A DNA stretch of 64,000 nucleotides from Pseudolactococcus piscium (GTDB lineage Bacteria > Bacillota > Bacilli > Lactobacillales > Streptococcaceae), in contig NZ_JXJW01000003.1 in assembly GCF_002441695.1 (NCBI RefSeq), positions 1 through 64,000 of the forward strand. Reading direction: 5' to 3'. Positions 1-64,000 of this stretch are shown here, piece after piece. Numbering within the stretch: the first letter of the stretch is position 1; every line of letters begins with the position of its first letter. The notes beneath the pieces are model-generated. The model saw only the letters and a list, made by a program, of their open reading frames with translations. It was not told where the DNA came from and did not search any database. The position numbers were made by a program, and so were the translations under genes.

Positions 1-27
1 AAATTTAACGTATTTTGTCTTCAGTCT

Positions 28-55
28 GATATGAGAAGAAATTCTCATATTTTTT
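28..55 (+). terminator. Rho-independent terminator of a gene left of the window
   Basis: A 9-bp perfect stem (ATATGAGAA / TTCTCATAT) with a GAAA loop is followed by a T tract. The T run lies only on the plus-strand side, so it ends a plus-strand transcript entering from outside the window rather than the minus-strand surface protein gene next to it. Confidence 0.7.
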
Positions 56-60
56 GCTTA

Positions 61-1752
61 CTATTTTTTAGTTCTTAATTTCAATACTGATAGTGTACCA
101 GCAAGTATGACTGATGCAAAACCTAGGAGTAAAATCAGAGGTGAGTTACTTTGATTTTCACCTGTTTGAGGTAAGGTGTTTGTAGGTGATTTAGTGACAG
201 TCGTGGTAACTTTACTTCCTACACTTGGGTTACTCCCAGTTGAGGGGACACTATTCGAAGTATAAATATATGTTACAGTTTGTAGCTGATTAGTAAATTG
301 TCCGCTAGTATTACCTGTTACGTTTTTGTAAGTGAAACCAGCTATATCTTTTTTAACTGTACTGTAAGGATCGCCTATATTTCCTGATGTCACAATATCA
401 TCTGAAATAGATGTGCCGTTGGTATCTACATATCTCGTCGTAATATTGCCGCCTGCTACACCGGTTAATGGTGTTTTTACATATTTATAGGTAACTGTTT
501 GTGGCTGATCAGTGAACTGTCCGCTGACAGCACCAGCAACCTCCTTCAAACTATAGCCTGGAAAGGCGAGTTGTTCTGTCTGATAGTTTTCTCCAACGCC
601 ACCAACCAAGAGTTGTTCGGGTGAAAGCTTAACATTGTCTTGATCGATATAGTTTACAGTAACATTTCCACTAGTATTTGCAAAATGAAGATTGATTCGC
701 AAGTTAATGTCTTTAGTTGATCTGTCTTCGTTATAAGACAGCAGCGCATAGGGACCGTTAGGGAAGTTAATGCTTTTGTCAGTTTCAATGAATTCTTTTC
801 CTGCTAAGTCAGCATAGTTCACAAAAGGAGATAAAGTGAACTGAATGCCATCTTTAGTTGGTATAGCAGTATATGAGCCGCTCTCAAAATTTACTTTCGT
901 GATGTGATCAATAGAGGCGAAATCTATATTAAGCAATTTTAGCTTTGAATAGCTCAAATAAAATGATTTATAATTTAGTTGATTAAGATAGATATCATTC
1001 ATAAAATACACATTATGTGGGTCTACTTGAATTCTAGAGTCCTGCATGTTTATGCCATTTGGGAATATAGCTGGTAGATATCCATGTGCAATGATAGTCA
1101 TATTTTGAAGGGAATCCATTGGTGTCCAGTTTATTGGATGTGCTTCTAGATAATTCAATGAGTCCATATCCTGGCTATCCAACAATTCTACAGAAATACT
1201 TTTAAAATATTCTAGTCCTTTATAAGATGGTAGATAAAAGAAATCTCGTCCTAAACCATTATCATAATTGACCGGTAGGTCTGTGTCAGATAATAGTTCT
1301 TTTGTGAGTTGTGACTTGGGAACTCCCAAGATCTGTACTAGAAAATCTTGAAGGTTGGTATCTGGCATCCAAGAATCAAGAGACTCGTTATCGTTCAAAA
1401 GATTAACAGGGCTTGTATTTTCAGTCATCAAAGCAGCTGACTGTAGTTTCTGGGGACTGTTATTTGTCTGTATATTTTTAACCGATTGTATATTTTGCTT
1501 GCTATCCGAAGTTGATGCAGCATCTGGAAGAATTGCCTTGTTGGGCTCTGAAGGTGGTATAATGGGGACACTAGTTGCGACAGTGGTATCGTCTTTTTTA
1601 TCAGATGAACTGAGCGTAGTAACTGGAGTTTTAACGTCTTGTTTTCGTTCTTGAGTCTCCTCAGTAGCTGTAGTCGTGTTTGCCAGTGCTGGCAAAGATG
1701 TACTTGAGAGAACAAGGCCTAAGGCGATTAAGGTTGCTGTTTTTTTTAACAT
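61..1752 (-). CDS. LPXTG cell-wall-anchored surface protein with two MucBP-like domains
   Basis: The 563-aa protein has a cleavable signal peptide (about residues 1-24, ending in ALA), a Thr/Ser-rich low-complexity stretch to about 120, a middle region of about 240 residues that looks faintly like an internalin-type leucine-rich fold, and two MucBP-like repeats (about 361-430 and 434-502). A sortase signal follows: LPQTG at 527-531, a hydrophobic segment and a KLRTKK tail. MucBP domains are known in lactic acid bacteria as mucus or host-glycoprotein binders; binding here is inferred. The start is supported by AAAGGAC just upstream. The last MucBP unit closely resembles those of the second LPXTG protein at 28.2 kb, so the two are paralogues. 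The ligand is unknown. Confidence 0.9.
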   Translation of the reverse strand: MLKKTATLIALGLVLSSTSLPALANTTTATEETQERKQDVKTPVTTLSSSDKKDDTTVATSVPIIPPSEPNKAILPDAASTSDSKQNIQSVKNIQTNNSPQKLQSAALMTENTSPVNLLNDNESLDSWMPDTNLQDFLVQILGVPKSQLTKELLSDTDLPVNYDNGLGRDFFYLPSYKGLEYFKSISVELLDSQDMDSLNYLEAHPINWTPMDSLQNMTIIAHGYLPAIFPNGINMQDSRIQVDPHNVYFMNDIYLNQLNYKSFYLSYSKLKLLNIDFASIDHITKVNFESGSYTAIPTKDGIQFTLSPFVNYADLAGKEFIETDKSINFPNGPYALLSYNEDRSTKDINLRINLHFANTSGNVTVNYIDQDNVKLSPEQLLVGGVGENYQTEQLAFPGYSLKEVAGAVSGQFTDQPQTVTYKYVKTPLTGVAGGNITTRYVDTNGTSISDDIVTSGNIGDPYSTVKKDIAGFTYKNVTGNTSGQFTNQLQTVTYIYTSNSVPSTGSNPSVGSKVTTTVTKSPTNTLPQTGENQSNSPLILLLGFASVILAGTLSVLKLRTKK

Positions 1753-2135
1753 AAGTAGTCCTTTCTATGGTTAACATATATATTATGAAATTATTATATC
1801 ATAATATTCTAAATATTTAGTATAATTGTGTTATATTATTTTTTTCACAAATATTTATTATAATTAAGCTATAGGGATGTTCTTATAAACCAAGTGGAAT
1901 AGGTAGTATTCGGAAATAATAGTTTATCTTATTTTATTAGTTATAATTAATTGTTCTGAAGTTAACCGGTCTACCTGATTTATAGAGGAAGTTTCTATGG
2001 TTAAGCCGTCTAAAAAATATGGGGGTGCACATAACTATATTTAGTTTAAATATACCTGTCAGTTATGAGGGTAGAATTAGATGTGGTATAATGACTTCAT
2101 AAGCATTTTATATGAACAATAGAAAGAAATAGTGA
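1753..2135. other. AT-rich intergenic region with divergent promoters
   Basis: This 383-bp stretch separates the surface protein gene (minus) from fmt (plus). On the minus strand a TGATATAAT extended -10 lies near 1795-1805. On the plus strand TGGTATAAT at 2084-2092 is an extended -10 for fmt. No convincing gene is present. Confidence 0.5.
2084..2092 (+). promoter_or_regulatory. Extended -10 promoter of the fmt operon
   Basis: TGGTATAAT is a perfect TGn-TATAAT extended -10, about 44 bp before the fmt start. No good -35 is seen at the expected distance. Confidence 0.6.
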
Positions 2136-3065
2136 ATGACAAAAATAATTTTCATGGGAACGCCAGCTTTTTCAGTTCCAGTTTTAGATGGCTTGATTGA
2201 TAGTGGTTACGATGTCCTTGCTGTCATAACACAGCCTGATCGTGCAGTGGGTCGAAAAAAAGAGATTAAGATGACACCTGTCAAGGAAGCAGCCTTGCGG
2301 CATCAGTTACCTGTCTATCAACCTGAAAAACTATCAGGGTCACCTGAGATGGCTGAATTGATGGCCCTTGGTGCTGATATGATTGTGACCGCAGCCTTCG
2401 GTCAATTTTTGCCTGAAAAATTACTTCAGTCAGTCAAACATGCTGTTAACGTACACGCAAGTTTATTACCTAAATACCGTGGTGGTGCGCCAGTTCACTA
2501 TGCCATTATTAATGGTGATGAGGAAGCCGGTGTCACCATCATGGAAATGGTGAAAAAAATGGATGCTGGGGATATGATATCTCAAAAAGCGATCCCAATT
2601 ACGGATGCAGATAATGTTGGTACAATGTTTGATAGGCTAAGTATTGTGGGCAGAGATCTATTACTTGCTACCTTACCTGACTATTTAGCGGGTAAACTAT
2701 CACCTGAGCCACAAGATGAGAATCAGGTAACTTTCTCTCCAAATATTACACCGGAAGCAGAAAAAATTAGTTGGCAGTCCACTGCACGTGATGTTGCCAA
2801 TCAAGTTCGTGGTATGTCACCATGGCCAGTTGCCCACACCACTTGGCAAGGGGCACGTTTTAAATTACATGATGTCAGTGTGGTTGATGGGTCTGGGCGT
2901 CCAGGTCAAGTTATCGAAAAAACAAAGAAAACACTTGTGATTGCAACCGAAAAAGGGGCAGTCAGTTTGCATACTGTGCAGCCAGCAGGTAAACCTAAAA
3001 TGTCTATCCAAGATTTTTTAAACGGATTAGGCAAAACGATTAATATTGGAGATCAATTTGAGTAA
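2136..3065 (+). CDS. fmt: Methionyl-tRNA formyltransferase
   Basis: Fmt transfers a formyl group from 10-formyl-THF to Met-tRNAfMet for translation initiation. The 309-aa length is usual. It starts with the FMGTPAFS motif, and the catalytic signature [15 protein letters not shown] lies at about 105-119 (Asn105, His107), followed by the GDM motif near 145. The OB-fold C-terminal domain is present. The ribosome site is weak (AGAAAG). The 3' end overlaps the start region of rsmB, the conserved fmt-rsmB-stp-stkP order of streptococci and lactococci. Its need for folate links it loosely to the fol genes downstream. Confidence 0.97.
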
Positions 3066-4371
3066 CAATCCTCGCCGAGTGGCACTTTCAGTCATAAATG
3101 ACGTCTTAAACAATAATGCTTATGCCAATATCGCACTTAATGAAAAAATTAAGTCAGAGAATTTGACAGAATTAGACAAGAATCTCGTGACTAATCTTGT
3201 TTATGGCACAATCTCAAAGAAGTTGACTTTAGATTGGTATACCAAACCTTACGTTAAAAAAACAAAGAAGTGGGTAAAAAATCTTTTAGCGATGACGGTT
3301 TATCAGATTATCTACATGGATAGGATTCCGACATCAGCAGCAGTTGATGAGGCAGTTAAAATTGCTAAAAAGCAGGGAGACCAGCGGTTATCAGGATTTG
3401 TTAATGGCGTATTGCGTAATTTTACACGTGCTGACTTCCGTTCATTTGATGAAATTTCAGATTCAACTGAGAAATTATCTATCCAGTATTCTATGCCCAT
3501 CGACTTGACTAAAAAATTCGTCAAGTCATTCGGATTTGAAAAAACGGTTAAAATATTTAGAAGTATAGAAGAACCAAGTCGTGCGAGTCTTAGAGTCAAT
3601 ACGACGCTGACAGATGTAACAACAGAATTTAATAAATTAGCTAGAGAGTTTGATGTTGAGTTATCAGAAATCTCGCCAACTGGTATCGTTGCTGAATCTG
3701 GTCACTTTGCAGATTTACTGGATTTTAATGATGGGCTGATTACGATACAAGATGAGTCTAGTCAACTGGTTGCCACTGTTTTAGATGCACAACCAACAGA
3801 TAGGATTCTAGACGCCTGCGCTGCACCCGGTGGTAAGACAGTTCATATTGCAGAATACTTATCAGAAGCAGGCTATATAGAAGCTTTAGACTTATATGAT
3901 CATAAGCTACGACTCATTCGTCAAAATGCGGAACGCTTACACCAAATAGAAAAAATTAGGTTAACAAAATTAGATGCACGCCAAAGTTTTGAAAAATTCG
4001 GTCCGGATAGTTTTGATAAAATTTTAGTCGATGCACCGTGTTCTGGTCTGGGGTTAATTCGCCGTAAGCCTGATATCCGATACCGCAAAGAAACGACAGA
4101 CTTTGCTGACTTGCAAAAAGTGCAGCTTGACATTCTAGAAAATACTTGCAAAACCCTTGTCAATAGTGGTATCATGGTTTATAGTACATGCACTATTTTC
4201 GATGAAGAAAACTACCAAGTAATTGAAAAATTTTTGGCGAAACATCCTGAGTTTGAACAAGTGCCTCTGACGCATGAAAAGTCGGACCTTGTCAAAAATG
4301 GTTGTCTTTTCATTACACCAGATGCTTACCATACAGATGGCTTCTTTATTGCAAAGTTGCGTAAAAAGTAA
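3058..4371 (+). CDS. rsmB: 16S rRNA (cytosine-967-C5) methyltransferase RsmB
   Basis: The protein has an N-terminal NusB-like RNA-binding domain and a SAM-dependent C5-methyltransferase domain. The SAM motif [11 protein letters not shown] is near residue 251, the DAPCSGLG motif with one catalytic Cys is near 326, and STCT with the other Cys is near 374. I place the start at TTG 3058 because GGAG at 3048-3051 then has a normal 6-nt spacing; an in-frame TTG at 3046 would add four residues and lacks a ribosome site. The gene overlaps fmt by 8 nt, so translational coupling is likely. Confidence 0.95.
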
Positions 4372-4505
4372 GGGTTGATCATATTTTACTTACTGTTTAG
4401 GTTTAGCTAAATCGAAAACTATCGTGACACTTATTTTTAAATTAAATAGTTATGAGAATGTCATTAGCGTTAATTGCTATTCTTAAAACTTGAATGAGGA
4501 CATAC

Positions 4506-5252
4506 ATGAAGTACAGTATCTTGTCAGACGTTGGGCAAAAACGCACCAACAATCAGGATCATGCCGACACCTATGAAAATTTACAGGGTGAGCGGATTTT
4601 TCTGCTTGCAGACGGTATGGGTGGTCATAAAGCCGGTAATGTCGCAAGTAAACTCGCAGTTGAAGACTTAGGTAAAGCATGGTCAGAGACTGACTTTACA
4701 AGCGAAACAGCACCTAGTGATATCCAGTCTTGGCTGCGAACACAAATTCGTGCGGAAAATCAAAATATCGCAAATCTAGGGAAGCTAGATGATTATAAAG
4801 GGATGGGAACAACACTTGAAGCGGTTGTCGTCCAAAAGCACCAAATTATCAGTGCACATGTGGGTGATTCTAGAACACAAGTTATCAAAAATGGCGAATT
4901 GATCCGAATTACGCGCGATCATTCTTTGGTGCAAGAGTTAGTTGATGCGGGTGAAATAACTGCTGAAGAAGCTGAAAAACATCCAAATAAAAATATTATT
5001 ACGCGCTCCCTTGGGCAACCAGTAGATGTGGATGTTGATACATTGACTTTAGAAATCGATGTTGATGATATCATTATCATGAGTTCTGATGGGTTGACCA
5101 ATATGGTTTCTGGAGAAGCAATCATTGAAACTGTTCAAAGTGATACAGACTTGACTAGTCAAGCAGAAACACTAGTTGGCATAGCAAATGCGAATGGTGG
5201 ATTAGATAATATCACGGTGGTTTTAGTTAAATTTGATAAAGGGGACCTGTAA
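4506..5252 (+). CDS. stp: PP2C-family Ser/Thr protein phosphatase
   Basis: This metal-dependent phosphatase reverses phosphorylation by the PASTA kinase encoded next. PPM motifs are all present: [11 protein letters not shown] at the N-terminus, [12 protein letters not shown], the AHVGDSR strand, SSDGLTN and GGLDNIT at the C-terminus, which supply the metal-binding aspartates. I chose ATG 4506 (starting [10 protein letters not shown]) because GAGGA lies 5 nt upstream; the in-frame ATG at 4494 would overlap that site. The stop at 5250-5252 lies one base before the kinase ATG, a standard coupled pair. Confidence 0.96.
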
Positions 5253-5253
5253 G

Positions 5254-7182
5254 ATGATACAAATTGGAAAAATCTATGCAGATCGTTACCGAGTGATTAA
5301 AGAAATTGGTCGTGGTGGGATGGCCAATGTTTATTTAGCAGAGGATACCTACTTAGATAATCGCCAAATAGCTATCAAGATTTTGCGGTCAAATTTTGAA
5401 AATGACAGTTTAGCAATTGCACGTTTTCAACGTGAAGCTTATGCCATGTCTGAGTTAAATCATCCCAATATCGTAGGGATTTCTGATGTAGGGGATGCAG
5501 ACGACCAACAGTATATCGTGATGGAATATATAGATGGTCTGACACTCAAACAATATATTAATGAACATGCACCATTGGCAAATGAAGAAGTAGTCCGAAT
5601 TGCCTCTGAAATTCTAGTTGCTATGGATTTGGCACATAGAAGTGGTATCATTCACCGTGATTTAAAGCCGCAAAACATCCTCATCACGAAAGATGGCACT
5701 GCTAAAGTAACAGATTTTGGTATTGCCAAGGCCTTATCAGAAACATCATTAACGCAGACTAATTCGATGTTTGGTTCGGTCCACTACCTGAGTCCAGAGC
5801 AGGCAAGAGGTAGTAATGCCACGCCGCAGAGTGATCTATATGCCATTGGTATTATCATCTATGAAATGCTGACAGGCAAGATTCCATTTGATGGCGATAG
5901 TGCCGTAACGATCGCCTTGAAGCATTTTCAAGAAAATCTGCCGAGTGTTATCAATCAAAATAGAAATGTTCCACAAGCCTTAGAGAATGTTGTGATCAAA
6001 GCGACAGCTAAAAAATTATCAGACCGCTATCTTAATGCGTCTGAGATGAGCAATGATTTAGGTCTTGCATTGAGTGAGGCGCATGCACATGACCCTAAGC
6101 TTACTTTTGTTAGTGATGTTGATGCAACAAAAGTATTACCTAAGATGATGATTCCTGATAACGGGAATACAGACAAACTAGTCCATAAAGTGACTAAAAA
6201 TCCAGATAGCAATGATAAAGATAGCGGGTTGGAGTCACTGAATGCAAAGGGTAAGAAAAAAAGAATCCCTAAAGGGCTTATCGTCGTTGGCATCATTGGT
6301 CTGATACTTGCTACGATTATTACTGCCCTTGTGCTAACAACGCCCAAAGAAGTCAAAGTGCCAGATCTAGCTAAAATGACAGTGTCTGAAGCTAAAGCTA
6401 CCCTGCAAAAGAAAAAACTTAAAGTTGGGCGGGAAATCCCTGAAGTTAGTGAGCTAGGTAAGGGCGTGGTGACACATACCAATCCGGATGCAGGCACTGT
6501 GAAAAAAGAAGGGGCTAGTATTGACCTTTATGTGTCAAAAGGTGGTAATGTTATCAAGCTCAAAAATTACGTTGGCCGAGATGTGAATGAAGCGGTTGAT
6601 GACCTAATTCTTAAATACAACGTTGATGAAGCACGTATCAAAAAGAAATTCGTTAAGTCCGATAGTGTTGAGTCTGGTAAAGTTGTCAAACAGACGCCTA
6701 AAAATGGTGGCTTATTTGACCTGGATGGGTCTGGCGATATTACTTTTGAAGTATCAGAAGGGAATCAAATAACGATGCCGACTTATTTGCAAGGCGGCTT
6801 AAGTATCAAGACTGTTGCAAACGTCAAAGCCGAGTTGCAAAATATGGGTGTCGCTGCGTCTGATATTACAATTGAGTTTACACCAACGACAGATCAAAGT
6901 GCGGATGGCTATGTGATTAGCTCTACGCCAGCACAAGGTCAATCGTTCAATGTTAAAGGGACGAAAATCGTGCTCACTGTCCTACAATTTGATGCAACAT
7001 CAGCCAGCAAAGCAGCATCAGATTCTGTTGCAAAATCAGAGAGTGAATCAAAAGATGCCGCTTCTAAATCAGCGGAAGAATCCAAATCTAAGAGTGCAGA
7101 AGACGCAAGTAAAGCCAATCCTTCAAGTTCTCCATCTTCAAGTTCTAAATCAACTGATTCAACGACAAAACCGAGCTCGTAA
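5254..7182 (+). CDS. pknB: Membrane Ser/Thr protein kinase with three PASTA domains
   Basis: This 642-aa StkP/PknB-type kinase senses muropeptides or lipid II through PASTA domains and controls cell-wall growth and division in relatives. The cytoplasmic kinase domain (about 1-270) has [21 protein letters not shown] (near 134) and DFGIAK (near 154), and a Ser/Thr-rich activation loop. One membrane helix lies at about 339-361, then PASTA units at about 367-430, 431-505 and 506-580. After them comes a 60-residue extracellular tail made almost only of Ser, Lys, Ala, Asp and Glu. The start at 5254 is supported by AAAGGGG. Phosphatase stp is directly upstream. Confidence 0.96.
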
Positions 7183-7186
7183 TGAG

Positions 7187-7214
7187 TTGACAGCAAGAAA
7201 AAAATCTGTATAAT
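7187..7214 (+). promoter_or_regulatory. rpsO promoter
   Basis: TTGACA (7187-7192) and TATAAT (7209-7214) with a 16-bp spacer form a consensus sigma-A promoter. It begins right after the pknB stop, so rpsO has its own transcript. Confidence 0.85.
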
Positions 7215-7221
7215 AGATAGC

Positions 7222-7310
7222 GTACCAACTGTTTCTGAGCTTTGCGACAGCCAAACGTCTGGCACGGAAACAGCAATAAAAGTAGGATTGAGCCCAGCTC
7301 AATCAATAAA
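7222..7310 (+). promoter_or_regulatory. Structured rpsO mRNA leader, possible S15 autoregulatory element
   Basis: The roughly 100-nt leader holds a long-range pairing CTGTTTC / GAAACAG (about 7230-7236 with 7266-7272) enclosing a smaller hairpin, and a second hairpin ATTGAGC / GCTCAAT just before the AAGGAG ribosome site. Ribosomal protein S15 is known to bind its own leader in several bacteria with different structures. The autoregulatory role here is inferred from position and folding only. Confidence 0.5.
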
Positions 7311-7322
7311 AAGGAGAAACAC

Positions 7323-7592
7323 ATGGCAATCTCAAAAGAGAAAAAAACTGAAATCATCAAGCAATATGCACGTACTGAAGGGGACACTGGTTCACCAGAA
7401 GTGCAAATCGCTGTATTGACTTGGGAAATTAACCACCTTAATGACCATATTCAAGACCATAAAAAAGACCACGCTACTTACCGTGGTTTGATGAAAAAAA
7501 TTGGTCACCGTCGTAATTTACTTGCTTACTTACGTCAAAAAGATATTCCACGTTACCGTGAATTAATCTCTTCACTTGGTCTTCGTCGTTAA
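7323..7592 (+). CDS. rpsO: 30S ribosomal protein S15
   Basis: The 89-aa protein matches S15 throughout, including GDTGSPEVQ near residue 23 and the conserved [11 protein letters not shown] and RRNLLAYL stretches that contact 16S rRNA helix 22. The ATG at 7323 follows a strong AAAAGGAG ribosome site. It is monocistronic, with its own promoter and a terminator directly after the stop. Confidence 0.98.
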
Positions 7593-7596
7593 TCTA

Positions 7597-7627
7597 AAAA
7601 ATCTCAGATTATCTGGGATTTTTTTTG
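7597..7627 (+). terminator. rpsO terminator
   Basis: AAAAAATCTCAG pairs with CTGGGATTTTTT across a short ATTAT loop, with one G-T pair, followed by the T tract. Confidence 0.85.
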
Positions 7628-7782
7628 TTAGCCATTAGTGAAGTTGTAAAATTTGATTGAAAAATATGATAAACTAGTAATAGCGTAGATTAAGACTTGG
7701 CGCCAGTACCTCGGTTAGACATTGATGGTAGTGGTGTTGAGGAACGTTGTTTAACTTTGATACTAAAATTAGAGGAGTAACT

Positions 7783-8145
7783 ATGGGACAGATTCAAATT
7801 ACAAATATGCGTTTTTATACATACAATGGTGTTTTTTCTGAAGAAAAGACACTTGGACAACAAATTTCAATAGATGCAGTTGTACATTATGATATTGAGA
7901 ACAAAGTAAAAGATGATGACTTAACAACGACAATTTCCTATGCAACTATTTATGAGATTATTCGTGAATTTGTGACACATCACAATTTTAATCTCATGGA
8001 GTCAGTAGCTAACGGTGCGCTTAATCTGCTACTAGAAAAGTTACCGATGGCTGAAAAAATCCAATTATCAGTTAAAAAATATTCGGTGCCTATTGCAGGG
8101 GTCTTTGATGATATCATCATTACGGTGGAGGGATATAATGCCTAA
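7783..8145 (+). CDS. folB: Dihydroneopterin aldolase
   Basis: FolB converts 7,8-dihydroneopterin to 6-hydroxymethyl-dihydropterin plus glycolaldehyde. The 120-aa length is typical. Family features are the N-terminal RFYTYNGVFSEE stretch, the ISYATIYEII helix, ESVANGALNLLL and the C-terminal VKKYSVPIAGVFDDIIITV. AGAGGAG at 7771-7777 fixes the start. The preceding 155 bp hold a possible TGATAAACT extended -10 and a partly self-complementary leader, but no recognised folate riboswitch. It is first in the folate cluster and overlaps folK by 8 nt. Confidence 0.95.
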   Translation: MGQIQITNMRFYTYNGVFSEEKTLGQQISIDAVVHYDIENKVKDDDLTTTISYATIYEIIREFVTHHNFNLMESVANGALNLLLEKLPMAEKIQLSVKKYSVPIAGVFDDIIITVEGYNA

Positions 8146-8638
8146 GGTTTATTTAAGCATTGGGACGAACATTGGTGATAAACTGGCTAATCTACAAACA
8201 GCAGTTGATAAACTAGCAGCGCTTTATGCTATTTCAGCTGTGTCCAAAGTTTATGAAACACAACCAGTTGGTGAAGTTGTACAAGATGATTTCTATAATA
8301 TCGCCATTAGCTTAACCGTTCCTGATGGGGTAGCACCAACGACCTTACTAGCGCAAACTCAGCAAATAGAAAAAGAGATGAAGCGTGTTAAAACGATTCA
8401 TTGGGGCCCTCGGACGATTGATTTAGATATTCTGAGGTTTGGCGATGTGACTTATCAAACAGAAGCATTAACAATCCCGCATATAGAAATGGCAAATCGC
8501 CGTTTTGTTTTACAGCCGCTACTAGAAGCAGCGCAGATGATTCGTGATAGCCTGGTGATCAAGCAGACAGAACAATTGCTAGAGGAGACAAGTGATCAGA
8601 ACTGGGTTAGACCGATAGCCGATACGATTCAGTATTGA
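8138..8638 (+). CDS. folK: 2-amino-4-hydroxy-6-hydroxymethyldihydropteridine diphosphokinase
   Basis: FolK pyrophosphorylates 6-hydroxymethyl-dihydropterin with ATP. The 166-aa protein has the N-terminal SIGTNIGDK, the KVYETQPVG motif, and WGPRTIDLDIL with the two metal-binding aspartates. ATG 8138 lies inside the folB end and is preceded by GGAGGG. In L. lactis this domain is fused to FolE; here it stands alone and 150 bp of non-coding DNA follow. Confidence 0.95.
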   Translation: MPKVYLSIGTNIGDKLANLQTAVDKLAALYAISAVSKVYETQPVGEVVQDDFYNIAISLTVPDGVAPTTLLAQTQQIEKEMKRVKTIHWGPRTIDLDILRFGDVTYQTEALTIPHIEMANRRFVLQPLLEAAQMIRDSLVIKQTEQLLEETSDQNWVRPIADTIQY

Positions 8639-8788
8639 CTGCGCTTTCAGATTTGATTCGCTAGTTTAATAAGGTGTTCAACCGTCAAGTAAATAGGCTC
8701 AGAATGAGGATTCCTTGCAACCTAGTACGATCTGATGCATCATCTCTAGCTTGATTTTTATTCTTAACGCCCTAATTAGAAAGTATTT
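8639..8788. other. Non-coding gap inside the folate cluster
   Basis: The 150-bp interval between folK and folE contains no ORF with a ribosome site. It has a 10-bp palindrome TGATGCATCA (8733-8742) and a T-rich run (8752-8763). No clear promoter is seen. It sits where L. lactis has its folK-folE fusion junction. Confidence 0.4.
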
Positions 8789-9364
8789 ATGAAAAAAAAC
8801 TACCAAGAAAACAAACAGCATATTGAAAGTGGCACGAAGAAATTGTTACAGGCAATTGGTGATGATCCAACGCGTGATGGCTTGCTTGAAACACCAGAGC
8901 GGGTATTCAAAGCTTATTCAGAAATTTTTGCATCAACTGGTGAAACACAATTTGATAATTACAAGCTATTTCCAACAGACCAGGATGCGGATATGGTAAT
9001 CGTGGGTGACATCCCCTTTTATGCCATGTGTGAGCACCATCTCCTCCCATTTTTTGGCACTGTAAGTGTCGGTTATGTGCCAGATGGTGAGATTATTGGC
9101 TTGAGTAAAATTCCTAGATTAGTCGATTGGGCGGCTCGTAGACCAAGTGTACAAGAAAATCTAACGGCCTTGATTTGCTCGGAGATGCAACGCATTGTTC
9201 ATCCAAAAGGGATTGCAGTGCATGTCCACTCTCGTCATATGTGCATGGAAATGCGTGGCATTAATAGACCTGGGACCTTTACGACAACGAGTCTTTATAA
9301 AGGGGACTTAAAAACGGATGCTTTTTTGCGTCAAGAATTTATGATGAAAGTGAGTGATAAGTGA
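8789..9364 (+). CDS. folE: GTP cyclohydrolase I (zinc type)
   Basis: FolE makes dihydroneopterin triphosphate from GTP, the first committed step of folate synthesis. The 191-aa protein has DPTRDGLLETPERV, the zinc and active-site motif MCEHHLLPF, the GLSKIPRLVDW segment, and SRHMCMEMRGI with the second zinc Cys. The ribosome site is weak (AGAAAG). The TGA stop overlaps the ATG of the next gene (TGATG), so the pyrophosphatase-FolP fusion is translationally coupled to it. Confidence 0.95.
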   Translation: MKKNYQENKQHIESGTKKLLQAIGDDPTRDGLLETPERVFKAYSEIFASTGETQFDNYKLFPTDQDADMVIVGDIPFYAMCEHHLLPFFGTVSVGYVPDGEIIGLSKIPRLVDWAARRPSVQENLTALICSEMQRIVHPKGIAVHVHSRHMCMEMRGINRPGTFTTTSLYKGDLKTDAFLRQEFMMKVSDK

Positions 9365-10788
9365 TGTTACCGCATCGGATTATTTTTGCGTCTAATAACT
9401 CGGCTAAGACAGCGGATGTCGCTAAATTCTTTCACCTGTATGGCGTCTCACTTATTAACTATCGTGAGTTAATCGCAGAGCAAACATTTCCTGAGGAAAC
9501 CTTGGATGATCAAGCAGGTAACGCCAAACATAAAGCCTTGTTTATTCACGAGTTATTACCAGATGAGTATGTGCTAGGTGATGATTCTGGCATGTTCTTA
9601 TCCGCTTTTCCAGAGCGCTTTGGTCTAACGACTGCTCGGGAGTTTAAGGCTTTAAGTTTGCAATCAGTTGAGGCAGAAAATCAGTACGTCCTAGACTTAT
9701 ATCAGGCAGGGGATGACCGTAGCGCCTATCTTTCAGCGGTTTTTGTCCTTATCACACCGAAAAAGAAGCTGCTAATCACTGAGGGACGAGGTGGTGTCGC
9801 GATTGCTTCAAAGGCCAGTGGTAGCTTTGGTGCTGGTTTAGATACAATTTTTCTGACCGAGTCTGGAAAAACAATCGCTGATCTGACAGTTGTACAGCAA
9901 TTGACTTATCAGCACCGAGGTCGGGCAACAAAACAGCTACTTGCGCTATTACAAGATGATGTGGTGAGTTGGCAAGCCAATGGGCATCAAATTCAGCAAG
10001 AAACAGGTATCATCTATGGGATATTAAACGTTAGTCCAGAGTCATTTTATAATGGAGAACATGTTGGTGGTCTAGCAGAATCTTTGCTGCAAGCTTCACA
10101 ACAATTAGCAGAAGGCGCGGATATCATCGAGGTTGGTGGTCAATCAACGAGGCCAGGATTTTCAGAGTTGACAGTTGCAGATGAGATCAATCGAATTGTC
10201 CCTGTTATCCAAGGGATAAAAGCAGCACACCCCTATGCAGTTGTTGCTGTTGATACTTACAAGTATGATGTCATGGTCGCAGCAATTGAAGCTGGTGCAG
10301 ATATTATAAATGATATTAACGGATTTACAGATGACGCTCGAAAACTTGAGTTGCTAAGTCAAACTGAAGTTGGTTTGCTAAGTATGTTTAATCCGCGTGA
10401 TCAGGAGCTATCCGATGATATTTCTAGGGATATGATTAGCTGGTTTTCTAAAAATCTAACTGCTATTGAACAGGCTGGTATCGCACGGCAACGGATAGCC
10501 CTTGATCCGGGAATTGGCTATTCTAAGAACTCGGATGTCAGGCAAGATTTGGCAATGATGAATACAGTAGGCAAGTTAAAAGTCTTTGGCAGGCCCATTA
10601 TGACAGCTGTTTCAAATAAAGGCTGGGCCAAGTACCTGTTTGACCTACCTAAAGACGAACGTGCTAGCTTGTCACTTGTGGCCGCAACAGAAATGTATCG
10701 GAGAGGGGCTAAGCTTCTTCGGGTTCATGATGTCAAATCAGCGCGTCAACTCGTAAGTTTTGTTGCACTATTAGAAAACGCACACTGA
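9364..10788 (+). CDS. folP: Fusion of HAM1/RdgB-like NTP pyrophosphatase with dihydropteroate synthase
   Basis: Two enzymes share this 474-aa chain. Residues 1 to about 200 are HAM1/RdgB-like: FASNNSAKTADV, GDDSGMFLSAF near 72, GSFGAGLDTIF near 155 and HRGRATKQL near 184 correspond to the family's nucleotide and metal motifs, though they diverge (the usual SARY is TAREF). From about 218 on it is DHPS: YGILNVSPESF, ADIIEVGGQSTRPG near 255, VAVDTYKYDV, LDPGIGYSKN and LLRVHDV near 454. The SRK loop reads SNK. DHPS joins the pterin diphosphate to pABA. The HAM1 part may be the missing enzyme that removes pyrophosphate from dihydroneopterin triphosphate; that is inference. ATG 9364 is coupled to folE; GTG 9361 is an alternative start. 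Confidence 0.88.
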   Translation: MLPHRIIFASNNSAKTADVAKFFHLYGVSLINYRELIAEQTFPEETLDDQAGNAKHKALFIHELLPDEYVLGDDSGMFLSAFPERFGLTTAREFKALSLQSVEAENQYVLDLYQAGDDRSAYLSAVFVLITPKKKLLITEGRGGVAIASKASGSFGAGLDTIFLTESGKTIADLTVVQQLTYQHRGRATKQLLALLQDDVVSWQANGHQIQQETGIIYGILNVSPESFYNGEHVGGLAESLLQASQQLAEGADIIEVGGQSTRPGFSELTVADEINRIVPVIQGIKAAHPYAVVAVDTYKYDVMVAAIEAGADIINDINGFTDDARKLELLSQTEVGLLSMFNPRDQELSDDISRDMISWFSKNLTAIEQAGIARQRIALDPGIGYSKNSDVRQDLAMMNTVGKLKVFGRPIMTAVSNKGWAKYLFDLPKDERASLSLVAATEMYRRGAKLLRVHDVKSARQLVSFVALLENAH

Positions 10789-10812
10789 TCAGCTAAGTCA
10801 GTGTGCGTTTTT
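10775..10812. terminator. Bidirectional terminator between folP fusion and SDR gene
   Basis: AAAACGCACACTGA pairs perfectly with TCAGTGTGCGTTTT around a 9-nt loop, with T runs on both strands. The left arm includes the folP stop codon, so it serves both converging genes. Confidence 0.85.
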
Positions 10813-10821
10813 ATCATAGGA

Positions 10822-11550
10822 TTATTTGAGTGTCCAACCACCATCGATTTTCAAGATTTCACCGTGCATATAACTGGCCTTTCCAGATGCCAAGAAAAAG
10901 GTCAAATCAGCAACTTCTGATGGTGCTGCCCATCGTCCAACGGGGGTTTCGTTAGCTACCCAATCAGCCATTTTGCCATCATCTAATTCAAAATCTTTTT
11001 TGGTCATTGCGGTCTGGATAGCACCAGGTGCGATGCCAAAAATTTGAACGCCAGATCTAGCATAGTCTAGGGCTAATTGTCTGGTGAACCCGGCTAATGC
11101 GTGTTTGGCAGTCGTATAGGCAGCACCACCACCGCCAGCGACGAAGCTAGCGATGGAGCACATATTGATGATGATACCAGACTTTTGCGCGATCATCTGT
11201 GGTAGAAACTGGCGTGTCAGTTTAATAACAGGACCTAGATTTGTCTGCCAAATCGTGTTAAACTCGTCATCTGATATCTCAAGTAAAGGCTTGTAATCAT
11301 CTAAAATACCTGCGGTATTACAAATAATATCAAAGGTATTCGGCAGTCTGGAGAAGACGAGGGTCAGGTCAGTGACTAAATCTACTTTGAAAAAATGAAA
11401 ATTAGGGTGAGCGAGATTAATCGGATCTTGCTTGTCAATCCCGTATACAGTGTCTCCATGCTTTAAAAAAAGATCAGCTTGCGCAAGGCCAATTCCTGAA
11501 GAACAGCCCGTAACAAGAATGCGACGGGCTGTATGTGGTGTGTTTTTCAT
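10822..11550 (-). CDS. SDR-family oxidoreductase (3-oxoacyl-ACP reductase-like)
   Basis: This 242-aa classical short-chain dehydrogenase has the TGCSSGIG nucleotide-binding motif near residue 14, NTAG near 88, a catalytic Ser in MCSIASF and YTTAK with the catalytic Tyr/Lys near 145-149, and a C-terminal GEILKIDGGWT. It is close to proteins annotated as FabG-like, but it lies away from fatty-acid genes, so the substrate is unknown. An AGGAT ribosome site is about 10 nt before the ATG. It converges on the folate cluster. Confidence 0.85.
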   Translation of the reverse strand: MKNTPHTARRILVTGCSSGIGLAQADLFLKHGDTVYGIDKQDPINLAHPNFHFFKVDLVTDLTLVFSRLPNTFDIICNTAGILDDYKPLLEISDDEFNTIWQTNLGPVIKLTRQFLPQMIAQKSGIIINMCSIASFVAGGGGAAYTTAKHALAGFTRQLALDYARSGVQIFGIAPGAIQTAMTKKDFELDDGKMADWVANETPVGRWAAPSEVADLTFFLASGKASYMHGEILKIDGGWTLK

Positions 11551-11608
11551 GAGCTAATATCCTATATTTTGTCCTTGCTAACGATTTATCCTTTGTAGAT
11601 AAAATCAG

Positions 11609-11848
11609 TTAGGCAACAACTTGCCAGTCATTTGCTAAAATATCGCATGGTGTTGGACTCCACATAGAGTAGCCTTCGCCTTCACCTGATACATTAATCA
11701 AGAAATAAGGCGTCACATCTAGTGTTTCGCCTGTTTCCAGTGTGATGGTATGAAAGAGTTTGACAAAGTTTTCAGCACCACCCCAACCAGTTGTTCGAAC
11801 GGCTTTTCCGCCGCTTTTGAGAATTGGTAATATCTGTTCAAAATTCAT
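11609..11848 (-). CDS. Tad2-like (DUF2829) small protein
   Basis: The 79-aa protein matches the DUF2829 pattern: MNFEQILPILKSGGKAVRTTGW at the start and a C-terminal W-SP-x-x-DILANDWQVV motif. This domain is now named Tad2-like because phage Tad2 sequesters the signalling molecule of Thoeris defence. Here it is a single chromosomal gene with no other phage genes beside it, so its role is unknown. The -10 box lies 6 nt before the ATG and no ribosome site is present, predicting a leaderless mRNA. It is divergent from spx. Confidence 0.8.
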   Translation of the reverse strand: MNFEQILPILKSGGKAVRTTGWGGAENFVKLFHTITLETGETLDVTPYFLINVSGEGEGYSMWSPTPCDILANDWQVVA

Positions 11849-11853
11849 AATTA

Positions 11854-11879
11854 CATTATACCAGAATTTTGGTATAATG
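11854..11879. promoter_or_regulatory. Mirrored divergent extended -10 promoters
   Basis: CATTATACCA and TGGTATAATG form a perfect 10-bp inverted repeat around GAATTT. Each arm is itself a TGG-TATAAT extended -10, one for spx (11870-11878) and one for the Tad2-like gene (11855-11863, minus strand). Both cannot easily be occupied at once. Confidence 0.8.
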
Positions 11880-11926
11880 AAGAGACTACTAACTTATTAA
11901 ATTTAGTGAAGTGAAGTGAGATGACT

Positions 11927-12322
11927 ATGATCAATTTATACTTATCACCGAGTTGCACGTCTTGCCGCAAAGCACGCGTGTGGTTTAACAGCTACGGTGT
12001 CCCATTTGAAGAACATAATATTTTAACACAACCGATGACAGCAGAAGACTTAAAGTCAATTTTGGCTAAAACAGAAAATGGAACAGAAGATATTATCTCG
12101 ACCAGAAGTAAGGTGTTTCAAAAGTTAAATGTTGATGTCGATGAATTAACGATGAACCAGCTTATTTCTTTGATTTCAGAGCATCCAAGTTTACTACGTA
12201 GACCGATTATTGTTGATGAAAAAAGAATGCAAATCGGGTTTAATGAAGATGAAATTCGGGCATTTTTACCACGGTCATATAGACAAGCAGAATTACGTGA
12301 TGTCATGAGTTCGGGAGCTTGA
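11927..12322 (+). CDS. spx: Spx-family transcriptional regulator
   Basis: Spx binds the alpha C-terminal domain of RNA polymerase and reprograms transcription under thiol stress. The 131-aa protein has the redox CTSC pair at residues 10 and 13, STRSKVFQKL, and LLRRPIIVDEKR, all typical. I take ATG 11927 over 11921 because it gives the canonical Cys10/Cys13 numbering and a better distance to GTGAG. TGATG overlaps the next gene. The order spx, UPF0223, suhB-like is conserved in streptococci. Confidence 0.93.
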   Translation: MINLYLSPSCTSCRKARVWFNSYGVPFEEHNILTQPMTAEDLKSILAKTENGTEDIISTRSKVFQKLNVDVDELTMNQLISLISEHPSLLRRPIIVDEKRMQIGFNEDEIRAFLPRSYRQAELRDVMSSGA

Positions 12323-12324
12323 TG

Positions 12325-12603
12325 ATGGCAGATAATTATCAATATCCACTAGACTTAAGGTGGACAAGCCAAGAATTAGGACAGGTTGTCACGTTTTTTA
12401 ATCAGGTTGAAGCATTCTATGAGACAGGTGTGTCTCGCTCGGCTCTATTAGCTGCTTATCGTGTATTTAAAGAAGTCGTCCCTTCGAAAATGCAAGAGAA
12501 ACAAATGGACCGTGACTTTGAAAAAGCATCAGGATACTCGACTTATAGAGCCCTACAGGAGGCTAAAACTAGTGAGCGACAATCGATTAAATATCAAGCT
12601 TGA
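12325..12603 (+). CDS. UPF0223 family protein
   Basis: This 92-aa acidic helical protein matches UPF0223, with MADNYQYPLDLRW at the start and VPSKMQEKQMDRDFEK in the middle. Its function is not known. GGGAG (12313-12317) gives 7-nt spacing to ATG 12325; ATG 12322 would overlap the spx stop. The inositol-monophosphatase gene starts inside its 3' end, so the three genes form one operon. Confidence 0.88.
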   Translation: MADNYQYPLDLRWTSQELGQVVTFFNQVEAFYETGVSRSALLAAYRVFKEVVPSKMQEKQMDRDFEKASGYSTYRALQEAKTSERQSIKYQA

Positions 12604-13342
12604 GTTTGCAAAAGAAGTCGTCAAGCATGCAGGTGCTTATATCAAAGCACACATGACTGATACCTTAGAGATTTCGGAAAAAACACACTTTGATGATTTA
12701 GTAACCAATCTTGACCGTGAGGTGCAAGATATGCTCATTACTAAGATTCAGGAGTTATTTCCAGGTGATCACATTTTAGCTGAAGAAAATAATGTCAGAC
12801 ATGATATCAATGACGGCAACGTTTGGGTGATAGATCCGATCGATGGGACAACAAATTTTATCGTGCAAAAAGATAATTTTGCTGTCATGCTGGCCTATTA
12901 TGAGTCTGGTATTGGTAAGCTAGGGCTTATTTTGGATGTCATGAAAGAGACTCTTTATTGGGGAGATGGCAGCGCAACCTATAAAAATGATGCGCAAATT
13001 AGCTTATCGGTAGCGCCATTAGCTCAAAGTTTGATAGGTGTCAGTACCTATATGTATCGGACAAATGCGGGTGGTTTGTTAGACTTGAGTCATCAATCAT
13101 TAGGTGTTCGTGCGATTGGGAGTGCCGGTATAGAATATACCAACATTCTTGATGGTAAAATATGGGGGTATTTCAGTAATTTATCCCCTTGGGATTATGC
13201 AGCGGGTGCCATACTGATCGCCCCATTTGGCTATGTGACAGTCCAACTTGATGGTAGCCCAATGTCTTTTGAAGGCCGTCAGATGATGATGTCCATTCCA
13301 AAGCAGCAATTAGAGATGCTAAGTCGCCCTATCCAAAACTAA
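12572..13342 (+). CDS. suhB: Inositol monophosphatase family phosphatase
   Basis: The 256-aa protein carries the Mg-dependent phosphatase signature: EENN near 72, VIDPIDGTTNF near 86-96 and SPWDYAAGAIL near 206. Likely substrates in this family are inositol phosphates, NADP(H) or related sugar phosphates; which applies is not clear. The GTG start at 12572 has AGGAGG at 12557-12562 with 9-nt spacing, a much better case than an ATG farther upstream. It overlaps the UPF0223 gene by 32 nt. Confidence 0.9.
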   Translation: MSDNRLNIKLEFAKEVVKHAGAYIKAHMTDTLEISEKTHFDDLVTNLDREVQDMLITKIQELFPGDHILAEENNVRHDINDGNVWVIDPIDGTTNFIVQKDNFAVMLAYYESGIGKLGLILDVMKETLYWGDGSATYKNDAQISLSVAPLAQSLIGVSTYMYRTNAGGLLDLSHQSLGVRAIGSAGIEYTNILDGKIWGYFSNLSPWDYAAGAILIAPFGYVTVQLDGSPMSFEGRQMMMSIPKQQLEMLSRPIQN

Positions 13343-13344
13343 CA

Positions 13345-13377
13345 GCAAAAAACGGAGGGTTACCTACCGTTTTTTTG
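13345..13377 (+). terminator. Terminator of the spx operon
   Basis: AAAAAACGG and CCGTTTTTT pair, with an inner GGGT/ACCT extension across one mismatch, followed by T residues. Confidence 0.75.
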
Positions 13378-13452
13378 GTTAGTCCATGATATGAACACAA
13401 AAAAAGTAAATATGATATAATTTTGTAAAAGATAAAATGTGAAAGAAGAGCA

Positions 13453-14736
13453 ATGGATAAAATAATAATCAATGGTGGGCAGACAAAACTTGAGGGTCAA
13501 GTCGAGATTGAAGGTGCTAAAAATGCAGTGTTACCGCTTTTAGCAGCAACAATATTACCATCTGAAGGAGAGACAGTACTCTGTAATGTCCCAATTCTTA
13601 GTGACGTCTATACGATGAATGCAGTGATTAAACACCTCAATATTCCATTAACTTTTGATGAAGCTAAAAAGCGTGTGCGCACACAAGCAGCGACAGACGT
13701 TGCTATTGAAGCACCTTATGAATATGTGAGTCAAATGCGGGCTTCTATTGTTGTGCTAGGCCCAATTCTTGCACGTAATGGTCATGCACGTGTCTCTATG
13801 CCTGGTGGGTGTACAATTGGCTCACGGCCGATTGATCTACACATCCGTGGTTTACAAGCGATGGGAGCTGAAATCACACAAAATGGTGGCTTTATCGAAG
13901 CAAAAGCGGCTGAACTTCACGGTGCCCATTTTTACATGGATTTTCCATCTGTTGGGGCGACGCAAAATATCATGATGGCAGCGACATTGGCTAAAGGTAC
14001 CATGGTATTAGAAAATGCAGCTCGGGAACCAGAAATCGTTGACTTAGCTAACCTGCTAAATAAAATGGGTGCCGATGTCAAGGGTGCTGGTACTGATACG
14101 ATCGTCATCAAAGGTGTTGAGAAGATGCATGGCACATCGCACAGTGTTGTCCAAGACAGAATCGAGGCAGGCACGTTTATGGTTGCAGCGGCAATAACCA
14201 AGGGGAATGTGCTGATTCTTGATGCAGTGCGTGAACATAACAGACCTTTGTTATCGAAGCTCTCTGAAATGGGTGTAGCGATCATTCAAGAAGAAGATGG
14301 CATCAGAATCATCGGGCCTGAAACGTTGAAGCCTGTGACAGTTAAAACCTTACCTCACCCCGGTTTTCCAACAGATATGCAAGCACAGATGACAGCTGCT
14401 CAAGCAATCGCTAAGGGGGAGTCTGTCATGATCGAAACCGTTTTTGAGAATCGTTTCCAACATCTTGAAGAAATGCGTCGTATGGGCTTGTCTGTTGATA
14501 TTTCAAGAAATACAGCCAATATTCAAGGTGGCAGTCATTTTTCGGGTGCAGAAGTACGCTCAACGGACCTCCGTGCTAGTGCCGCTTTGATTCTCTTAGG
14601 TATGGTTGCAGATGGTACAACAACTGTCGGGAATTTGAAGCATTTAGATCGTGGCTACTATAAATTCCATGAGAAATTAGCCAGCTTAGGGGCAGATATT
14701 AAACGCATTCATTTGGAAGGGCAAGACGATGTTTAA
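13453..14736 (+). CDS. murA: UDP-N-acetylglucosamine 1-carboxyvinyltransferase
   Basis: MurA adds enolpyruvate to UDP-GlcNAc, the first committed step of peptidoglycan synthesis. The 427-aa protein begins with the typical GGxxLxGxxxxxGAKNA pattern, and the catalytic Cys sits in PGGCTIGSRP at residue 120, so fosfomycin sensitivity is expected. Firmicutes usually have two MurA copies; this is the one paired with epuA. A TATAAT box lies near 13416. The last 8 nt overlap epuA. Confidence 0.96.
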   Translation: MDKIIINGGQTKLEGQVEIEGAKNAVLPLLAATILPSEGETVLCNVPILSDVYTMNAVIKHLNIPLTFDEAKKRVRTQAATDVAIEAPYEYVSQMRASIVVLGPILARNGHARVSMPGGCTIGSRPIDLHIRGLQAMGAEITQNGGFIEAKAAELHGAHFYMDFPSVGATQNIMMAATLAKGTMVLENAAREPEIVDLANLLNKMGADVKGAGTDTIVIKGVEKMHGTSHSVVQDRIEAGTFMVAAAITKGNVLILDAVREHNRPLLSKLSEMGVAIIQEEDGIRIIGPETLKPVTVKTLPHPGFPTDMQAQMTAAQAIAKGESVMIETVFENRFQHLEEMRRMGLSVDISRNTANIQGGSHFSGAEVRSTDLRASAALILLGMVADGTTTVGNLKHLDRGYYKFHEKLASLGADIKRIHLEGQDDV

Positions 14737-14917
14737 AAAGACGATTAAATTTTTGGGACTACGCATTTCATTAATTTTACTGGTTGTTATTTTAATGGCG
14801 CTTGCGATTGTGTTAGGCCTTATGCTGGGATATGGCGGTCTAGGTGGTAAAAATCCTGGGGATGTTTTCCGACCAAGTATCTGGCATGATTTTTTTAGTA
14901 AAATGAGTGGCAAGTAA
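14729..14917 (+). CDS. epuA: EpuA family small membrane protein
   Basis: This 62-aa protein has one hydrophobic helix (about 12-34) followed by a conserved periplasm-side stretch GYGGLGGKNPGDVFRPSIWH. It belongs to the EpuA family, often mislabelled as an RNA polymerase beta subunit, and always follows murA in streptococci. The function is unknown. The ATG lies within the end of murA (8-nt overlap), indicating coupled translation. Confidence 0.85.
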   Translation: MFKKTIKFLGLRISLILLVVILMALAIVLGLMLGYGGLGGKNPGDVFRPSIWHDFFSKMSGK

Positions 14918-14967
14918 TATTTTGCTAATAATATGAAGCAACAATCTTTGACAGGCTATATAAATAC

Positions 14968-14996
14968 TTGATTTGTAGGCATTATTATGCTAAAAT
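14968..14996 (+). promoter_or_regulatory. tig promoter
   Basis: TTGATT (14968-14973) and TGC-TAAAAT (-10 at 14991-14996) with a 17-bp spacer lie about 95 bp before the trigger factor ATG. Confidence 0.65.
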
Positions 14997-15089
14997 AAAC
15001 AAGTTGAACTGACGTTTATACTTTTTGGATGCCAAGATTTATTTCCTTAGAGATAAGCACAAATAGATTATAAATTAGGAGAAATACAA

Positions 15090-16373
15090 ATGACTGCAAG
15101 TTTTGAAAAAACTGGTGTAAATAACGGGACCTTAACTTTTACAATCGAGCAAGATCTCATTGCAAAAGGTCTTGATGCAGCTTTCAATAAAGTTAAAAAG
15201 AACCTAAACGTACCTGGTTTCCGTAAAGGTAAAGTATCACGTACAATTTTTAACAAAATGTATGGTGAAGCATCACTTTATGAAGAAGCATTAAATGCTG
15301 TTTTACCTGAAAGCTATGATGCAGCTGTAGTAGAAGCTGCTATTGAGCCAGTTGCGCAACCTAAAATTGATATTAAATCAATGAATGAAGGTGAAGCATG
15401 GGAAATTACAGCTGACGTTATTGTAAAACCTGAAGTTAAACTTGGTGACTATAAAAACCTTGAAGTTTCTGTTGATGTTGACAAAAACGTGACGGATGCT
15501 GATGTTGATGCTAAAATTGAAGCAGCACAAAAAAATCTTGCTGAATTAGTCATCAAATCAGATGCTGCTGAAAATGGTGACACTGTTGTCATTGATTTCG
15601 AAGGTAAAGTTGACGGCGTTGCTTTTGATGGCGGTACTGCAGAAAACCACAGCCTAGAACTTGGTTCAGCATCATTTATTCCTGGTTATGAAGAGCAATT
15701 AGTTGGTCATAAAGCTGGCGAAACAATTGAAGTGAAAGTAACTTTCCCTGAAGATTACCAAGCTGAAGATTTAGCTGGTAAAGATGCTGTCTTTGTTACA
15801 ACGATTCATGAAGTTAAAGCTAAAGAAGTACCTGAAATTGATGATGAATTAGCTAAAGATATCGACGAAGAAGTTGAAACATTAGCTGAACTTAAAGAAA
15901 AATATAAAACACAATTAACTGAAGAAAAAGAAACACAGTATACAGATGCTGTTGAGACAGCTGCGATTGAAACAGCTGTTGCAAATGCAGAAATCGTTGA
16001 ATTACCAGGTGAAATGGTTCATGATGAAGTACACCGTGCCATGAATGAATTCCTTGGTAACATGCAACAACAAGGTATCTCTGCTGATATGTACTATCAA
16101 TTAACAGGGACATCTGAAGAGCAACTTCATACACAATTTGAAGGTGATGCTGATAAACGTGTTCGTACAAACCTCGTGATAGAAGCTGTAGCAGCTGCTG
16201 AAAACTTTGTAACAACACAAGACGAAATTGATACTGAAATTTCTGAGTTAGCTGAATCATACAACATGCCTAAAGAAGAAGTGATGAAGCTTTTACCAAC
16301 TGACATGCTTAAACATGATATTGCAGCTAAAAAAGCTGTAGAAGTAATCACTTCTACAGTAGTTGTAAAATAA
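15090..16373 (+). CDS. tig: Trigger factor (ribosome-bound peptidyl-prolyl isomerase chaperone)
   Basis: Trigger factor meets nascent chains at the ribosome exit tunnel. The 427-aa protein has the ribosome-docking FRKGK loop in [10 protein letters not shown] near 44, a central FKBP-type PPIase domain (about 150-245, with [10 protein letters not shown] and FIPGYEEQL), and a helical C-terminal chaperone domain. AGGAG precedes the ATG. It stands as a single transcription unit between its own promoter and terminator. Confidence 0.97.
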
Positions 16374-16430
16374 ATTGTTAAAAAGAGATGAGCCGATATC
16401 ACATTGGTTCATCTTTTTTTAACAATTTAT
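16373..16430 (+). terminator. tig terminator
   Basis: GATGAGCCGAT pairs with ATTGGTTCATC, and an outer AATTGTTAAAAA / TTTTTAACAATT pairing extends the stem, followed by T residues. Confidence 0.8.
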
Positions 16431-16446
16431 TAGGCTAAGCATCATT

Positions 16447-16481
16447 AAAAACGCTATATCTCAGCTAGATATAGCGTTTTT
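16447..16481. terminator. Bidirectional terminator between tig and proC
   Basis: AAAAACGCTATATC and GATATAGCGTTTTT form a perfect 14-bp stem with a 7-nt loop and T runs on both strands, suiting the converging tig and proC genes. Confidence 0.85.
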
Positions 16482-16510
16482 AGGTTAGTGATTGAGACAG
16501 CTAGTAAGCC

Positions 16511-17290
16511 TTACTTAGACATGGCTTTGTTCTTATCAACTGTTGCTGTGATGGCATCGATCACTGTTGCGACAAAGTTGTTTTGCTCTAAACTTACGAC
16601 ACCAGCGACGGTTGTCCCACCTGGGCTTGAGACATTATCAACCAAGGTCCATGGGTTGAGATCAGAAGAGAGTAACATCTCAGCACTTGCAAGGACTGTT
16701 TCAGCTACAATCTTAGTGCTCACATCTTTTGGCATGCCATGTAAGACACCTGCACGACTCATGGCATCTATAAACATATAGATGTAGGCAGGCGAGCTAC
16801 CGGCTAGGGCAGTGAAGGTGCCGAAATCTTTCTCAGAAAGTTCATGCACGCTACCGATACTTTCAAAAATAGCGGTGACAGTAGCAAAAGTGTCATCCGA
16901 AACGTTGGTATTTCTTGTGATGCCTGTCGTTGATTTCTGAATCGCCGCGTTAATGTTTGGCATGACTCTGATTAGCGATTGCTTGCTAGTGGTTAGTGAC
17001 GCCAAATCAGACAAGGTCATACCTGCTGCGATTGACACAAGCGGTTTATTTATCTCATGCGCGCTTAATATATCTGGAATGATATGTGGTTTAACAGCAA
17101 GCACAACAATATCTGAGCTCTCAATCAACTCAGCATGGCTAGCTGCTGCTTTGATGCCTAACATCTCAGCAGTTTTTTGTGTGGTATCAAGGGTACGTCC
17201 GGATATTTGAATGCTGAATGTATCTTTGTCCAAACCGTTTATGATGGCTGATGCCATTTTTCCTGCGCCAATAAAACCAATAGCAATCAT
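16511..17290 (-). CDS. proC: Pyrroline-5-carboxylate reductase
   Basis: ProC reduces pyrroline-5-carboxylate to proline with NAD(P)H. The 259-aa protein has the Rossmann motif GFIGAGKMASAI at the N-terminus, VRVMPN near 109, ALAGSSPAYIYMF near 160 and the family signature DNVSSPGGTT near 218. No proA or proB lies nearby, so this gene is isolated. GGAGCAC precedes the ATG on the minus strand. Confidence 0.95.
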   Translation of the reverse strand: MIAIGFIGAGKMASAIINGLDKDTFSIQISGRTLDTTQKTAEMLGIKAAASHAELIESSDIVVLAVKPHIIPDILSAHEINKPLVSIAAGMTLSDLASLTTSKQSLIRVMPNINAAIQKSTTGITRNTNVSDDTFATVTAIFESIGSVHELSEKDFGTFTALAGSSPAYIYMFIDAMSRAGVLHGMPKDVSTKIVAETVLASAEMLLSSDLNPWTLVDNVSSPGGTTVAGVVSLEQNNFVATVIDAITATVDKNKAMSK

Positions 17291-17661
17291 GATGTGCTCC
17301 TTTGTTTAGCTAAATTAAGTTGTCGATGCATAAAGGGAAGTGTCATAAAAAGTGAACTTAAAATCCCCTGTTTTATCTATTTTACCATAAGTTTACTTGA
17401 TAATTCAAAAGGACTGATAACGGCTAAATATGAACATGGTACAAAATTAAGACGATCTAATTACATAACCTATTGAATAACAAGATGAGACAAAAGCCAT
17501 GAGAACCGTATTATTTAAGACAAAATAAGAGATTATTGGTATAATAGGCTTATTATTATATTATTTTAGAGATGGGTGTTAGCCTGTGTTCCTAAATGCG
17601 TCAAAGTGTGTGTTATAAGACCGTTTAGCTACCTTGTATTAACAACATAAAGGGAGTCATT
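17291..17661. other. Intergenic region between proC and glmU
   Basis: This 371-bp stretch carries the divergent control regions. Only the glmU promoter (17537-17545) is clear. Its leader of about 110 nt shows no recognised riboswitch, and no gene with a ribosome site was found. Confidence 0.5.
17517..17545 (+). promoter_or_regulatory. glmU operon promoter
   Basis: A TGG-TATAAT extended -10 (17537-17545) is preceded at 17 bp by AAGACA, a four-of-six match to the -35 consensus. Confidence 0.65.
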
Positions 17662-19035
17662 ATGAATCAATACGCAATTATTTTAGCAGCTGGTAAAGGG
17701 ACTCGTATGAAGTCTGATTTACCCAAAGTCTTACATCAGGTAACTGGTAAACCAATGGTCAACCATGTTCTATCAGCTACTCGTGCCATTAATCCAGAAA
17801 AAACGATTGTGATTGTTGGACATGGTGCAACTGAAGTTCTAGGTGTGCTACCCGAGTATATCGGTTATGTTAAGCAAGAAGAACAACTAGGCACCGGTCA
17901 TGCCGTTAAAATTGCTGAGTCATTACTTAAAGACCTTAAGGGCACAACGCTTGTCATCGCAGGAGATACACCCTTAATCAGACCTGAGAGTTTAGTTGAC
18001 TTATTTGAGTACCATCAGTCGGAGAATGCGACAGCAACGATACTCACAGCAATCGCTGAAGATCCGACAGGCTATGGTCGTATTATTCGTGAAGATGGCC
18101 ATGTTGCTAAAATTGTCGAGCAAAAAGATGCAAATGATTTCGAGAAGTCAGTTCAAGAAATTAATACAGGCACTTATGTTTTTGATAATCAAGCCTTATT
18201 TGATGCCTTATCCAATATCACAACAGATAATGCTCAGGGTGAGTATTACTTGACGGATGTCATTGAAATTTTGAAGCGTAATGATGAAAAAGTCGGTGCT
18301 TTTGTCTTAGATGACTTTGAAGAATCGATTGGTGTTAATGATAGAATTGCTTTATCGCAAGCAGAAAAGATTATGCGTCACCGGATTAATCAGCAACATA
18401 TGGTGAACGGTGTGACCTTGATTGATCCTGAAACGACCTATATTGATTCAGATGTTGAGATTGGTTATGATACGATCATCGAACCAAATGTTGTGATTAC
18501 AGGTAAAACTGTGATTGGCCGAGACGTCCGAATCACATCAGGCAGTCGTATTGAGGATGCAACACTTGCCCATCATACAGAAATTCGCAACTCAACTGTT
18601 GAATACTCAGTGCTGAAAGAAGGGGCAAATGTCGGCCCTTATGCCCACCTGAGACCTAGCACTGTCCTGCATGAAGATGTACATGTTGGTAATTTCGTAG
18701 AAGTGAAAGCCTCATCGTTAGGCGTGGGGACAAAAGCAGGGCACTTGACCTATATTGGTAATGCAACTGTAGGAGACGGTGTTAATTTTGGTGCTGGTAC
18801 GATTACAGTCAATTATGATGGCAAAAATAAATTTAATACTGAGATTGAAGATTATGCCTTCATCGGTAGTAACTCAACCTTAATTGCACCACTATCAATC
18901 GGTAAGAATGCGATCACGACAGCAGGTTCTGTGATTACGACGGATGTCTTGCAAGATGATGTCGCATTTGGTCGAGCGCGCCAGACAAATAAGAGTGGTC
19001 GTGCTAAAAACTTACCCAGTTACCATGAAGACTGA
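17662..19035 (+). CDS. glmU: Bifunctional glucosamine-1-phosphate acetyltransferase / GlcNAc-1-P uridyltransferase
   Basis: GlmU makes UDP-GlcNAc for peptidoglycan and other envelope polymers. The N-terminal uridyltransferase domain has LAAGKGTRM near 8-16 and LPKVLH; the C-terminal half (about 250-440) is a left-handed beta helix of hexapeptide repeats ending with the acetyl-CoA site [11 protein letters not shown]. The 457-aa length is usual. AGGGAG precedes the ATG. It heads a run of closely packed genes (Nudix, macP-like, mtnN, pncB, nadE, nadD). Confidence 0.97.
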
Positions 19036-19072
19036 TTAGGTAAGCTATATGTGGAATGGAGATAAGATAGCT

Positions 19073-19633
19073 ATGAATTTTGAAGACTTTGAAGAAAAAA
19101 CAGTAACTCGAGAAGATATCTTTAAAGGACAGGTGATCGATGTCAAATATGATACAGTGACACTTCCAGGGAAAACAGAAACTGCAAAACGCGAGCTCGT
19201 CTTTCATAATGGTGGTGTTGCTGTACTTGCCATTACTGATGAGCAAAAAATGATTCTGGTTAGACAATTTCGAAAGGCACTTGAAAAAGTGATCTACGAA
19301 ATTCCTGCGGGCAAGCTTGAACAGGGTGAAAATAGTGACCCGCAAGCTGCGATGGTCCGTGAACTTGAAGAAGAGACTGGTATGGCAGCAGCAACGATTG
19401 TTAAAATCAGTGAGTTTTACACGGCACCAGGATTTTGTAACGAAGTATTACACCTTTATAAAGCACAAAATCTGACTAAGGTTGACAATCCGCGCCCACA
19501 AGATGCTGATGAAACGATTGAACTGCACGAGGTGACACTTGCTGAGGCAAAAGCCATGATAAAATCTGGTGAGATTGCGGATGCTAAAACACTCATTGCC
19601 ATTCAATATTGGGAGCTTGAGACACATGCCTAG
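19073..19633 (+). CDS. Nudix hydrolase, ADP-ribose pyrophosphatase type
   Basis: The 186-aa protein has a Nudix box (GKLEQGE...RELEEETGM near 91-113) with two extra residues in the spacer, preceded by the AGK and followed by the downstream Pro typical of ADP-ribose pyrophosphatases. It probably splits ADP-ribose to AMP and ribose-5-phosphate. I prefer ATG 19073 (MNFEDFEEKT), though ATG 19049 in frame is possible. Its stop overlaps the next gene by 8 nt. The position between glmU and macP matches S. pneumoniae. Confidence 0.88.
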   Translation: MNFEDFEEKTVTREDIFKGQVIDVKYDTVTLPGKTETAKRELVFHNGGVAVLAITDEQKMILVRQFRKALEKVIYEIPAGKLEQGENSDPQAAMVRELEEETGMAAATIVKISEFYTAPGFCNEVLHLYKAQNLTKVDNPRPQDADETIELHEVTLAEAKAMIKSGEIADAKTLIAIQYWELETHA

Positions 19634-19898
19634 ACCATTACTGACAGATGATATCATCAAAGAAGCCAAACAAAATCAAAAGCGACTTGAGCAAGAATTG
19701 CTTCAGGCTAAACAAGATGATACGCAGTTAATCAAAAAGTTTGCATCTGAAAAAACAAAGCTGGAAAAGAACCAGATTTATAAGAGTCGCCGAATAGAAT
19801 CTCAAAAACGAGAAGAACGGGGTAAGAAAATTACGCGTTCCATCATCATTTTGGCAATTTTATTAATTGTTGTGATGGTTATCGTCTTTAAGTTCTAA
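19626..19898 (+). CDS. macP: MacP-like activator of a class A penicillin-binding protein
   Basis: The 90-aa protein starts MPRPLLTDDII, has a highly charged coiled-coil-like middle (about 12-65) and one C-terminal membrane helix (about 68-87). In S. pneumoniae MacP has this architecture, this N-terminal motif and this exact place between the Nudix gene and mtnN; it activates PBP2a and is a substrate of the PASTA kinase. The assignment rests on context and motif. GGGAG before the ATG gives a good start. A matching PASTA kinase is encoded at 5.2 kb. Confidence 0.75.
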   Translation: MPRPLLTDDIIKEAKQNQKRLEQELLQAKQDDTQLIKKFASEKTKLEKNQIYKSRRIESQKREERGKKITRSIIILAILLIVVMVIVFKF

Positions 19899-19974
19899 TG
19901 GCATGGTTCATTAACAGGATATAGAAATCGGACATACTTTGGTACTTTTTGTATGTAGGAGAAGAGGAGTAGAC

Positions 19975-20655
19975 ATGAAATTAGGCATTATTGCAGCAAT
20001 GGATGAAGAACTTAAAGTGCTAACACAAGCGATTCAAGAGGTGACAAAAGCCAGCCATCATGGCTTTATTTTCTATACAGGTACGATAGGCCGTCATGAG
20101 GTTGTCCTGGTGAAATCAGGTATTGGGAAAGTCATGAGTGCCGTTGCAGTGAGTTTGCTAGCTGAAGTGTTTAAGGTGGATGGTATTATTAATACAGGAT
20201 CTGCCGGAGGGGTTGGCCCTGACTTGAGCGTTGGTGATGTTGTGATTGCGGATAGACTTGCCTATCATGATGTGGATGTGACAGCATTTGGCTATGCATT
20301 TGGTCAAATGGCTGGACAAGACCTCTATTATCATAGCAGTAAGTATTTTGTATCAGAACTCAAAAAAGCGGATCCTAATGCAAAAACGGGATTAGTCACC
20401 TCATCAGATTCCTTTATTTCATCAAAAGCACGACAGTTGGAAATCAAGTCTCATTTTCCTGATGTACTTGCTGTAGAGATGGAAGGTGCTTCGATTGCGC
20501 AAGCCGCAACAGCGCTTGGTAAACCCTTTGTTGTTGTGCGCAGTATTTCTGATACAGCAGATGGACAAGCTGCAACAAGCTTTGATGAGTTTATCATTCA
20601 TGCCGGAGAAAAATCAGCGCGGACATTAATTAAGATGTTAGAAACGATGGTATGA
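19975..20655 (+). CDS. mtnN: 5'-methylthioadenosine/S-adenosylhomocysteine nucleosidase
   Basis: This enzyme removes adenine from methylthioadenosine and S-adenosylhomocysteine, feeding methionine recycling and the AI-2 precursor. The 226-aa protein has GIIAAMDEE at the start, VKSGIGKV near 47, NTGSAGG near 77 and the VEMEGASIAQ motif near 171. ATG 19975 follows AGAGGAG. The stop overlaps the pncB start as ATGA. Confidence 0.95.
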   Translation: MKLGIIAAMDEELKVLTQAIQEVTKASHHGFIFYTGTIGRHEVVLVKSGIGKVMSAVAVSLLAEVFKVDGIINTGSAGGVGPDLSVGDVVIADRLAYHDVDVTAFGYAFGQMAGQDLYYHSSKYFVSELKKADPNAKTGLVTSSDSFISSKARQLEIKSHFPDVLAVEMEGASIAQAATALGKPFVVVRSISDTADGQAATSFDEFIIHAGEKSARTLIKMLETMV

Positions 20656-22097
20656 CGATGACAGATAATCTAGTATTGCATACAGATCTATACCAGCTGA
20701 ATATGATGCAAGTTTATTTTGAAAAGGGGATTTCTGAGCGTCATGCCGTTTTTGAAGTTTACTTTCGGGACATGCCTTTCAAAAATGGCTATGCTGTTTT
20801 TGCAGGTCTCGAACGTGTGATTGACTACTTAAAAGGGCTACAGTTTGATAAGGATGATATTACTTACTTACGGGAACTTGGTTATCCAGAATCCTTTTTA
20901 ACCTATTTGTCAGAGATGACCTTTACCTGTGATGTTAAATCAGCTAAAGAAGGTGACCTGGTATTTGCTAATGAACCGATTATGCAAATTGAAGGTCCCT
21001 TGGCACAATGTCAGTTGGTCGAAACGGCAATTTTGAATATCGTCAATTTTCAAACGCTGATTGCGACCAAGGCTGCACGTATCAAATCAGTTATTGGCGA
21101 TGCGCCTTTACTTGAATTTGGGACAAGACGGGCGCAAGAAATGGATGCCGCGATTTGGGGAACACGGGCTGCTGTTATCGGTGGTGCAGATGCAACTTCG
21201 AACGTGAGAGCAGGCAAGTTATTTGGTATTCCTGTGTCTGGCACACATGCCCACTCTCTGGTGCAAGCCTATGGTAATGACTACGATGCCTTTAAAGCCT
21301 ATGCGACAACGCATCGTGACTGTGTGTTCTTAGTGGATACGTATGATACCTTAAAAATCGGTGTCCCAGCGGCGATTAAAGTTGCTAAAGAAATGGGAGA
21401 TCAGATTCATTTTCAAGGTGTGCGTATCGACTCTGGAGATATGGCTTACATTTCCAAAAAAGTGAGAGAACAGCTAGATGATGCAGGGTTTACTGCTGCT
21501 AAAATCTATGCGTCAAATGATCTAGATGAGAATACGATTCTGAATCTAAAAATGCAAAAAGCTAAGATAGATGTCTGGGGCGTGGGTACAAAATTGATCA
21601 CGGCCTATGATCAGCCAGCACTCGGTGCGGTTTACAAAATTGTGTCGATTGAGACAGAGACAGGCGAGATGCGAGATACAATCAAGCTCTCTAGTAATGC
21701 CGAAAAAGTCTCAACACCTGGTAAAAAACAAGTTTGGCGTATTCGCAGTTTGGATAAGAACAAGTCAGAAGGGGACTATATCACATTTTCAGATGTTGAC
21801 CCTAACCAATTAGACGAAATCGTGATGTTCCATCCGACCTATACTTATATTAATAAGCGCTTGAAAAATTTCACAGCTAGACCGCTTTTAGTTCCTATTT
21901 TTGACAAGGGTCAGCTTCTTTATGACCTACCTAGTTTATCAGAAATCAAAGCTTATTTTAACGATAAACTTGATGACCTATGGGATGAATATAAGCGTGA
22001 TTTAAATCCTCAGGACTATCCTGTCGATTTGGCACAAGAGGTATGGGACCATAAAATGAAACTGATCGATGAAGTGAGAAAGGATGTTTACAAATGA
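20652..22097 (+). CDS. pncB: Nicotinate phosphoribosyltransferase
   Basis: PncB makes nicotinate mononucleotide from nicotinate and PRPP, the entry step of NAD salvage. The 481-aa protein has [10 protein letters not shown] near the start, EFGTRRAQ near 153, and the VRIDSGD motif near 258, all typical of the long Gram-positive form. It is joined by ATGA overlaps to mtnN before it and nadE after it. The order pncB-nadE-nadD gives the whole route from nicotinate to NAD. Confidence 0.95.
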
Positions 22098-22921
22098 CCT
22101 TGCAAGATGATATTATCTCAGAATTAGGTGTTAAGCCAGCTATTTCACCAGCAGAAGAAGTAGCACGTTCAGTCGATTTTTTGAAAGCCTATTTAAAACA
22201 ACACCCTTTTTTGAAAACACTGGTTTTGGGTATTTCAGGGGGACAAGACTCAAGTTTGGCAGGACGTCTAGCGCAGCTTGCAATTGAGTCTTTGCGTGCT
22301 GAAACAGGTGATTCAGCTTATCAGTTTATCGCCATTCGCTTGCCCTACGGTGTCCAATATGATGAAGCAGATGCACAACGTGCACTTGCATTTATCAAAC
22401 CAGATCAAAGTCTGACAGTCAATATTAAGGCTGCCGTTGATGGGGAAGTCTTAGCTTTAGCAGAAGCTGGGATCATGGTTTCTGATTTTAACAAAGGGAA
22501 TATCAAAGCCCGTCAACGCATGATTACCCAGTATGCCATTGCTGGTGCAACTGCTGGCGCAGTCGTAGGCACCGACCATGCGGCTGAAAACATTACAGGA
22601 TTTTTCACTAAGTTTGGCGATGGTGGTGCGGATATTTTACCCCTTTTCAGACTGAATAAACGACAAGGCAAGCAATTACTTGCTTATTTAGCTGCTGATC
22701 CAGCCATCTATGAAAAAGTCCCAACGGCTGATTTGGAAGATGGCAAACCAGGTTTGGCTGATGAGCTTGCCTTAGGTGTGACCTATGATCAAATTGATGA
22801 CTATCTGGAAGGTCGTCAAGTAGTTGAAAAATCACGTCAGGTGATTGAAAATTGGTGGTTGAAAACAACACATAAACGTCACTTGCCGATTACTGTTTTT
22901 GATACGTTTTGGCAGGTATGA
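22094..22921 (+). CDS. nadE: NH3-dependent NAD+ synthetase
   Basis: NadE amidates nicotinate adenine dinucleotide to NAD. The 275-aa length indicates the ammonia-dependent type without a glutaminase domain. The ATP pyrophosphatase P-loop reads [14 protein letters not shown] near 49-62, with [20 protein letters not shown] near 158. It overlaps pncB by 4 nt and nadD by 4 nt. Confidence 0.96.
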
Positions 22922-23484
22922 GGATCGGTATTCTAGGTGGCAACTTTAACCCAGTTCACCATGCGCATCTATTTATTGCAGATCAAGTCCAACAAAGACT
23001 GGGCTTAGATGAAGTCCAATTAATGCCGGAAAATGAGCCACCTCACATCGATAGTAAAACGACCATCGCAGCTGAAGATCGTGTGAATATGCTATCGTTA
23101 GCAATCGAAAATTACCCTAACTTATCACTTAATCTATCAGAAATCGAGCGCGGTGGTAAGTCTTATACCTATGACACCATGCTAAAGTTGACAACGGAGC
23201 ATCCGGAAAATGACTATTTCTTTATCATTGGTGGGGATATGGTGGACTACTTAGATAAGTGGTACAAAATTGATGACTTAGTTAAGTTAGTAACATTTGT
23301 CGCAGTGAACCGACATCAAGCCATACTATCTGTGCCTAAATATCCTGTTCAATTAGTTGATTTACCGCTTTTGGACATCTCATCAAGCAACATCCGTAAC
23401 AGCATCTCAGTAGGCAATATGCCTAATTTTCTACTCCCTGCTGAGGTCCTCTCTTATATCCATGATCATGGCATATATCAGTGA
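22918..23484 (+). CDS. nadD: Nicotinate-nucleotide adenylyltransferase
   Basis: NadD adenylylates nicotinate mononucleotide. The 188-aa protein has the nucleotidyltransferase motif [12 protein letters not shown] at 7-18 and the C-terminal SSSNIRNSI motif near 160. ATG 22918 overlaps the nadE stop (ATGA); a TTG at 22909 is a weaker alternative. The HD-family yqeK gene that often follows nadD is absent here; pepC follows instead. Confidence 0.93.
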
Positions 23485-23488
23485 AAAA

Positions 23489-23497
23489 TGGTATACT
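23489..23497 (+). promoter_or_regulatory. pepC promoter (-10)
   Basis: TGG-TATACT is an extended -10 just after the nadD stop and 18 bp before the pepC ATG, so pepC can be transcribed apart from the NAD genes. Confidence 0.6.
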
Positions 23498-23515
23498 ATT
23501 CGTCGGAGGATAACA

Positions 23516-24835
23516 ATGACAGAACTTACACAAGATTTTACACAATCGTTATTTGAGAACTATAACAGCAATGCTAAATTTGGTGCAGTTGAAAATGCTG
23601 TAACCAAGAATGGCCTACTCAATGCACTTGAGAACCGCGAGTCACATGCTGCGAATTTACCTGTTTTTTCAGTTGACTTGACAAATGATCCGGTTAGCAA
23701 TCAAAAACAATCTGGCCGTTGCTGGATGTTTGCTGCCTTGAATACATTTCGTCATAAAATGTTAACTGAGTTCAAACTTGAAAATTTTGAATTATCACAA
23801 GCCTATACCTTCTTTTGGGATAAGTATGAAAAATCAAACTGGTTCCTTGAGCAAATTATCGGAACGAGTGATCTTGAACTTGGCGATCGCAAATTAAAAT
23901 TCTTACTTGATGTACCGCAACAAGATGGTGGTCAATGGGATATGGTTGTCGCACTCTTCCAAAAATATGGCGTTGTGCCTAAAGAAGTTTATCCAGAATC
24001 TATTTCATCAAGTGCGAGTAACCAACTTGATCAATATCTGAATAAAATCTTGCGTCAAGACGCGCAAATTTTACGTGAATTGATCAAAAATGGTGGCGAT
24101 GTGGCAGCTAAAAAAGCTGAATTGTTACAAGAAATCTTCAACTATCTTGCCATGACACTTGGTTTACCACCACAAAAATTTGACTTTGCATATCGCGATA
24201 AAGATAATAACTTTAACAAAGTTGAAGGGATAACACCACAAGCATTTTACGACAAATTTGTGAATCTAAATCTCGATGAGTATGTCAGTGTCATCAATGC
24301 ACCAACTGCTGACAAACCGTATAACAAATCTTACACAGTTGAGTTTTTGGGTAACGTAATTGGCGCGCGTGATGTTCGTCACTTAAATGTTGATATGGAT
24401 CGTTTCAAAAAATTAGCAATCGCACAAATGCAAGCTGGAGAAACTGTTTGGTTTGGTTGTGACGTTGGTCAAGAATCAAATCGTACAGATGGTCTTTTGA
24501 CCATGGATGCCTATGATTTTTCAGCGATGGATATCGACTTTACACAAGATAAAGCCAGCCGTTTGGATTATTCTGAGTCATTAATGACACATGCCATGGT
24601 CTTGACAGGTGTTGATTTGGATGATGCAGGTCAGTCAGTCAAATGGAAAGTCGAAAATTCTTGGGGCGATAAAGTTGGTAAAAAAGGCTACTTCACAGCA
24701 TCAGATGCTTGGATGGATGAGTACACTTACCAAATCGTTGTCAGAAAAGAATTCTTGAGTGAAGCAGAACTAGCAGCATATGAAGCAGAACCAGTGACCC
24801 TTTTACCATGGGATCCGATGGGCGCACTTGCTTAA
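23516..24835 (+). CDS. pepC: Aminopeptidase C (bleomycin hydrolase family)
   Basis: PepC is a cytoplasmic cysteine aminopeptidase of the papain fold that completes peptide breakdown in lactic acid bacteria. The 439-aa protein has the catalytic Cys in QSGRCWMFAALN at residue 69, His in THAMVLTG near 359 and Asn in VENSWGDK near 380. The C-terminal end PMGALA reaches into the active site in this family and limits it to aminopeptidase action. CGGAGGA supports ATG 23516. Confidence 0.96.
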   Translation: MTELTQDFTQSLFENYNSNAKFGAVENAVTKNGLLNALENRESHAANLPVFSVDLTNDPVSNQKQSGRCWMFAALNTFRHKMLTEFKLENFELSQAYTFFWDKYEKSNWFLEQIIGTSDLELGDRKLKFLLDVPQQDGGQWDMVVALFQKYGVVPKEVYPESISSSASNQLDQYLNKILRQDAQILRELIKNGGDVAAKKAELLQEIFNYLAMTLGLPPQKFDFAYRDKDNNFNKVEGITPQAFYDKFVNLNLDEYVSVINAPTADKPYNKSYTVEFLGNVIGARDVRHLNVDMDRFKKLAIAQMQAGETVWFGCDVGQESNRTDGLLTMDAYDFSAMDIDFTQDKASRLDYSESLMTHAMVLTGVDLDDAGQSVKWKVENSWGDKVGKKGYFTASDAWMDEYTYQIVVRKEFLSEAELAAYEAEPVTLLPWDPMGALA

Positions 24836-24855
24836 ATTTTATCGTATAGTAGATT

Positions 24856-24885
24856 AAGGCTAACCTTCATGGTTAGTCTTTCTTT
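24856..24885 (+). terminator. pepC terminator
   Basis: AAGGCTAACC pairs with GGTTAGTCTT around TTCAT, followed by a T-rich run. Confidence 0.75.
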
Positions 24886-24967
24886 GCTTTAATAGGATGG
24901 GATTTAAGTGTAACATCAAGTTGGACTTGGAAACGAATAGTCTTCATTATTTAGAAAGCAACGTACT

Positions 24968-26179
24968 TTGAAAAATAAACAATTACTTTACTTGATTTCA
25001 TCAGACTTTATTTCGTCTGTAGGTAGTTCAATTCAGGCAGCAGCCCTCGCTATCTACATTTTAGACATGACTAAATCTAGTCAATTATTTTCCTTAATGT
25101 TAGCAAGTGCCATCTTGCCACGTGTTATTTTCGGCCCTTTTTTTGGTGTCTTAACAGATTGGTTTAATAAGAAAAAAATATTGTTGCTGCTAAATGTTTT
25201 AAATTTTAGTGTTATTTGTCTAGTGACTATCTTTTTAGATAAAAGTAATCTCGTTCTGTTATTTGCTATGGTCATTTGTCAGGGTTTGCTAGCTGCATGC
25301 TACTCACCAGCAAGTGCAGGCACCATAAAATTGATTGCAAGTGGTGAGCAGGAGCTATCACAGGCATATACAGTCATGTCTTTTACTGATTCGATTCAAG
25401 CAGTCGTCGCTCCGTTGATTGGTGCTAGTGTTTACAGTTTAATGGGCATTAAAACAGTCTTACTATGCAATGGTTTGTCGTTTATTTTGTCAAATATCTT
25501 GATATACCTATTGAAAAACGACTACTTTAAACAGGTCAGTGAGACTAAGACGCTGAAACAATTCGGTAGCGATTTTGTTAAGGGATTTCAGTATATGAAA
25601 GGGAATCAGCTCTTATGGCATACGGCGATTTGTGTGATGATTTTGAACTTTTTTTCTATTCCATTATTTAGTGTTGGGAATGGTGTAGTTGCCAAATTAA
25701 TATTTAAAGTGTCAAACACACAATTTTCATTAATTGAGTCAGTTGGGATTGTAGCAGCTTTTTTTAGTCCCTTTATTTTTAGTTTCATTAAGGCTAAGCT
25801 TTCTTTGGCACGTCTTTTTATTTTAAGTATGCAGATTTTAGCCAGTTTGGTCCTGATTTTAGGACTCATAAGTGGATTGAACGGCTATGATTATCGCTAT
25901 GCCCTATATCTAGGCTTTATTTTCTGTGTATCCTTTGTTGAGGGTATATTGAATATCGCGATCATGACGCTTTTACAGACAAAAATAGAAGCCCAATTCT
26001 CGGGAAGAGTGAATGGAATCTTAACAACGATGTTCATCGGTTTAGTTCCTGTTGGACAAGTGATATATGGTTATCTATTTACAGTTTTACCTGTTCAAGT
26101 CCCTTTTGTGATAACTTCTCTAGTGTATGTTGCTGTTATTTATCTATATAAGAAAGGACTTAAGGCAATATCAAAATAG
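24968..26179 (+). CDS. MFS efflux transporter
   Basis: The 403-aa protein is a 12-helix major facilitator. The first loop carries GPFFGVLTDWFNKKK (motif A-like), and the general pattern resembles Mef/enterobactin-type drug exporters of the MFS_3 group. Substrate is unknown. It starts with TTG at 24968 after an AGAAAG site; no ATG is available nearby. Gene neighbours give no hint of a substrate; the Rrf2 regulator downstream is a separate unit with its own promoter. Confidence 0.8.
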   Translation: MKNKQLLYLISSDFISSVGSSIQAAALAIYILDMTKSSQLFSLMLASAILPRVIFGPFFGVLTDWFNKKKILLLLNVLNFSVICLVTIFLDKSNLVLLFAMVICQGLLAACYSPASAGTIKLIASGEQELSQAYTVMSFTDSIQAVVAPLIGASVYSLMGIKTVLLCNGLSFILSNILIYLLKNDYFKQVSETKTLKQFGSDFVKGFQYMKGNQLLWHTAICVMILNFFSIPLFSVGNGVVAKLIFKVSNTQFSLIESVGIVAAFFSPFIFSFIKAKLSLARLFILSMQILASLVLILGLISGLNGYDYRYALYLGFIFCVSFVEGILNIAIMTLLQTKIEAQFSGRVNGILTTMFIGLVPVGQVIYGYLFTVLPVQVPFVITSLVYVAVIYLYKKGLKAISK

Positions 26180-26276
26180 TGACACTTATAGGTTGAGCTA
26201 TGCTTTTTATGCCAACTTTTTTTAGGTGCTCTAGATTAGCTTAATAGTGGTTGGCAACATTTAAGATGTGAAAGAG

Positions 26277-26329
26277 TTGACATTATCCCTAGCCTTGACT
26301 ATAATGAATGTAACTTTAATCTTTACATT
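26277..26329 (+). promoter_or_regulatory. Rrf2 gene promoter with operator-like inverted repeat
   Basis: TTGACA (26277-26282) and TATAAT (26300-26305) are perfect boxes with a 17-bp spacer. Directly after the -10, AATGTAA (26307-26313) and TTACATT (26323-26329) form an inverted repeat with 9-bp spacing over the expected transcription start. Inside it is GTAACT-N5-CTTTAC, which recurs before the next gene. Confidence 0.75.
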
Positions 26330-26339
26330 GGAGAATTTT

Positions 26340-26777
26340 ATGCCCCTATCAAGTCGCTTTACTATTGCCCTACACATGTTAACGGTCATGGATGTTTTCA
26401 AGGAGGAAAAAGTAACAAGTCAATTTATGGCAGGGTCTATTGGAGTCAATCCTGTCATCATTCGCAGGCTGCTTTCACAACTCAGAACAGCCGACATCGT
26501 CACTGTTAAACGTGGTAGCGGAGGTGCTAGCATTTCAAAAGACCCTAAAACAATTACCTATCTTGATGTCTATGAAGCAGTAGCAGTCGTTTCAGAAGTT
26601 GGTCTTTTCAAGTTTCATGAGCAGCCCAATCCGGCTTGCCCAGTTGGCAAAACGATTCATAGCTTGCTTGACGATGATCTGCTACAAGCGCAACTTGCGC
26701 TCGAGACCTACCTTAAAAATAAGACAGTCGCAGACCTCCTTCACAATGCTCAGGAAAAAATAATAGATCAAGTCTAG
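26340..26777 (+). CDS. Rrf2-family transcriptional regulator
   Basis: The 145-aa protein has the Rrf2 winged-helix pattern, starting MPLSSRFTIALHML with the recognition helix in NPVIIRRLLSQL and the wing GSGGASISKD. It has a single Cys (PACPVGKT), not the three of the Fe-S class, so it probably does not hold a cluster and may sense redox or small electrophiles through that Cys; this is inference. TTGGAG supports ATG 26340. The shared operator motif suggests it controls itself and the NmrA/QorB-type gene downstream. Confidence 0.85.
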   Translation: MPLSSRFTIALHMLTVMDVFKEEKVTSQFMAGSIGVNPVIIRRLLSQLRTADIVTVKRGSGGASISKDPKTITYLDVYEAVAVVSEVGLFKFHEQPNPACPVGKTIHSLLDDDLLQAQLALETYLKNKTVADLLHNAQEKIIDQV

Positions 26778-26811
26778 TACACGTCAAATAAATCGTGTGC
26801 TAGATTTTTTT
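26773..26811 (+). terminator. Rrf2 gene terminator
   Basis: TCTAGTACACG pairs with CGTGTGCTAGA around a 10-nt loop, followed by seven T residues. The stop codon lies in the left arm. Confidence 0.8.
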
Positions 26812-26831
26812 AGTTATCAAAACCTTAATTG

Positions 26832-26888
26832 TTGACAGAACGCTATCCCTTTGATATCATGTAGACAAGAAGTAACTAAAAAAGTTAC
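26832..26888 (+). promoter_or_regulatory. Promoter and operator of the NmrA-family gene
   Basis: TTGACA (26832-26837) and TATCAT (26855-26860) with a 17-bp spacer are followed by GTAACT-AAAAA-AGTTAC (26872-26888), a perfect 6-bp inverted repeat of 17 bp total, the same length and left half as the motif at the Rrf2 promoter. Confidence 0.75.
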
Positions 26889-26911
26889 AACTAATAAAAG
26901 GAGACTAACAG

Positions 26912-27769
26912 ATGACTTATTTAATTACTGGTGTAACAGGTGGACTTGGTAATGGTGTTTTAAAAGCACTTTCTAAAACAGTTTCTCATGGTGAGATAGC
27001 AGTATTAGTGCGTTCAGAAGAAAAAGGTGTGCCTTTTGCTGAAGCAGGCTATGCAGTGCGTATTGGCGATTATTCAGATAAAGAGAGTCTTGTTACGGCT
27101 TTTTCTGGGATTGAAACGCTCATGTTTGTCTCTGGTGCACCCGGTCAAGCCGTGAGCCGTGAATTGCAACATAAGCATGTCATCGAAGCTGCTAAAGCAG
27201 CTGGTATTGCAAATCTTGTTTACACCAGCCTAGCAAATGCTGAGGGGTCTCATTCGGTACTGGCACCTGACCATATCGCCACAGAAGCCATGATTAAACA
27301 ATCTGGCCTAACTTATAAGATTTTGCGTAATAACTGGTACTTGGAAAATGAACTCAGTATCTTCCAGGATGCCATTGCTGGAAAAGGCTTTGTCTATGCC
27401 GGCGGTGAAGGTAAAGTGGGTTGGGCCTTGAAAAGAGAATACGCTGAAGCAGCAGCACAAGCGCTTGTCCAATCTTTCGATGATAACCATATCTATGAAC
27501 TTTCTGGCCCCCGTTTAAGCTATGCTGATTTGCACCAAGCCTTGGAAACTGCGACTGGTAAAACGATCGATGTGGTCTCAATGACGATCTCTGATTACAA
27601 AGCAGCCTTAGTGTCTGCTGGTTTACCAGATGAAGTAGTTGGGATTGTAACGGCCATCCAATCAGATATTTCAGCTGGCGAGCTTGACGTAACAAGTACT
27701 GATTTTGAAACCTTGCTTGGTCATGCATTAACTCCTGTAACTGAGGCCATTTCAGAACTTCTAGCCTAA
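26912..27769 (+). CDS. NmrA-like NAD(P)H-dependent oxidoreductase (QorB type)
   Basis: This 285-aa atypical short-chain dehydrogenase has the Rossmann motif ITGVTGGLGNGV at 4-15, LVRSEEK for NADP phosphate contact, and SLANAEGS and LRNNWYLEN, as in QorB (YtfG), which reduces quinones. The likely role is detoxifying quinones or electrophiles. AAAGGAG precedes the ATG. A single promoter with an operator-like repeat fits induction through the adjacent Rrf2 regulator. Confidence 0.85.
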   Translation: MTYLITGVTGGLGNGVLKALSKTVSHGEIAVLVRSEEKGVPFAEAGYAVRIGDYSDKESLVTAFSGIETLMFVSGAPGQAVSRELQHKHVIEAAKAAGIANLVYTSLANAEGSHSVLAPDHIATEAMIKQSGLTYKILRNNWYLENELSIFQDAIAGKGFVYAGGEGKVGWALKREYAEAAAQALVQSFDDNHIYELSGPRLSYADLHQALETATGKTIDVVSMTISDYKAALVSAGLPDEVVGIVTAIQSDISAGELDVTSTDFETLLGHALTPVTEAISELLA

Positions 27770-28194
27770 ACTTGTAAGCAAAGGTATAGCCTAAACTAAA
27801 TAATAGTAATAGTCGTTATCGTTGATAGCGGCTATTTTTGACGCCAATAAGTGAATTCATGCTGCTGTAATTTAAGAAAGCTGATATCGGAAAAAATGAG
27901 AAATGTTATGATAAAAAAGTCTATCAGTAAGAAAAATTGAAGGCTCTTATTTTTTGTCTAATCTAAATCATAGATACTTTAGATAGTACTATTGGTATAG
28001 TAAATAGTTAAAAATTTTTATGAATGATATCAATAATAATACGGCAACACTTTTTTAACCGCTATCTGATCATTGCATATTTTGTATATCAGCTAGTACT
28101 CATTAAGCTTAGGCCTTATATACACCCCTTATATAACATTGACTATATTAGATTATTATGTGATAATTAGAAAAGGATAAAGGGGGTATTTGTT
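27770..28194. other. Intergenic region at the left edge of the accessory zone
   Basis: The 425-bp interval has a terminator for the NmrA gene at 27808-27839 (AATAGTCGTTATC / GATAGCGGCTATT, then T residues). Near the right end is a promoter for the surface protein: TTGACT (28139-28144), 17 bp, GATAAT (28162-28167). The rest is AT-rich with no supported gene. Confidence 0.6.
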
Positions 28195-29550
28195 ATGAAA
28201 AAAATTTTTTTACTGTTACCGATACTTGCAGTTTGCTTTACATTTTTTGCTGTGCAAAAGGTGAATGGAGATGTCATTAATTATGAAAATTTTAATTATG
28301 ATTATCCTGTTAGTGCCTATTTTCCTAGATCATCAGAAAAAGCAAATGTTCTTGGGAGAATACTAAAGATAAACAATGTTACAAATGACTATTCTGTGTC
28401 TATTCCAATGGATTTAGTTCAAAATGGAGATGGCAAAATTGATTACTTCGGTTTATCTACTTCTACGAATGCTTACTTTACTCATGATTCAGGTAATTCT
28501 ATTACTAATGCTGGCTCCCTGACTGGGCCTAATACACTCGTTGGTCCTGGTTTACAGTCTCCTGTTAGACTTCCTATACCCCAAAAAACGATAACTATCG
28601 ATAATAGCATGTACTATTTTAATTACTATGTTGTTCAAACGGTTTTGAAAAAAGAGATTAGTCCAACTTATGAGGTTCAGGGTAATAATTATGCTCTCCA
28701 ACCTTTAGATATTTTGCCACGAAATGCTAACTTTGCTTGGGCGTATTATTCAGATAGTCCAGGTGCTGTAATACATTATAAAACAGATAAGAACATAGAA
28801 TTATTATCTTCTCCAACCATTATTGGAGAGTCTGGGGATTTGATTCCCTCTAGCCCTAGGGAATTTGAAGGATACACGTTGGTTTCACAACCCAATCCTA
28901 CAACTTTTAAAAAAGATTCAGTTGAACAGCTGACGTATATATATACTAAAAATCCTATAAGTGCTGTTAATGGTGGGAATGTTACTTCTAAGTATGTCGA
29001 TATAAATGGTACTCCTATTTCAGATGATGTTATCCAATCCGGTAATATAGATGATTTATATGATACAATGCAGAAAGCTATTTCTGGTTATACTTTTAGA
29101 AATATCCAAGGGAATAAGAGCGGACAGTTTACTGCAGAAGAACAAGTAGTGACATATATATATACTAAAAATCCTGTTATTGGTGGGAATGTTACTTCTA
29201 AGTATGTTGATATAAATGGTATTCCTATTTCAGATGATGTTACCCAATCCGGTAATATAGGTGATGCTTATGATACTGAACAGAAGAATATTTCTGGCTA
29301 TACCTTTAAAGAGATTCAAGGGAATAAAAGTGGGCAGTTTCTATCGCAAAATCAAGTAGTGACTTATATTTATACTCAAAATCAAGACGTTATTAAGTCG
29401 GATTCTTCAACTCCTCCAGAAAGTACTAATAACAAAGATAAATTGCCTGAAACTGGTGATAATCAAGGGGCATCATTAGTATACGGAGTACTTGGCAGTT
29501 GTATCCTATTTATTTTGAGTGTAATAACTATGTTGAAATATAAGAAATAA
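28195..29550 (+). CDS. LPXTG cell-wall-anchored protein with MucBP repeats
   Basis: The 451-aa protein has a signal peptide (about 1-25), a unique N-terminal domain of about 170 residues rich in Tyr and Asn, one divergent and two nearly identical MucBP-like units (roughly 195-255, 260-325 and 328-395), and a sorting signal LPETG at 417-421 with a hydrophobic stretch and KYKK tail. AAGGGGG before the ATG is a strong ribosome site. The two last units are repeats of 210 bp with high DNA identity, so they arose recently. It is a paralogue of the protein at 61-1752 in its stalk, but not in its N-terminal domain. Likely a surface adhesin; ligand unknown. Confidence 0.88.
   Translation: MKKIFLLLPILAVCFTFFAVQKVNGDVINYENFNYDYPVSAYFPRSSEKANVLGRILKINNVTNDYSVSIPMDLVQNGDGKIDYFGLSTSTNAYFTHDSGNSITNAGSLTGPNTLVGPGLQSPVRLPIPQKTITIDNSMYYFNYYVVQTVLKKEISPTYEVQGNNYALQPLDILPRNANFAWAYYSDSPGAVIHYKTDKNIELLSSPTIIGESGDLIPSSPREFEGYTLVSQPNPTTFKKDSVEQLTYIYTKNPISAVNGGNVTSKYVDINGTPISDDVIQSGNIDDLYDTMQKAISGYTFRNIQGNKSGQFTAEEQVVTYIYTKNPVIGGNVTSKYVDINGIPISDDVTQSGNIGDAYDTEQKNISGYTFKEIQGNKSGQFLSQNQVVTYIYTQNQDVIKSDSSTPPESTNNKDKLPETGDNQGASLVYGVLGSCILFILSVITMLKYKK
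28972..29391 (+). repeat. Tandem 210-bp coding repeat (MucBP units)
   Basis: Two in-frame copies start at 28972 and 29182. The first 80 bases differ at only a few positions, for example GTCGAT versus GTTGAT and GGTACT versus GGTATT. Divergence rises toward the end of each unit. Confidence 0.9.
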
Positions 29551-29913
29551 TAATCTCAAAAGAGTATTTATTATGAGATACCAGTTCACTTGTTATAAGG
29601 TGATGTCTATTTATATTTTGGTATGAGAGTGAAAACAAGTTGATAAACTCAAAAAATAGTCAATATAAAAAAATCTATCAAAAATGGTAGATTTTATTTT
29701 ATATTCAAAAATGTTATTCATGAAAATAATCTGAGTCATAGTAAGGTTCAGCTTCAAATTTATATAAGTGAAAAATTGAAAGACTTCACTTATATAAATA
29801 CTAACCAAAAATTTTAGTTAGTATATCTAGCCAACTGATTGATAATACCTTGCATAGTATGACATTTAAGAAGTTATTAGCTACTCTTAACTTTCACAGT
29901 TAGCTTATAACTA
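29551..29913. other. Decayed DNA with a cluster of inverted repeats
   Basis: No intact gene is seen. Three hairpins follow each other: 29669-29700, 29758-29799 (perfect 15-bp arms, 12-nt loop) and 29798-29824 (8-bp arms). Read on the minus strand, short in-frame tails ending at 29814 and 29714 look like broken C-termini, but they are too short to assign. With the integrase remnant beside them, they suggest residue of a mobile element. Confidence 0.45.
29669..29700 (-). terminator. Minus-strand terminator-like hairpin
   Basis: AAAATCTACC pairs with GATAGATTTT on the minus strand and is followed by a T run there. It lies just downstream of a short broken minus-strand reading frame ending at 29714. 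Confidence 0.45.
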
Positions 29914-30012
29914 TCAAAGATAACTTTTTCCCTTCAACCTATCTACACCAAGATAAAAATTAGTTCGGTACATCATTGTACCGTCTTTTTTTGTGACTTC
30001 TTTTATATTCAT
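29914..30012 (-). pseudogene. N-terminal remnant of a tyrosine integrase
   Basis: The 32-residue frame starts MNIKEVTKKDGT, continues to YRTNFYLGVDRLKGK, then stops. This is the arm-type DNA-binding (AP2-like) start of integrases from lactococcal and streptococcal phages and integrative elements. The rest of the roughly 380-residue enzyme, including the catalytic Arg/His/Tyr, is absent. It is direct evidence that an integrated element once sat here. Recognition is from family pattern, not a search. Confidence 0.65.
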
Positions 30013-30091
30013 ATTCTCTCTTGTCCTATTGTCAGGCATGGCAATTGAGGTATGAGAAATGAGATATAGTGTATATCACATAGAAAGTTAA

Positions 30092-30205
30092 TCAGTTTAT
30101 TAGTTGTATGGATAGGTAAATTATATCTAACTTAGTATTATTTAAGGTAACACGGTAACGGTTGTCCTCTTTTCGAACTGTCAAGTATTTCTTTACAGTT
30201 ACCAA
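30092..30205 (-). CDS. Possible 37-aa peptide after repeat element copy 1
   Basis: A TTG codon 5 nt after AAGGAGAAAATAA opens a 37-codon frame beginning VTVKKYLTVRKED. The ribosome site and its distance to the start are the same as for the 34-aa peptide at 31101-31205, because both sit in copies of one 60-bp repeat. The peptide is polar rather than hydrophobic and has a poor start codon, so this may be a decayed copy. Confidence 0.3.
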   Translation of the reverse strand: MVTVKKYLTVRKEDNRYRVTLNNTKLDIIYLSIQLIN

Positions 30206-30246
30206 TTATTTTCTCCTTGTTATTAAGATCATGTTCACGCGCGTGC
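30187..30246 (-). repeat. 60-bp repeat element, copy 1, with GC-only palindrome
   Basis: On the minus strand the element contains the 10-bp palindrome CACGCGCGTG (30236-30245), an AT spacer and AAGGAGAA, ending at a start codon. About 46 of 60 bases match the copy at 31187-31246, exactly 1000 bp away. The palindrome begins 5 nt after the channel stop codon. Confidence 0.8.
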
Positions 30247-30249
30247 TAG

Positions 30250-30870
30250 TTACTTTTTATATGGGCTCATGACCGCTGAAATTATGGCACCGTTAACATA
30301 TCCCATTACTGCAACACCGATTACCATCAGGAACATTGCTAATATTTTTGTGACATCATGAGTTGGTGTAATATCCCCATAACCAACTGTTGTGATTGTA
30401 GTTACAACCCAATAAACTGAATTTAAAATAGAGACATGTTCGATTTCCCTAAAAATATAAGCGCTAGCAATCAGATAGATAGTTAAATAGATAAAAAGTT
30501 CTTTAAATGTATCAAACTTGAACAGATTAGATATCGTAATTTTACGGGATAGGTTAGTTGTTCGACTTAATTTGAAAAGTCGTGATATTCTTACCAGTCT
30601 TACCAATCTAAATGTTTTAAAAATACCTAAAAATTGTATAGGCATACATGAAATAATATCAAAAATATGATGTTTAAAATATGCTTTGTATGATTTGTTA
30701 TCAAAGTACTTAATAAAAATAAGGGTTGATAATAAGAGATCTACTATAAAAATGACATCAATATATAAATCTTGTCTATCTGTAAGTGGTGCAAAGAGCG
30801 AAAAAAGCGCTAATATAACGATTACGAAGGTGTATAAATCGCTATTATAAATTTTTTTTAATGTGTTCAT
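30250..30870 (-). CDS. Voltage-gated potassium channel (six-helix, Kv type)
   Basis: The 206-aa protein has a full Kv layout: S1 about 13-30, S2 about 36-54, S3 about 66-82, S4 about 86-104, S5 about 122-140, pore and filter, then S6 about 172-200. S4 carries a basic residue at every third position (Arg88, 91, 94, 97, Lys100, Arg103). The selectivity filter is TVGYGD at 161-166. It has almost no cytoplasmic C-terminal domain, so gating should rest on voltage alone. No strong ribosome site precedes ATG 30870. It follows a 52-aa membrane protein by 17 nt in the same direction. Local AT content is higher than in the core genome. Confidence 0.92.
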   Translation of the reverse strand: MNTLKKIYNSDLYTFVIVILALFSLFAPLTDRQDLYIDVIFIVDLLLSTLIFIKYFDNKSYKAYFKHHIFDIISCMPIQFLGIFKTFRLVRLVRISRLFKLSRTTNLSRKITISNLFKFDTFKELFIYLTIYLIASAYIFREIEHVSILNSVYWVVTTITTVGYGDITPTHDVTKILAMFLMVIGVAVMGYVNGAIISAVMSPYKK

Positions 30871-30887
30871 AGTTTTAAATTTTTATG

Positions 30888-31046
30888 TCAAGATAACCAC
30901 GTTTGAGAAATAGCAATTAAACACATTGCTAAGCTAAAAGTAAGCGCCCATTTCTGAAATTTTGATAGGTTTTTCCAATCATTCCAGAATGCAATCCAAC
31001 AGAGAACTAACGATATAAACCACATGATTAAGTAAAAGTTATCCAT
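30888..31046 (-). CDS. 52-aa small membrane protein next to the K+ channel
   Basis: This short gene begins MDNFYLIMWFISLVLCW and encodes two hydrophobic segments (about 4-21 and 33-51) joined by a short charged loop (NDWKNLSKFQK). It ends 17 nt before the channel ATG on the same strand. AGAAAGAAA lies upstream of the ATG as a weak ribosome site. I do not recognise the family. Position and topology suggest an accessory subunit or regulator of the channel; this is inference. Confidence 0.55.
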   Translation of the reverse strand: MDNFYLIMWFISLVLCWIAFWNDWKNLSKFQKWALTFSLAMCLIAISQTWLS

Positions 31047-31100
31047 GATATTTTCTTTCTACCAGTTTTAGTGACTGGGAACACATATACGGTAATAGAA

Positions 31101-31205
31101 TTAATTAAAGTAACTCAATAACATAGGCACAAGTAAAACAGCTATTACACCTAAAATAGTCACGATTACAACTTTAGCCGTTACTTTTTTATCTATAGTT
31201 GTCAT
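31101..31205 (-). CDS. 34-aa single-pass membrane peptide
   Basis: ATG 31205 follows an excellent AAGGAG (5-6 nt spacing) and opens a 34-codon frame: a short polar start (MTTIDKKVTAK), then about 19 hydrophobic residues of Val, Ile and Leu, ending SYFN. It lies in copy 2 of the 60-bp repeat. Small hydrophobic peptides of this kind can be type I toxins, small membrane-protein regulators or bacteriocin-like products; nothing in the sequence decides between them. Confidence 0.55.
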   Translation of the reverse strand: MTTIDKKVTAKVVIVTILGVIAVLLVPMLLSYFN

Positions 31206-31246
31206 TTATTTTCTCCTTGTTATTAAAATTGTGATCACGCGCGTGA
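31187..31246 (-). repeat. 60-bp repeat element, copy 2, with GC-only palindrome
   Basis: Same structure as copy 1: palindrome CACGCGCGTG at 31236-31245, AT spacer, AAGGAGAA and start codon. Upstream on the minus strand a TAGTAT box with a TTACAA -35 at 18 bp would place the palindrome in the early 5' leader. Confidence 0.8.
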
Positions 31247-31403
31247 CAGGACTACAAAATACTAAATTATGGTAAATTGACTTTGTAATCTATTACATTT
31301 TTGGGCATAATGAACCTAACATAAAAACCAGTAGGGCAGGTGTTTCTTTGATCATAATTGACAAGATTATAATGAGATAAAAATTGATCTTAGCCTGTAT
31401 GGG

Positions 31404-31739
31404 TCAAGTATTTATGCCTTCTACAACTAATTGCTTGTATATTATTTGTGATTTTCCATATCCTAAATTTGTATATTTCCCTATTTTCCTTATTGTTAAA
31501 AATTTTCTTTTTTTTGTAAGCATATAGTTAATCTCTCTTAGTTGTTCATCGTTTAATTTATGTATTTTTTTTATCTTAATGATATCAATATCTATAAAAA
31601 CCATAATGGTCAAAAAAACATCACCTACAAAAAAATAAAAACTGTTTGAAGTCATATAGCAAATAATACAAAATAAACAAAATATAATAAATAAAATAAA
31701 GTCTATAATTTGAATGCCCCTACGTTCGAATTGTATCAT
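31404..31739 (-). CDS. 111-aa two-helix membrane protein of unknown function
   Basis: GGAGGTGAA lies 7 nt before ATG 31739, a near-perfect ribosome site. Two hydrophobic segments (about 10-30 and 34-52) lead into a basic cytoplasmic domain of 55 residues. Its end, IRKIGKYTNLGYGKSQIIYKQL, looks like a small winged-helix or DNA-binding helix pair, so it could be a membrane-anchored regulator. I do not recognise the family. It is first in the minus-strand run of small membrane genes leading to the K+ channel. Confidence 0.6.
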   Translation of the reverse strand: MIQFERRGIQIIDFILFIIFCLFCIICYMTSNSFYFFVGDVFLTIMVFIDIDIIKIKKIHKLNDEQLREINYMLTKKRKFLTIRKIGKYTNLGYGKSQIIYKQLVVEGINT

Positions 31740-32314
31740 TTTTTAATTCACCTCCGTTATTAATATTGATTGTTCTATTGTAACGTTTTTATGCTAACTT
31801 AATTTTAGTGTAAAATAAGCTAAAAAGCCAGTAACAGTATAGAAAAGTCATCTTTTGTTTCTATTGCAAAGTTTGTCGTTACCTCGTACCTATTTTCTCA
31901 CGGTAGGTTTTGGAAAGGTGTAGATACTCCGGTCGAAAAAGGTTTGCCCTAAATATAATGCAAGGTAATCTGTGGTAGGGGACGACTCACCAAATGTATC
32001 ACGTGCACGTATCATCCCTCCCCCTAAAATTTAAGGGGAATTAGAATAAACTGAATTAAACAAGGCTCAGCTTAAAAGTGTATAGTATCGCGTTAAAGTT
32101 TAAAAGTGATATAGCAGAAAAGAAGTAGATGATCAAAATAGACCGAATCTATTATTACATTTGACTAGGTCTAAAGCACCTTGCCTGAAAAAAGAGTTGC
32201 GTTTAAACCATTCTTTGGTTTAAATCTATGGAGGTCGTTTTTTAAGAACTCTCATCCTACCGCCTTTCGTGAGACCTATTGCGGTCTGGTGGGGTTACAT
32301 GGTATAATCACAAG
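31740..32314. other. Long non-coding interval with palindromes and hairpins before dbpA
   Basis: This 575-bp stretch has no supported gene. It holds a 10-bp palindrome ACGTGCACGT (32001-32010), a CCCC...GGGG inverted repeat (about 32024-32039), a stem TTTAAACCA / TGGTTTAAA (32202-32224) enclosed by GAGTT / AACTC, a T run, and a nested CTACC...AGACC / GGTCT GGTGG hairpin (about 32254-32292). It may contain a small RNA or a leader, or be decayed element DNA. Confidence 0.4.
32300..32308 (+). promoter_or_regulatory. Extended -10 promoter of dbpA
   Basis: TGG-TATAAT ends 6 nt before the ATG, with TTGCGG 18 bp upstream of the -10. Transcription should begin at or next to the ATG. Confidence 0.7.
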
Positions 32315-33775
32315 ATGAAGACATTTGATACATTAAATATAAGCCAAAAAACACAGCAGGCACTGACTGCTCTAGGATATACGCAACCAACCGAGGTACA
32401 AGAAGCTGTTATTTCAGAATTGACAGCGGGACATGACTTACTTGTTAAGTCACAGACGGGTAGTGGTAAAACGGCCGCTTTTGCCATACCAATCGTTGAA
32501 ACAGTAGTTTGGGAAGAACGTCGCCCGCAAGTACTTGTGCTTGCACCGACACGTGAACTTGCCTCGCAAATCAGTGAGGAGATTTTTAATGTTGGACGTT
32601 TCAAACGGATAAAAGTTGAAACGCTGATCGGGCATTCATCTTTTCAAGCACAGGTTCGTAATTTGAAAGAACGAACGCATGTTGTCGTTGCGACGCCGGG
32701 TAGATTATTAGATCATATCGCGCAAGGGACGATTCAGTTAGACTTAATTAAGCTTGTTGTGCTTGACGAAGTAGATGAGATGCTCAGCATGGGCTTTATG
32801 GATCAGGTTGATGCCATATTTGAAGAGTTGCCAAGCAAACCTCAGGTCGCCCTATTTTCAGCGACTTTACCGAAGGCAGTTAGAGATGTCGCGGATTTCT
32901 ATGTAAAAAATCCGATCTTGGTTGAGGTTAAGGCGACCAATGCTGTATCAAAACGAATTGAGCAAACTTTCTATTTAGTTGACAAGGAAGATAAGCTAGA
33001 AAATCTATACCAGTTATTGGTGATGGAAAATCCAGACTCGGCTATTATTTTTGCCAATACCAGAGCTGCAGTTGATGCCATTTCAGACTACTTACAGCAG
33101 AAAAAAGTGCCAAATGAAACCTTGCATGGTGGTATGGAGCAACGCGATCGAACGCGTGTGATTAATGATTTTAAACATAATTATTTCCGTTATTTGATTG
33201 CGACAGACGTCGCAGCGCGTGGCATAGATGTCGCAGATATCGCGGTTGTCTATAATTATGATCTACCTGATAATCCTGATGCCTATACCCACCGTATCGG
33301 AAGATCGGCGCGTTTCGAAAAAACGGGACAAGCAATTTCATTGGTTAGTGCAGCACAACGAAGTGATTTTGCTAAAATCGAGCAGGTTCAAGCGGGGATT
33401 GATGCGACCATAACAGAGATGCAGTTACCAAGCGTTAGCCTGTTTGATAAACGTCTGCCTTCGTTTATCGCTAAACAAAATAGAGAACTCGTCTTGAAAA
33501 CAGATAAGAATACAGTCTTTAAAGATGAAATCATGAAACTCCATATCAATGCAGGTAAGAAAACAAAATTACGAGCAGGTGATGTGGTCGGTGCCATTAC
33601 TAGTATTCCTGGTATTAGTGGTGATGATATCGGTGTGATTGCTATCGTGGAAGTGTCTACTTTTGTTGAGATTCTAAATGGCAATGGTAGTAAGGTATTA
33701 AAAGCGCTCCAAACTGAGAAAATTAAAGGTCGCGTACGCAAAGTATCTCGTGCAAATGCCGGAAAATATGAGTAA
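32315..33775 (+). CDS. dbpA: DEAD-box RNA helicase, DbpA/YxiN type
   Basis: The 486-aa protein has two RecA-like helicase domains followed by a DbpA-type RNA-binding domain (about 412-486, GKKTKLRAGDVVGAI), which in relatives binds hairpin 92 of 23S rRNA during 50S assembly. Motifs: Q motif near 24-30, QTGSGKT at 47-53, PTRELA, TPGR, a DEAD box that reads DEVD near 151, SATLP and HRIGRSAR. The start MKTFDTLNIS at 32315 matches the family; no ribosome site precedes it and the -10 lies 6 nt upstream. Confidence 0.92.
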   Translation: MKTFDTLNISQKTQQALTALGYTQPTEVQEAVISELTAGHDLLVKSQTGSGKTAAFAIPIVETVVWEERRPQVLVLAPTRELASQISEEIFNVGRFKRIKVETLIGHSSFQAQVRNLKERTHVVVATPGRLLDHIAQGTIQLDLIKLVVLDEVDEMLSMGFMDQVDAIFEELPSKPQVALFSATLPKAVRDVADFYVKNPILVEVKATNAVSKRIEQTFYLVDKEDKLENLYQLLVMENPDSAIIFANTRAAVDAISDYLQQKKVPNETLHGGMEQRDRTRVINDFKHNYFRYLIATDVAARGIDVADIAVVYNYDLPDNPDAYTHRIGRSARFEKTGQAISLVSAAQRSDFAKIEQVQAGIDATITEMQLPSVSLFDKRLPSFIAKQNRELVLKTDKNTVFKDEIMKLHINAGKKTKLRAGDVVGAITSIPGISGDDIGVIAIVEVSTFVEILNGNGSKVLKALQTEKIKGRVRKVSRANAGKYE

Positions 33776-33776
33776 A

Positions 33777-33808
33777 TAAATAGCCTTGTCTGATAGACAG
33801 GCTATTTA
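33777..33808. terminator. Hairpin between dbpA and the AraC gene
   Basis: TAAATAGCC-TGTCT pairs with AGACA-GGCTATTTA with one bulged T. T runs are short, so it is a modest bidirectional terminator. Confidence 0.6.
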
Positions 33809-34638
33809 TGTCGTCTTAGCAAAGTGGACGGGGATTTGCCGTAATATTTTTTAAAGAGCTTGCTGAAGTAGAAAGCATCGCTATAGCCAACTTGATTTGC
33901 GGCTTCCTTAACGGTAATGTTAGCGTTGCTCTTTAGTAAAGCTTTGGCACGGGCTAAGCGAATTTTGATCAGGTAATTAATCGGAGATTCGCCAGTCTCT
34001 TCTTTAAATACCCGAGAAATATAGGTGGGGCTCATATAGAGTGTTTGTGACAAAGTAGATAAGGACACCTCTTCATCATGATGCGCTTCCAAGTAGTCGA
34101 TGATATGCTCAATCATGATTTGCTTCTCTTGTGCTTCATAAGATAACTTGAGTGCATTGGTTTCAAGTTGGCTAGTGGCTGAGTCTCGTAAGATAAGGAC
34201 AATTAATTTCATGACGAGAGCCTTAATCATCAAATCGTATCCAGGATAAGCGGTCGCTTTTTCTAGCAGGATAGCCTGACAGACATCAAAAAACTGGGTT
34301 TCAAAGTCAGTTAACTTGATAATAGAAGAGGTGAACGGAAACCGGTCACGTGGCACACCATGCAGTGTCAGGTTTCGAAAACCAATATGCAGTTGTGTTG
34401 CAGACATACCAGTTTCGTAGGATTCGTGATGATAGACACCAGGATTAAATAGTAAGAGTGTTTTTTCTGGTATGCGCGTTTTTTGATCACCAATCACATA
34501 GTCTACACTACCATCTAGCACAATAGACAGTTCCAAAAAGTCATGGCAATGATGTTTGTTAGTAGTTGGGCCGATGTTTTCATAATCAAAAACATATAAA
34601 ATTTCAGGATTGAACGTTTTCGTATTTAGCTGTAACAT
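33802..34638 (-). CDS. AraC-family transcriptional regulator
   Basis: The 278-aa protein has an N-terminal cupin sensing domain (HHCHDFLELSIVL near 28-40) and a C-terminal double helix-turn-helix (about 175-275, with LYMSPTYISRVFKEETG and QVGYSDAFYFSKLFKK). AraC proteins of this shape usually sense sugars. It is divergent from the two ABC exporter genes, the common layout of a regulator and its target; the ligand is unknown. Confidence 0.9.
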   Translation of the reverse strand: MLQLNTKTFNPEILYVFDYENIGPTTNKHHCHDFLELSIVLDGSVDYVIGDQKTRIPEKTLLLFNPGVYHHESYETGMSATQLHIGFRNLTLHGVPRDRFPFTSSIIKLTDFETQFFDVCQAILLEKATAYPGYDLMIKALVMKLIVLILRDSATSQLETNALKLSYEAQEKQIMIEHIIDYLEAHHDEEVSLSTLSQTLYMSPTYISRVFKEETGESPINYLIKIRLARAKALLKSNANITVKEAANQVGYSDAFYFSKLFKKYYGKSPSTLLRRHK

Positions 34639-34694
34639 AATGACTCCCTTTACGATGGCAATGAGGTATTCAGTTAGGGGTAATTTGATAGGTC

Positions 34695-34706
34695 AATAGG
34701 CCTATT
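34695..34706. promoter_or_regulatory. 12-bp palindrome in the AraC/ABC divergent region
   Basis: AATAGGCCTATT is a perfect palindrome about 57 bp before the AraC gene and 133 bp before the exporter gene. Its place makes it a candidate operator. Confidence 0.4.
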
Positions 34707-34838
34707 TTATCATATTTTTTGTAATCGTAAGTAGGGTAACTTTGTCTATCTATTTTGACAATAAAGACCATTCTCTTTTGAAGAGACTTGTTTTAAGCTA
34801 GAGTTAAGCAACATAATTAGGCAGTATGAGGGGGTATT

Positions 34839-36590
34839 ATGGATAGTATTAAATGGGTTTGGCAATATGCCAAAGTTTACAGATGGCGGATCGTCTTAGC
34901 AGTGTTACTCGTGGCTATCGTGTCGGGTTTGTCTATTATTTTCCCGCTCCTTGGGGGCGAGTTAGTTGATGTCGTGATTGATCAAGGGAAAACAGAGTGG
35001 TTGCTCCCGATTCTAGGTGGCATGATTGGGATAACCGTTTTTCGAATTATCTTGCGCTATGCTTATCAGATTTTGTTTGAAGTGATTGGTCAAAATACAC
35101 TTTATAAAATCCGTGAGGATTTATATGTTAAGTTGCAAGAGATGGATTTTGGTTTCTTTAATCAAACGCGAGTAGGGGATATTATGGCACGTATGACAGG
35201 TGATACGGATGCCATTCGTCACTTTGTTTCGTGGGTTGTTTATACCTTATTGGAAAATGCTTTATTATTCATCGCAGCAGTGGTTGTGATGGCAAGTATT
35301 GATTGGCGGTTAATGTTAGCCCTACTTGCGGTTACCCCTTTGATTGCCTATCTGACCAGCAGGATGTCGCGTCAAGCAAGTCCGCTGTTTTATGAAATTC
35401 GTGAGAGTTTTTCTAGGCTCAACTCCATGGTGGAGGAGAATATTAGTGGCAATAGAGTGGTCAAAGCATTCACACGTGAGGCATTTGAAATCGAGAAATT
35501 TAATGCCCACAATGATGACTTTAGACAGCGTAACATCGATTCAGCTGAGGTGTCTAGAAAATACTTACCGATTCTAGACTCTCTGGCAGGCTGTCTAGCC
35601 ATTATTACGCTTGTTTTAGGTGGCTACTTCGTGATTAATGGTCAGATGACCCTAGGGAATCTGGTTACCTTTAACGGTGTTTTATGGATGATTAATATGC
35701 CAATGCGGATGAGTGGTTGGCTGATCAATGATGTCCAACGATTTGTTGCGTCATCCTTTAAAATTCGAGACATGTTAGACTCAGAAACAAAAATTCCACT
35801 TGTATCTGAAAAATCAGCGAAAACGCTAAAAGGCTATGTTGATTTTGAGGATGTGTCCTTTCATTTTGCTGATGATCCAGAAACAGAGGTTTTATCACAT
35901 GTCTCTCTAAAGGCCGCACCTGGTCAAACAATCGGTATCCTCGGAGAAACAGGGTCTGGTAAATCGACATTAGTTAATCTTATCGCCCGCTTCTATGATC
36001 CGACTTCTGGTGTGGTGAAACTGGATGGTGTTGATGCTAGAAAGTGGCATGTCAGACAGCTCCGCAACCATATCGCACTGGTCATGCAAGATATCTTTTT
36101 ATTTTCTGATACGATTGCAGAAAACATTGCATTTGGTGTACCAGGTGCAGATGGTGATGAGGTCAGAAAAATGGCGCGTATAGCAGATGCCAATCATTTT
36201 ATTGAGCAGATGCCAGAAGGCTATGAGACGATTGTAGGAGAACGAGGTGTTGGCTTATCTGGTGGTCAAAAGCAACGTATTTCCTTAGCGCGTGCCTTGA
36301 TGAAAGATCCAGCAATCTTGATTTTAGATGATACAACGTCAGCCGTTGATATGGAGACAGAGACTAGAATTCAAGAAGAGTTAGACCAAATAACATCTGA
36401 TAAGACAACCTTTATTATCGCCCACCGTGTGTCATCTGTTAAAGAAGCTGACGAAATTATTATCATGGCACATGGTAAAATTGTAGAGCGTGGGACACAC
36501 GACAGTCTTTTGGCGAAAAAAGGCTATTATTATGATGTCTATAATAAACAACTCGGTAACTTTGGGATAGAAATGGGAGGAGGTAGCTAA
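34839..36590 (+). CDS. Heterodimeric ABC exporter, subunit with degenerate Walker B
   Basis: The 583-aa half-transporter has six membrane helices and an ATPase domain: Walker A GETGSGKST near 369, signature LSGGQKQR near 472, Walker B ILILDDTTSAVD near 493. The catalytic Glu after Walker B is Asp, the mark of the degenerate site in heterodimers such as LmrCD, BmrCD or TM287/288. GAGGGGG precedes the ATG. Its stop overlaps the partner's start (TAATG), so the two subunits are made together. The substrate may be drugs, lipids or peptides. Confidence 0.9.
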   Translation: MDSIKWVWQYAKVYRWRIVLAVLLVAIVSGLSIIFPLLGGELVDVVIDQGKTEWLLPILGGMIGITVFRIILRYAYQILFEVIGQNTLYKIREDLYVKLQEMDFGFFNQTRVGDIMARMTGDTDAIRHFVSWVVYTLLENALLFIAAVVVMASIDWRLMLALLAVTPLIAYLTSRMSRQASPLFYEIRESFSRLNSMVEENISGNRVVKAFTREAFEIEKFNAHNDDFRQRNIDSAEVSRKYLPILDSLAGCLAIITLVLGGYFVINGQMTLGNLVTFNGVLWMINMPMRMSGWLINDVQRFVASSFKIRDMLDSETKIPLVSEKSAKTLKGYVDFEDVSFHFADDPETEVLSHVSLKAAPGQTIGILGETGSGKSTLVNLIARFYDPTSGVVKLDGVDARKWHVRQLRNHIALVMQDIFLFSDTIAENIAFGVPGADGDEVRKMARIADANHFIEQMPEGYETIVGERGVGLSGGQKQRISLARALMKDPAILILDDTTSAVDMETETRIQEELDQITSDKTTFIIAHRVSSVKEADEIIIMAHGKIVERGTHDSLLAKKGYYYDVYNKQLGNFGIEMGGGS

Positions 36591-38368
36591 TGGCTAGAAA
36601 TAAATTTGACGTCGATGAAACCCTGGAAGAATCCTTTAATGCTGCACATTTTAAACGTTTGTTTAACTATATCGTGCCCTATAAAAAAACAGTCTATCGG
36701 ACATTATCGGTTATTTTTCTGGCCAATATCGCAGCCATGTTAGGACCGTTCTTCACTAAATTAGTGATAGATGATGTCATTCCCCAAAAAAATCTAGGGA
36801 TGCTAGGACTTTTGGCAATCGGGTTTACATTATCTGTCATCGTAACAGGTTGGTGCATGCGCTACCGGATTCGAACAATCACGGTACTTGGTCAGGACGT
36901 CTTAAAAGATATGCGCTCAGATATCTTCGAGCATTTACAGAAATTACCCTTCGCTTACTTTGATAGTCGTCCCCATGGTAAAGTTTTAATTCGCGTGGTC
37001 AACTACATCAACTCCTTAAGTGATTTATTGTCAAATGGCTTGATCAACCTCATCTCAGATATGTTGAGTGTGGTCGTGACCTTGCTATTCATGTTTGCCA
37101 TCGACTTTAAGTTAACGCTATACAGTTTAGCCTTGCTACCTGTTTTGTTTGTATTTGTCATGCTGATCAAGAATGCCCAGCGTAAGGCCTATCAAAACTT
37201 GAGTAATAAGCAATCTAATATGAATGCCTACATCCATGAAAGTATTTCAGGAATCAAGGTGACACAGTCATTCTCACGTGAAAATGAAAATTTCAATATT
37301 TTTTCTGATGTCAGTCAGGGATATCGGACATCCTGGATGAAAGCAATTTATATCCAGTTTCTTTTATGGCCAGGTGTGCAAACTGTTTCAGTTTTGACAA
37401 CCTGTCTCATCTATTTCATCGGCATTAAAAAGTTAGGTGTAGAGGTCTCGACAGGTACCTTAATTGCTTTTATTGGCTATATCAAGAACTTTTGGGATCC
37501 AGTGATTAATATCGGCAATTTCTATAATTCCCTGATTACAGCAACAGCTTATTTAGAACGGATTTTTGAAACATTGGATGTGAAACCTGAGATTGAGGAT
37601 GCGCCTGATGCCTTTGTCTTACCACCTATTAAGGGAGATGTTACTTTTAATCATGTGACATTTGGCTATGAGTCAGGCAAAGAAATCTTAAAGGACATTA
37701 CGTTTCATGTGACACCAGGAGAGTCGATCGCTTTGGTTGGGCCAACAGGTGCCGGTAAGACGACTGTGATTAACTTACTCAGTCGGTTCTATGATATTGA
37801 TGCCGGTGAGATTTTGATAGATGGTGTCGATATTCGTCGTGCTACCTTAACGTCATTGCGACAACAAATGGGCGTCATGCTACAAGATACGTTCATCTTT
37901 TCTGGGACAGTCTTAGAAAATATTCGGTATGGTCGCTTAGATGCGAGTGAAGCAGAAGTGGTTGCCGCAGCTAAAGTCGTCCGTGCCCATGACTTTATCG
38001 TGGAATTAAGAGATGGTTACCATACGGAAGTGAAAGAACGCGGCAGTACCTTATCTGCTGGTCAAAGACAATTAATTTCCTTTGCACGTGCACTTTTAGC
38101 CAATCCAAAAATTTTAATTCTGGATGAAGCGACATCAAGTATCGATACAAAGACTGAAAGTCTGTTACAAGACGGGCTAGATCGGCTATTGGTTGGCCGG
38201 ACGTCCTTTATCATCGCGCATCGCTTATCAACCATAAAAAATTCTGATCGTATTTTTTATATTGATAAAGGAGGGGTTCAAGAATCGGGTAATCATGATA
38301 GCTTGATGGCCTTGAAAGGGAATTATTACCACCTCTATCAATCGCAGTTTGATCTCTTACAACAATAG
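36590..38368 (+). CDS. Heterodimeric ABC exporter, partner subunit
   Basis: The 592-aa half-transporter has six membrane helices, Walker A GPTGAGKTT near 384, Walker B ILILDEATSSID with an intact catalytic Glu, and a non-canonical signature LSAGQRQ. Together with its partner this gives one working and one degenerate ATP site, as in known heterodimeric exporters. Coupled to the upstream gene by TAATG. A strong terminator follows. Confidence 0.9.
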   Translation: MARNKFDVDETLEESFNAAHFKRLFNYIVPYKKTVYRTLSVIFLANIAAMLGPFFTKLVIDDVIPQKNLGMLGLLAIGFTLSVIVTGWCMRYRIRTITVLGQDVLKDMRSDIFEHLQKLPFAYFDSRPHGKVLIRVVNYINSLSDLLSNGLINLISDMLSVVVTLLFMFAIDFKLTLYSLALLPVLFVFVMLIKNAQRKAYQNLSNKQSNMNAYIHESISGIKVTQSFSRENENFNIFSDVSQGYRTSWMKAIYIQFLLWPGVQTVSVLTTCLIYFIGIKKLGVEVSTGTLIAFIGYIKNFWDPVINIGNFYNSLITATAYLERIFETLDVKPEIEDAPDAFVLPPIKGDVTFNHVTFGYESGKEILKDITFHVTPGESIALVGPTGAGKTTVINLLSRFYDIDAGEILIDGVDIRRATLTSLRQQMGVMLQDTFIFSGTVLENIRYGRLDASEAEVVAAAKVVRAHDFIVELRDGYHTEVKERGSTLSAGQRQLISFARALLANPKILILDEATSSIDTKTESLLQDGLDRLLVGRTSFIIAHRLSTIKNSDRIFYIDKGGVQESGNHDSLMALKGNYYHLYQSQFDLLQQ

Positions 38369-38406
38369 ATAAAAACAAAAGATACGCCCAGTATTTATAG
38401 GGATAT

Positions 38407-38444
38407 AAAAGACTTAATTTAGCTTACCTAAATTAAGTCTTTTT
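38407..38444 (+). terminator. ABC exporter operon terminator
   Basis: AAAAGACTTAATTTAG and CTAAATTAAGTCTTTT form a perfect 16-bp stem with a CTTAC loop and T run. The T run ends 3 nt before the -10 of rpiA. Confidence 0.9.
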
Positions 38445-38452
38445 GCTATAAT
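38444..38452 (+). promoter_or_regulatory. Extended -10 promoter of rpiA
   Basis: TGC-TATAAT ends 6 nt before the rpiA ATG and starts within the T tract of the upstream terminator. The -35 position falls in the terminator stem. Confidence 0.7.
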
Positions 38453-38458
38453 GAGCTT

Positions 38459-39136
38459 ATGGAAAATATAAAAAAATTAGTTGGTGTTGAAGCGGCCAAA
38501 TTTGTCAAGGACGGGATGATTGTTGGCCTAGGGACAGGGTCTACAGCGGCATTTTTTGTGGCTGAGCTTGGCAGACGTGTTGCCGAAGAAAACTTGCAGA
38601 TTGTAGGGGTCACGACGTCAAGTGTCACAAGTGAGCAGGCATGTCGTCTTGGGATCGCCCTAAAGAATATTGATGACGTGGATGCCATTGACTTAACGGT
38701 TGATGGTGCTGATGAAGTTGACCTTGCACTTAATGGCATAAAAGGTGGTGGTGCTGCCCTTTTGATGGAGAAAATCGTTGCCACTTATAGTCGGGACTAT
38801 ATTTGGATCGTAGACGATGCTAAAATGGTGACACATCTAGGTGCCTTCCCATTACCAGTCGAGGTTGTGACATTTGGCTATGGACAGGTGTTTCGCCTAT
38901 TTGAGAAGCTAGGCTTTAACCCGGTTGTTCGTGTGGATGCAAGTGGCGAGATTGTGGTAACTGACATGGGTAATCATATTATTGATCTGCATTTGGCAGA
39001 AATAAAAGATCCCGAACGTCTGGCTAACTTGTTAGATGAAACAGTTGGTGTCGTAGAGCATGGTCTCTTTAATGGCATGGTCAAAAAAGTAATTGTTGGT
39101 AGTGCTAGCGAAGGTGTGAAAATAATCACAAAATAA
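38459..39136 (+). CDS. rpiA: Ribose-5-phosphate isomerase A
   Basis: RpiA interconverts ribose-5-P and ribulose-5-P in the pentose phosphate pathway. The 225-aa protein has [11 protein letters not shown] near 22-32, DGADEVD near 80 with the catalytic acids, and [11 protein letters not shown] near 92. The -10 box 6 nt upstream and lack of a ribosome site predict a leaderless mRNA. It stands alone between a terminator and the transporter gene. Confidence 0.96.
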
Positions 39137-39304
39137 CTTGTAATCGTTTCCAAAATAAGGTAAAATTGGGTTTGAGACAAGAGGTCTAACAGAAATATTG
39201 GGTTAAAATAGTGCAGTTGTGCGCATGTTACGCTGCCAAAATAATCTGATATGAGCACTAAGTGCAACTGTTTTAGGTTGGCCGATTTTATGAATAGAAA
39301 AGAG

Positions 39305-39310
39305 TATACT
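39305..39310 (+). promoter_or_regulatory. Putative -10 of the FNT transporter gene
   Basis: TATACT lies exactly 6 nt before ATG 39317. No TG extension and no good -35 are seen, so this is weaker than the other three cases of this layout. Confidence 0.4.
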
Positions 39311-39316
39311 TGGGTT

Positions 39317-40048
39317 ATGTACACACCGGAAGAGATTTTAGAACAAACTGCGGCAACTGCTGTCGTTAAAGTCAACAAACCGCTACTTACCAAAATGATT
39401 TTGGGATTTATCGGTGGCGCGATGATTTCACTCGGCTATTTGGCTTATCTACGGGTAGGCGGCGGCCTTGCAGGTGCAGCTGTTTTTCCAGTTGGGTTAA
39501 TCGTGATTTTACTTGCGGGGGGTGAGTTGATCACGGGTAACATGATGGCAGTTGCTGTCGGTTATTTTAAAAAACGGGTCACCCTATCTGAGCTTTTGCA
39601 AAACTGGCTAGTGATTACCCTAGCTAATATAGTCGGTGCAATTTTTGTTGCTTACGCATTCGGTGTGCTAGCAGGGACCTTGACGTCTGGTGCTGCCCTA
39701 AAAGAGGCGCTTCATGTTGGACAAGGTAAACTAACTGCTAATTTTTTGACCTCTTTCTTTTCAGGAATTGGCTGTAACTGGTTTGTAGGCTTGGCTGTTT
39801 GGTTAAGTTATGGTGCTAAAGATTTTTCAGGTAAGATACTCGCGATCTGGTTTCCAGTCATGACCTTTGTGGCGATTGGCTTCCAGCATAGTGTGGCAAA
39901 TAGTTTTTTAATTCCTTTTATGATTTTTATGGGACATGCCACTTGGGTAGACTTTATTAGTAATTTCATCCCTGTTTATCTAGGGAATATTGTAGGTGGG
40001 GCTATTTTGATTTCCTTATTCTATACGTTAGCTTATAAGAAGCACTAA
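39317..40048 (+). CDS. Formate/nitrite transporter family channel
   Basis: The 243-aa protein has six membrane helices of the FNT fold, with the family motifs AGGELITGNMM near 71-81, GCNWFVGLAVW near 152 and FQHSVAN near 189, where the His gates the pore. In lactic acid bacteria such channels move formate or lactate with protons; formate fits mixed-acid fermentation. An earlier in-frame ATG (39290) has no ribosome site; ATG 39317 is more likely. Confidence 0.9.
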   Translation: MYTPEEILEQTAATAVVKVNKPLLTKMILGFIGGAMISLGYLAYLRVGGGLAGAAVFPVGLIVILLAGGELITGNMMAVAVGYFKKRVTLSELLQNWLVITLANIVGAIFVAYAFGVLAGTLTSGAALKEALHVGQGKLTANFLTSFFSGIGCNWFVGLAVWLSYGAKDFSGKILAIWFPVMTFVAIGFQHSVANSFLIPFMIFMGHATWVDFISNFIPVYLGNIVGGAILISLFYTLAYKKH

Positions 40049-40052
40049 AATA

Positions 40053-40088
40053 AATCAAAAAAACTGTCGACCGACAGTTTTTTTGATT
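40053..40088. terminator. Bidirectional terminator between FNT and Nudix genes
   Basis: AATCAAAAAAACTGTCG pairs with CGACAGTTTTTTTGATT, a perfect 17-bp stem with T runs on both strands. Confidence 0.9.
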
Positions 40089-40536
40089 ATAGTGAATTGA
40101 GGTAGTCTTGCCAAGTTGTTACGCCCCACTTATGGCTGCCTCTTTTAAGTTTTAAGATAGCTTGATCGACAGGAAACCAGTCGATATGATTAAAATCTTC
40201 TAATGGTGCACCTAAGATTTCATAACCAATTGTTTCATAGATATAGGCAGGATTATGATAATAGGTATCCCGATGAGATGAGTAGAAGAACTCATCTGCT
40301 TGTCCTAAAAATTTACCCAGTTTAGCCTTAGCGCCCAGCTCCTCATGCAATTCTCGATGTAGTGCTTTTTTGTGATCTTCGCCGAGTTCAATTTCACCAC
40401 CAGGTAGAAAGTAAGCACCATTCGGTGCTTGCACGAGACAAATCTCGGTATTATTGTGTCGTGCGACGATACCATAGACACCATAACGTGCTTGATAATC
40501 TACATTGTCAAGTTTGTTGCCAAAAGTTGGAATCAT
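40087..40536 (-). CDS. Nudix hydrolase (MutT-like)
   Basis: The 149-aa protein carries a canonical Nudix box, GEIELGEDHKKALHREL-HEELG, with all four conserved glutamates, near residues 47-69. The protein is short and has no extra domain, so the substrate (oxidised nucleotide, sugar nucleotide or other) cannot be named. CGGAGAAA precedes the ATG; TGATAGAAT with TTATCA forms a likely promoter on the minus strand. It is divergent from mreC. Confidence 0.88.
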   Translation of the reverse strand: MIPTFGNKLDNVDYQARYGVYGIVARHNNTEICLVQAPNGAYFLPGGEIELGEDHKKALHRELHEELGAKAKLGKFLGQADEFFYSSHRDTYYHNPAYIYETIGYEILGAPLEDFNHIDWFPVDQAILKLKRGSHKWGVTTWQDYLNSL

Positions 40537-40753
40537 ATTTTTTCTCCGTTAATTTTCTTATCTCTATTCTATCAAATTTTGCCAAATTTTGATAAAATAA
40601 AATAAGTTAAGTGAACATGACGATTTGGCGATAGTAAATAGAGTTGACCTACTTGTGATGTATCCTGGGTAAGCTTTAGCAACCCGCATGCATCAGTGCT
40701 TAGCGTTTAATAGATAGATTAGTTTCATCAATCAATGTGGAGATAGTAAGATA

Positions 40754-41623
40754 GTGAAAAAAATAAACTTTAGTAAAATCATCATCATAGCACTGATCAT
40801 GATCATTAGTGCCTGTGTTGCAATCATGGTGTCAGCACAGCGTTATAAGGCAAAACAAACGCCATCAGCTATGAGTTTAGCTATTAATGGTACAGTAGGT
40901 GGACTTGATAAAGTGATTGCCATTCCTTTTGATTTTTTTCAAGACAAGATGAGTGATGTCAGTAATTTGTTAACAACATACGAAAAAAATGCTAGCCTGA
41001 GTAAACAAGTTTCCAAATTAACGGATGAATCAGTTGAACTTAGCAGTTTAAAGGCTGAGAACAAGGCATTAAAATCAGCGCTTGCATTAGAAAACACACT
41101 GACAAACTACGACAAAATCTCATCAAATGTCGTTGTCAGAACGCCCAATGCTTGGCATGATGTTATGACAATCGATAAAGGCAAGTCAGATGGTTTGAAG
41201 GAAGATATGATTGTCATGAGCAATGGTGGCGTTGTTGGTCGTATCGTTCAGGTCAATAAAACAACAGCAAAAGTAGCACTCTTGACATCTGATAAGGCCT
41301 TGGAAAATAAAATTCCAGTTAGACTCGGTTCAGCAAATAATCCAGCTTATGGGTTGATTACAGGCTATGATGCACAACAAAACGCATTTATCGTCAGTCA
41401 AATGTCATCGGATATGACCTTTAATAAGGGGGATGCGGTGATGACGTCAGGACTTGGTGGCAATTCACCAGCAGACCTAACGGTCGGTGAAATCATTGGT
41501 GAAAATAAAGACACTAAAGGGATAGATCGTCAAGTCTATGTCAAGCCAACAGGACGTTTTGATAATATTCAGTTTGTTTTTGTTATCAAACGTGGTTTAA
41601 ATGAAACTAACTCAGACGAGTGA
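40754..41623 (+). CDS. mreC: Rod-shape/peripheral wall synthesis protein MreC
   Basis: The 289-aa protein has an N-terminal membrane helix (about 7-27), a coiled coil (about 70-110, ENKALKSALALEN) and the beta-rich MreC core with DVMTIDKGKSDGL and SNGGVVGRIVQV. In ovococci MreC organises peripheral peptidoglycan synthesis. It starts with GTG, with GGAG 11 nt upstream. A strong terminator directly follows, which separates it from mreD. Confidence 0.93.
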   Translation: MKKINFSKIIIIALIMIISACVAIMVSAQRYKAKQTPSAMSLAINGTVGGLDKVIAIPFDFFQDKMSDVSNLLTTYEKNASLSKQVSKLTDESVELSSLKAENKALKSALALENTLTNYDKISSNVVVRTPNAWHDVMTIDKGKSDGLKEDMIVMSNGGVVGRIVQVNKTTAKVALLTSDKALENKIPVRLGSANNPAYGLITGYDAQQNAFIVSQMSSDMTFNKGDAVMTSGLGGNSPADLTVGEIIGENKDTKGIDRQVYVKPTGRFDNIQFVFVIKRGLNETNSDE

Positions 41624-41912
41624 TCAGGCATTTTATAGTAAAAAACTAGCTAATTTGAAAGTGCTAGTTTTTTTAGATTTTACATTGTATGCTAGCTTGT
41701 CTGGAGAGTCTTTTTTTAAAAAAGTGCTACCATTCAGAGGGGGACAACAAAAAGTAGCAATAGAAAAAAACAATAAGAAATGCTATACTTGAGTAAGTGA
41801 TACTTTTCTAGATATAATTTATGATGTAATAACTTAACTTTTTGGGATGCTTGTAGCAGTGATAAGAATTGAGTGTAGTTGTGAATGGAACAGTAATTTA
41901 AGGAGATAATAG
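41624..41912. other. mreC-mreD intergenic region with a new promoter
   Basis: After the terminator, TTGAGT (41789-41794) and GATATAAT (TATAAT 41813-41818) with an 18-bp spacer form a promoter for the mreD unit. The leader to the first start codon is about 90 nt. No other gene is supported. Confidence 0.55.
41640..41674 (+). terminator. mreC terminator
   Basis: AAAAAACTAGC pairs with GCTAGTTTTTT around a 12-nt loop, with a long T run. It lies between mreC and mreD, genes usually thought to be one operon. Confidence 0.8.
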
Positions 41913-41990
41913 ATGCTAAAAAGAGTTAACGCTAGACTCTCTGATATATATAGGCATGATGGTGATCTAAGCGAGGGGGGACGTGTGTGA
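41913..41990 (+). CDS. 25-codon leader ORF coupled to mreD
   Basis: ATG 41913 follows AAGGAG with 8-nt spacing and encodes MLKRVNARLSDIYRHDGDL and six more residues. Its TGA (41988-41990) overlaps the GTG start of mreD (41987) as GTGA. The ribosome site is stronger than most in the window, so ribosomes probably translate it and then reinitiate at mreD. The peptide itself may have no function. No family is recognised. Confidence 0.55.
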   Translation: MLKRVNARLSDIYRHDGDLSEGGRV

Positions 41991-42520
41991 GTAGATTCTC
42001 GTTTCAATTTTTCACGCCCCTGATATTACTAGGCCTTATGCTAGTTGATGGTCATATCACACAGGCGCTCAGTAGCACAGATATGACAGTAACATCTAGT
42101 TTATTCTTAATATTTCTGACCTATAGTATTCTACAGCATAGCTATCGGTATATGGTCTTGATTGCTTTCATAATTGGTATGGTATATGACAGCTACTATG
42201 TAGGTGTCTATGGGATTGCAAGTTTGTTGTTTCCGTTAATTGTGCTATTTGTCTATAACATCAGACAAACGGTGTTTGAAAATCGGTTAACCCGTATTTT
42301 TACAATTATTATTATCGTGACCGCTTTTGAGTTTTTCTCAGCAGCTATCATGTTGCTATTTCAACTGGCAACGTTTAATTTTGGAAATTATATCATCTAT
42401 GAGATGGCACCAAGTCTCATTTTAAATGTCTGCTTTGCTGTTATACTGCAGTTTCCACTAGAGAAATTGTATGGTGTGACAAAAGGGAAAAGAACATTAC
42501 AGCCATATAAAAAAATGTAA
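41987..42520 (+). CDS. mreD: Rod-shape-determining protein MreD
   Basis: The 177-aa protein has five to six membrane helices and no large soluble part, as MreD requires; it partners MreC in peripheral wall growth. The start is GTG 41987 with GAGGGGGG at 41973-41980, which lies inside the upstream leader ORF. The order mreC-mreD-pcsB is that of streptococci and lactococci. Confidence 0.85.
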   Translation: MSRFSFQFFTPLILLGLMLVDGHITQALSSTDMTVTSSLFLIFLTYSILQHSYRYMVLIAFIIGMVYDSYYVGVYGIASLLFPLIVLFVYNIRQTVFENRLTRIFTIIIIVTAFEFFSAAIMLLFQLATFNFGNYIIYEMAPSLILNVCFAVILQFPLEKLYGVTKGKRTLQPYKKM

Positions 42521-42559
42521 TAGTATTGTAACATCATACGACTAATGAAAGCGTATAAT
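42516..42559 (+). promoter_or_regulatory. pcsB promoter with WalR (VicR) box
   Basis: TGTAAT-AGTAT-TGTAAC (42516-42532) exactly fits the WalR consensus of two TGTWAH half-sites 5 bp apart. A TATAAT -10 follows at 42554-42559. Streptococcal pcsB is a known WalRK target, so activation by WalR is likely. The box overlaps the mreD stop codon. Confidence 0.8.
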
Positions 42560-42608
42560 TAATTTTGAAGCTAATTGTACCGTATATTTGGAGGAGAATA
42601 ACTTTAAT

Positions 42609-43820
42609 ATGAAAAAAAGCCTAATCTCGACGATCTTATTGTCGACAGTTATATTATCAGCTGTGTCAACTACGATCGTCGTTGCTGCAGATGATACAGA
42701 TACAAAAATCGCCAGTCAAGATGCAAAAATTGCCTCGACGAAGAGTGCTGAAACAACAGCTCAGTCAGAAGTGACGAGTATTCAAGCACAAGTTGATACG
42801 TTGACAGCAAAACAAACAAAACTTAAATCAGATACAGAAGATTTACTAAATGAGTCTAAAAAACTAGATGCCAAAGCGCAAGAGTTGACCAAAGAGATTG
42901 CACAACGTGACGAGTCTCTTAAAGCACAAGCACGCTCAGCTCAAACAGATGGTGCAGCAACATCATATGTAGATGCTGTTGTTAGTTCTAAATCATTATC
43001 AGATGCAGTGACACGTATTTCAGCGATGAGAACGATTGTCAAAGCGAATGATGACATGTTGAAACAGCAAGAAGCGGCGAAAGCTGATTTAGTCAAAACA
43101 GTTAAATCAAATCAAGCAAAAGTTGATGAAGGCTATAAGTTAAAAGACCAAATGGATACTCAGGCTAAGACACTTAATACACGTCAAGCAGAGCTTAAAG
43201 TGTCTCAGTTGAACTTATCTGCAGAGCGTGCAACTGCTGAAGGTGAAAAATCATCACTTTTAGAGCAAAAAGCAGCAGCACAAGCAGCAGCAACTCAAGC
43301 AGCAGCAGCTGAAAAAGCCTATACTGATCAAGTGACAGCCTCAACAGCTCAAGCAGCAAGTCAAGCATCTGGTGGTAGTAATACGCCAGCAGCTATAGTT
43401 CCAGTGACACCAACACCGAATCCTGCACCAACACCAACACCGAATCCAACACCAACACCAAAACCAAATGGTGGTGGCGGAGCGAATACATATCCTGTTG
43501 GTCAGTGTACTTGGGGTGCTAAAATTGCAGCGCCTTGGGCTGGTAATAACTGGGGTAATGGTGGACAATGGGCTTCTTCAGCAGCAGCCGCAGGTTTCCG
43601 TACAGGCTATACACCACAGGTTGGTGCAATCGCTTCATGGAGTGGTGGTCCTGATGATGGTGGTTATGGTCACGTTGCTTACGTAACAAGTGTACAAGGT
43701 AGTAACATTGAAGTAATTGAATCAAATTACGCTGGCAATATGTCGTTAGGCAGCCACCGTCCGGCGTTTAATCCAACAACTACTGGTAATGGCTCAGTGA
43801 CTTATATTTACCCAAATTAA
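42609..43820 (+). CDS. pcsB: PcsB-like peptidoglycan hydrolase with CHAP domain
   Basis: The secreted 403-aa protein has a signal peptide (about 1-26, ending VAA), a long Ala/Lys/Gln/Glu coiled coil (about 30-240), a Pro/Thr-rich linker of repeated P-T-P-N units (about 268-292) and a C-terminal CHAP domain with the catalytic Cys in GQCTWG near 299 and His in GYGHVAYV near 354. In S. pneumoniae PcsB splits daughter cells, activated by FtsEX through its coiled coil. ATG 42609 follows GGAGGAG at 12 nt, a rather long spacing. Confidence 0.93.
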   Translation: MKKSLISTILLSTVILSAVSTTIVVAADDTDTKIASQDAKIASTKSAETTAQSEVTSIQAQVDTLTAKQTKLKSDTEDLLNESKKLDAKAQELTKEIAQRDESLKAQARSAQTDGAATSYVDAVVSSKSLSDAVTRISAMRTIVKANDDMLKQQEAAKADLVKTVKSNQAKVDEGYKLKDQMDTQAKTLNTRQAELKVSQLNLSAERATAEGEKSSLLEQKAAAQAAATQAAAAEKAYTDQVTASTAQAASQASGGSNTPAAIVPVTPTPNPAPTPTPNPTPTPKPNGGGGANTYPVGQCTWGAKIAAPWAGNNWGNGGQWASSAAAAGFRTGYTPQVGAIASWSGGPDDGGYGHVAYVTSVQGSNIEVIESNYAGNMSLGSHRPAFNPTTTGNGSVTYIYPN

Positions 43821-43827
43821 TTTATTT

Positions 43828-43853
43828 AAAAATCCGCTCAGGCGGTTTTTTTA
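43828..43853 (+). terminator. pcsB terminator
   Basis: AAAA-CCGC pairs with GCGG-TTTT around TCAG with one T-T mismatch, then a T run. Confidence 0.7.
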
Positions 43854-44037
43854 TATGCCATTAAATAGGTACTATCCTATCAGGGCCTCTTTCTATCTGT
43901 TTTCTGTCATTTTTATAAAACAATAGCTTTTTACGTGAGGATTGCCTATTTTGTGTTTGAACTTAATCTAATAAAATGGTAGAATTAAAGGAAGTATCCT
44001 GTTTTAGAACAGGGGTTACAACTATCTAGGAGAAAAA

Positions 44038-46617
44038 ATGGCAAACATTATTCAAAACATAATTGAAAATGATAAAAAACAGTTAAAAAAACTACATAAA
44101 ATGGCTGAAAAAGTTGAGGCTTATGAAGCAGATTATGCAAGTTTACCGGATGACGTCCTCCAAGCGAAAACAGTAGAATTTAAAACACGTTATGAAGCTG
44201 GGGAAACATTAGATGAGTTGCTATCTGAAGCGTTTGCTGTAGCACGTGAAGGTGCGAAACGTGTGCTAGGTCTTTTTCCTTATCATGTTCAAATCATGGG
44301 TGGTATTGTCTTACATAATGGCGATGTGCCTGAGATGCGGACTGGTGAAGGTAAAACCTTGACTGCAACCATGCCTGTTTATCTGAACGCGATAGCTGGT
44401 AAGGGAGTCCATGTTGTAACTGTAAATGAATACCTGTCTGCACGTGATGCGACTGAGATGGGAGAACTTTATAACTGGCTAGGCCTTACAGTCGGTATTA
44501 ATTCTTCAACTAAATCTCCTGCTGAAAAACAGGAAGCCTATGCCTGTGATATTACCTACTCGACTAACTCAGAGTTAGGGTTTGATTATCTACGTGATAA
44601 CATGGTAACGACATTTGAAGAGATGTCACAACGTCCGCTTAATTTTGCCTTAGTCGATGAAGTTGACTCGATTTTGATTGATGAAGCCAGGACACCTTTG
44701 ATTATTTCGGGTCAGGCAGAAAGTTCAAGTGCACTTTATTATCGTGCGGATCAGTTTGTTAAACAACTAAATGGTCGTGAAGACTATGAAGAAGGCGACG
44801 ATTATAAGATTGATGTACAGTCTAAAACGATTGGCTTGACAGAAGAGGGGATCGATAAAGCTGAGAAATTCTTTGCTATCGATAACCTTTATGATCTTGA
44901 AAATGCAGCCTTGACACACTATGTGGATAATTCGTTACGTGCCAATTATATCATGTCACTTGACTATGATTACATGGTTGATGAAAATCAAGAAGTGTTG
45001 ATTGTTGACCAATTTACTGGTCGTGCTATGGAAGGTAGACGTTTTTCTGATGGCCTTCACCAAGCGATTGAAGCCAAAGAAGCTGTTCCGATTCAAGATG
45101 AATCTAAAACGATGGCGTCTATTACTTATCAAAACTATTTCCGTATGTATAAAAAATTGGCAGGGATGTCAGGGACTGGTAAAACAGAGGCTGAAGAATT
45201 CCGCGAAATTTATAATATGCAAATTATTCCGATTCCGACAAATATGCCAGTTATTCGGATTGACCATTCCGATTTGTTGTATCCAACAATCGAGTCTAAA
45301 TTCGCCGCTGTCGTAGCAGATGTAAAAGATCGTCATGAAAAAGGACAACCTATCCTGATCGGTACAGTCGGTGTGGAGACATCAGAGTTAATTTCTAAAC
45401 GTCTTGTTAAAGCAGGAATTCCACATGAAGTCTTAAATGCTAAGAATCATTTTAGAGAAGCGCAAATCATCATGAATGCTGGTCAAAACGGTGCGGTAAC
45501 AATCGCGACCAATATGGCCGGTCGTGGTACGGATATCAAGCTCGGTGCTGGTGTTGTTGATCACCCAGAAGCTGACTATCGTGGTCTTGCTGTTATCGGG
45601 ACTGAGCGTCATGAATCCCGTCGTATTGATAACCAGTTACGTGGTCGTTCAGGTCGTCAAGGTGACCCAGGTGTGTCACAATTTTATCTATCATTGGAAG
45701 ATGACCTCATGCGTCGTTTTGGTAGTGAACGGGTTGCAGCTGTTTTAGACCGTTTCAAAATTGAAGGTGAAGATGCGGTTATCAAGTCTCGTATGATCAC
45801 GAATCAAATTGAAGCGTCACAAAAACGCGTTGAGGGGAATAACTATGACTCTCGTAAGCAAGTCCTACAGTACGATGATGTCATTCGTGAGCAACGTGAG
45901 GTTGTTTACAAACAACGTTATGAAGTGATTACAGCTAAAACTGATTTGACACCATACCTATTTGGCATGTTTGATAGAACAATCGATAGATTAGTTGCTG
46001 GTCAGGCGCCACTAGGTAAATTAGATGAAGCTGGTATGCAGGATCTCATCGTTCAAGTTGAAAGTAACTTACTATCAGATGGTGCGATTACAGCAACTGA
46101 ACTTGAGAGCTTGAACCTAGATGAAATCAAGGCCTTAATTTTTGACAAAGTCAAAGTCGTTTATGGTCAACAAATGGATAAACTAATTGATTTAGAACGT
46201 CAATTGAGTTTCCAACAAGCCGTTATTCTTAGGACAGTTGATACCAATTGGTCAGACCATATTGACCAATTGGACCAAATGCGTCAAAGTGTCGGCCTCC
46301 GTGGTTATGCCCAAAATAATCCCTTGGTTGAATATCAACAAGAAGCATTTTCGATGTTTAATAACATGATTGGTGCGATTGAATTTGAAGTGACACGATT
46401 AATGATGAAAGCGCAAATTCATCCACAATCAGCAGTCCAACAAGATAATGCGCCTAAAGTCGTAACGACAGCTTCCCTAGAAAACTTGACGACAGTCGGA
46501 TCAGAGCAAGTTGCTGAGTCTGAATTTGATTTTTCAAATGTTGGACGTAATGAGATTTGTCCATGTGGTTCTGGGAAGAAATTCAAGAATTGTCATGGTC
46601 GAATGAGAACAGTTTAA
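44038..46617 (+). CDS. secA: Preprotein translocase ATPase SecA
   Basis: SecA drives export through SecYEG. The 859-aa protein has Walker [12 protein letters not shown] near 100, [16 protein letters not shown] near 206, the helicase-like GTDIKLG near 490 and a C-terminal zinc motif [14 protein letters not shown] that binds SecB-like chaperones or lipids. AGGAG precedes the ATG. Export of PcsB and the LPXTG proteins in this window would need it. No terminator separates it from the DAHP synthase gene. Confidence 0.97.
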
Positions 46618-46653
46618 CCCTATTCACATTATTTTAAAATTGAAAGTAAAAAT

Positions 46654-47679
46654 ATGACATTTAAAGCGCTCTCTAAAAAACTAGAAATAGCAGATATCAA
46701 AGAGTTGGGTAAACTCTCTGAAGCCACTAAAGCGATAAAAGCAGGTCGTGACCGCGAACTCGAAGCCATTATCAAGGGAGAAGATGACCGTATCTTACTC
46801 GTGATTGGGCCATGTTCTTCTGATAACGAAGCAGCAGCGCTTGACTATGCACATCGCTTAGCTAAACTTCAAGAAGAAGTGAAAGATAAAATTTTCATGG
46901 TGATGCGCGTTTATACAGCAAAACCACGTACAAATGGGGATGGCTATAAGGGCTTGATTCATCAGCCTGATGCAACGGCACAACCGAATTTACTAAATGG
47001 CATTAAGGCTGTTCGTGAATTACACTATAAAGTGATTACTGAAACAGGATTAACAACCGCAGACGAAATGCTCTACCCTGAAAACCTGCGTATTGTAGAC
47101 GATTTAGTGAGTTATATCGCTGTTGGTGCACGGTCAGTTGAAAATCAACAACACCGGTTTGTTGCCTCAGGGATTGATGTACCAGTTGGTCTGAAAAATC
47201 CGACATCTGGTAATCTTAGTGTGATGTTTAACGGCATATATGCTGCCCAATCACCACAGAATTTCCTGTTTAACCGAACAGAAGTGGAAACACAAGGTAA
47301 TCCGTTAGCACATGCTATTTTACGTGGTGCCTTAAACGAGTATGGCAAAAATATTCCGAACTACTACACTGATAATTTATTAGATGCGATTGCTAGCTAT
47401 GATAAGATGGGACTTCAAAATCCATTTATTATGATCGATACGAATCATGATAATTCAGGGAAACGGTATTTGGAACAAATCAGAATTATTCGCCAAACGT
47501 TAATTAATCGCAAGTGGAATCCGCTTATTCATAAATATGTTCGAGGCTTTATGATCGAATCGTATTTAGAAGATGGCCGACAAGATGAGCCAGTTGTATT
47601 TGGCAAATCAATCACAGATCCGTGTTTAGGATGGGATAAAACAGTCGCATTGATTAATGAAATATATGAGACACTCTGA
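46654..47679 (+). CDS. 3-deoxy-7-phosphoheptulonate synthase, copy 1
   Basis: This class I DAHP synthase (341 aa) condenses PEP and erythrose-4-P, the first step of the shikimate pathway. It has VIGPCSSDN near 51, RVYTAKPRTNGDGYKG near 90, LKNPTSGN near 187 and DTNHDNSGK near 268, which hold PEP and metal-binding residues. The ribosome site is weak and the gene follows secA by 36 bp, so it is probably read from the secA transcript. A second copy follows; secA and tandem DAHP synthases are adjacent in streptococci too. Confidence 0.94.
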   Translation: MTFKALSKKLEIADIKELGKLSEATKAIKAGRDRELEAIIKGEDDRILLVIGPCSSDNEAAALDYAHRLAKLQEEVKDKIFMVMRVYTAKPRTNGDGYKGLIHQPDATAQPNLLNGIKAVRELHYKVITETGLTTADEMLYPENLRIVDDLVSYIAVGARSVENQQHRFVASGIDVPVGLKNPTSGNLSVMFNGIYAAQSPQNFLFNRTEVETQGNPLAHAILRGALNEYGKNIPNYYTDNLLDAIASYDKMGLQNPFIMIDTNHDNSGKRYLEQIRIIRQTLINRKWNPLIHKYVRGFMIESYLEDGRQDEPVVFGKSITDPCLGWDKTVALINEIYETL

Positions 47680-47724
47680 GGCTAATAGGCCTCATCAGTG
47701 TCCTTAATCAGCACCGTTATAGAA

Positions 47725-47752
47725 AACTGGAGTCTACTTCAGCTTTTTATTT
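47725..47752 (+). terminator. Terminator between the two DAHP synthase genes
   Basis: CTGGAG pairs with CTTCAG (one G-T pair) around TCTA, followed by CTTTTT. It is modest and may only reduce read-through. Confidence 0.55.
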
Positions 47753-47798
47753 AGGTTTACTTGTCAGAATTTTGTAAATATAAGAAGGAAATAGATAA

Positions 47799-48830
47799 AT
47801 GGGAATTCATCAAAAAGGTAGTGCGATCGATATCGCTAAAATTAAAACACATGCTAAATTAACGGATGACGCATTAGCTAAAAAAGAGGCACGAGACCTT
47901 GAATTGATGCGCATCATCAAGGGTGAAGATGATCGTGTCCTACTCGTTATTGGGCCATGTTCTTCAGATAATGAGACGGCTGTACTAGATTATGCCCACC
48001 GCTTGGCTGCCTTACAAGAAGCAGTAAAAGACAAGATTTTTATGGTCATGCGTGTCTACACTGCTAAGCCAAGAACAAATGGAGACGGCTATAAAGGGTT
48101 GATGCATCAACCTGATACGTCGAAATTACCTGATTTGATTAATGGTATCCATGCAGTTCGTGATTTACATTATAAAGTCATTACACAAACTGGTTTGACA
48201 ACGGCAGATGAGATGCTCTACCCGTCTAACTTACATATGGTAGATGATTTAGTGAGTTACCATGCAATTGGCGCACGTTCTGTTGAAGATCAAGAACACC
48301 GCTTTGTCGCTTCAGGGATTGATGTGCCAACGGGTATGAAAAATCCAACATCAGGAAATCTTAATGTGATGTTCAATGCTGTTCATGCAGCACAAAATAA
48401 ACAAAATTTCCTATATGGTAATTCAGAAGTTGATACAGATGGTAATCCGCTTGCCCATGTTATCTTACGTGGTGCAACAAATGAATACGGAGAAAACGTT
48501 CCAAATTACTACTACGATAATCTCTTAAAAGCAATCGCCCAATATGAAAAATTAGGCCTTCAAAATCCATTTATCATGGTTGATACCAATCATGATAATT
48601 CAGGTAAACAATTCATGGAGCAAATCAGAATTGTTCGCCAAACCTTAATCAACCGCGACTGGAATGACAAAATCAAACAAACAGTCCGTGGCTTCATGAT
48701 TGAATCTTATATTGAGGATGGTCGCCAGGACACGCCTGAAGTTTATGGGAAGTCGATTACTGATCCATGCTTAGGCTGGGATAAAACAGCAGCGTTGGTA
48801 AATGAAATCTATACGACATTGAACAAATAA
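47799..48830 (+). CDS. 3-deoxy-7-phosphoheptulonate synthase, copy 2
   Basis: The 343-aa paralogue shares the same active-site motifs (VIGPCSSDN, RVYTAKPRTNGDGYKG, DTNHDNSGK) and most of its length with copy 1, but differs in the first 30 residues (MGIHQKGSAIDIAKIK), the region that sets feedback control in this family. The two copies therefore probably answer to different aromatic amino acids; which is not shown. AGAAGGAAA precedes the ATG. A terminator follows at 48830-48850. Confidence 0.94.
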   Translation: MGIHQKGSAIDIAKIKTHAKLTDDALAKKEARDLELMRIIKGEDDRVLLVIGPCSSDNETAVLDYAHRLAALQEAVKDKIFMVMRVYTAKPRTNGDGYKGLMHQPDTSKLPDLINGIHAVRDLHYKVITQTGLTTADEMLYPSNLHMVDDLVSYHAIGARSVEDQEHRFVASGIDVPTGMKNPTSGNLNVMFNAVHAAQNKQNFLYGNSEVDTDGNPLAHVILRGATNEYGENVPNYYYDNLLKAIAQYEKLGLQNPFIMVDTNHDNSGKQFMEQIRIVRQTLINRDWNDKIKQTVRGFMIESYIEDGRQDTPEVYGKSITDPCLGWDKTAALVNEIYTTLNK

Positions 48831-48850
48831 AAAAGGGCTTTCCCTTTTGT
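48830..48850 (+). terminator. Terminator after DAHP synthase copy 2
   Basis: AAAAGGG and CCCTTTT form a 7-bp stem with a short loop next to a T-rich end. Confidence 0.7.
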
Positions 48851-48921
48851 CTGCAGTCTGATGATATCGAAGAGATTTTTAAGGTGCAGATATCATAAGA
48901 CAAAAAAATCTTACGTTATGA

Positions 48922-48950
48922 TTGCAAACCTTTTCATTTTGTGATAAACT
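48922..48950 (+). promoter_or_regulatory. ptsHI promoter
   Basis: TTGCAA (48922-48927) and TAAACT (48945-48950) with a 17-bp spacer lie 70 bp before the HPr start. Confidence 0.6.
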
Positions 48951-49019
48951 TATGTTGTTATGGCTTTGCTTTTTAGCAAGCCAGAAAATAATTCGAAAAA
49001 AACTAAGGAGAATGCAATC

Positions 49020-49289
49020 ATGGCATCTAAAGATTTTCACATCGTAGCTGAAACAGGTATCCACGCACGTCCAGCAACATTGCTTGTTCAAGCAGCTTCA
49101 AAATTCACTTCTGACATCAACCTTGAATATAAAGGTAAATCAGTTAACCTTAAATCAATCATGGGTGTTATGTCACTTGGTGTTGGTCAAGGCGCTGACG
49201 TTACAATTTCAGCAGAAGGCGCTGACGCTGACGACGCAATTGCAGCAATCAGCGAAACAATGACTAAAGAAGGATTGGCTGGAGAATAA
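49020..49289 (+). CDS. ptsH: Phosphocarrier protein HPr
   Basis: HPr carries phosphate from enzyme I to all PTS transporters. The 89-aa protein has the phospho-His in ETGIHARPA at residue 15 and the regulatory Ser in NLKSIMGV at residue 46, which HPr kinase uses for CcpA control. AAGGAG supports ATG 49020. Enzyme I starts 2 bp after the stop. The fruA transporter and cre site downstream depend on it. Confidence 0.98.
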
Positions 49290-49291
49290 TC

Positions 49292-51019
49292 ATGGCAGAG
49301 AAGCTTACAGGTATTGCCGCATCTAGCGGTGTCGCAGTTGCCAAAGCTTATCTACTGGTTCAACCGGATTTGTCATTTGAGACAGTTACTGTCGAAAATA
49401 CTGACAACGAAGAAGCTCGCTTGGATACTGCCTTAGAGGCAAGCACAGGCGAGCTTAACGTTATCCGCGAAAAGGCCGTAGATAGTCTTGGAAACGAAGC
49501 AGCATCAGTTTTTGATGCACATTTGATGGTATTGGCTGATCCAGAAATGATCGGTCAAATGAAAGAAACTATCCGTGCTAAGAAAACAAACGCGGAGACA
49601 GCGCTCAAAGAAGTAACAGACATGTTTATCGGCATTTTTGAAGGTATGGAAGATAATCCATACATGCAAGAACGCGCAGCAGACATTAAAGACGTTACAA
49701 AACGTGTGCTTGCAAACCTTCTTGGTAAAAAACTACCTAGTCCAGCAACAATTGACCAGGAAGTGATTGTTGTTGCACATGACTTGACACCATCTGATAC
49801 AGCGCAACTTGACAAGAAATTTGTTAAAGCCTTTATCACAAATATTGGTGGTCGTACAAGTCACTCAGCAATCATGGCACGTACGCTTGAAATCCCAGCT
49901 GTTCTTGGTACAAATAATATTACAACACTCGTGACAGATGGTCAACTTTTGGCTGTTAATGGTATCACAGGTGAAGTGATTATTGATCCGACTGAAACTG
50001 AACAAGCAGACTTTATTGCTGCTGGTAAAACGTTTGCAGATCAAAAAGCTGAGTGGGCATTGCTTAAAGATGCTGAAACACGCACTGCTGATGGCAAACA
50101 CTTTGAGCTTGCAGCTAATATCGGTACACCTAAAGATGTTGTTGGTGTAAACGAAAATGGTGGTGAAGCGATTGGCCTCTACCGTACTGAATTCCTTTAC
50201 ATGGATTCACAAGACTTCCCGACTGAAGACGAGCAGTTTGATGCTTATAAAGCAGTTCTCGAAGGCATGAATGGTAAACCAGTTGTTGTGCGTACGATGG
50301 ATATCGGTGGAGATAAAGAACTTCCTTATTTCGATCTACCAAAAGAAATGAATCCTTTCCTTGGTTACCGTGCGCTTCGTATCAGCCTATCTGCAGGTGG
50401 GGACGCGATGTTCCGTACGCAAATGCGTGCTTTGCTTCGTGCCTCAGTTCATGGTCAATTACGTATCATGTTCCCGATGGTTGCCTTGCTAACTGAATTC
50501 CGTGCAGCTAAAAAGATTTTTGATGAAGAAAAAGCTAACTTGATCAGCGAAGGTGTTGTTGTTGCTGATGATATTCAAGTTGGTATCATGATCGAAATTC
50601 CAGCTGCAGCAATGCTAGCTGACCAATTCGCTAAAGAAGTTGACTTCTTCTCTATCGGTACAAACGACCTCATCCAATATACGATGGCCGCTGACCGCAT
50701 GAATGAACAAGTTGCTTACCTCTACCAACCTTATAACCCATCAATCTTGCGCTTGATTAACAATGTGATCAAAGCAGCGCATGCTGAAGGTAAATGGGCA
50801 GGTATGTGTGGCGAAATGGCTGGTGATCAAACCGCTGTACCACTTCTAGTGGGTATGGGACTTGATGAATTTTCAATGTCAGCGACATCAATCCTACAAA
50901 CACGTAGCTTGATGAAACGTCTTGACACTGTTAAGATGCAAGAATTAGCTAACAAAGCCTTGACTGAATGTGGTACTTTGGAAGAAGTAGCTGCTTTAGT
51001 TGAAGCCTATACAAAATAA
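49292..51019 (+). CDS. ptsI: PTS enzyme I (phosphoenolpyruvate-protein phosphotransferase)
   Basis: Enzyme I takes phosphate from PEP to HPr. The 575-aa protein has the phospho-His in [12 protein letters not shown] near 191, the PEP-binding core with FRTEFLYMD and [15 protein letters not shown], and the active-site Cys in [10 protein letters not shown] near 503. GGAG before the ATG lies in the HPr end. Codon use is strongly biased, as for an abundant protein. Confidence 0.98.
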
Positions 51020-51028
51020 AAATAATTG

Positions 51029-51069
51029 AAATGCCTTATTGAGATATTAACTCGATAAGGCATTTTTTT
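51029..51069 (+). terminator. ptsHI terminator
   Basis: AAATGCCTTAT pairs with ATAAGGCATTT, with an inner GAG/CTC extension, followed by seven T residues. Confidence 0.9.
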
Positions 51070-51075
51070 ATAAAA

Positions 51076-51112
51076 AAATAAGGCACATACATGAAAGTGA
51101 TGTGCCTTATTT
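51076..51112 (-). terminator. tRNA-Leu terminator
   Basis: AAATAAGGCACAT and ATGTGCCTTATTT form a perfect 13-bp stem; on the minus strand a T run follows, just downstream of the tRNA. Confidence 0.8.
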
Positions 51113-51122
51113 ATATTGACCA

Positions 51123-51205
51123 TGCGGAGAAAGGGATTTGAACCCTCACACTCTTTCGAGTACATGCACCTGAAGCATGCGCGTCTGCCATTCCGCCACC
51201 TCCGC
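51123..51205 (-). tRNA. tRNA-Leu (anticodon CAG)
   Basis: The 83-nt sequence folds as a class II tRNA. The acceptor stem GCGGAGG pairs with TCTCCGC, followed by A73. The anticodon stem CATGC / GCATG encloses TTCAGGT, giving anticodon CAG. A long variable arm (TACTCGAAAGAGTG) and the T loop TTCAAAT are present. CCA is not encoded. A TGATATAAT extended -10 lies just upstream on the minus strand (51217-51222 holds the core). Confidence 0.95.
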
Positions 51206-51434
51206 TTAACAGTTATATTATATCAGAAAAAGGTGAAAAAAGTAAAAAACAAGTCAGGTCTATGACAGATATACTTTAATATAAACTTTGAAGCATAAGG
51301 GTATCTGTAGGTATTATAGATCCCCTTAGTCATTTTGATTGCCAAATGGACTAATGTTTCATTAAGGAAATATTAGTCAAATTTTAATAAATGAAAGATA
51401 ATTCTTTTTTTTGAAAGTTTTTGATAGAAAATGC

Positions 51435-51463
51435 TTGACAATGATAGTTAATGCTTGTATAAT
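51435..51463 (+). promoter_or_regulatory. fruRKA promoter
   Basis: TTGACA (51435-51440) and TATAAT (51458-51463) are perfect consensus boxes with a 17-bp spacer. ATGCTTG occurs twice, 20 bp apart, around the boxes and may be a FruR site. Confidence 0.85.
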
Positions 51464-51469
51464 TAAAAA

Positions 51470-51483
51470 TGCAAACGGTTACA
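51470..51483 (+). promoter_or_regulatory. cre site (CcpA operator)
   Basis: TGCAAACGGTTACA fits the cre consensus TGNAANCGNTNNCA at every defined position. It starts 7 bp after the -10, over the transcription start, the usual place for glucose repression by CcpA with HPr-Ser-P. Confidence 0.88.
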
Positions 51484-51560
51484 GTAGCAAGTTTTTAAAA
51501 GACAATAACGCTAATCAGAACTCTCTGAATTTAGAGATGCCTTAATCGTAAGGGAGTACC

Positions 51561-52283
51561 ATGCTAAAAAATGCTAGAAAACAAAAAATTTTAGACCTTG
51601 TAGATCGGTCAGGCTACGTCACGTTGGAGATGCTGTCACAGGTCTTAGCGACGAGTGAGTCTACGATTAGACGTGATTTGACTGAACTAGACAAGTCTCA
51701 AAAGCTGAGACGGCTACATGGTGGTGCAGAAAGTCTATCACATCTGCGCTATGAAGAAGATGTTGCTGAGAAATCGGTTAAAAATGTGCAACATAAGCTT
51801 AGAATTGCACAAAAAGCGGTTAGTAAACTCAAACATGATGATGTTATTTTTATGGATGCTGGGACAACCGTGGCGATGATGACCAAGTTTTTGATTGATT
51901 TTGACAATCTGACAGTTGTCACCAATTCAGTACATACTGCTTCTGCTTTAATGGATAAGAAAATTAAAACAATTATCATTGGTGGTGCAGTTAAACCTAC
52001 CACTGATGCAGTCACTGGGAATTTTGCAGTCCAGCAACTCATGTCTTTTAATTTTAGTAAGGCATTTATCGGGGCAAACGGTATCTCACGAGATGGTGGC
52101 ATTACGACACCAGATGAAGAAGAAGCGACAGTCAAGCGTGTTGTGCTAGGGCAGTCAAAAGAAAAATTTATTCTAGCAGACAGTTCAAAATTAGGAAAAA
52201 TCTATTTTGCAAAATTTGCAGAATTTGACAAGAGTATTGACATTATAACGGAGGAAATCAATGATTTACACAGTAACACTTAA
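51561..52283 (+). CDS. fruR: DeoR-family regulator of fructose use
   Basis: The 240-aa protein has the DeoR helix-turn-helix (RSGYVTLEMLSQVLATSESTIRRDL near 14-38) and a C-terminal sugar-phosphate sensing domain (DAGTTVAMM, VTNS). In lactococci and streptococci it represses the operon until fructose-1-P accumulates. It is first in the operon and overlaps fruK by 23 nt. Confidence 0.93.
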   Translation: MLKNARKQKILDLVDRSGYVTLEMLSQVLATSESTIRRDLTELDKSQKLRRLHGGAESLSHLRYEEDVAEKSVKNVQHKLRIAQKAVSKLKHDDVIFMDAGTTVAMMTKFLIDFDNLTVVTNSVHTASALMDKKIKTIIIGGAVKPTTDAVTGNFAVQQLMSFNFSKAFIGANGISRDGGITTPDEEEATVKRVVLGQSKEKFILADSSKLGKIYFAKFAEFDKSIDIITEEINDLHSNT

Positions 52284-53172
52284 TCCATCTATCGACTTTT
52301 TAGTCAGACTACCAGAGTTCAAGGTTGGGGAAGTCAACCGGATGACAAGTGATGATAAATTCCCAGGTGGTAAAGGGATTAATGTTTCACGTATCTTAGC
52401 ACGTATTGACTCTAATTCGACAGCTTTTGGCTTTCTTGGTGGGTTTACAGGGGATTTCATTAAGGAAAAGTTAGAAGCTGAAGCAATCGTTACAGACTTC
52501 GTAAATATTGCATCTGATACACGTATCAACGTGAAGATTAAATCAGATATTGAGAGTGAAATTAATGGCGCAGGACCACAGATTTCAGAAGCGGAACGCG
52601 CTCAGTTCTTTGAAAAATTGGCTGTCTTAACCCCTTCAGATATCGTCGTCTTAGCTGGGTCAGCTCCGGCCAGTTTAGGTCAAGACTTTTATCTAGATGT
52701 CATTAATAAAATCAAAGCACAAGGTGCAGAATTTGTGATTGATATCGAAGGTGATGTATTGGTTAAATCACTGGCCAATCAACCATTGGTTGTCAAGCCA
52801 AACAATCACGAACTTGGTGCCATATATGGTGTTGAATTCGAGACTGTTGAGGAGCTCATTCCTTATGGTCATAAATTGTTAAGTGATGGTGCTAAATATG
52901 CCATGATTTCTATGGCCGGAGATGGCGCATTACTATTCGCAGATGGCAAGACTTACTTTGCCAAAGCAGTTAAAGGAGTGGTTAAAAATTCTGTTGGTGC
53001 TGGTGATTCGATGATCGCAGGTTTCGTAGGTGAGTTTGCAAAATCACATGATGCAGTTAAAGCATTTAGACAAGGGGTCGCATGTGGTACCGCGACAGCT
53101 TTCTCTGATGATTTAGCATCTGCTGAGTTTATTCAAGAAATCTCCGAGCAAGTCGTTGTTGAAGAACGTTAA
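52261..53172 (+). CDS. fruK: 1-phosphofructokinase
   Basis: FruK phosphorylates fructose-1-P, made by the PTS, to fructose-1,6-bisphosphate. The 303-aa PfkB-family protein has TLNPSIDFLV at the start, GGKGINVSR near 38 and the ATP/anion-hole motif NSVGAGDSMIAGF near 242. GGAGGAAA before the ATG lies within fruR. The order regulator, kinase, transporter is standard. Confidence 0.95.
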   Translation: MIYTVTLNPSIDFLVRLPEFKVGEVNRMTSDDKFPGGKGINVSRILARIDSNSTAFGFLGGFTGDFIKEKLEAEAIVTDFVNIASDTRINVKIKSDIESEINGAGPQISEAERAQFFEKLAVLTPSDIVVLAGSAPASLGQDFYLDVINKIKAQGAEFVIDIEGDVLVKSLANQPLVVKPNNHELGAIYGVEFETVEELIPYGHKLLSDGAKYAMISMAGDGALLFADGKTYFAKAVKGVVKNSVGAGDSMIAGFVGEFAKSHDAVKAFRQGVACGTATAFSDDLASAEFIQEISEQVVVEER

Positions 53173-53214
53173 GGGTTGTAATTATATTACAGGTATATTT
53201 AGAAAGGTTTTCTT

Positions 53215-55164
53215 ATGAAAATTCAGGATTTGTTACAAAGTAACGCGATGATTCTATCGCTCTCTGCAACTGATAAAGCAGGTGCAATTTCAGAAATGGT
53301 TCAAAAATTAGTCGATACAGGCTATGTGACTGATTTTGAGCAATTTAAAGCTGGTATTCTGGCTCGTGAAGCGCTCACGTCTACTGGACTTGGTGAAGGT
53401 ATTGCGATGCCTCACAGCAAAAATACAGCTGTAAAAGAAGCCGTTGTCTTATTTGCTAAAAAAGAGGGTGGTCTTGATTATGAATCACTTGATGGTCAGC
53501 CAACAGATTTATTCTTTATGATTGCTGCTCCAGAAGGGGCTAATGATACGCATTTAGCAGCACTTGCTGAACTATCTAAGTATCTTATGAAAGACGGATT
53601 TGCGGATGCACTTCGTACGAAGACAACATCAGCAGATGTACTTGCGACATTTGATGCTGCCCAAGCAGATGCAGTAGAAGAAGTTAGCACACCAGTAAAT
53701 GCTGATCAAGACTTTATCGTTGCCGTAACAGCATGTACAACAGGTATTGCCCATACTTATATGGCTGAAGAAGCACTTAAAAAACAAGCTAAAGAAATGG
53801 GTGTTAGCATCAAAGTTGAAACCAACGGGGCATCTGGTGTTGGTAACAGATTGACAGCTGATGACATCAAAAAAGCAAAAGGGGTTATCATCGCAGCTGA
53901 TAAAGCGGTTGAGATGGAACGTTTTGACGGTAAACCATTGATTTCTAAACCAGTTGCAGCGGGTATTCGTGAGCCAGAAAACTTGATCAATCAAGCAGTA
54001 TCTGGCAATTTACCACGTTATAAAGCAACAGGAGAAAGCACAGAAGACAGCTCAGAAGCTAAACTTAGTCTTGGTAAAGCTTTCTACAAACACTTGATGA
54101 GTGGTGTATCTAGTATGTTACCATTCGTTATCGGTGGTGGGATTGCAATTGCAATCGCATTCTTGATTGATAATGCCATGGGTGTACCAAAAGATCAATT
54201 AAGCCACTTAGGTAGCTACCATGAACTTGCTTCAACCTTCAAACAAATGGGTGGTGCAGCATTTGGCTTCATGCTACCAGTTCTTGCAGGTTATATCGCC
54301 TACTCTATTGCTGAAAAACCAGGTCTTGTAGCTGGTTTTGTAGCTGGTGCGATTGCGTCAAATGGCCTAGCTTTTGGTAAAATACCATTTGCTAGTGGCG
54401 GTGACAAAACATTGGCACTTGCTGGTGTTCCATCAGGTTTCCTAGGCGCGCTCGTAGGTGGTTTCCTTGCGGGTGGTGTGATTCTTGTCCTAAGAAAAAT
54501 CTTTTCAAATGTGCCACGTTCACTTAACGGTATTATTTCCATCTTAATCTACCCAGTACTAGGTGTGTTGATAACTGGTTTCCTGATGTTGTTTGTCAAT
54601 ATTCCAATGGCAGCAATCAACAGTGGTCTTACTAACTTCCTGAACAGCCTTTCTGGTGCAAATGCAGTTGTGCTTGGTGCCATTCTTGGTGGTATGATGG
54701 CGATTGATATGGGTGGACCATTCAACAAAACAGCCTACGTATTTGGTACTGGTACACTTGCTGCAACTGTAGCAAGTGGTGGCTCTATCGTAATGGCATC
54801 TGTTATGGCAGGTGGTATGGTACCGCCTCTTGCAGTATTCGTTGCAACATTACTTTTCAAAAATAAATTCACTAAAGAAGAACAAAACTCTGGTTTAACA
54901 AATATTGTTATGGGACTTTCATTTATTACTGAGGGTGCGATTCCATTTGGTGCGGCTGACCCTGCTCGTGCGATTCCATCATTTGTTATCGGCTCTGCTG
55001 TAACAGGTGGTCTAGTTGGTGCCCTTGGTATCAAATTAATGGCACCTCACGGTGGTATCTTCGTAGTTGCTTTGACAAGTAACCCAATCATGTATTTAAT
55101 TGCAATCGCAATTGGTGCAGTACTCTCAGGTGTTATCTTTGGTAGCTTACGTAAAGCTAAATAA
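53215..55164 (+). CDS. fruA: PTS fructose transporter, fused IIA-IIB-IIC
   Basis: FruA imports fructose and phosphorylates it at C1. The 649-aa chain has IIA (about 1-150, phospho-His in IAMPHSK near 65), IIB (about 168-260, phospho-Cys in TACTTGIAHTYMAEE) and an eight-to-ten-helix IIC (about 290-645, with the GGPFNKTAY substrate loop near 500). AGAAAGG precedes the ATG. It takes phosphate from HPr encoded 4 kb upstream. Confidence 0.96.
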   Translation: MKIQDLLQSNAMILSLSATDKAGAISEMVQKLVDTGYVTDFEQFKAGILAREALTSTGLGEGIAMPHSKNTAVKEAVVLFAKKEGGLDYESLDGQPTDLFFMIAAPEGANDTHLAALAELSKYLMKDGFADALRTKTTSADVLATFDAAQADAVEEVSTPVNADQDFIVAVTACTTGIAHTYMAEEALKKQAKEMGVSIKVETNGASGVGNRLTADDIKKAKGVIIAADKAVEMERFDGKPLISKPVAAGIREPENLINQAVSGNLPRYKATGESTEDSSEAKLSLGKAFYKHLMSGVSSMLPFVIGGGIAIAIAFLIDNAMGVPKDQLSHLGSYHELASTFKQMGGAAFGFMLPVLAGYIAYSIAEKPGLVAGFVAGAIASNGLAFGKIPFASGGDKTLALAGVPSGFLGALVGGFLAGGVILVLRKIFSNVPRSLNGIISILIYPVLGVLITGFLMLFVNIPMAAINSGLTNFLNSLSGANAVVLGAILGGMMAIDMGGPFNKTAYVFGTGTLAATVASGGSIVMASVMAGGMVPPLAVFVATLLFKNKFTKEEQNSGLTNIVMGLSFITEGAIPFGAADPARAIPSFVIGSAVTGGLVGALGIKLMAPHGGIFVVALTSNPIMYLIAIAIGAVLSGVIFGSLRKAK

Positions 55165-55195
55165 GCTGATACCTTTCCAACAGTTTTTTATCACA

Positions 55196-55226
55196 GAAAG
55201 AACGTCTAGATTAGGCGTTCTTTTTG
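55196..55226. terminator. Terminator between fruA and aspA
   Basis: AGAACG-CTA pairs with TAG-CGTTCT around a short loop with one or two mismatches, followed by TTTTTG on the plus strand. Confidence 0.65.
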
Positions 55227-55231
55227 TCTAC

Positions 55232-56629
55232 TTAGATAGCTAGTTTCTCGGGTTTCTTAATTAAGTAATCGATGCTCAGTAAGCCTTCCAATTGTGCAAC
55301 GGGTAGGATTTGCTTTTTAAATGCTAATTCTCGCACAGAGCATTTTGCTAGACGTGCTTCTTTGATTAAGCTTGCAGCAGTGGCATAGGAAAGAAATGGT
55401 GCAAGCGCTGTGATCATGAGATCACTTGACATCACGCTCTCATAACACTGACTTTTATTAGCCTGTAAGTCTTGTATGGCATGCGTTGTCAAGGTACGAA
55501 TCGCATTGGTTAATAAATCAATGGATGATAATATGTTTTGAAATAATATTGGCTCAAAAGCATTTAACTCAAGTTGTCCAGCTTCAATGGCAAAAGTTGC
55601 GGTAAGGTCATTGCCAATTACTTGAAAGGCGACTTGTGATACCATCTCCGGAATCACCGGATTAATTTTACCAGGCATAATAGACGAGCCAACTTGTTTG
55701 GCAGGCAACTGGATTTCAGATAAACCAGCTTGTGGGCCACTTGACATTAAGCGCAGATCATTTGCTAATTTTGAGATAGTCGTAGCGATACCTTTTAGTC
55801 GTCCAGATACTTGCATGAAACCATCTAAATTTTGTGTTGCGTCTATTAAGTTATCTGCTTGCCTCAGTGGTATGAAAAAATCTTGGTTGAGGATGGGCAC
55901 GACATGATCCAGATAGTAATGAGATGCGTTCATGCTTGTTCCGATAGCAGTCCCGCCTAAGTTGACTGTTGTAAGTTCAGACCTAACTGAGATGATTCTG
56001 TGATATTCACGCGCAATCACCTGCTGGTAAGCACCAAAGGTATCACCCAATGACAGTGGTAATGCATCTTGTAGTTGTGTTCGACCAACCTTGATCACAT
56101 CTTGAAATGCGACTGATTTTTGCTCAAGCGCTTTAGCTAGTTTATGAAGTTCGTTTTCTAGTGGGACTAGTGACTCTAGAATTGCCATTTTGCCTGCAGT
56201 CGGGAAGACGTCATTTGTTGATTGAGATTGATTGACATGATCATTAGGGTTGATGATTGCATAATTTCCGAGAGTTTCACCAAGTATCTCGAGTGACCGA
56301 TTGGCAATCACTTCATTGACATTCATATTTGCTGAAGTCCCTGCACCACCTTGTATGGCATCTACGATGAATTGATCGGCAAACTTTCCAGAAATGATAT
56401 CTTGACAAGCTTGAATCATAGCAGTTGCTTTATGGTCATCAAGTTCTTTACTCTGTTGATGGCTAATTGCCGCTGCTTTTTTTATTTTAGCCATATTTTT
56501 GATCAGCAAGGGGTGCATTTTTTGATGACTGATTTTAAAATTTTCGCTAGCTCTTTGCGTATGAATACCGTAGTAAGCATATACAGGAATGGCTCTTGTG
56601 CCTAGGCTATCTTTTTCAATTCTCGTCAT
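55232..56629 (-). CDS. aspA: Aspartate ammonia-lyase
   Basis: AspA splits aspartate to fumarate and ammonia. The 465-aa protein has the superfamily signature GSSIMPGKINPVIPE near 314-328 with the mobile catalytic loop, GGAGTSANMNVNEVIANR near 96 and NDHVNQSQSTNDVFPT near 130. Fumarase shares these folds, but the N-terminal pattern and length favour aspartase. It is divergent from an AsnC/Lrp regulator, a natural pairing for an amino-acid enzyme. Confidence 0.88.
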   Translation of the reverse strand: MTRIEKDSLGTRAIPVYAYYGIHTQRASENFKISHQKMHPLLIKNMAKIKKAAAISHQQSKELDDHKATAMIQACQDIISGKFADQFIVDAIQGGAGTSANMNVNEVIANRSLEILGETLGNYAIINPNDHVNQSQSTNDVFPTAGKMAILESLVPLENELHKLAKALEQKSVAFQDVIKVGRTQLQDALPLSLGDTFGAYQQVIAREYHRIISVRSELTTVNLGGTAIGTSMNASHYYLDHVVPILNQDFFIPLRQADNLIDATQNLDGFMQVSGRLKGIATTISKLANDLRLMSSGPQAGLSEIQLPAKQVGSSIMPGKINPVIPEMVSQVAFQVIGNDLTATFAIEAGQLELNAFEPILFQNILSSIDLLTNAIRTLTTHAIQDLQANKSQCYESVMSSDLMITALAPFLSYATAASLIKEARLAKCSVRELAFKKQILPVAQLEGLLSIDYLIKKPEKLAI

Positions 56630-56840
56630 AATTGTCTCCCTATCAGGTTTGGTTTATTTAGTTAATAGAGTAAAGCTTATCATACCAGCTAGTTTGTCAC
56701 AATAGCTTAAGTGAAATGCTGACCTAAATGCGGTATATCGTATTTTTTGATTAAGAAAATAAAGTTATAGCTTGGATTATGATAGAATAGCTTTAGGTAA
56801 TCAAGAAAAAATAAGCGAAAAATGGAAAGCGACGGGTGAT

Positions 56841-57284
56841 ATGGACGATATCGATATGACACTATTAAATACATTGCAAAAAGAGGGACGGGCGTCTTTA
56901 AAAAATCTTGCGGCGACCTGCTTTATTTCTTCTCCAGCAGTATCAGCTAGACTCCAGCGTTTAGAGAGAAAAGGGATTATACAGGGCTATCAAGGCATTT
57001 TAGACTATAAAAAAATGGGCTATCATATTAAGGCTTACGTGAGCTTAGAAGTCAAACCAACAGATAAACCAGCCTTTTATCCATTTATTGAGGCTTGTCC
57101 TAATGTATTGGCGTGTGACTGTGTTACAGGGCCGTATTCGATGTTACTAAAAGTTGTCTTTCCGAGCACAGATGAATTAGATGGCTTCATAGGGTTACTA
57201 CAAAAGTTTGGTCAGACACAAACACAGATTGTCTTTTCAACTCCTGTTGCATCGCGTGGCTTGATTCAGGAGTTAGGCGAATAG
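56841..57284 (+). CDS. Lrp/AsnC-family transcriptional regulator
   Basis: The 147-aa protein has an N-terminal helix-turn-helix (LKNLAATCFISSPAVSARLQRLERKGII near 18-45) and a C-terminal RAM ligand-binding domain. ATG 56841 follows GGGTGAT, which pairs with the extended 16S anti-SD; a TTG at 56772 would overlap the promoter-like TGATAGAAT (56780-56788). Its place opposite aspA suggests it controls amino-acid use; the ligand is unknown. Confidence 0.85.
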   Translation: MDDIDMTLLNTLQKEGRASLKNLAATCFISSPAVSARLQRLERKGIIQGYQGILDYKKMGYHIKAYVSLEVKPTDKPAFYPFIEACPNVLACDCVTGPYSMLLKVVFPSTDELDGFIGLLQKFGQTQTQIVFSTPVASRGLIQELGE

Positions 57285-57485
57285 CTCAGCGTTATTTGCT
57301 TACTTGATGCCATAATCAGGTTCATCCTCCCCCTGGATGTACCACGAATAGGATGTCACCCTGACAAGCATATGCAGTCAGAATATGGTAAACTATTGAC
57401 AAGCTCATGCTAAAGTAGAGGTGATAGGCATGAGTCGTTAATGTCATTTGTTGCCTAAGCAGGCATAATTTGGAGGTAATTAAAG

Positions 57486-58421
57486 ATGATTGCAATCATG
57501 CATGACTTATCAGAAAAAGAAAAAGCACATTATGAAGCCTTATTTTCAGCGTCGATCATCACAGTTGATAAGCAATTAATAGATACATATCCTGATATTG
57601 TCATATTGGTATCGAAGCCGGTTGTATCTGCTGAATTTTTAGCTCACTTTCCAAATTTAAAGCTAGTATTTACAGTTTCAGCCGGTGTAAATAAGATGCC
57701 GTTTGCTTATCTTGAGGCACACAACATTATTTTGGCAAATAGTAGTGGCTTACATGCCGAACATATGTCAGAGCATGCATTGGCTATGATGTTGGTCCAT
57801 ACACGTCAACTGACGCTTGCCATAAAAAATCAGGAGCAGCATCACTGGTCTCATGCTTCGGGTGTGTTTTCGAGCATTCAAGGGAAAAGCCTTTGTATTG
57901 TTGGCGCGGGTTCTATTGGTGATGCACTGGCTCGTAAGGCAACAGCTCTGGGTATGCGTGTCACAGGTGTGTCAAGAAGCGGTAAGGCAAATACACTATA
58001 TGACAAGATATATCAAACAGGTGAGCTGACCACTGCTGTTGCAATGGCTGATATCGTTGTCTTATTAGTCCCATTAACGCCTGAGACACACCATCTCTTT
58101 AATGCGTCAGTTTTCTCAGCCATGAAAAAGCACAGTATGTTTATCAATATCTCACGTGGTGGGACAGTTGACGAGGCGGCACTTGTCACAGCATTGACGG
58201 ATGGAACACTCGCATTTTGCGGGTTAGATGTATTTAGTCAAGAGCCTTTAGGGGAGGAGTCTGTATTTTGGGATATGCCAAATGTCTTGATCACCCCTCA
58301 TACGGCTGGGGAAATCGATGATTACTTTGACCGTGCCATGCAGATTTTTAAAGATGTCTTGACAGATTTTAGAGCAGGGACTGCTGTTAAAAATCAAGTC
58401 GATTTAGCACAAGGTTATTAA
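57486..58421 (+). CDS. D-2-hydroxyacid dehydrogenase (NAD-dependent)
   Basis: The 311-aa protein has the Rossmann motif IVGAGSIGDALARKA near 139, the catalytic Arg in NISRGGTVDE near 223, Glu in FSQEPLGEE near 257 and His in TPHTAGE near 276. Such enzymes reduce 2-oxoacids such as oxoisocaproate, phenylpyruvate or glyoxylate; the sequence does not settle which. GGAGG lies 8 nt before the ATG. Confidence 0.88.
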   Translation: MIAIMHDLSEKEKAHYEALFSASIITVDKQLIDTYPDIVILVSKPVVSAEFLAHFPNLKLVFTVSAGVNKMPFAYLEAHNIILANSSGLHAEHMSEHALAMMLVHTRQLTLAIKNQEQHHWSHASGVFSSIQGKSLCIVGAGSIGDALARKATALGMRVTGVSRSGKANTLYDKIYQTGELTTAVAMADIVVLLVPLTPETHHLFNASVFSAMKKHSMFINISRGGTVDEAALVTALTDGTLAFCGLDVFSQEPLGEESVFWDMPNVLITPHTAGEIDDYFDRAMQIFKDVLTDFRAGTAVKNQVDLAQGY

Positions 58422-58465
58422 CAAATACAAATCAGATTAGCCGACGCAAACCTTGAGTCTGTCGC

Positions 58466-58507
58466 AAAAAAAGATACTATCCAATGTTTGGACAGTATCT
58501 TTTTTTA
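58466..58507. terminator. Bidirectional terminator before lysS
   Basis: AAAAAAGATACT-TCCA pairs with TGGA-AGTATCTTTTTT around ATGTT, with T runs on both strands between converging genes. Confidence 0.85.
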
Positions 58508-58533
58508 TTAAGGTAGTGCGAGTAGCACAAGGC

Positions 58534-60033
<1,500 letters not shown>

Positions 60034-60243
60034 TCAAAAGTTCATTGCTCTTATTTTACCATATTATAGTAGCTTTGTGTAGATAGTGCCGTCAAAATCA
60101 TGCCTGGGACTTTACTCGTATTGCTTTGTGTAACCTTGGTTACCTATCTTCAAAAATGGGCATTTATAATGAGCGGGTTAATGAGCATACATGGAGGATG
60201 GGGAGATCACAAAAACTGGTAGGAGATTAAGTTGCGCCATATA

Positions 60244-60275
60244 AAAAAACTTACCGCTTTACAAGTGGCAAGTCT
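60244..60275 (-). terminator. Terminator of the alpha/beta hydrolase gene
   Basis: On the minus strand ACTTGCC pairs with GGTAAGT (one G-T pair), followed by seven T residues. Confidence 0.7.
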
Positions 60276-60288
60276 TTTCGTGTTATGC

Positions 60289-61224
60289 TTACTTAACTGG
60301 TTCATAGATTGCTAAAAACTCAGCAACTTTGGCATAGTAGCCAGCTTTATCAACTTTGAGTGCTTGGGCATGCTTGGCACCTTTTACAATCCAGCGCATC
60401 TTAGGGCCTTTAGTTGCTGCGTAATTCTCGTCTACCATGGCTGTGGGCACGAAATCATCCGCATCCCCATGAATAAATAGTGCAGGGAGTTTATTATGAG
60501 ACAGTGCGACAACAGAACTTGCTTCTGGACTGCCATAAGTAAAGCCAGCTCTTAGTTTTGATATGGCAGATACTTCATATAAAATCGGGAAGGCTGGTAG
60601 GTTATACATATCTTTTGCCTGATAGCTTAATTCATCCCAGACAGAAGTATAGCCACAATCTTCAATAATCGCCTTGACATTTTTTGGCATATCTTTTCCA
60701 GAAGCCATCATAACAGTCGCTGCGCCCATAGAAACGCCGAAATAAGTAATCTCAGATTGAGGATTGCTTTTGACGAGTTTATCGGTCCATTTGATCAAAT
60801 CACGACTATCTGTTACACCATAGCCGATTATTTTACCCTCAGACTCGCCATGTGCACGGTTATCCGGCATCAAAACATTATAGCCGAGTTTATGGAAGAG
60901 CATGCCGTAAGCAGACATTTCTTCTTCTTTCTTGGCATTAAAGCCATGCACAACGATGACGGTCTTATCCGTCTTGGTTTCAGCTGGGACATACCAAGAT
61001 TTAAGCGTCAAGTCATCATTAGTCAAGGTTAAGGTCTTTTTCTCAAGCTTCAGGAAGTCCTTTTCATCTTGATAAAGCGGGGAAGACTTTGGGGTTTCCT
61101 TAACAGTAATAAAGGATTTTTTGCCTCGAACTTGGGCAACGTTGAAGAAGTAAAAGCTTGCACCGACTGAGCCGATAACTAGCACGATTAGGAGACAGAG
61201 TATCACTTTAAATAATGTTTTCAT
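60289..61224 (-). CDS. Membrane-anchored alpha/beta hydrolase
   Basis: The 311-aa protein has one N-terminal membrane helix (about 5-26) and an extracellular or surface-facing alpha/beta hydrolase domain: HGFNAKKEE oxyanion loop near 96, nucleophile Ser in FGVSMGAATV near 168, Asp in HGDADDFVP near 251 and His in GAKHAQ near 281. It resembles the YqkD/FrsA-like group. Substrate unknown. The start is at the first ATG after an AT-rich leader. Confidence 0.85.
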   Translation of the reverse strand: MKTLFKVILCLLIVLVIGSVGASFYFFNVAQVRGKKSFITVKETPKSSPLYQDEKDFLKLEKKTLTLTNDDLTLKSWYVPAETKTDKTVIVVHGFNAKKEEEMSAYGMLFHKLGYNVLMPDNRAHGESEGKIIGYGVTDSRDLIKWTDKLVKSNPQSEITYFGVSMGAATVMMASGKDMPKNVKAIIEDCGYTSVWDELSYQAKDMYNLPAFPILYEVSAISKLRAGFTYGSPEASSVVALSHNKLPALFIHGDADDFVPTAMVDENYAATKGPKMRWIVKGAKHAQALKVDKAGYYAKVAEFLAIYEPVK

Positions 61225-61305
61225 TTTTTAATTATATCAAAATATGACCGTATTACCAGCTAACTAGTACTAGAAATATCATTGGTGGTTTTGTATCTTA
61301 AATTT

Positions 61306-61334
61306 TTGACAAGTCAGCCAGTTCATCGTATAAT
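61306..61334 (+). promoter_or_regulatory. Promoter of the marR-ABC operon
   Basis: TTGACA (61306-61311) and TATAAT (61329-61334) are perfect consensus boxes with a 17-bp spacer. Confidence 0.88.
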
Positions 61335-61338
61335 TGTT

Positions 61339-61369
61339 ATCATGCTAACAGTTATATAGCTAACATGAT
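61339..61369. promoter_or_regulatory. Putative MarR operator
   Basis: ATCATGCTAAC and GCTAACATGAT lie around AGTTATATA; ATCATG and CATGAT are perfectly inverted and GCTAACA is also repeated directly. It covers the transcription start, the typical place for autorepression. Confidence 0.65.
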
Positions 61370-61385
61370 GAATAAAGGAGTTAAA

Positions 61386-61862
61386 ATGAACACAGGAAAC
61401 ATCGGTACCGAGTTGCGAGAATTGAATATCTCTTTATTACGATATGTCGCAAAAAATAAAGCGAAAGACAAGGCCGATTGCGATGCTAATGATAATCAGG
61501 ACCATCCAGGTAAGCTACATGGCTTACAAATTTGGGTGATAGATTATTTGATTAAACATCAAGGTGAAGATGTCTTTCAAAGAGATTTGGAAAAGGAATT
61601 CGTCATGAGACGCCCCACAGCAACAACCTTCATTAAGAAATTGGAGCAAGGCGGCTTAATCCGACGTGAAACAGTTGCCTACGATGCCAGACTTAAAAAG
61701 TTGATTTTGACTGATAAAGCGCTTGGCATGCAAGAGATGATGATGGAACGCAAAAAAATGTTTGAAACAGTTTTACGTGCAGATTTGTCGGAAGATGAAA
61801 TTCGTCAGTTCGTTGCAACGATTCAAAAAATAAAAAGAAATTTAGGAGGCGAACATGTTTAA
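61386..61862 (+). CDS. MarR-family regulator (RcrR-like)
   Basis: The 158-aa protein has the MarR winged helix (QRDLEKEFVMRRPTATTFIKKLEQGGLIRRE near 70-100, wing DARLKK). AAGGAG lies 5 nt before ATG 61386. Its stop overlaps the ABC exporter start by 8 nt. A MarR gene coupled to two ABC exporter genes is the layout of rcrRPQ of Streptococcus mutans, tied to stress tolerance and competence; orthology is likely but not proven here. Confidence 0.88.
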   Translation: MNTGNIGTELRELNISLLRYVAKNKAKDKADCDANDNQDHPGKLHGLQIWVIDYLIKHQGEDVFQRDLEKEFVMRRPTATTFIKKLEQGGLIRRETVAYDARLKKLILTDKALGMQEMMMERKKMFETVLRADLSEDEIRQFVATIQKIKRNLGGEHV

Positions 61863-63627
61863 AATACTGAAAAAGCTCACTGGAAAAGAGCTTCGCTATG
61901 TTGGCATTAGCCTTATTTTTATCATCACACAGGTCTATTTGGACTTGAAATTACCTGATTATATGAGTAAGGTCACAAAATTAATCCAAGAAAAAGGCAC
62001 GACTGTTTCTCAGATTTTTGATCAGGGGAAATGGATGGTGCTGTGCGCTTTAGGCTCGCTTGCAGCAGCAATCGTCGTCGGCTATTTTGCGGCTCGTGTT
62101 GCAGCAGGTCTGTCACGAACGCTTCGTCACGACGTCTACCATCAGGTATCTGAGTACTCGATGGCGGAGATCAATCAATTTTCAACAGCTAGTTTGATAA
62201 CTCGCTCGACAAATGATATTACACAAGTGCAAATGTTTGTTGCCATGGGCTTACAGCTCATTATAAAAGCGCCAATTACAGCAGTATGGGCCATTTTTAA
62301 GATTGCAGATAAGTCTTGGGAATGGACGACAGCGCTAGGTGTTGCGGTACTATTTATCTTGGTTGCCATTAGTATTATCGTCACCCTTGCCATGCCAAGA
62401 TTTAAGATTATCCAAAAGTTAACGGATAAATTGAACTCGGTTACCCGAGAAAATTTGACAGGGATTCATGTTGTACGTGCCTATAATGCAGAAGGCTATC
62501 AAACAGAAAAATTTGAACGTGCGAATGCGGATATCACATCAACAAATTTATTTATTCAACGCGTCATGGCCTTCATGATGCCCATGATGTCGATGGTTTC
62601 ATCAGGCCTTTCAGTTGCTGTTTATCTGATTGGTGCGACGATCATCAAAAATGCAGCGATTGGTACACCAGGGAATTCTCCACGGATTAATTTATTTTCT
62701 GATATGGTCGTCTTTACGTCTTATGGGATGCAAGTCGTGATGGCCTTCATGATGCTGACGATGATTTTCATCATGATGCCACGTGCTAATGTGTCTGCTG
62801 GCCGGATTAATGAGGTGATCGATACAGACTCATCTATCAAAAACGGTACGAAAGATGGCGATGCTGCAACAGAAGTTGGGACAGTTGAGTTTAAGAACGT
62901 CTACTTCCAATATGCAGATGCTTCTGAACATGTCATCGAAGGCATATCTTTTAAGGCAAATAAAGGGGAAACTGTCGCCTTTATCGGCTCTACAGGCTCT
63001 GGTAAATCCACATTAATTAATCTTATTCCGCGTTACTATGATGTCACAGCAGGTCAAGTATTGGTTGATGGTGTCAATGTTAAGGACTATACGGAAAATG
63101 CCCTACATAATAAAATGGGCTTTATCCCGCAAAAACCAGTCATGTTTAATGGGACGATTCGATCAAACTTGGCATTTGGGACAAATGCAGGTGGTGACTT
63201 AACGGATGATGCCCTTATGTCAGCAGTCCGTCTTGCACAAGCAGAAGAATTTGTCACAAAAAATGAAAAGGGCTTGGATGCTGAAATTTCACAAGGTGGG
63301 CTCAACCTTTCTGGTGGTCAAAAACAACGCCTTGCAATTGCGCGTGCCTTAGCACGTCGACCAGAGATTCTGGTATTTGATGATAGTTTCTCAGCACTGG
63401 ATTATAAGACTGACCGTGTTTTACGGGATACCTTGAACCGCGAAACTGCAGAGACGACAAAATTAATTGTCGCACAGCGTATTGGGACGATTATTGATGC
63501 AGATCAAATTATTGTGTTGGACAAAGGTAAGGTAGTTGGTCATGGGACACATACTGAACTGTTAGCAAGCAATCCAGTCTACCAAGAAATTGCTTATTCA
63601 CAACTATCTAAGGAGGAGTTAGCCTAA
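61855..63627 (+). CDS. ABC exporter subunit (RcrP-like)
   Basis: The 590-aa half-transporter has six membrane helices and an ATPase domain: Walker A GSTGSGKST near 378, signature LSGGQKQRL near 484 and Walker B ILVFDDSFSALD near 504, where the catalytic Glu is Asp. This marks the degenerate half of a heterodimer. GGAGG precedes the ATG inside marR. The stop overlaps the next gene as TAATG. Probable job: export of peptides or toxic compounds. Confidence 0.9.
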   Translation: MFKILKKLTGKELRYVGISLIFIITQVYLDLKLPDYMSKVTKLIQEKGTTVSQIFDQGKWMVLCALGSLAAAIVVGYFAARVAAGLSRTLRHDVYHQVSEYSMAEINQFSTASLITRSTNDITQVQMFVAMGLQLIIKAPITAVWAIFKIADKSWEWTTALGVAVLFILVAISIIVTLAMPRFKIIQKLTDKLNSVTRENLTGIHVVRAYNAEGYQTEKFERANADITSTNLFIQRVMAFMMPMMSMVSSGLSVAVYLIGATIIKNAAIGTPGNSPRINLFSDMVVFTSYGMQVVMAFMMLTMIFIMMPRANVSAGRINEVIDTDSSIKNGTKDGDAATEVGTVEFKNVYFQYADASEHVIEGISFKANKGETVAFIGSTGSGKSTLINLIPRYYDVTAGQVLVDGVNVKDYTENALHNKMGFIPQKPVMFNGTIRSNLAFGTNAGGDLTDDALMSAVRLAQAEEFVTKNEKGLDAEISQGGLNLSGGQKQRLAIARALARRPEILVFDDSFSALDYKTDRVLRDTLNRETAETTKLIVAQRIGTIIDADQIIVLDKGKVVGHGTHTELLASNPVYQEIAYSQLSKEELA

Positions 63628-64000
63628 TGAGTACTGAAACACAGACGTCTAGACGGCCTGCGGGTCGTGGATTTGGTCCCGGACGCGGTCTTGGTCGCGG
63701 TGGCGAAAAACCTAAGAATATCAAAAAAGCATTATCTGATTTATTGAAATATGTTAAGCCATGGTATGGTGGTATTTTGGTTGCGGCGATTGCAGCATGT
63801 GGTGGTGCTTATCTGACCATCATAGGTCCGGATAGATTGTCAGAAATAACCAATAAAATCATCAGTGGCCTACAAGCCAGTTTTATTCCTAAAGGCCATC
63901 CAGGTCATGGTGATATCGACTTGGATAAAATCATGTCGATTGGGATGTTACTGATTGCTTTTTATGTCGGATCTGCTATTTTGAGTTATAGTCAAGGCTT
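63627..64000 (+). CDS. ABC exporter subunit (RcrQ-like), partial
   Basis: Only the first 124 residues are inside the window. They show a Gly/Arg/Pro-rich cytoplasmic start (GRGFGPGRGLGRGGEKP) and the first membrane helices (AIAACGGAYLTIIGP). This start is typical for the second protein of MarR-linked exporters in Firmicutes. Coupled to the upstream subunit by TAATG. The ATPase domain lies beyond the window edge. Confidence 0.85.
   Translation, partial: MSTETQTSRRPAGRGFGPGRGLGRGGEKPKNIKKALSDLLKYVKPWYGGILVAAIAACGGAYLTIIGPDRLSEITNKIISGLQASFIPKGHPGHGDIDLDKIMSIGMLLIAFYVGSAILSYSQG

Follow-up and report, generated by a model that had tools for sequence, protein, structure and literature searches.

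A HAM1-FolP fusion in the folate operon of Pseudolactococcus piscium and its putative role in place of the Nudix enzyme FolQ

The gene that follows folE in the folate operon of Pseudolactococcus piscium encodes a HAM1/ITPase-like domain and a dihydropteroate synthase (DHPS, FolP) on a single polypeptide. Analysis of this gene in a stretch of 64,000 nucleotides (hereafter the window, to which positions without a locus label refer), together with comparison across related genomes, indicated that it is probably a bifunctional folate enzyme whose HAM1 domain replaces FolQ on dihydroneopterin triphosphate. The N-terminal domain would cut 7,8-dihydroneopterin triphosphate, the product of FolE, at its alpha-beta bond to give dihydroneopterin monophosphate and PPi, while the C-terminal DHPS domain joins the pterin pyrophosphate to pABA. 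As the chemistry of an ITPase (NTP to NMP and PPi) would here be applied to a pterin derived from GTP, the domain would be a non-orthologous replacement of FolQ. The reaction and pathway step proposed are the same as those of FolQ (YlgG) of L. lactis, which is likewise encoded beside folP; however, that enzyme is a Nudix protein, whereas the window domain belongs to the unrelated HAM1 fold.

The gene for the dihydroneopterin triphosphate pyrophosphatase step is missing in most genomes (PMC1971073). Rossi et al. (2011; PMC3257725) proposed that a non-Nudix purine NTP pyrophosphatase encoded in the fol clusters of the lactobacilli L. plantarum, L. reuteri and L. fermentum acts on dihydroneopterin triphosphate. 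In L. plantarum WCFS1, xtp2 has been listed as a folate gene and overexpressed along with the cluster (PMC3014895), and the pyrophosphatase gene, of the XTP/dITP type, has been named folQ (PMC10339729). The idea of HAM1 acting as FolQ has therefore already been put forward for the unfused gene of lactobacilli, while the fusion and where it came from, the extent of the exclusion between HAM1 and FolQ, the analysis of the base pocket and the copies without FolP are new. In the open-access literature, which misses most subscription papers, neither an assay of a HAM1 protein on dihydroneopterin triphosphate nor a report of a HAM1-FolP fusion was found.

The fusion gene, its operon and its origin

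The fusion gene is a single open frame with its ATG start at 9364 and its TGA stop at 10786-10788, and it is the last gene in the order folB-folK-folE-(HAM1-folP) (Table 1). The first-pass annotation had described a HAM1-FolP fusion at 9364-10788 that is coupled to folE by TGATG, and both parts of this description were confirmed: one frame of 474 amino acids contains both Pfam domains over their cut-offs, and the folE stop codon TGA (9362-9364) and the ATG of the fusion, as read from the sequence, have an A in common. The fusion was found in 11 of the 12 genomes of the genus, with 73-100% identity; the member without it is only 70% complete, and the 11 near-complete genomes all carry it. Named relatives with the fusion are Lactococcus raffinolactis, Lactococcus plantarum and Lactococcus laudensis, while outside the genus it was seen in none of the relatives searched. 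A fusion by chance or by assembly error was ruled out, since 11 genomes share it. In the closest pair, the dN and dS values were, respectively, 0.014 and 0.14 for the HAM1 domain, and 0.015 and 0.20 for the FolP domain. With dN at about one-tenth of dS, both domains are under purifying selection and are presumably functional.

Upstream of folB, no Rfam match to a folate riboswitch was obtained. At 7283-7379 on the plus strand, upstream of rpsO, the sequence weakly resembles the ribosomal S15 leader, with 23.6 bits where the gathering score is 39.5; this may represent a diverged leader or chance.

Table 1. Features of the fusion gene and of the folate operon in the window
Feature	Position	Strand	Evidence or remark
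folB, dihydroneopterin aldolase	7783..8145	+	PF02152, 103 bits
folK, HPPK	8138..8638	+	PF01288, 126 bits
folE, GTP cyclohydrolase I	8789..9364	+	PF01227, 217.9 bits
HAM1-FolP fusion gene	9364..10788	+	474 aa; open frame and two-domain Pfam match
HAM1/ITPase-like domain, residues 6-194	9379..9945	+	PF01725 (Ham1p_like), 95 bits; cut-off 22.5
Phosphate-binding motif SNNSAK, residues 10-15 (canonical [ST]xNxxK)	9391..9408	+	N12 and K15 invariant in all groups
E45, at the position of the invariant canonical glutamate	9496..9498	+	100% in all groups
D73-D74 of DDSG, catalytic/metal aspartates	9580..9585	+	100% in folate-cluster copies
G158-L159-D160, altered base-pocket motif (canonical FGYDP)	9835..9843	+	aromatics at 157 and 159 replaced; D160 kept
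H184-R185 of HRGRA (canonical SHR)	9913..9918	+	R185 100% in all groups
Junction of the HAM1 C-terminus with the final ~20 residues of the N-terminal extension of FolP	9949..10017	+	Leuconostoc alignment
Dihydropteroate synthase domain, residues 219-455	10018..10728	+	PF00809 (Pterin_bind), 183 bits; cut-off 25.5

The DHPS domain scored 224.7 bits against TIGR01496 (cut-off 162.6), and among solved structures it is best matched by the DHPS of B. anthracis (1tws; E 1.5e-44). Its fold showed a TM score of 0.89 (by target length) to 6day. The model of the whole protein had a mean pLDDT of 86, and a Foldseek search with this full-length model returned DHPS only, among the matches listed. The AlphaFold model of the HAM1 domain alone reached a pLDDT of 95.5 and matched S. 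aureus Ham1 (4bnq; Z 23.1, 2.5 Å over 189 residues) and E. coli RdgB-ITP (2q16; Z 22.6). A second folate activity placed N-terminal to DHPS is also found in the bifunctional FolK-FolP enzymes (PDB 3mcm, 6jwq), in which, however, the partner is HPPK and not a HAM1 domain.

Alignment with the separate proteins of Leuconostoc lactis revealed that residues 4-193 of the fusion correspond to residues 3-192 of HAM1 (51%), and residues 203-467 to residues 77-344 of FolP (59%). The HAM1 frame continues straight into the DHPS barrel, and the fusion coincides with the loss of about 76 residues of the N-terminal extension of FolP. An extension of approximately 75-100 residues was observed at the FolP N-terminus both in Lactococcus-type clusters and in those of Leuconostoc and Lactobacillus (L024 1474-2547, L047 6545-7651, lactobacilli); most of it is missing in the window fusion.

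In Leuconostoc and lactobacilli, the genes follow the order folB-folK-folE-folC2-HAM1-folP, in which HAM1 and folP either adjoin or overlap. In the FolE and FolP trees, the Lactococcus group falls inside the group of Leuconostoc and Lactobacillaceae, with supports of 99 and 100, and is set away from the Lactococcus-type clusters with the order folKE-folP-Nudix. The operon, HAM1 gene included, was thus acquired by horizontal transfer from a Leuconostoc-like donor; vertical inheritance within Lactococcus was ruled out, as FolE and FolP group with Leuconostoc. The HAM1 tree of 38 rows separated the folate-cluster HAM1s from canonical RdgB (support 100/99) and placed the window copy in a clade with the xtp genes of L. 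plantarum and Leuconostoc (99/96), where it grouped with Leuconostoc (99/98), a grouping that was retained in a larger quick tree.

Compared with the gene order of Leuconostoc and lactobacilli, the window lineage has lost folC2 from the operon as well as the approximately 76 FolP residues. A FolC gene scoring above its cut-off sits elsewhere in the genome. The fusion arose in the ancestor of the Lactococcus group, after the gain of the Leuconostoc-like operon, through a deletion that took out the end of the HAM1 gene together with those FolP residues. The window copy belongs to the same HAM1 subfamily and occupies the same operon position as Xtp2 of Lactiplantibacillus plantarum (folB-folK-folE-folC2-xtp-folP; PMC3014895, PMC3257725); unlike Xtp2, which is encoded by a separate gene, it is fused to FolP, with no intervening folC2 and without the first ~76 residues of FolP.

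Catalytic residues and base pocket of the HAM1 domain

The active site was compared in an alignment of 119 proteins, 28 of which are canonical rows. The residues N12, K15, E45, D74 and R185 were kept in every group, and D73 is lacking only in a few canonical rows; alignment of the motifs identified E44 of human ITPA as the counterpart of E45. A degenerate HAM1 domain was ruled out by the intact catalytic residues and the low dN/dS.

The base pocket, in turn, has been altered. F157, Y159, K179 and N180 were each present in 100% of the canonical rows, and P161 in 96%, while in the folate-cluster copies these five residues are mostly replaced. The window domain has AGLDT and QQLTYQHR where canonical enzymes have FGYDP and EKNxxSHR, and F157, Y159, K179 and N180 are absent from it. 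The first-pass annotation had called the motifs off-consensus; its example, TAREF for SARY, represents a small part of the difference, the larger changes being in GFGYDP and EKNxISHR. The window domain shares with the ITP/XTP pyrophosphatase RdgB/HAM1 (ITPA) its fold, its catalytic residues and, as predicted, the release of PPi, but differs from it in belonging to a separate clade, in scoring below the equivalog cut-off, in its rebuilt pocket and in its fusion to DHPS.

The invariant R185 is the counterpart of Arg178 in human ITPase, a residue in contact with the 6-keto group and N7 of the purine (PMC5075207). Since the 4-keto group and N5 of the pterin come from the same part of GTP, this contact could, by analogy, be reused on them, while the aromatic clamp around the base is rebuilt. 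Judging from the alignment, conserved catalysis combined with an altered pocket is what a new substrate would require.

HAM1 and FolQ in the genome and across Lactobacillales

The genome is 99.97% complete and contains ten Nudix genes. No FolQ orthologue was found in the whole genome: the best match covers 31 residues at E 8e-4, whereas the true FolQs of related genera are 47-57% identical along their entire length. Two findings had been named in advance as arguing against a pyrophosphatase role of the HAM1 domain, namely a FolQ orthologue elsewhere in the genome, combined with ITPase-only activity of the domain, and missing catalytic metal-binding residues; no such orthologue is present in this nearly complete genome and, in the alignment, no catalytic residue is missing.

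A sample of 251 Lactobacillaceae genomes included 89 with DHPS, all of which also have FolE. Folate-type HAM1 was present in 66 of these 89 genomes, in 62 cases within 5 kb of folP, and FolQ in 16, always within 5 kb of folP. The two enzymes did not occur together in any of the 89, nor in any of the 251 genomes, and the mutual exclusion that had been suggested for checking was thus recovered at this scale. The corresponding Fisher value of 1.4e-12 ignores shared ancestry and overstates the evidence, because the operons travel as whole lineages, as seen in the FolE and FolP trees, and the counts are not independent. Both solutions occur within one genus (g39), with HAM1 in G088 and FolQ in G203, G320, G343, G388, G438 and G454. 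In an order-wide sample of 198 genomes, those with a HAM1 operon and the five with FolQ showed no overlap, and HAM1 was also found beside folE and folP in families f2, f3 and f8. As judged from gene content, folate-type HAM1 appears to stand in for FolQ in fol clusters.

Seven of the 89 genomes scored with neither enzyme at the thresholds used, and three of them proved to have a sub-threshold HAM1 in the cluster. In the other four folate-synthesizing genomes (G452, G332, G406 and G327), the cluster contains neither enzyme. Their fol clusters (L166, L169, L171 and L172, respectively) are complete, without a HAM1 or FolQ homologue, and are candidates for a third enzyme at the pyrophosphatase step.

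The genome also encodes a separate canonical RdgB (G000:C13), which scored 172 bits against TIGR00042 (equivalog cut-off 145.35), while the fused domain scored 70.4 bits, below this cut-off; values of 69 and 78 were obtained, respectively, for the Leuconostoc and L. plantarum copies, and 199 for the RdgB of G056 used as a control. With a canonical RdgB present, the fused domain is not required as the only ITPase of the cell. A plain house-cleaning function on ITP, XTP and dITP, with the domain merely happening to lie in the operon, joined to FolP through a chance deletion and taking no part in the pathway, is unlikely for HAM1: the RdgB fold, the conserved catalytic residues, the HR of the SHR motif and the persistence of relatives in genomes without folE and folP would all agree with such a role, but the canonical enzyme is already there, the fused domain falls under the curated RdgB cut-off with an altered base pocket, and HAM1 swaps with FolQ across operons.

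HAM1 copies without FolP and the proposed function

A HAM1 of the folate clade occurs in approximately 29 Lactobacillaceae genomes in which FolP gave no match, and in nearly all of these FolE gave none either. This count leaves out G430, G354 and G376, whose copies the tree groups with canonical RdgB, and G309, which has a broken folP. Around ten of the copies adjoin folC2, and the others stand alone. FolQ without DHPS, by comparison, was found in none of the 251 Lactobacillaceae genomes. The persistence of HAM1 without folP and folE indicates that the family is not strictly bound to folate synthesis and has, or had, another use. The fol cluster of G309 (G309:C67, L177) has folP as two fragments in different frames with HAM1 intact, possibly as a result of a recent loss of folate synthesis.

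The main catalytic residues are kept in all the copies without FolP (29/29), while the pocket has drifted: H184 was found in 11 of 29, against 32 of 34 copies in Lactobacillaceae fol clusters, and D160 in 23 of 29, against 34 of 34. At the loci concerned (L146-L165, L173-L175 and L180-L184; G425, G297, G391, G182 and others), HR is often replaced by HDR, HQR or APR. This drift suggests that the substrate changed once the capacity to make folate had been lost, and the same copies would fit equally well a broader original substrate range. The latter would agree with a pyrophosphatase of different or broader specificity, acting on another pterin or on a non-canonical nucleotide in folate handling, with dihydroneopterin triphosphate as at most one of its substrates. 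The catalytic residues kept in copies mostly without FolE, and the ten or so that stay beside folC2, favour this reading, which we nevertheless consider improbable, as the pocket drifts in the copies without FolP and not in those of the fol clusters.

The role proposed for the fused domain as dihydroneopterin triphosphate pyrophosphatase is the function of NudB of E. coli, a Nudix enzyme unrelated in sequence to HAM1. One Nudix gene of the genome, at G000:C6:49685-50041 (L012 1432-1998, minus strand), encodes a protein of 188 amino acids that is the only Nudix protein of the genome with NudB as the best NCBIfam match (52.6 bits, E 3.4e-14). It is very unlikely that this protein, or another Nudix encoded elsewhere, handles dihydroneopterin triphosphate while HAM1 does something else, since its score is half of the curated cut-off of 103, its gene lies beside a ribosomal protein gene and away from the fol operon, and among solved structures it is closest to the uncharacterised Nudix 3son.

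The first-pass proposal of HAM1 as the missing pyrophosphatase thus gained from the lack of FolQ, the exclusion and the conserved residues, and is qualified by its publication in 2011, by the relatives without FolP and by the NudB-like Nudix. The replacement of FolQ by the HAM1 domain remains the preferred reading. Extended to the family, the comparisons lean towards the folate-operon HAM1 proteins forming, beside the Nudix enzymes, a second family of pyrophosphatases for dihydroneopterin triphosphate, which occurs in several families of Lactobacillales and is fused to DHPS in one Lactococcus group. If this is true, two non-consecutive folate steps that both release PPi would lie on one polypeptide, and the fusion may bring some benefit. 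The fusion also provides a tied test system, in which inactivating one domain of the single gene is expected to stop folate synthesis at a point upstream of the other domain. If the HAM1 domain is this enzyme, the assignment would reach many of the lactic acid bacteria with which food is enriched in folate, and a fold of nucleotide house-cleaning would be shown to have turned to a pterin substrate.
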